The translations under genes and the position numbers were made by a program. A stretch of DNA of 14,732 nucleotides, taken from Acidobacteriaceae bacterium (GTDB taxonomy: Bacteria > Acidobacteriota > Terriglobia > Bryobacterales > Bryobacteraceae). The DNA lies in the NCBI GenBank assembly GCA_019246575.1, contig JAFAQG010000467.1, positions 1 through 14,732 of the forward strand, in the 5' to 3' direction. The notes beneath the pieces were generated by a model. It was not told where the DNA came from and did no database searches. It saw only the letters and a program-made list of their open reading frames with translations. Position 1 is the first letter of the stretch, and each line of letters begins with the position of its first letter. Positions 1-14,732 of this stretch are shown here, piece after piece.

Positions 1-67
1 GCACGGCACAACTTGAGCATTGCAAGTCCAGCACGTTTGTTCAGACGATCCAAGAGAAACTAATGGC

Positions 68-277
68 ATGACGTCAATCATCATGCGGGACCCACAGATA
101 CTGGGAGGAGCGCCGTGTTTTCGCGGCACTCGGGTGCCGTTCAAGAATCTTCTCGATTACATCGAAAGCGGCGAAACGTTGGATGATTTCTTAGAAGATT
201 TCCCTTCCGTCACACGAGAAATGGCGATTGAGGCACTCGAGACAGCAAAGGATTCGCTTCTTGCCGTCATCGAATGA
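68..277 (+). CDS. DUF433 family antitoxin-like protein
   Basis: Small protein of the DUF433 family (about 69 residues from this ATG), a family usually found as the antitoxin of a PIN-like toxin gene. The diagnostic stretch is present: an N-terminal 'RDPQILGGAPCFRGTRVP' motif, then a helical region with 'LLDYIESGETLDDFLEDFPSV' character and a C-terminal helix. In the family the N-terminal part is thought to be a winged-helix-like DNA-binding domain, so autoregulation of the pair is likely (inference). The reading frame is open to a TTG at 20, but homologues I know start near MTSII, and AAGAG at 52-56 is a modest ribosome site for ATG 68. ATG 83 is a third option. The stop overlaps the next gene by 4 bases (ATGA), so translation is probably coupled. 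Confidence 0.85.
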   Translation: MTSIIMRDPQILGGAPCFRGTRVPFKNLLDYIESGETLDDFLEDFPSVTREMAIEALETAKDSLLAVIE

Positions 278-609
278 GGATTCTGATTGATGAATGTATG
301 CCGTGGAAAATCGGCAAACGTATCATTGGGCATGAATGCGAAGGCGTAGTAAAAGCCGGTTTTGCAGGTGAGGGGAACGGCGTTCTGCTGAGGCTGGCTG
401 AGGAGGCCGGTTACGATGTGCTGCTTACTGTAGATCAAGGCATTCCATATCAGCAATCGTTAAAAGATCTCCGAATCGCTGTCATTGTAATTCGGGCAAC
501 GTCGAATAAGATCGAAGTGTTAGAACCTCATATTCCAGCCGTTCTAAACGCTTTGGCATCTATTCACGCGGGAGAAGTCATATACGGTGTAACTGGCGTG
601 AACGGTTGA
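274..609 (+). CDS. DUF5615 PIN-like toxin candidate
   Basis: A 111-residue protein matching the DUF5615 PIN-like family: N-terminal beta strand 'MRILIDECMP' with acidic pair D6/E7, a 'GNGVLLRLAEEAGYDVLLTVDQGI' type core with D54, then 'PYQQSL'. PIN-like proteins are Mg-dependent ribonucleases that use a cluster of acidic residues. With the upstream DUF433 gene (4-base ATGA overlap) it forms a standard toxin-antitoxin arrangement. The segment after 'GEGNG' reads VLL, where family members I remember usually have an acidic residue before LL (E or D). V37 may therefore mean a weakened or inactive active site, but this is from memory and not from an alignment. Full length for the family. Toxic activity is inferred only. 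Confidence 0.8.
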   Translation: MRILIDECMPWKIGKRIIGHECEGVVKAGFAGEGNGVLLRLAEEAGYDVLLTVDQGIPYQQSLKDLRIAVIVIRATSNKIEVLEPHIPAVLNALASIHAGEVIYGVTGVNG

Positions 610-639
610 ATAATTACTCGGCTGAGTACGGTAGCCAGC

Positions 640-1395
640 TCAGCGGCCGCGGGGGGTGGGCCAGTTGGCGGCGACGGAGGCGCGGAGGCGGAGGATCGAA
701 GTGGTCTTCAATTCGGAGACTCGCGAGACGCGCAGATTCACAATTTCGCCGATTTCGCGCAGCGTCAGCTCTTCCTGGTAATAGAGAGCAAGAATCAATT
801 TTTCGGCTTCGGGCAGTTTCTCAACTGCACTGGCAATCAGGCGCTCGAGTTCGGTGCGCTCGACCGTTGCAGAGGGCGATTCATCGCTCGAGGCAATCGT
901 TGACAGCAAATCCTGCCCTTGCTCGGGGCCGACGGACATCTCGAGACTGCCGAGCGTCAGACCCTGCACTTCGACGAGGCGCTCGCGGTATTCGGCAAGC
1001 GTGATGCCGAGCTCGGCAGCGATCTCTTCTTCGGTAGGAGGGCGCTGCAGCTTTCTTTCGGTGGCGGAAATGGCAGCTTCGATTTCCTTATATTTTTTCC
1101 TTCGATGGCGCGAAGCCCAATCCATGCCGCGCAGGCTATCGAGGATAGCGCCGCGGATTTTATATTCCGCGTAGGTCTTCAGCTTAACGGCCTGAGTGGG
1201 GTCGTAGTTGTCGATGGCCATGATAAGACCGACGACACCGCTAGAGACGAGATCGTCGAGGCACACATTGACGGGCAACGTCTCGTGAATGCGGCGGGCA
1301 ATCAATTGCACCTGCTTCATGTGCTCGAGAATCAGCCGGTCGCGCTCCTCGGGGGCGATTTGGCGAGCCTCAGTTTGGTAGGGGGCGGCGATCAT
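640..1395 (-). CDS. FliA/WhiG-type RNA polymerase sigma factor
   Basis: A 251-residue sigma-70 family factor of the FliA/WhiG (sigma-28, group 3) type. Region 2 spans about residues 22-92, with 'LDDLVSSGVVGLIMAIDNYD' (core binding) followed by 'LKTYAEYKIRGAILDSLRGM' (-10 recognition). Region 3 is about 100-145 ('RRPPTEEEIAAELG'-like sequence). Region 4 is about 185-238, with the helix-turn-helix 'TLREIGEIVNLRVSRVSEL' (-35 recognition). Region 1.1 is absent and the length fits FliA. No flagellar genes are nearby. The neighbours are a divergent PilZ gene and the Tad pilus cluster, so control of surface structures is a reasonable guess. The ATG has no clear Shine-Dalgarno sequence. An 8-codon reading frame including the stop (1392-1415) overlaps it by ATGA and could couple its translation. 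No anti-sigma gene is visible. Confidence 0.92.
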   Translation of the reverse strand: MIAAPYQTEARQIAPEERDRLILEHMKQVQLIARRIHETLPVNVCLDDLVSSGVVGLIMAIDNYDPTQAVKLKTYAEYKIRGAILDSLRGMDWASRHRRKKYKEIEAAISATERKLQRPPTEEEIAAELGITLAEYRERLVEVQGLTLGSLEMSVGPEQGQDLLSTIASSDESPSATVERTELERLIASAVEKLPEAEKLILALYYQEELTLREIGEIVNLRVSRVSELKTTSILRLRASVAANWPTPRGR

Positions 1396-1448
1396 GAGGC
1401 TGCGAAGTCTCTCATTTAAATCGTGCGATCACATCACAAATCATCTCT
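1396..1448. promoter_or_regulatory. Divergent promoter region, sigma factor / PilZ
   Basis: The 53 bases between the divergent sigma-factor and PilZ starts must hold or border both promoters unless the starts are wrong. It is more AT-rich than its surroundings, with a palindromic ATTTAAAT at 1414-1421. Next to it, GTGCGATCACATCACA-like sequence (1423-1438) on the minus strand reads TGTGATGTGATCGCAC. This loosely recalls half sites of CRP/FNR-family regulators but has the wrong spacing for a standard site. No convincing -35/-10 pair could be assigned by eye. Confidence 0.4.
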
Positions 1449-1850
1449 GTGGTCGATAAGAACTGCGTGAGGGTTCGACGAGATAGCACGCGCAATGCGG
1501 GAGGTTACCGGTGCGAACGCCGCCGGAACAAGCGGCTGCTGTGCTCGGATCTGGTGCAGGTGCTATGGAAGGCAGGGAACGGCGTGCCACAGTGCGAAAT
1601 TGCCGTTCTCGAAAATCTATCACTTGCAGGTGTCGGCCTATTTATGGGCGTCTATATCCCCGAAGGTACGGAGATAGAGATCGTTAGTGACGATACTCAC
1701 CTGAGGGGATCGGTGAAGCAATGCCGCTTTCGAGAAAACGGGTATGTAGTCGGACTGGAGTTGCACCCGGAATCGCAGTGGGCCCAGCAGCCAAATAGTA
1801 ACTTCTGGCCTAAGCACCTGCTGGATGTATCGCTATTAGAGCTGGATTAG
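1449..1850 (+). CDS. PilZ domain protein (putative c-di-GMP receptor)
   Basis: A 133-residue single-domain PilZ protein. Both c-di-GMP-binding signatures are visible: an RxxxR stretch at R25-R29 within 'ERRRNKR', and the (D/N)xSxxG motif as N56-L-S58-L-A-G61. A late strand 'GYVVGLEL' closes the beta barrel. Small PilZ proteins act by binding cyclic di-GMP and contacting a partner, and they often affect motility, pili or exopolysaccharide. The GTG start at 1449 has no strong ribosome site. A later in-frame GTG (codon 7) would not remove the domain. It is divergent from the sigma-factor gene and convergent with the 3' end of the Tad operon. A role in tuning pilus output is an inference from position. 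Confidence 0.85.
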   Translation: MVDKNCVRVRRDSTRNAGGYRCERRRNKRLLCSDLVQVLWKAGNGVPQCEIAVLENLSLAGVGLFMGVYIPEGTEIEIVSDDTHLRGSVKQCRFRENGYVVGLELHPESQWAQQPNSNFWPKHLLDVSLLELD

Positions 1851-1854
1851 GGAC

Positions 1855-1874
1855 CCGCTCCCTCACGGTCGCGG
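1855..1874. repeat. Imperfect hairpin between convergent genes
   Basis: Just after the PilZ stop, CCGC-tc-CC-tcac-GG-tc-GCGG can fold into an interrupted stem (CCGC with GCGG, and CC with GG). It lies in the 65-base gap between convergent PilZ and methyltransferase genes and could terminate one or both. There is no T-run on either side, so an intrinsic terminator is not convincing. I have an impression that this 'CTCCCTCACGGTCGCGGCTC' sequence recurs in acidobacterial intergenic DNA, which would make it an interspersed repeat. That is unverified. Confidence 0.3.
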
Positions 1875-1915
1875 CTCAGTCAATTCGGTTCCGCTGACGC
1901 GTTCAGTCGGGTTCG

Positions 1916-2521
1916 CTAGAAGACGCCGGGGATTAGGTGGGTGCGGACGTGGCCGCAATACCGGCGGTAGGCTTCATCCTTCGAAAGAAGCTTCTCTTCC
2001 TCTAACATACGTCCGACTTGGAACAAGTAGAGAAGGCAATAAATACCGACATTGATTAGTGAGAACGCACTGAGCAGAAAGCCAATGTGGTTGAGCAGAT
2101 AGCCGAAGTAAATGGGATGGCGCACGAGGCGATAAGGGCCTCGATCGATGATGCCGCGATTGGCGGGCAGCAGGCCGAAACGATTGCCCAGATAGACTTT
2201 CGAGGTAATTTGCCACAAGATTCCAAGAATCTGAATCCCCTGGCTGAGCCATAGCGGCGCGAGGCGGAGGCCGACGCCGAGGTTAATCGCGAGGAAATAG
2301 TAGGTTCCGCACACGGTCAGCAAACACGTCTTGAAGCTGATATTTACATCTTCGGGGCGGCGCGCGATGAGGATCAGCAACACCGTCACGGTTTCCGCTA
2401 TGGCCAGCAGCAGAACGTTCAAGTGATGAGTATGCGCGAAGGCGTGGGCGGCGCGGTAAACAAATATCCCGAAGGCACAAGCTGTAATCAGTTTTGTGGC
2501 GGCGGGGAGCAGGCGTTTCAT
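1916..2521 (-). CDS. Isoprenylcysteine carboxyl methyltransferase-like membrane protein
   Basis: A 201-residue integral membrane protein of the ICMT/PEMT-like methyltransferase superfamily. It has about five hydrophobic segments (roughly 8-24, 36-54, 65-83, 89-107, 137-167). The cytosolic SAM-binding signature is clear: 'GPYRLVRHPIYFGYLL' at 128-143, then 'EEEKLL' (174-179) and 'YRRYCGHVRTHLIPGVF' at the C-terminus. In the superfamily the Arg-His-Pro and Glu residues bind SAM, while the substrate varies (prenyl-cysteine carboxylates, lipids, others). It starts 6 bases after tadC and is in line with nine minus-strand genes, so it is very probably co-transcribed as the last gene of the Tad operon. 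It has no clear ribosome site of its own, which suggests coupling to tadC. The substrate is unknown; pilin, pseudopilin or lipid are all open. Confidence 0.85.
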   Translation of the reverse strand: MKRLLPAATKLITACAFGIFVYRAAHAFAHTHHLNVLLLAIAETVTVLLILIARRPEDVNISFKTCLLTVCGTYYFLAINLGVGLRLAPLWLSQGIQILGILWQITSKVYLGNRFGLLPANRGIIDRGPYRLVRHPIYFGYLLNHIGFLLSAFSLINVGIYCLLYLFQVGRMLEEEKLLSKDEAYRRYCGHVRTHLIPGVF

Positions 2522-2527
2522 GCCGGA

Positions 2528-3469
2528 TCAGTGATGAAGGTTGCGCATGGCAGGCAGAAGATTGCGATAGAGCTGAAGCATGCCGCCTCCGGCTGTAACT
2601 ATGAACAGGGAGGGAAGACAGAAGAAGAAGATGGGAAAGACCAGCTTGACGCCGACCTTTCCGGCGCGTTCTTCCGCCTCCTGCCCCCGGCGGACACGGA
2701 GGAAGTCGGATTGCGTGCGGAGCGCCTCCGAAATGCTGGTGCCGAAGCGATCGGTTTGAATGAGAATGGCAACGAGCTTTTTGACGTCGTCTTCACCGGT
2801 ACGCGTACCGAAATTGCGTAGAGCTTCCGCGCGGCTTTTGCCGGCCATAATTTCCATATTCAAGAAAGAGAGTTCGTCGGCAACGGCGGGATGGACTTCC
2901 CGCAGATCATGGCTTACTTTTACGATGGCGTGATCGAGACCGCAGCCAGCTTCACTGCACACGACTAACAAATCCAGGACATCGGGAAGAGCGAGTCGAA
3001 TCTGCTCGCGGCGACTCTTGATGCGCCGACCGAGAATAAAGGACGGCAACGAGTATCCCATTCCGGTCATCGCGAGCGGGGCAGCGATTCGAAAAACAGG
3101 ACTGTGAACGAAACGGTAGCAGAAAGACGCATAGAGGGCCAGAAAAAGGGCACCCGAGAGCGCTTTCAGTCCGTAGTAGACGGGGACGGCGGATTGAGAG
3201 CGGAAACCAGCGGTAATTAAGTCATTCCTGGTGTTGGTGGCATCCTGCGACGAGATGGGCAGGGCCTTGCCGAGCGATTCGAGCCAGCGTTTGATGGGGC
3301 TGGCGAGATCCTGCTTGCCGTGATTCAGGTGCGGCGATACGGAGATCGACGTAGTCGTTGTTGCCAGTTGATCGAGCAGGCGTGCCGGCCTGACGTAATG
3401 GATGTAACCAAAGAAAGATATGACGCCGAGGAGTAAGAAAAAGAGAAGCGCAGAAAGGAAGATAGCCAT
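2528..3469 (-). CDS. tadC: Tad pilus inner-membrane platform protein TadC
   Basis: A 313-residue type II secretion F-domain (GspF-like) membrane protein and the second platform subunit of the Tad machine, paired with TadB. It has an N-terminal membrane segment (about 2-22), two more hydrophobic stretches near 98-118 and 127-147, a cytosolic T2SSF domain (about 160-275) and a C-terminal membrane segment (about 274-294). The domain includes 'LPDVLDLLVVCSEAGCGLDHAI', broken here only by normal family variation (the usual form is DxLDLLVVCxEAGxGLDxAI). Its ATG follows the tadB stop by 2 bases, with AAGGTG upstream as a fair ribosome site. Length is normal. TadB and TadC together are thought to couple CpaF ATPase motion to pilin extraction from the membrane. 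Confidence 0.93.
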   Translation of the reverse strand: MAIFLSALLFFLLLGVISFFGYIHYVRPARLLDQLATTTTSISVSPHLNHGKQDLASPIKRWLESLGKALPISSQDATNTRNDLITAGFRSQSAVPVYYGLKALSGALFLALYASFCYRFVHSPVFRIAAPLAMTGMGYSLPSFILGRRIKSRREQIRLALPDVLDLLVVCSEAGCGLDHAIVKVSHDLREVHPAVADELSFLNMEIMAGKSRAEALRNFGTRTGEDDVKKLVAILIQTDRFGTSISEALRTQSDFLRVRRGQEAEERAGKVGVKLVFPIFFFCLPSLFIVTAGGGMLQLYRNLLPAMRNLHH

Positions 3470-3471
3470 TG

Positions 3472-4437
3472 TTACACCTTAATATCGACGATTTTGCGGA
3501 TGACAAGATACCCGATCGCCTGGCCGACCACAGCGCCGTAAACAAGCATCCGGCCGACAGGATCAGTAACAAGACCGACGAGATATTTAGGGTTGAGAAA
3601 CATCAAGGCGAGAGTGACGAAGACGGGCATGAGGAGCAGCACGAGGCCAGTCATGCGGCCTTGGGCGCTAACGGCTTTGACCTGGCCTTTAAGGCGGAAA
3701 CGAGCTCTGATAACTTGTGAAAGCTTAGTAAGAATTTCACCTAAGTTGCCGCCGGTCTCCTGCTGGACGAGAACGGAGGAGATGAAGAAGCGGACATCGA
3801 CGAGGGGCATGAGAACGACAAGTTTATTAAGCGCCACCTCGAGCGAAGAGCCCAATTGGAGATCGTTACATACCCTCTGAAAGGCGGAGCCGAGGGGCTC
3901 GGGGGAGTCGGCCGCGAGCATCTCGAGCGCGATGGTAAAGCCGTGGCCCGCGCGCATGGAGCGCGAAATGAAGTCGAGCGCTTCCGGGAACTGCTGCTCG
4001 AATTGGGCCAAGATTTTACGGCGTTTTCGCAATATGACCAACAAGGGCAGCAGGGCGGCCAATGTGCCGAGGAGAAGCGAGCTGAACCCTCGATATTCGC
4101 GAGGCCCCAGCTTGGCGCCGAGCAGTAATCCGACGATGCCAATGGCGCATGACATGACGATGAACTGCGTGCCGGTCGATTTCTGGCCGGCTTGATCCAA
4201 GAGCAAGCTAACGCGCTCCATAACATGGAAACGCCGCAGCAGCTTAGCCAGATAGTCCTGCACCTGGGCAGGCCGAAGCAGTTCGGGGTTGCGCTGTTCC
4301 GCGGCGCTTGCGTCGGCATTGCGCAGCATGGAGCGGATCTGCTGTTTTTGTTTCGACTTCAAATACGAGAGGCCGACATTGACGCAGACCAGTACGGTGG
4401 CGAAGACGATGACGAAGAATACGAGTGCGATGATCAT
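3472..4437 (-). CDS. tadB: Tad pilus inner-membrane platform protein TadB
   Basis: A 321-residue GspF-family membrane protein, first of the TadB/TadC pair. It has an N-terminal membrane helix (about 2-26), a basic linker, and paired helices around 93-109 and 118-136. The T2SSF domain runs from about 145 to 290 with 'FPEALDFISRSMRAGHGF' and 'QQETGGNLGEIL', both hallmark positions for TadB, followed by C-terminal membrane helices (about 263-283 and 296-312). The gene starts 7 bases after cpaF ends and is followed 2 bases later by tadC, fitting one polycistronic message. Nothing is unusual in length or composition. Confidence 0.94.
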   Translation of the reverse strand: MIIALVFFVIVFATVLVCVNVGLSYLKSKQKQQIRSMLRNADASAAEQRNPELLRPAQVQDYLAKLLRRFHVMERVSLLLDQAGQKSTGTQFIVMSCAIGIVGLLLGAKLGPREYRGFSSLLLGTLAALLPLLVILRKRRKILAQFEQQFPEALDFISRSMRAGHGFTIALEMLAADSPEPLGSAFQRVCNDLQLGSSLEVALNKLVVLMPLVDVRFFISSVLVQQETGGNLGEILTKLSQVIRARFRLKGQVKAVSAQGRMTGLVLLLMPVFVTLALMFLNPKYLVGLVTDPVGRMLVYGAVVGQAIGYLVIRKIVDIKV

Positions 4438-4444
4438 GCGACTC

Positions 4445-5794
4445 TCAGCGGACCTCGACGATGCTCTGGAACAGATGAGGCGGAAGCTCGATCCCGGCGG
4501 CCTTCAACCGTTCGCTGAATTTGGGACGGACGCCGGTGGGGCGGAAGCGGCCGGTGACACGGCCTTCACTGGTGAGACCGGTGCGTTCGAAGACGAATAC
4601 GTCTTGTGTTGTGACCAGGTCTCCTTCCATGCCGACGCATTCGGTAATGTAAGTGACTTTTCTCGTTCCGTCGGAAAAGCGGGAGATCTGAACAAAGAGA
4701 TCGATGGCCGAGGCTACCTGCTGGCGAATGGAGCGGACGCTCAGGTTGGAGCTAGCCATGCCGATCATGACTTCGAGCCGGCTGATGGCGTCGCGCGGGC
4801 TGTTGGCGTGAATGGTGGTGAGCGAGCCGTCGTGGCCGGTGTTCATGGCCTGCAACATATCGAGAGCCTCTTCGCCGCGGACCTCGCCGACGATGATGCG
4901 ATCGGGCCGCATGCGGAGGGCATTGATGAGCAGGTGACGTTGCAGAATGGCGCCCTTGCCCTCGATATTGGCGGGGCGGGTTTCGAGGCGCGCGACATGG
5001 GTTTGGCGAAGCTGGAGCTCGGCGGCGTCTTCGATGGTGACGATGCGTTCATTCGACGGGATAAAGCCCGAGAGCATGTTGAGGAAGGTGGTTTTTCCAG
5101 CGCCGGTGCCGCCCGAGATGATGATGTTCAGGCGCGCCTTGACGCAGCCCTTGACGAGCTCGAGCATGGGTTCGGTGAGCGAAAGGTTGCGCAGCAGATC
5201 GATGGGCTGCAGCGGATCGCCGCCGAAGCGGCGAATGGAGAGCAGAGGTCCGTCGACGGCGAGCGGCGGAATGACGGCATTGACGCGCGAACCGTCGGGC
5301 AAACGGGCGTCGACCATGGGCGACGATTCATCGATGCGGCGTCCGACGCGGGAGACCACGCGCTCGATGATGCGCTGCAGGTGAGCGTCGTCGCGGAACT
5401 CGATAGGGGTACGCTCGAGGCGGCCTTCGCGCTCGACGTAGACGAGGCGCGGCGTGGTAACCAGGATGTCGGACACGGTGCGGTCGCGCAGCAAGGGCTC
5501 GAGCGGCCCCAGCCCGAAGATTTCATCGAGAACTTCTTCGATAAGGCGATCTTTTTCAAGGGAGCTGAGGGGCGTTTTTTCTTCGTTGACCAGCTTGACG
5601 ACCGACGGCCGGATCTCCTGGCGAACGCGCTCGCCGGGCATGGCGTTTACGGCCTCGAGGTTGATGCGGTCGAGAAGCTTCCGGTGGACGGCGAACTTGA
5701 GCTCCTGATACTGGACGGAAGAAGGGTCGCGAGTAGTTCCGCGGCTGAATTCTCCGGTTCGCGGTTCGCTGCGCGGCGAGTCGGTTACAGGCAT
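4445..5794 (-). CDS. cpaF: Tad pilus assembly ATPase CpaF (TadA)
   Basis: A 449-residue secretion ATPase of the GspE/VirB11 superfamily, CpaF/TadA branch; it hydrolyses ATP in the cytosol to drive Flp pilus assembly. All catalytic boxes are present and intact: Walker A GGTGAGKT (228-235), Asp box [10 protein letters not shown] (253-262), Walker [17 protein letters not shown] (299-314) and His box [11 protein letters not shown] (320-330). The N-terminal domain carries the usual '[11 protein letters not shown]' and '[13 protein letters not shown]' stretches. A short, polar, probably disordered leader (residues 1-28) precedes it. It is separated from cpaE by 9 bases and from tadB by 7. A 509-codon open frame on the opposite strand is a by-product of GC bias, not a gene. 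Confidence 0.96.
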
Positions 5795-5803
5795 AAAGAC
5801 CTC

Positions 5804-6946
5804 TTAGCGGAACAATGAAAACTTCTTTTTAGGCTTCGCCGCAGGCGTGCCTGCTATTTTTGCGGCGAGAAGCGCAAAGTGCTGAGCCAAACGGTTATTG
5901 GAATCGAGCAGGTTACCGCTCGAGTAACATTGATACAGCGCCAGGTAGTCATTCGGCAACGCGGCATAGAGCGGACGGCCAAGCATTTTTTCGAGCTCTT
6001 GCGTGCTGATGTCCATGGTTTGCGGAGTTCGATTGAGGACTAACTGGAGTTTTTCGCCTTGATCGAATAAGCCATGAATAATTGTTTTGAGGCCGTGCAG
6101 GGCGACGACTTCAAGCGTGGAGACGACAAAGAGCTGGTCTATTTCGTCCAGAACTTCGGTAGCAATGGAGTTCAGGCCGCGTCCGAGATCGAGCACGATC
6201 CAATCGTGCTGAGAGCGCGTGAACTGCAGAACCTGCCGTAATTGATTTTGGTCGGGGTGCTCCAAGCGCGAGTAAGTCAGGGGCGCCGGCATGACGGTGA
6301 GGTTCGGCTTGTATTCGAGCGTCAGAGCTTTCCACAAACTTTCGTCGAGACGAGTAAGGTTCTTGACGGCATCCAGCATGGAGTAGGAGCTGGGCGTTTT
6401 CATGAGAAAGCTGACCAGTCCTGAGGTGAGGTCGAGGTCGCCTAAAAGGACGTTTTTCTGGGTTGCGTTCTGAAGCTCGAGGGCGACATGGCAGGCCAAG
6501 GTTGTTGCGCCGCAGCCGCCCTTGGCGGATAAGAAGCCGATAATTTTTCCGCGGCGGGCCGGGATATCGGGGGCCTGCGAGGAAGCCAGCATGCGTTCGA
6601 GGACGGGATGGAGCGTATCGAGCGGAGGATGCAGGAATTCATTGGCTCCGGCACGCATGGCGGCGAGAATGGTCTGCGGGTCAGCGGTTGAATGAAGGGC
6701 GACGATTTTGACGCGGGGCGCGTAATATCGGACCTGGCGGAGCGCGTTGTCGAGCTGCGTAGGCACCGCCGACACATCGAGCAGAAGCACTTCGGGCTTG
6801 GTTTTCGCGACGCGCTCGAGCAGGCTCGGCCAATCCGAATCGTGCTGATCGAGGGGCAACGGCCGCTCGGATGACCGCAGCACCTGTAAGGTCTCGCGGC
6901 GCAAGCCCTCATTTTTCAGGAGGGCTAAGAGATTTGAGGAACTCAT
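5804..6946 (-). CDS. cpaE: Tad pilus localisation ATPase CpaE (TadZ)
   Basis: A 380-residue two-domain protein. An N-terminal receiver-like domain (about 5-125) keeps an Asp at the usual acceptor position (D57 in 'EVLLLDV') but is probably not a classical phospho-receiver in this family. A C-terminal ParA/MinD-like ATPase domain starts near 134. The deviant Walker A reads KGGCGATT (142-149): the signature Lys142 is kept, while the canonical P-loop Lys is Ala147, a substitution typical of CpaE/TadZ. Further motifs are 'NVLLGDLDLTSG' and 'DWIVLDLGRG'. It ends in a basic tail, 'KPKKKFSLFR', that may contact membrane or nucleic acid. CpaE/TadZ proteins position the Tad apparatus, often at a pole. 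The start overlaps the cpaC stop by 4 bases (ATGA). Confidence 0.93.
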   Translation of the reverse strand: MSSSNLLALLKNEGLRRETLQVLRSSERPLPLDQHDSDWPSLLERVAKTKPEVLLLDVSAVPTQLDNALRQVRYYAPRVKIVALHSTADPQTILAAMRAGANEFLHPPLDTLHPVLERMLASSQAPDIPARRGKIIGFLSAKGGCGATTLACHVALELQNATQKNVLLGDLDLTSGLVSFLMKTPSSYSMLDAVKNLTRLDESLWKALTLEYKPNLTVMPAPLTYSRLEHPDQNQLRQVLQFTRSQHDWIVLDLGRGLNSIATEVLDEIDQLFVVSTLEVVALHGLKTIIHGLFDQGEKLQLVLNRTPQTMDISTQELEKMLGRPLYAALPNDYLALYQCYSSGNLLDSNNRLAQHFALLAAKIAGTPAAKPKKKFSLFR

Positions 6947-8427
6947 TGTGCAGATCCCTTTGCACCCGCGGGGGGTTGAGAAGCGGATGCGGACGTCATC
7001 TTAACGACCGGTTCGACCGGTACGGATTTTGTTGCTGCGCCGCCAGGCTTGACGGGTCCGCCGGTCCATTTGCTGAGCTGCTCAATGGGCAGTAATGCGC
7101 TGTGCGGCAGAGCCGGAACCGGGCCGTTTACAGGTGTTTGCGGCGCGGTGGACGAGGATCCCTTTAGGAATTCCTGCGGCATTTTGATTTCCGGCGGCTT
7201 AACTCCCGCGGGGATGGGCCGCACCAATTCCGGAGTGACGAGAACCAGCAGCTCGGTATTAGTCTTTGTCAGGTTGCGCGACTCGAATAATTTTCCAAGC
7301 ACGGGAATATTGGAAAAGCCCGGCAGTTTATTGAAGTTTTCTCTAACTTCGTTATCGAGCAAGCCGGCGATCACAAAGCTTTGATCGTTTTCGAGCTCGA
7401 CCTCGGTCTGAATTCTGCGGGTAGAGAGGCCCGGCATCGTAAATCCGTTGATGGTGAGGCCATTGGCATAATCGAGCGAGCTAACTTCGGGAGTTACATC
7501 GAGGCGAATGGTGCCGCGTGGAGTTATGGTCGGAACGAAGTTAAGGCGGATTCCGAATTCTTTAAATTGGATGGTAATCTGGCCGATACCGTTTGCGCCG
7601 CCCTGCAAAACGGGGAACGGGAATTCGCCGCCGGCGAGGAAGCTGGCGGGTTGTCCGCTGGTCGCTAGCAGATTGGGCTCGGCGAGCATCTGAAGCACGT
7701 TTTTGGTTTCGAGATCCTGAATCATGGCGCCGAGGTTCAGATCCGGGCGGAGATAAAACACATTCAGCAACTGGTTCAACGTGACTTTGGAGCCCGAGCC
7801 GCTGAGATCGAACTTGGGCGGTTGTCCAAACTGACCGGTGGTAAGACTGCTGATGCCCTTCTGGTCCATGCTGAACAGATTGAAGCCGAGTTGCGAGGTG
7901 GCGTCACGGTCTACGTTGGCGAAGCGAACTTTCAGCAGAATCTGAGGCTCTCTTTCGGGCACTGGGGCGCGCAGGAGGTTGACGACTTTGCCGAGCGTAG
8001 AGGCGATTTCGACGGCGCGATCGGCGGCGATTTGATCCTTTACTGTGCCGCGCAGAAATACATTGCCGTTATCGACGGTAATGGAGACGTCGGGGCCGAT
8101 CTCATCGCGCAGTTCGCGGCGGACGGTTTCGAAGCTGGGGTCATCGGTAGCGACGTGAACCGCAAAGGTGGTCCGGGCATCTTTCTGGTCCCAAACTATA
8201 AGGCTGGTATCACCAACCTCTTTGCCGTTCAACAACACCTCGCCGGCGCTGACGGCTACGGCTTCGGCGATTTTCGGATTTGCCACCGCGATGCGGCGGA
8301 TACCGGCATGCTCGAGAATCAGCGACTTATTAACGATGACAGTTACGTCCGATTCGGCCGTGGCCTGCGGGCCTGGCTGCGCGAAGGTAACACTGCTGAG
8401 CAGGAGGAAAGAAAGTAAGTGTCTCAT
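6943..8427 (-). CDS. cpaC: Tad pilus outer-membrane secretin CpaC (RcpA)
   Basis: A 494-residue type II/III secretin that forms the outer-membrane channel for the Flp pilus. A signal peptide (about 1-16, cleavage near 'TFA-Q') is followed by the N-terminal pilus/T2SS domain (about 26-93). A BON-like domain lies at about 97-155 ('DVSITVDNGNVFLRGTVKD'), and the secretin core at about 165-404 with 'VPTITPRGTIRLDVTPEVS' and 'LPGFSNIPVLGKLF' followed by 'TELLVLVTPELV'. A Pro/Ala/Ser-rich tail of about 90 residues (405-494) extends beyond the core and is likely flexible; its function is unknown. No CpaD/RcpB partner or pilotin gene is seen in the window. The start lies 3 bases after the cpaB stop. 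Confidence 0.95.
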   Translation of the reverse strand: MRHLLSFLLLSSVTFAQPGPQATAESDVTVIVNKSLILEHAGIRRIAVANPKIAEAVAVSAGEVLLNGKEVGDTSLIVWDQKDARTTFAVHVATDDPSFETVRRELRDEIGPDVSITVDNGNVFLRGTVKDQIAADRAVEIASTLGKVVNLLRAPVPEREPQILLKVRFANVDRDATSQLGFNLFSMDQKGISSLTTGQFGQPPKFDLSGSGSKVTLNQLLNVFYLRPDLNLGAMIQDLETKNVLQMLAEPNLLATSGQPASFLAGGEFPFPVLQGGANGIGQITIQFKEFGIRLNFVPTITPRGTIRLDVTPEVSSLDYANGLTINGFTMPGLSTRRIQTEVELENDQSFVIAGLLDNEVRENFNKLPGFSNIPVLGKLFESRNLTKTNTELLVLVTPELVRPIPAGVKPPEIKMPQEFLKGSSSTAPQTPVNGPVPALPHSALLPIEQLSKWTGGPVKPGGAATKSVPVEPVVKMTSASASQPPAGAKGSAQ

Positions 8428-8430
8428 TTA

Positions 8431-9300
8431 TTAATTCCCCCCGGAGATTTCGATTTGCTGTTCCGTTCTTTTCACGCCGTTGAAGACCTCCACGGTTCCG
8501 ACATCCGGCTTGCGGTGAGCGGCGGCAGCCTGGCGGACGGGACGGGCCGGCCTGGCGGGTTGCGGCGCAGCGGGTTTAGTTTCCGGAACTCCGAACAGGC
8601 TTGCGACGGATGTGCCGTGCGTTACTTCCTGTTTCGTGTCTAACGGATTTCTCAGCACAAGCTGGACCTTTGCTTCTGTGCTGGCCAGGTTCAGGACTTC
8701 CGCCTGATCGGGGGTGACGAGGAGGTTGACGACCTGGGCGGTTTGCGGTTTGCCGTCGATGTTACGTTCGATTTTTTGCCCTGCGGACAAGACCTCAATA
8801 TTCTGCAGCGCAGTGCGAGACAGCGTTCCGGTGGAACTGCGATCCGTGCCGGGCGGATTCCCGGCGACGAGCACATCGACGCGCATGCCGGGCAGGACAA
8901 ATCCAGCGAGGCCGACGACATCGTTGACGCGCAGAGCGACGGCACGCTTGCCGAACGGGATGGTGGCAGCGAGACCGGCGCCTGCACCTTTCGGCGCTAA
9001 GCGGCCATCGAGGATGGGTTCCTTTTCATAGATCGGAGCGAGGACGCCGCGCCCGATCACATCCTGCCGGTTGGTGACCGCATGGGAGGGAATCGATCCG
9101 AGCCAGGCGATCTCCTGAACATCGTAGTCGTGAATGAGCGCACCCACTTGAAGATCACGGGCGGCGACAACAACTTTGTGTGTCTTGGACGCCATCGCAG
9201 GCGCCTGCACGTGAGAAATAATGAGGCGATATACCAAAAAGCTGGTAAAGCCCGCTACAGCGAGGGCAAAGCCAAAAACACCAAGTAAACGTCGGTTCAT
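8431..9300 (-). CDS. cpaB: Tad pilus assembly protein CpaB (RcpC)
   Basis: A 289-residue periplasmic Tad component anchored by an N-terminal membrane helix (about 6-28). A SAF-like domain follows at about 43-103 ('VVVAARDLQVGALI', 'AVTNRQDVIGRGVLAPI'), then the RcpC/CpaB domain at about 112-220 with 'VLPGMRVDVLV' and 'LLVTPDQAEVLNLA'. The tail from about 238 is rich in Pro, Ala and Arg. In characterised systems CpaB supports the secretin channel and may stabilise or gate it. The ATG at 9298-9300 has only a weak ribosome site. It is preceded by 165 bases of non-coding DNA with hairpins, which separates it from flp and makes separate control likely. Confidence 0.93.
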   Translation of the reverse strand: MNRRLLGVFGFALAVAGFTSFLVYRLIISHVQAPAMASKTHKVVVAARDLQVGALIHDYDVQEIAWLGSIPSHAVTNRQDVIGRGVLAPIYEKEPILDGRLAPKGAGAGLAATIPFGKRAVALRVNDVVGLAGFVLPGMRVDVLVAGNPPGTDRSSTGTLSRTALQNIEVLSAGQKIERNIDGKPQTAQVVNLLVTPDQAEVLNLASTEAKVQLVLRNPLDTKQEVTHGTSVASLFGVPETKPAAPQPARPARPVRQAAAAHRKPDVGTVEVFNGVKRTEQQIEISGGN

Positions 9301-9329
9301 GACAGTCTATTTGTTTAGTCAGTAAGATA

Positions 9330-9395
9330 CGCTGTTGTTCGCATAATAAGAAAGTAAATTATGCTAGTGGTCGTAAGCGGCGGATTCCAACAGCG
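9330..9395 (-). promoter_or_regulatory. Nested inverted repeats in the cpaB leader
   Basis: Two perfect inverted repeats are nested here. Outer arms are CGCTGTTG (9330-9337) and CAACAGCG (9388-9395). Inner arms are GCATAAT (9341-9347) and ATTATGC (9358-9364) with a 10-base spacer. On the minus strand they would lie in the cpaB 5' leader, downstream of the terminator-like hairpin after flp. They could fold into a two-stem RNA, or the inner AT-rich dyad could be a protein operator with 17 bases between arm centres. No known riboswitch is recognised. Confidence 0.4.
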
Positions 9396-9408
9396 GCTAA
9401 TAATACGA

Positions 9409-9439
9409 AAGCCGCAGCGGGTTTATACTGCTGCGGCTT
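9409..9439 (-). terminator. Rho-independent-like terminator after flp
   Basis: A perfect 10-bp stem, AAGCCGCAGC (9409-9418) with GCTGCGGCTT (9430-9439), closes an 11-base loop, 26 bases downstream of the flp stop. Reading on the minus strand it is followed by TTTCGTATTATTAG, T-rich but not a pure run. Its position after a pilin gene and before the assembly genes suits partial termination, giving much pilin and less machinery. Further along, GCGGCT at 9393-9398 could pair with the terminator's own AGCCGC (9410-9415), so an alternative fold exists. Confidence 0.6.
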
Positions 9440-9465
9440 CGCGATTTAACAAATCGAACGGCAGT

Positions 9466-9666
9466 TTACGCGCCACCGCCCTGTGCTGCGGTATCAGCAT
9501 TGCTTAGTGCGGTGCCGATGTCATTAAACAGCGTGGTGATTTGTCCGCCAACGGTTGTCATGACGGTAATCGAGGCCAACGCAAGAAACGCCAGCAGCAA
9601 CGCATATTCGACGAGATCCTGGCCCTCTTCTTCGCGCCAGAATGCTCGTATAGCTGAATATGTCAT
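9466..9666 (-). CDS. flp: Flp/Fap-type pilin precursor
   Basis: A 66-residue type IVb Flp prepilin, the main subunit of the Tad pilus. A short charged leader ends in 'REEEG', and the predicted prepilin peptidase site is G15|Q16. The mature protein starts QDLVEYALLL with the family's invariant Glu at +5 (E20) and Tyr at +6 (Y21), followed by a single hydrophobic helix (about 22-38) and a small Gly/Ala-rich tail ending AAQGGGA. The mature length is about 51 residues, normal for Flp. The start is supported by an excellent ribosome site, AAGGAG at 9673-9678, 6 bases before the ATG. It is the best site in the window and fits high expression. It has a candidate promoter upstream and a terminator-like hairpin downstream. 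Confidence 0.95.
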   Translation of the reverse strand: MTYSAIRAFWREEEGQDLVEYALLLAFLALASITVMTTVGGQITTLFNDIGTALSNADTAAQGGGA

Positions 9667-9995
9667 ACCTTTCTCCTTTCTTGAATAATCGGTTGTGAAT
9701 CCGGATTGTCGACATGCGGCCCCTCGGTCGCTCTATGTCTTCTCGCTGGATTGTCAGGCCAGCGAGAAAGCGGCAGCGCTGTTCCGGACTCCGTGAGTAC
9801 CGGCGCCGCAGGTGTGGCGTAGAAGATCATAAGAGAGGGATCGGTCAGAACTGAAAGTGCGCGAAGGCGCTCGATCCTCTCGGGTGGCAAAGGAACGGTC
9901 CAGCCGGGTGACATAGCCGGAGCGCTGAGAATACGAAGCGACTGCGCATTCTCAACGCTGCTGCCGGCGTATAGGTTCCAGTTCGGCGGATACAT
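9663..9995 (-). CDS. Hypothetical 110-residue protein between cpaA and flp
   Basis: An unrecognised ORF. It starts at ATG 9993-9995 with GTAGGG just upstream and ends with an ATGA overlap on the flp start. The first 80 residues look protein-like: 'MYPPNWNLYAGSS', 'ERIERLRALSVLTDP', 'SLMIFYATPAAPV'. They have mixed composition and about two-thirds GC at third codon positions by hand count, similar to the neighbours. The last 30 residues are Arg/Pro/His-rich and run through a hairpin and the candidate flp promoter, so the true gene, if any, may be shorter or decayed. There is no signal peptide, membrane helix or known motif. It could be a small Tad-linked protein, a gene remnant, or chance. Confidence 0.4.
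   Translation of the reverse strand: MYPPNWNLYAGSSVENAQSLRILSAPAMSPGWTVPLPPERIERLRALSVLTDPSLMIFYATPAAPVLTESGTALPLSRWPDNPARRHRATEGPHVDNPDSQPIIQERRKV
9685..9712 (-). promoter_or_regulatory. Candidate flp promoter
   Basis: On the minus strand a TCGACA box (9707-9712, 5 of 6 to TTGACA) and a GATTAT box (9685-9690, 4 of 6 to TATAAT) are separated by 16 bases. Transcription would start just before the AAGGAG ribosome site of flp, giving a leader of about 15-20 bases. Matched by eye only; such weak pairs also occur by chance. Confidence 0.35.
9740..9768. repeat. Perfect inverted repeat upstream of flp
   Basis: TTCTCGCTGG (9740-9749) and CCAGCGAGAA (9759-9768) form a perfect 10-bp stem around a 9-base loop, about 75-100 bases upstream of the flp start. 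There is no T-run on either side, so it does not look like an intrinsic terminator. It could be an operator, an mRNA-stabilising hairpin, or incidental to the overlapping hypothetical ORF. Confidence 0.45.
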
Positions 9996-10039
9996 AAGCC
10001 CTACTGTCTTATCGGACGCGGATTAGATTTTTCTGAGAG

Positions 10040-10597
10040 TTAATGTGGAGCACGTGTAAGAGCCGATGCGGCAGCTGCTCGAAATATCACAAATCCGATT
10101 GCGGCGGAAGCAATAACTGCGCCATGCGGCATGCGAAGAGCCCGTTTGTGACGGATATCGAGCTGCGGATTGCCGCGAAAAGGCAAGCGCGCATGGAGCA
10201 ACTCGGAAACGATAAACCATAAGTTCCAGCAGGTGTCGCCGACGCGTTTTTTAAATGCCATAAGAACGAAGGAGGCGAGGCCGCCTAGAACGGAGGTAAC
10301 GAGGAAGATAAGAAACCAGTACCAGGGGCCGGCGAGTGCGCCGATGGCGGCCATGAGCTTGACATCCCCCGCGCCCATGCCGCGAATGGCGTAAAGAGGC
10401 AGATAGAGAAACAATGCCAGGCCCAAGCCGAGAAGCGCGTGCGACAGACCATGCCAGCCGCCGAGGAGCGTATTCGTTACTAAGCCTAGGATTACTCCGG
10501 TAACATTCAGCCAGTTCGGAATTTTCCTATAGCGGATGTCGTAAATGCCTGCGGCCGAGACGAAAATTACGAGCAAGATGTTTATGAGTACGGGCAT
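10040..10597 (-). CDS. cpaA: Prepilin peptidase CpaA (TadV), type IV leader peptidase family
   Basis: A 185-residue multi-pass aspartyl protease of the A24 family that cleaves Flp and pseudopilin leaders at the inner membrane. Both catalytic aspartates are present: D20 in 'GIYDIRYRKIPNW' and D78 in the GxGD motif 'GMGAGDVKLMAA'. About four to six hydrophobic helices span the chain. Like other TadV/CpaA enzymes it lacks the large N-terminal cytosolic methylase region of PilD. It should therefore be a peptidase only. The C-terminal 60 residues are basic and extend a little past the usual core. The ATG has AGGAG 4 bases upstream. It is probably the first gene of the minus-strand Tad cluster, divergent from the tadG-side operon. 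Confidence 0.93.
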   Translation of the reverse strand: MPVLINILLVIFVSAAGIYDIRYRKIPNWLNVTGVILGLVTNTLLGGWHGLSHALLGLGLALFLYLPLYAIRGMGAGDVKLMAAIGALAGPWYWFLIFLVTSVLGGLASFVLMAFKKRVGDTCWNLWFIVSELLHARLPFRGNPQLDIRHKRALRMPHGAVIASAAIGFVIFRAAAASALTRAPH

Positions 10598-10659
10598 CTG
10601 GCTCCTGGCATAAGGCTCGGAGGAATGGTGGACGGGAGAAAGCTAAAGTCTCAAAAGGC

Positions 10660-10708
10660 GGAAGCAGGAAGCAGGAAGCAGGAAGCAGGAAGTGGGAAGT
10701 GGGAAGAG
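10660..10708. repeat. Heptanucleotide tandem repeat (7 units)
   Basis: Seven consecutive 7-base units: GGAAGCA four times, GGAAGTG twice, then GGAAGAG. It sits in the 217-base divergent region between cpaA and the tadG-like gene, about 63 bases upstream of the cpaA start. The strand bias is complete (purine-rich on plus). Such heptamer arrays are known in cyanobacteria and some other phyla and can vary in copy number. It also creates a meaningless minus-strand 'LLPASCF' open frame. Confidence 0.9.
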
Positions 10709-10724
10709 ACAAGGCGATGTTAAA

Positions 10725-10756
10725 CGGTTGCTATTCGTGCGGCAACCGGCCGATAA
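10725..10756 (+). promoter_or_regulatory. Candidate sigma-28-type promoter with operator-like dyad
   Basis: GCCGATAA at 10749-10756 equals the full FliA/WhiG -10 consensus, 58 bases upstream of the tadG-like start. Immediately before it is a perfect dyad CGGTTGC (10725-10731), 10-base spacer, GCAACCG (10742-10748). No good TAAA -35 box lies at the expected distance (GCTA is found 15 bases upstream), so activator help would be needed. An alternative housekeeping reading is TTGCTA, 18 bases, GATAAG (4 of 6 in each box). Confidence 0.4.
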
Positions 10757-10814
10757 GGTGCTTAGAGAACCGGATGAGAGCAGTTTTGCGCCGCCGTTCA
10801 CTAAATAAAGAGCA

Positions 10815-12320
10815 GTGTCGATGAACAGGCAAATAGTACAGAAAGGATTGCGCCCGACGCCAAGACGAGCGGAGCGCGGAGCGTCGCTCGTGTTGTTTCT
10901 GTATTCGTGCTTCTTCGTGCTGTTTCCGTTCATGAGCTTCGGCTTCGATTGGTCGATTCTGTACTGGACGAAGGCGCGGCTTTCGTCCGCGATTGACGCG
11001 GCAGCGCTGGCAGCAGCACGGTCGCTTACGGTCGATCAGACCGGGGCTTCGCAGACGGGGGCCGCGGCGGTGGTAGCGCAAAAATACCTGAACGCTAACT
11101 TTCCACCGGGATTGATGGGCATAACGGTGAATTTCGACGGCACGAACGCCAACAATTTTCAGGTGGTCGACGATTCGACGTATAAGACGCACACCGTCAT
11201 CATGAAAGCCTCGGCAACGGTTCCGCTGTTCTTCGCGCGAATGATCGGCAAGAGCACGGGTGTGGTTGCTTCGGCGGGACAGGCGACGCGTCGCGATTTG
11301 AATTTGATGCTGGTGTTGGACCGGACCGGTTCGATTCAGCAGGCGGGGGCCTGCCCGACCATGAAAGCCGCCGCAGCGAGCTTTGTCTCGATGTTCGCGG
11401 ATGGACGGGACACGGTCGGGCTGGTGACGTTTATGGCGAGCGCAAACCTCGATTATCCAATGACGAAGTCTTTCAAATCATCGTCGCCCAGCCTCAATGA
11501 TCAGCTTGCCACTCTGGTATGCGCTAACAATACGGGGTCGGCGGAGGCGTTCTCGCTGGCTTACCAGCAAATGCTACAGCTCAATCAGCCGGGCGCGCTA
11601 AACGTGATCGTGTTTTTCACAGACGGACATCCGAATACAACAACTGCGTATTTACCGATCTGGCCAACGGATGGCAGCCATCCGTGCGCAGGACCATACG
11701 ATGGCCAAAACTCGTTCAATGAAAACGTTATTCGCGGAATCATGATCGGCACTTCAGGAGGTGGAATTTATCCGAACTGGGTAGACCCGAACGGTAACGT
11801 AACACCGAACGGATACGGTCCGCCCGCGATCAACAGCAGCGGACCTCAAGTGCCGCTTCCAAATCCACCGTATAGCGGCTGCTCGTTCAGCGGAACTTCG
11901 AACAACAACGTTGTGGCATACCTTCCGGATCAAGACGAATGGGGCAACTCGCTCGATAACGGGTATCAGCCGGTTGCGAGATATCCGGGAAGCGAGGGAG
12001 ACGGGAACGGCATGCAGGACGGGCATATCCGAATTGACGACGTGATAACTCTGCAAAATGCTGCGATCAATGCGGTGGATGATGCGGCGAATAGGGCACG
12101 TCACGATCCTCTGGGCATTCTTGTTTACACCGTGGGTCTGGGTGACGATCAAAGCGATCCCCCGGATGCCGACCTGATGCAGCGCATGGCCAACGATCCG
12201 GCGAGCTCGAGCTTCGATCCGTCGATCCCGGCGGGGCGTTACATTTATGTGTCGAACGCGGCGGCGCTCAACGCGGCGTTTCACAAGATCGCGTCGCTGG
12301 TGCTGCGGCTCTCAAAGTGA
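10815..12320 (+). CDS. tadG: TadG-like protein with von Willebrand factor A domain
   Basis: A 501-residue pilus-associated protein. The N-terminus is TadG-like: 'RRAERGASLVLFLYSCFF' leads into one membrane helix (about 24-44), then 'ARLSSAIDAAALAAARSL'. The +5 position after the Gly is Leu (L27), not Glu, as usual for TadG, so peptidase cleavage is not expected. A vWA domain (about 163-490) has a recognisable metal site: D169-x-T171-x-S173 (a variant of DxSxS), T240 and D270 in 'VFFTDGHPN'. A long loop-rich insert (about 280-400) separates the two halves of the fold. Start: GTG 10815, or ATG 10821 two codons later; AAAGAG at 10807-10812 serves either. vWA pilus proteins often act as adhesive tips. 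It is first of three coupled plus-strand genes. Confidence 0.85.
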   Translation: MSMNRQIVQKGLRPTPRRAERGASLVLFLYSCFFVLFPFMSFGFDWSILYWTKARLSSAIDAAALAAARSLTVDQTGASQTGAAAVVAQKYLNANFPPGLMGITVNFDGTNANNFQVVDDSTYKTHTVIMKASATVPLFFARMIGKSTGVVASAGQATRRDLNLMLVLDRTGSIQQAGACPTMKAAAASFVSMFADGRDTVGLVTFMASANLDYPMTKSFKSSSPSLNDQLATLVCANNTGSAEAFSLAYQQMLQLNQPGALNVIVFFTDGHPNTTTAYLPIWPTDGSHPCAGPYDGQNSFNENVIRGIMIGTSGGGIYPNWVDPNGNVTPNGYGPPAINSSGPQVPLPNPPYSGCSFSGTSNNNVVAYLPDQDEWGNSLDNGYQPVARYPGSEGDGNGMQDGHIRIDDVITLQNAAINAVDDAANRARHDPLGILVYTVGLGDDQSDPPDADLMQRMANDPASSSFDPSIPAGRYIYVSNAAALNAAFHKIASLVLRLSK

Positions 12321-12835
12321 GAAAGATGCTCGCTCACAGACAGGATGGACGAATCACAATAGCGGCTCACCGGCGCAGCCGGCGCGAGAGGGGCGCGTCT
12401 TTAGTCGAGTTTGCGCTGGTACTCATTCCGCTGCTCGGGTTGATCTTCGGTATCATCGGGATCTCCTGGATTATTTTTGCGCAGAACACGATTCAGGAGG
12501 CGGTTCGGGAAGGCGTGCGTTATGGAATCACGGGCGGCGATCCAAGCTCCGGAACGGGATTAAATGCGCAGATTCAACAAGTCGTGCAAAATTACTCGGT
12601 CGGATTTGTCACGGACCCTTCTAACATCGTTATTAACTATTATTCGCCGAGCGATCTGACCACGCCGATAACGGACGCGAGCGCCGATTCCGGCGGCAAT
12701 GTACTGCAGGTGTCCGCGAGCGTGAGCATTAGGGGCGTAATTCTGATTGTGCGTCCGGACGCCGGCATAACCTTGACCGCCACGGCTTCGGATGTGATGG
12801 AGAACTCTCCTGAGGGCGGTCCGCCTCCTCTGTGA
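12317..12835 (+). CDS. tadE: TadE-like pseudopilin
   Basis: A 172-residue TadE-family protein. A basic leader of 26 residues ends in 'RRERG', followed by 'ASLVEFALVLIPLLGLIFG'. With cleavage at G26|A27, Glu31 is at +5 and Phe at +6, as in TadV-processed pseudopilins. One membrane helix (about 28-56) is followed by 'AREGVRYG'-like sequence (here VREGVRYGITGG) and a beta-rich extracytoplasmic part ending in a Pro-rich tail, GGPPPL. The GTG start overlaps the previous stop (GTGA). ATG 12326 is an alternative start three codons later. It would serve as a minor pilin needed for pilus assembly or initiation (family knowledge). Confidence 0.87.
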   Translation: MRKMLAHRQDGRITIAAHRRSRRERGASLVEFALVLIPLLGLIFGIIGISWIIFAQNTIQEAVREGVRYGITGGDPSSGTGLNAQIQQVVQNYSVGFVTDPSNIVINYYSPSDLTTPITDASADSGGNVLQVSASVSIRGVILIVRPDAGITLTATASDVMENSPEGGPPPL

Positions 12836-13503
12836 TTATGCGTATGAAACATAAATCGCATGCGAGCGAGCGAGGAACCGCTCTGGTGGAGTTCGCGCTG
12901 GTTGCGACGTTGCTGGTGCCGTTGGCGCTGGGAACAGCGGTCATCGGCCTGAACCTGATGCGGGCCATTCAGGTGACCGAGGTGTGCCGCGATACAGGCC
13001 ATATGTACTCGTATGGGGTGGATTTTTCACAGGCATCGAATCAGAACCTTGTGGCGGCGCTCGCCGCGGGATTGAATATGACTGCGCCGGATGGCAGTCT
13101 AGACCCGAACGGAAATGGAGTTGTTATCCTGTCCACAGTCAGTTATGTCGATGACTGCCGCGGTGGCGGGTACGGCGCCATCAACGCCTGCCCGAATTAC
13201 GGACAGGTGGTGTTTACGAGCCGTTTGACCATGGGCAATGCCGGGATTCATGCGAGCAATTTCGGAACACCCAACGCGGCGCTGATGGATAGCAGCGGGA
13301 ACATTCCGGCGGGAAATGCGAGCGGCGCGGCCGGTTATTTAAACGATGGAAGCGCGGTTGTCAATTCCGCATTCACAAATCTGATTCCGGTGAGCGATTC
13401 CGGCCATTTCGCGTATGTAGCGGAGATGTACACGATTTCGCCGGATTTCGATTTGTGGAGCTTTCTTCACATGACATCGCCGAGCGCGGTGTCGATATTT
13501 TAG
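12832..13503 (+). CDS. Second TadE/TadF-like pseudopilin
   Basis: A 223-residue protein with the same head as the preceding gene: 'HASERGTALVEFALVATLLVPLALG'-type sequence, giving a cleavage site G15|T16, Glu20 at +5 and Phe21 at +6, with one membrane helix (about 17-42). The extracytoplasmic domain is larger and Asn/Gly/Ser-rich, with three cysteines (one in 'EVCRDTG' and two in the 'DDCRGGGYGAINACP' stretch) that could make a disulphide. It ends without a recognisable C-terminal motif. The GTG start overlaps the tadE-like stop (GTGA). In-frame ATGs at codons 3 and 5 are alternatives. It is probably a TadF-position minor pilin, though the sequence is too divergent to choose between TadE and TadF. 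Confidence 0.82.
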   Translation: MIMRMKHKSHASERGTALVEFALVATLLVPLALGTAVIGLNLMRAIQVTEVCRDTGHMYSYGVDFSQASNQNLVAALAAGLNMTAPDGSLDPNGNGVVILSTVSYVDDCRGGGYGAINACPNYGQVVFTSRLTMGNAGIHASNFGTPNAALMDSSGNIPAGNASGAAGYLNDGSAVVNSAFTNLIPVSDSGHFAYVAEMYTISPDFDLWSFLHMTSPSAVSIF

Positions 13504-13524
13504 GACGACGGGTTTAGGAGGGCG

Positions 13525-13539
13525 GGCCGGCAGCCGGCC
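13525..13539. terminator. Possible terminator hairpin after the tadG-side operon
   Basis: GGCCGG-CAG-CCGGCC is a perfect 6-bp GC stem with a 3-base loop, starting 22 bases after the last pseudopilin stop. Only GTGGTTTCACG follows, without a proper T-run, so termination is uncertain. Confidence 0.3.
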
Positions 13540-13574
13540 GTGGTTTCACGAGTTTACGTGTTACGCTCTTTATC

Positions 13575-13844
13575 GTGACTGACAATCAAAATGTCACACT
13601 CAGCTTGCCCCGCGGGCTCTTGAGGCGGATTAAACGTCTGGCGGTCGATCGCGACACGTCGATCTCGTCGCTCATGACGGAGGCGCTGACTCGGCTGGCG
13701 AATGAAGCTCGGCGGTACTCCGCGGCCCATAGCCGCTCACTCGCGGCGCTGCGGTCCGCTGGATCGCTCGGCACGGGTGGACGTCGCACATGGTCGCGCG
13801 ATGAGCTCCATCGGGCGGTGAGCCAGCGCAGGAATTGGCTGTAA
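13575..13844 (+). CDS. Ribbon-helix-helix (CopG/VapB-type) DNA-binding protein
   Basis: An 89-residue protein with an N-terminal ribbon-helix-helix fold. The strand is 'NVTLSLPRGLLRRIKRLAVD' and the second helix begins at 'TSISSLMTEALTRLANEA' (about residues 6-43). The C-terminal half is basic and polar ('SLGTGGRRTWSRDELHRAVSQRRNWL') and resembles the toxin-binding tail of VapB-type antitoxins. Normally a PIN toxin gene follows at once, but the next 120 bases hold no such gene, so this is an orphan antitoxin, a remnant, or a stand-alone regulator. The GTG start lacks a clear ribosome site. Base composition is like its neighbours. Confidence 0.75.
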   Translation: MTDNQNVTLSLPRGLLRRIKRLAVDRDTSISSLMTEALTRLANEARRYSAAHSRSLAALRSAGSLGTGGRRTWSRDELHRAVSQRRNWL

Positions 13845-13964
13845 CATCGACTTAGGGCAGGTTTTGAGGAGCAGTGAACGGATTGCGAATGCGGACCCCT
13901 CGCACGAGCTGCCCATCGTTCATGCGAAATAGGACATGCTCTTCGTGAATTTACGAGATCAGGT

Positions 13965-14732
13965 GTGAATGAATCGCAGCGATCGAGGCTTGTGTCCGCA
14001 GCCCGCGGGCTGACATTTGCATCGTCGGCTGCGATTGTCGTGGGCATCGCGCCATCGCAGATCTTCCTGGGATTGGCGCTTGCAGCGTTGCTGGCCTCGC
14101 GCGAGAAACTGTCGTTACCTCCTATTAAACTCCCGCTTGCATTGTTCTTACTCGGGACGCTGATTGCGGTGTGTCTTTCCGGCGATCCCAGGGCAGGGTT
14201 TCCGCAGGTCAAGAAAATCTATGTGTTTTCCCAATTAGTGGTCGCTTACACGCTGTTACGTACGACTAAAGTGGCGCGCTGGCTGGTATTGACGTGGGCG
14301 GCATTTGGCGCCGCGAGCGCATTACTAGGCGTTGTCCAGTTCGCTATCAAGCTGCATCGCATCCACGCACTCCACCGCGATTTTTACTCGGCTTACATGG
14401 CTGCGCGGATTACCGGATTTATGAGCCATTGGTACACGTTTTCGGTCGAGGAGATGCTGGTGCTGCTGATGCTCGGGGCGTTTCTGTTCTTTTCTCCCGT
14501 AGCGCGGCGGCATATCTGGATCTGGACTGCCGTAGCGATGACGATGGCATTAGGTGTGGTCCTCGCGGAGACGCGCGCCGTCTGGATTGCTACGGTGATC
14601 GGGGCGATTTACTTAGTGTGGCGCTGGCGTCCATGGCTGACAGCGGCGATACCGGTGCTGGTTATTGCCGGATTGCTGCTTGCGCCGCGCACGTTGCGCG
14701 AACGTGCGATCTCAATTGTGAAGCCCGGCCGC
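13965..14732 (+). CDS. O-antigen ligase-like membrane protein (5' part)
   Basis: An open frame of 256 codons that runs off the window end without a stop. It encodes a polytopic membrane protein of the O-antigen ligase / Wzy-like family, with hydrophobic segments near 17-44, 56-72, 87-100, 106-128, 163-177, 185-201, 206-219 and 225-241. Family-like signatures are 'RITGFMSHWYTFSVEEML' (148-165) and the Wzy_C-type 'AETRAVWIATVIGAIYL' (201-217). Such enzymes join or polymerise surface polysaccharide at the periplasmic face. The start at GTG 13965 is the first usable one; the frame stays open upstream to about 13878 but has no ATG or GTG there. An overlapping ATG at 13969 meets a stop after 14 codons. 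It probably begins a polysaccharide operon separate from Tad. Confidence 0.82.
   Translation, partial: MNESQRSRLVSAARGLTFASSAAIVVGIAPSQIFLGLALAALLASREKLSLPPIKLPLALFLLGTLIAVCLSGDPRAGFPQVKKIYVFSQLVVAYTLLRTTKVARWLVLTWAAFGAASALLGVVQFAIKLHRIHALHRDFYSAYMAARITGFMSHWYTFSVEEMLVLLMLGAFLFFSPVARRHIWIWTAVAMTMALGVVLAETRAVWIATVIGAIYLVWRWRPWLTAAIPVLVIAGLLLAPRTLRERAISIVKPGR

What the first reader, a model, noticed from the sequence alone, without database searches (positions are those of the whole stretch)
1916..3469. ICMT-like membrane methyltransferase built into a Tad pilus operon
The methyltransferase-like gene begins 6 bases after tadC, in line with the whole minus-strand cluster. It is not a standard Tad gene. 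In type IVa systems the bifunctional PilD both cleaves and N-methylates pilins; TadV/CpaA enzymes, like the one here, lack the methylase part. A separate membrane methyltransferase could supply that missing step for Flp or the TadE-like pseudopilins, or modify a lipid needed by the machine. The substrate idea is speculation; the gene position and the SAM-binding motif are visible.
Basis: partly seen in the sequence, partly recalled or inferred. Interest (0 to 1): 0.72.

Follow-up and report, generated by a model that had tools for sequence, protein, structure and literature searches.

The report
Recurrent membrane methyltransferase in pilus loci
A gene predicted to encode a membrane-embedded methyltransferase lies directly behind tadC in a bacterial adhesive-pilus (Tad) operon, and relatives of it sit repeatedly in other pilus loci, sometimes beside a predicted membrane hydroxylase, so it likely modifies a membrane lipid for the pilus rather than supplying the missing pilin methylation.

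Summary

The main idea, that it replaces the methylation TadV lacks, is not favoured: the 7 genomes with a pilA-linked copy all encode the PilD methylase domain, Flp N-termini do not track the gene, and nearly the same residues are conserved in pilus-linked and unlinked copies. In one class of Tad loci a fatty-acid-hydroxylase-family gene accompanies it in 14 of 15 loci, against 1 of 17 without it; that one keeps a methyltransferase remnant. The pair also occurs without Tad.

Best reading: an accessory, probably lipid-directed methyltransferase recruited repeatedly by type IV filaments. Substrate untested; the window shows no hydroxylase; its genome was unavailable.

The parts
1916..2521 (-). 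ICMT/PEMT-fold membrane methyltransferase, 201 aa, 6 bp behind tadC
2153..2179 (-). family signature FGLLPANRG (residues 115-123); all but N121 invariant or 90% conserved
2099..2122 (-). ICMT-type motif RHPIYFGY (residues 134-141); its SAM-binding role is recalled from the family
1994..1999 (-). invariant Glu pair E175-E176
2528..3469 (-). tadC (T2SSF domain)
3472..4437 (-). tadB (T2SSF domain)
4445..5794 (-). tadA/cpaF (T2SSE)
5804..6946 (-). tadZ/cpaE (AAA_31)
6943..8427 (-). rcpA/cpaC secretin
8431..9300 (-). rcpC/cpaB
9466..9666 (-). flp pilin; mature N-terminus read as QDLVEY after the Gly (cleavage motif recalled)
10040..10597 (-). tadV/cpaA prepilin peptidase, no PF06750 methylase domain among its hits
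10815..12320 (+). TadG-like protein: Tad N-terminal domain plus vWA
12317..12835 (+). TadE-like pseudopilin
12832..13503 (+). second TadE-like pseudopilin

Best explanation
The gene at 1916-2521 encodes a protein predicted to fold as an ICMT-type intramembrane methyltransferase, sits 6 bp behind tadC on the same strand, and likely methylates a membrane lipid (or lipid-like membrane molecule) at the cytoplasmic face for the pilus, rather than the pilin N-terminus. Shown: position, family match, recurrence in Tad loci and behind type IVa-type pilin genes, and co-occurrence with a FA_hydroxylase-family gene in some of them. Predicted: the fold. Inferred: that SAM is the methyl donor; that the substrate is a lipid, in some lineages first hydroxylated by the partner; that the product helps the pilus or is carried by it. 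It is an accessory, exchangeable gene: similar Tad loci often lack it.
Against: No FA_hydroxylase in the window nor beside the 7 pilA-linked copies; among the 28 Tad-linked loci of the first 80 it was found in 6. The 14-of-15 set may go back to one gain. pilA-MT pairs without any lipid gene point to the pilin. No lipid or product was measured. 31 of 80 relatives show no pilus gene nearby (15 of them Mesorhizobium; some on short contigs), and 10 of 16 in the Pseudomonadota sample show none. The window's own genome and its nearest kin could not be inspected.
Confidence: 0.42

Rival explanations
1. The enzyme methylates the pilin, but not to replace PilD: it modifies the membrane-embedded end of the major pilin, or a group attached to it, as a pilin-accessory enzyme comparable in position to TfpO/TfpW.
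For: Directly behind a pilin gene in a Methylophilaceae bacterium, two Variovorax, Pseudomonas panipatensis, an Acinetobacter and a Moraxellaceae bacterium, and one gene further on in G309; patchy presence, 1 of 149 and 2 of 25 genomes. [quoted passage not shown] aeruginosa glycosylate pilins and evade pilus phages (PMC11841053, abstract and passages).
Against: In Tad operons it is placed near tadC or the operon end, not at flp (L040, upstream of flp, is the exception); no MT-specific feature of Flp was found; PilA tails are inconclusive; Q104 is the only conserved position that set Tad- and pilA-linked copies apart from the others.
Confidence: 0.22
2. One reading: it N-methylates mature Flp or TadE-like proteins, supplying the activity that TadV lacks.
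For: TadV has no PF06750 hit; T4cP peptidases lack a methylase domain (PMC10191384, passages); pilin N-terminus and ICMT-type active site should both face the cytoplasm (recalled).
Against: Relatives stand beside pilA in 7 genomes that have the PilD methylase domain; Tad loci with similar TadA and Flp lack the gene, e.g. L157 and 17 of 32 loci of one class.
Confidence: 0.13
3. A general membrane-lipid methyltransferase with no pilus role that was carried along by mobile pilus loci.
For: Non-pilus contexts exist: Mesorhizobium, a LemA-like neighbourhood in Cupriavidus, the FA_hydroxylase pair in L281.
Against: Linkage to two filament types in several branches of the tree and of distant copies to other Tad loci is hard to get by hitchhiking; only 2 of 120 Burkholderiales genomes carry the gene at E<=1e-20, one of them the centre.
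Confidence: 0.15

Closest known systems
Isoprenylcysteine carboxyl methyltransferase (ICMT, PF04140), e.g. Ma-ICMT 4a2n
   Different: 28.7 bits against the 160-bit cut-off of NF040696; no prenylated protein known here; own signature FGLLPANRG
Phospholipid methyltransferase PEMT (PF04191)
   Same: Best Pfam match, 31.2 bits over cut-off 25
   Different: Match covers residues 93-181 only; lipid substrate not shown
PilD N-methylase domain (PF06750)
   Same: Would act at the same membrane face on type IV pilins (recalled)
   Different: No match; zinc-dependent (PMC10191384, passage); present beside the MT in 12 of 14 genomes searched
Pilin accessory genes tfpO/tfpW/tfpY
   Same: Some relatives occupy the slot behind pilA and are patchily distributed
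   Different: Known ones are described as glycosyltransferases or, for TfpY, an assembly aid (PMC11841053, passages); in the window the gene follows tadC, not the pilin gene
Tad/Flp (type IVc) pilus locus
   Same: Core set present in the window
   Different: No methyltransferase in the part of the T4cP component table that I saw (PMC10191384)

Membership tests
ICMT/PEMT superfamily | Pfam score over the curated cut-off | tested here: met
   PEMT 31.2/25, ICMT 30.3/24 bits
ICMT/PEMT superfamily | ICMT-type membrane fold (predicted model) | tested here: met
ICMT/PEMT superfamily | RHPxY and EE motif | tested here: met
   R134 H135 P136 Y138 E175 E176 invariant in 95 sequences; aligned to 4a2n
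Protein-S-isoprenylcysteine O-methyltransferase (equivalog) | NF040696 over cut-off | tested here: not met
   28.7 of 160 bits
LmtA lipid A methyltransferase | TIGR04571 over cut-off | tested here: not met
   23 of 325 bits
MddA methanethiol methyltransferase | NF045656 over cut-off | tested here: not met
   16.9 of 270 bits
PilD-type pilin N-methylase | PF06750 domain | tested here: not met
   Not among the Pfam hits of the MT or of TadV at E<=0.001
Pilin N-methyltransferase by activity | Methyl group added to the pilin N-terminus | not testable with these tools
   needs mass spectrometry
Lipid methyltransferase by activity | Methylated lipid lost in a deletion strain | not testable with these tools
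   needs lipidomics
Tad/Flp locus | TadA, TadB/C, secretin, RcpC, Flp, TadV, TadE | tested here: met
Pilin-accessory gene (tfpO/W/Y position) | Directly behind the major pilin gene | tested here: not met
   In the window it follows tadC; met only in relatives L001, L003, L006, L035, L037, L039

The most novel reading that the evidence does not exclude
A small mobile membrane-tailoring module, an ICMT-like methyltransferase with or without a di-iron-type hydroxylase, has been recruited independently by Tad pili and type IVa pili to make a new lipid or lipid-borne decoration of the filament or its base, for example to change surface adhesion or escape pilus-binding phages.
Probability: 0.25. Interest if true: 0.78.

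Novelty: new variant of a known kind. Interest (0 to 1): 0.55.

Why it matters
Tad and type IVa pili are assembled by well-studied parts, and the only methyltransferase in the review passages I saw is the PilD domain (PMC10191384). A membrane methyltransferase that recurs in both filament types, sometimes with a membrane hydroxylase, points to an uncharted membrane-lipid or pilin modification tied to pili. It can be tested by deletion plus lipidomics and pilin mass spectrometry in soil bacteria.

Tried and rejected
Own genome: none held. Viral-contig scan: no relative. No survey of the window's own lineage was possible: I had no handle for it, and the genomic context of P0002-P0007 (54-80% identical) was not available to me. 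My impression that the window is from Acidobacteriota is recalled and rests on no call.

Pilin C-terminal tails: all 7 MT-linked type IVa-type pilins end in small-residue-rich tails (6-13 residues after the last Cys in 6; no late Cys in one), against 5 of 27 other Pseudomonas pilins printed with 6 or more. Acinetobacter pilins mostly vary from 1 to 14, so I dropped it as an argument. The third Fisher value printed used a wrong total (31 instead of 27) and is not used.

Flp N-termini: 20 regions upstream of TadA from loci with the MT and 20 from loci without, chosen from the 108 TadA places. Position +1 is V or A in both, I only in some loci without (one stray non-Flp hit ignored; L193 also shows flp genes of a neighbouring locus). 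No useful signal.

PADLOC gave no match and PHROGs one weak family of unknown function. Rhizobium plasmid 'ICMT family' hits (59 of 64 plasmid records): the one opened, pRL11, is a longer protein in a caspase neighbourhood, not Tad. Eleftheria H9 was not Tad either.

Literature searches whose listings showed no paper on an ICMT-like gene in Tad or pilA loci: (open-licence PMC only). The one paper discusses an ICMT-like gene beside a collagen-like adhesin in Burkholderia (passages).

Tree: of 163 rows, 125 used; 13 Mesorhizobium, 10 rows labelled orphan-TadZ (L040 among them) and 15 P rows were dropped beforehand. The label counts treat rows of unknown context as not Tad, so I use the recount on the 81 labelled rows. 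41 of 120 inner branches are open and several long branches meet.

Full report

IT RECURS. A scan of named genomes found 443 relatives and kept the best 80. I classed these by tblastn with the window's Tad proteins and by home-made gene calls. 28 lie on the same strand downstream of tadC (16 Paraburkholderia, 4 Pandoraea, 2 Cupriavidus, 2 Herbaspirillum, and one each of Trinickia, Caballeronia, Variovorax and an Oxalobacteraceae without genus). L040 lies just upstream of flp (the script had filed it as orphan-TadZ), and L029 is convergent with a Tad locus. 13 are paired with a solitary tadZ-like gene. 6 stand directly behind a type IVa-type pilin gene. 31 show no pilus gene nearby: 15 are Mesorhizobium, two (L014, L016) share the flanks of the tadZ-paired site, L026 stands beside a FA_hydroxylase gene, and some lie on short contigs (L002, L019, L024, L058, L080). 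tadC-MT adjacency as in the window is seen in L012, L030, L033, L042 (one 52-aa call on the other strand between), L060 (0 bp), L071, L072 and L079.

CONTROLS ON CHANCE. In an even sample of Burkholderiales, 2 of 120 genomes carry the gene at E<=1e-20, one of them the centre genome. In the Paraburkholderia genus sample 55 of 144 genomes carry 72 copies. 33 copies lie 2.2-7.3 kb downstream of a TadA place on the same strand and 9 more do so in a second Tad type, so 42 of 72. Seen from the other side, 32 of 108 TadA places have it. In a second genus 3 of 11 genomes have it, each about 2 kb from TadA, while G142 has a similar Tad locus without it. In an even Pseudomonadota sample, 13 of 398 genomes (one is the centre, chosen because it has the gene) give 16 matches. 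The centre is pilA-linked. Three distant copies are same-strand in Tad loci (L286-L288, in genomes that also hold an unlinked copy), one is convergent with tadC (L284), ten show no pilus gene (L274-L283), and L285 is unclear. Annotated complete examples: plasmids pPT70 of P. terrae (CpaF, two T2SSF, MarR, MT) and pSBC2-4 of Caballeronia (CpaF, two T2SSF, TPR, MT).

TYPE IVa PILINS. The MT follows a pilin gene in L001 (106 bp), L003 (4 bp), L006, L035 (19 bp, beside divergent pilB- and pilC-like ORFs), L037 (64 bp) and L039 (55 bp). Five of these pilins were scanned: four match PF00114 and all five PF07963; L006 was read by motif only. In G309 a 352-aa membrane protein lies between pilin and MT. 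The gene is rare in those genera: 1 of 149 and 2 of 25 genomes, centres included.

SEPARATE LINEAGES. In the tree of 125 rows the window groups with P0002-P0007 and P0033 (SH-aLRT 96), apart from the large Burkholderiaceae clade; Variovorax L072 is apart from both. On the 81 rows of known context the tree needs 10 changes for the Tad label (at least 5 by starred branches) and 3 for the type IVa label (at least 2); changes may be gains or losses. It is a quick tree with open forks, so I claim several lineages, not exact counts.

WHAT IT IS NOT LIKELY DOING. The idea that it replaces the PilD methylase meets three facts. PF06750 is present in 12 of 14 genomes searched, including all 7 with a pilA-linked copy. 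The start of mature Flp does not differ with the gene in the 20+20 regions read. Positions conserved at 85% or more are common to Tad-linked, pilA-linked and unlinked copies; Q104 is the only candidate difference, and the unlinked set is rich in Mesorhizobium. Reviews state that T4cP peptidases lack the methylase domain and that the role of pilin methylation is unknown (PMC10191384 and PMC4471445, passages).

THE HYDROXYLASE PARTNER. In Paraburkholderia Tad loci whose TadA is 78-83% identical to the L060 query (32 of the 108 places, all read), a FA_hydroxylase-family gene (PF04116) lies directly behind tadC in 14 of 15 loci with the MT and is found in 1 of 17 without an intact one. In that one (L307) it lies at the operon end beside a short MT remnant (Fisher p 7e-7, which ignores shared descent). 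A different FA_hydroxylase lies divergently beside the distant MT in Tad loci L287 and L288. The pair stands without Tad in L281 (7 bp apart) and L026 (46 bp). In L004 and L010 a homolog lies 4-5 kb from the MT. The limits: only 6 of the 28 Tad-linked loci of the first 80 have it, none of the 7 pilA-linked ones does, and the window, which ends 1.9 kb beyond the MT, has none.

MECHANISM. Shown: a conserved ICMT/PEMT-type protein, its placement, its recurrence and its occasional partner. Inferred: SAM-dependent methyl transfer at the cytoplasmic face to a membrane lipid or lipid-like molecule, hydroxylated first where the partner is present, and used by or displayed on the pilus. Direct pilin modification is the main rival because of the pilA pairs; some pilin-accessory proteins are known to modify pilins (PMC11841053, abstract and passages). 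Neither product has been measured.

NOVELTY. The protein family is known; its recurrent attachment to Tad and type IVa pilin loci was not seen in the listings of the open-licence papers searched. I rate it a new variant of a known kind.

Noticed in passing
L005, L015, L022, L023, L025, L027, L032, L034, L048, L050, L051, L056, L065: In these Paraburkholderia and Burkholderia genomes the methyltransferase is paired with a solitary tadZ/cpaE-like gene and a small ORF (95 aa in L015) at a site without other Tad genes, with a shared downstream gene.
   Followed up: partly
L083:393-1451, L177:1871-2977: A 352/368-aa polytopic membrane protein of no Pfam family, with invariant histidines (546 homologs at E<=1e-3; Pseudomonas and Acinetobacter among those named), follows pilA in two genomes, once between pilA and the methyltransferase.
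   Followed up: partly
L035, L039, L133, L177: These PilA proteins carry an AAAAP-type C-terminal extension; controls vary too much to conclude.
   Followed up: partly
L039, L044, L064: A LemA-like gene and two further genes (TPM-like by eye, not scanned) precede the methyltransferase in Acinetobacter (with a pilin gene between) and in Cupriavidus (without).
   Followed up: no
L286, L287, L288: Distant (23-32%) ICMT/PEMT-type proteins sit in Tad loci behind tadC; in L286 and L287 the order tadC, TPR gene, tadV was read, with an acyltransferase-like ORF after the methyltransferase in L286.
   Followed up: partly
window 640-1395 (-): A sigma-70 family factor (regions 2, 3, 4) lies on the same strand 520 bp beyond the methyltransferase.
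   Followed up: no
window 1449-1850 (+): A PilZ-like ORF (20.3 bits, cut-off 22.5) on the opposite strand between the methyltransferase and the sigma factor.
   Followed up: no
window 20-277 and 274-609 (+): DUF433 and DUF5615/PIN-like overlapping ORFs that resemble a toxin-antitoxin pair, the second below its cut-offs.
   Followed up: no
window 10660-10706: Short tandem repeat of GGAAGCA/GGAAGTG units between tadV and the plus-strand pseudopilin genes (read).
   Followed up: no
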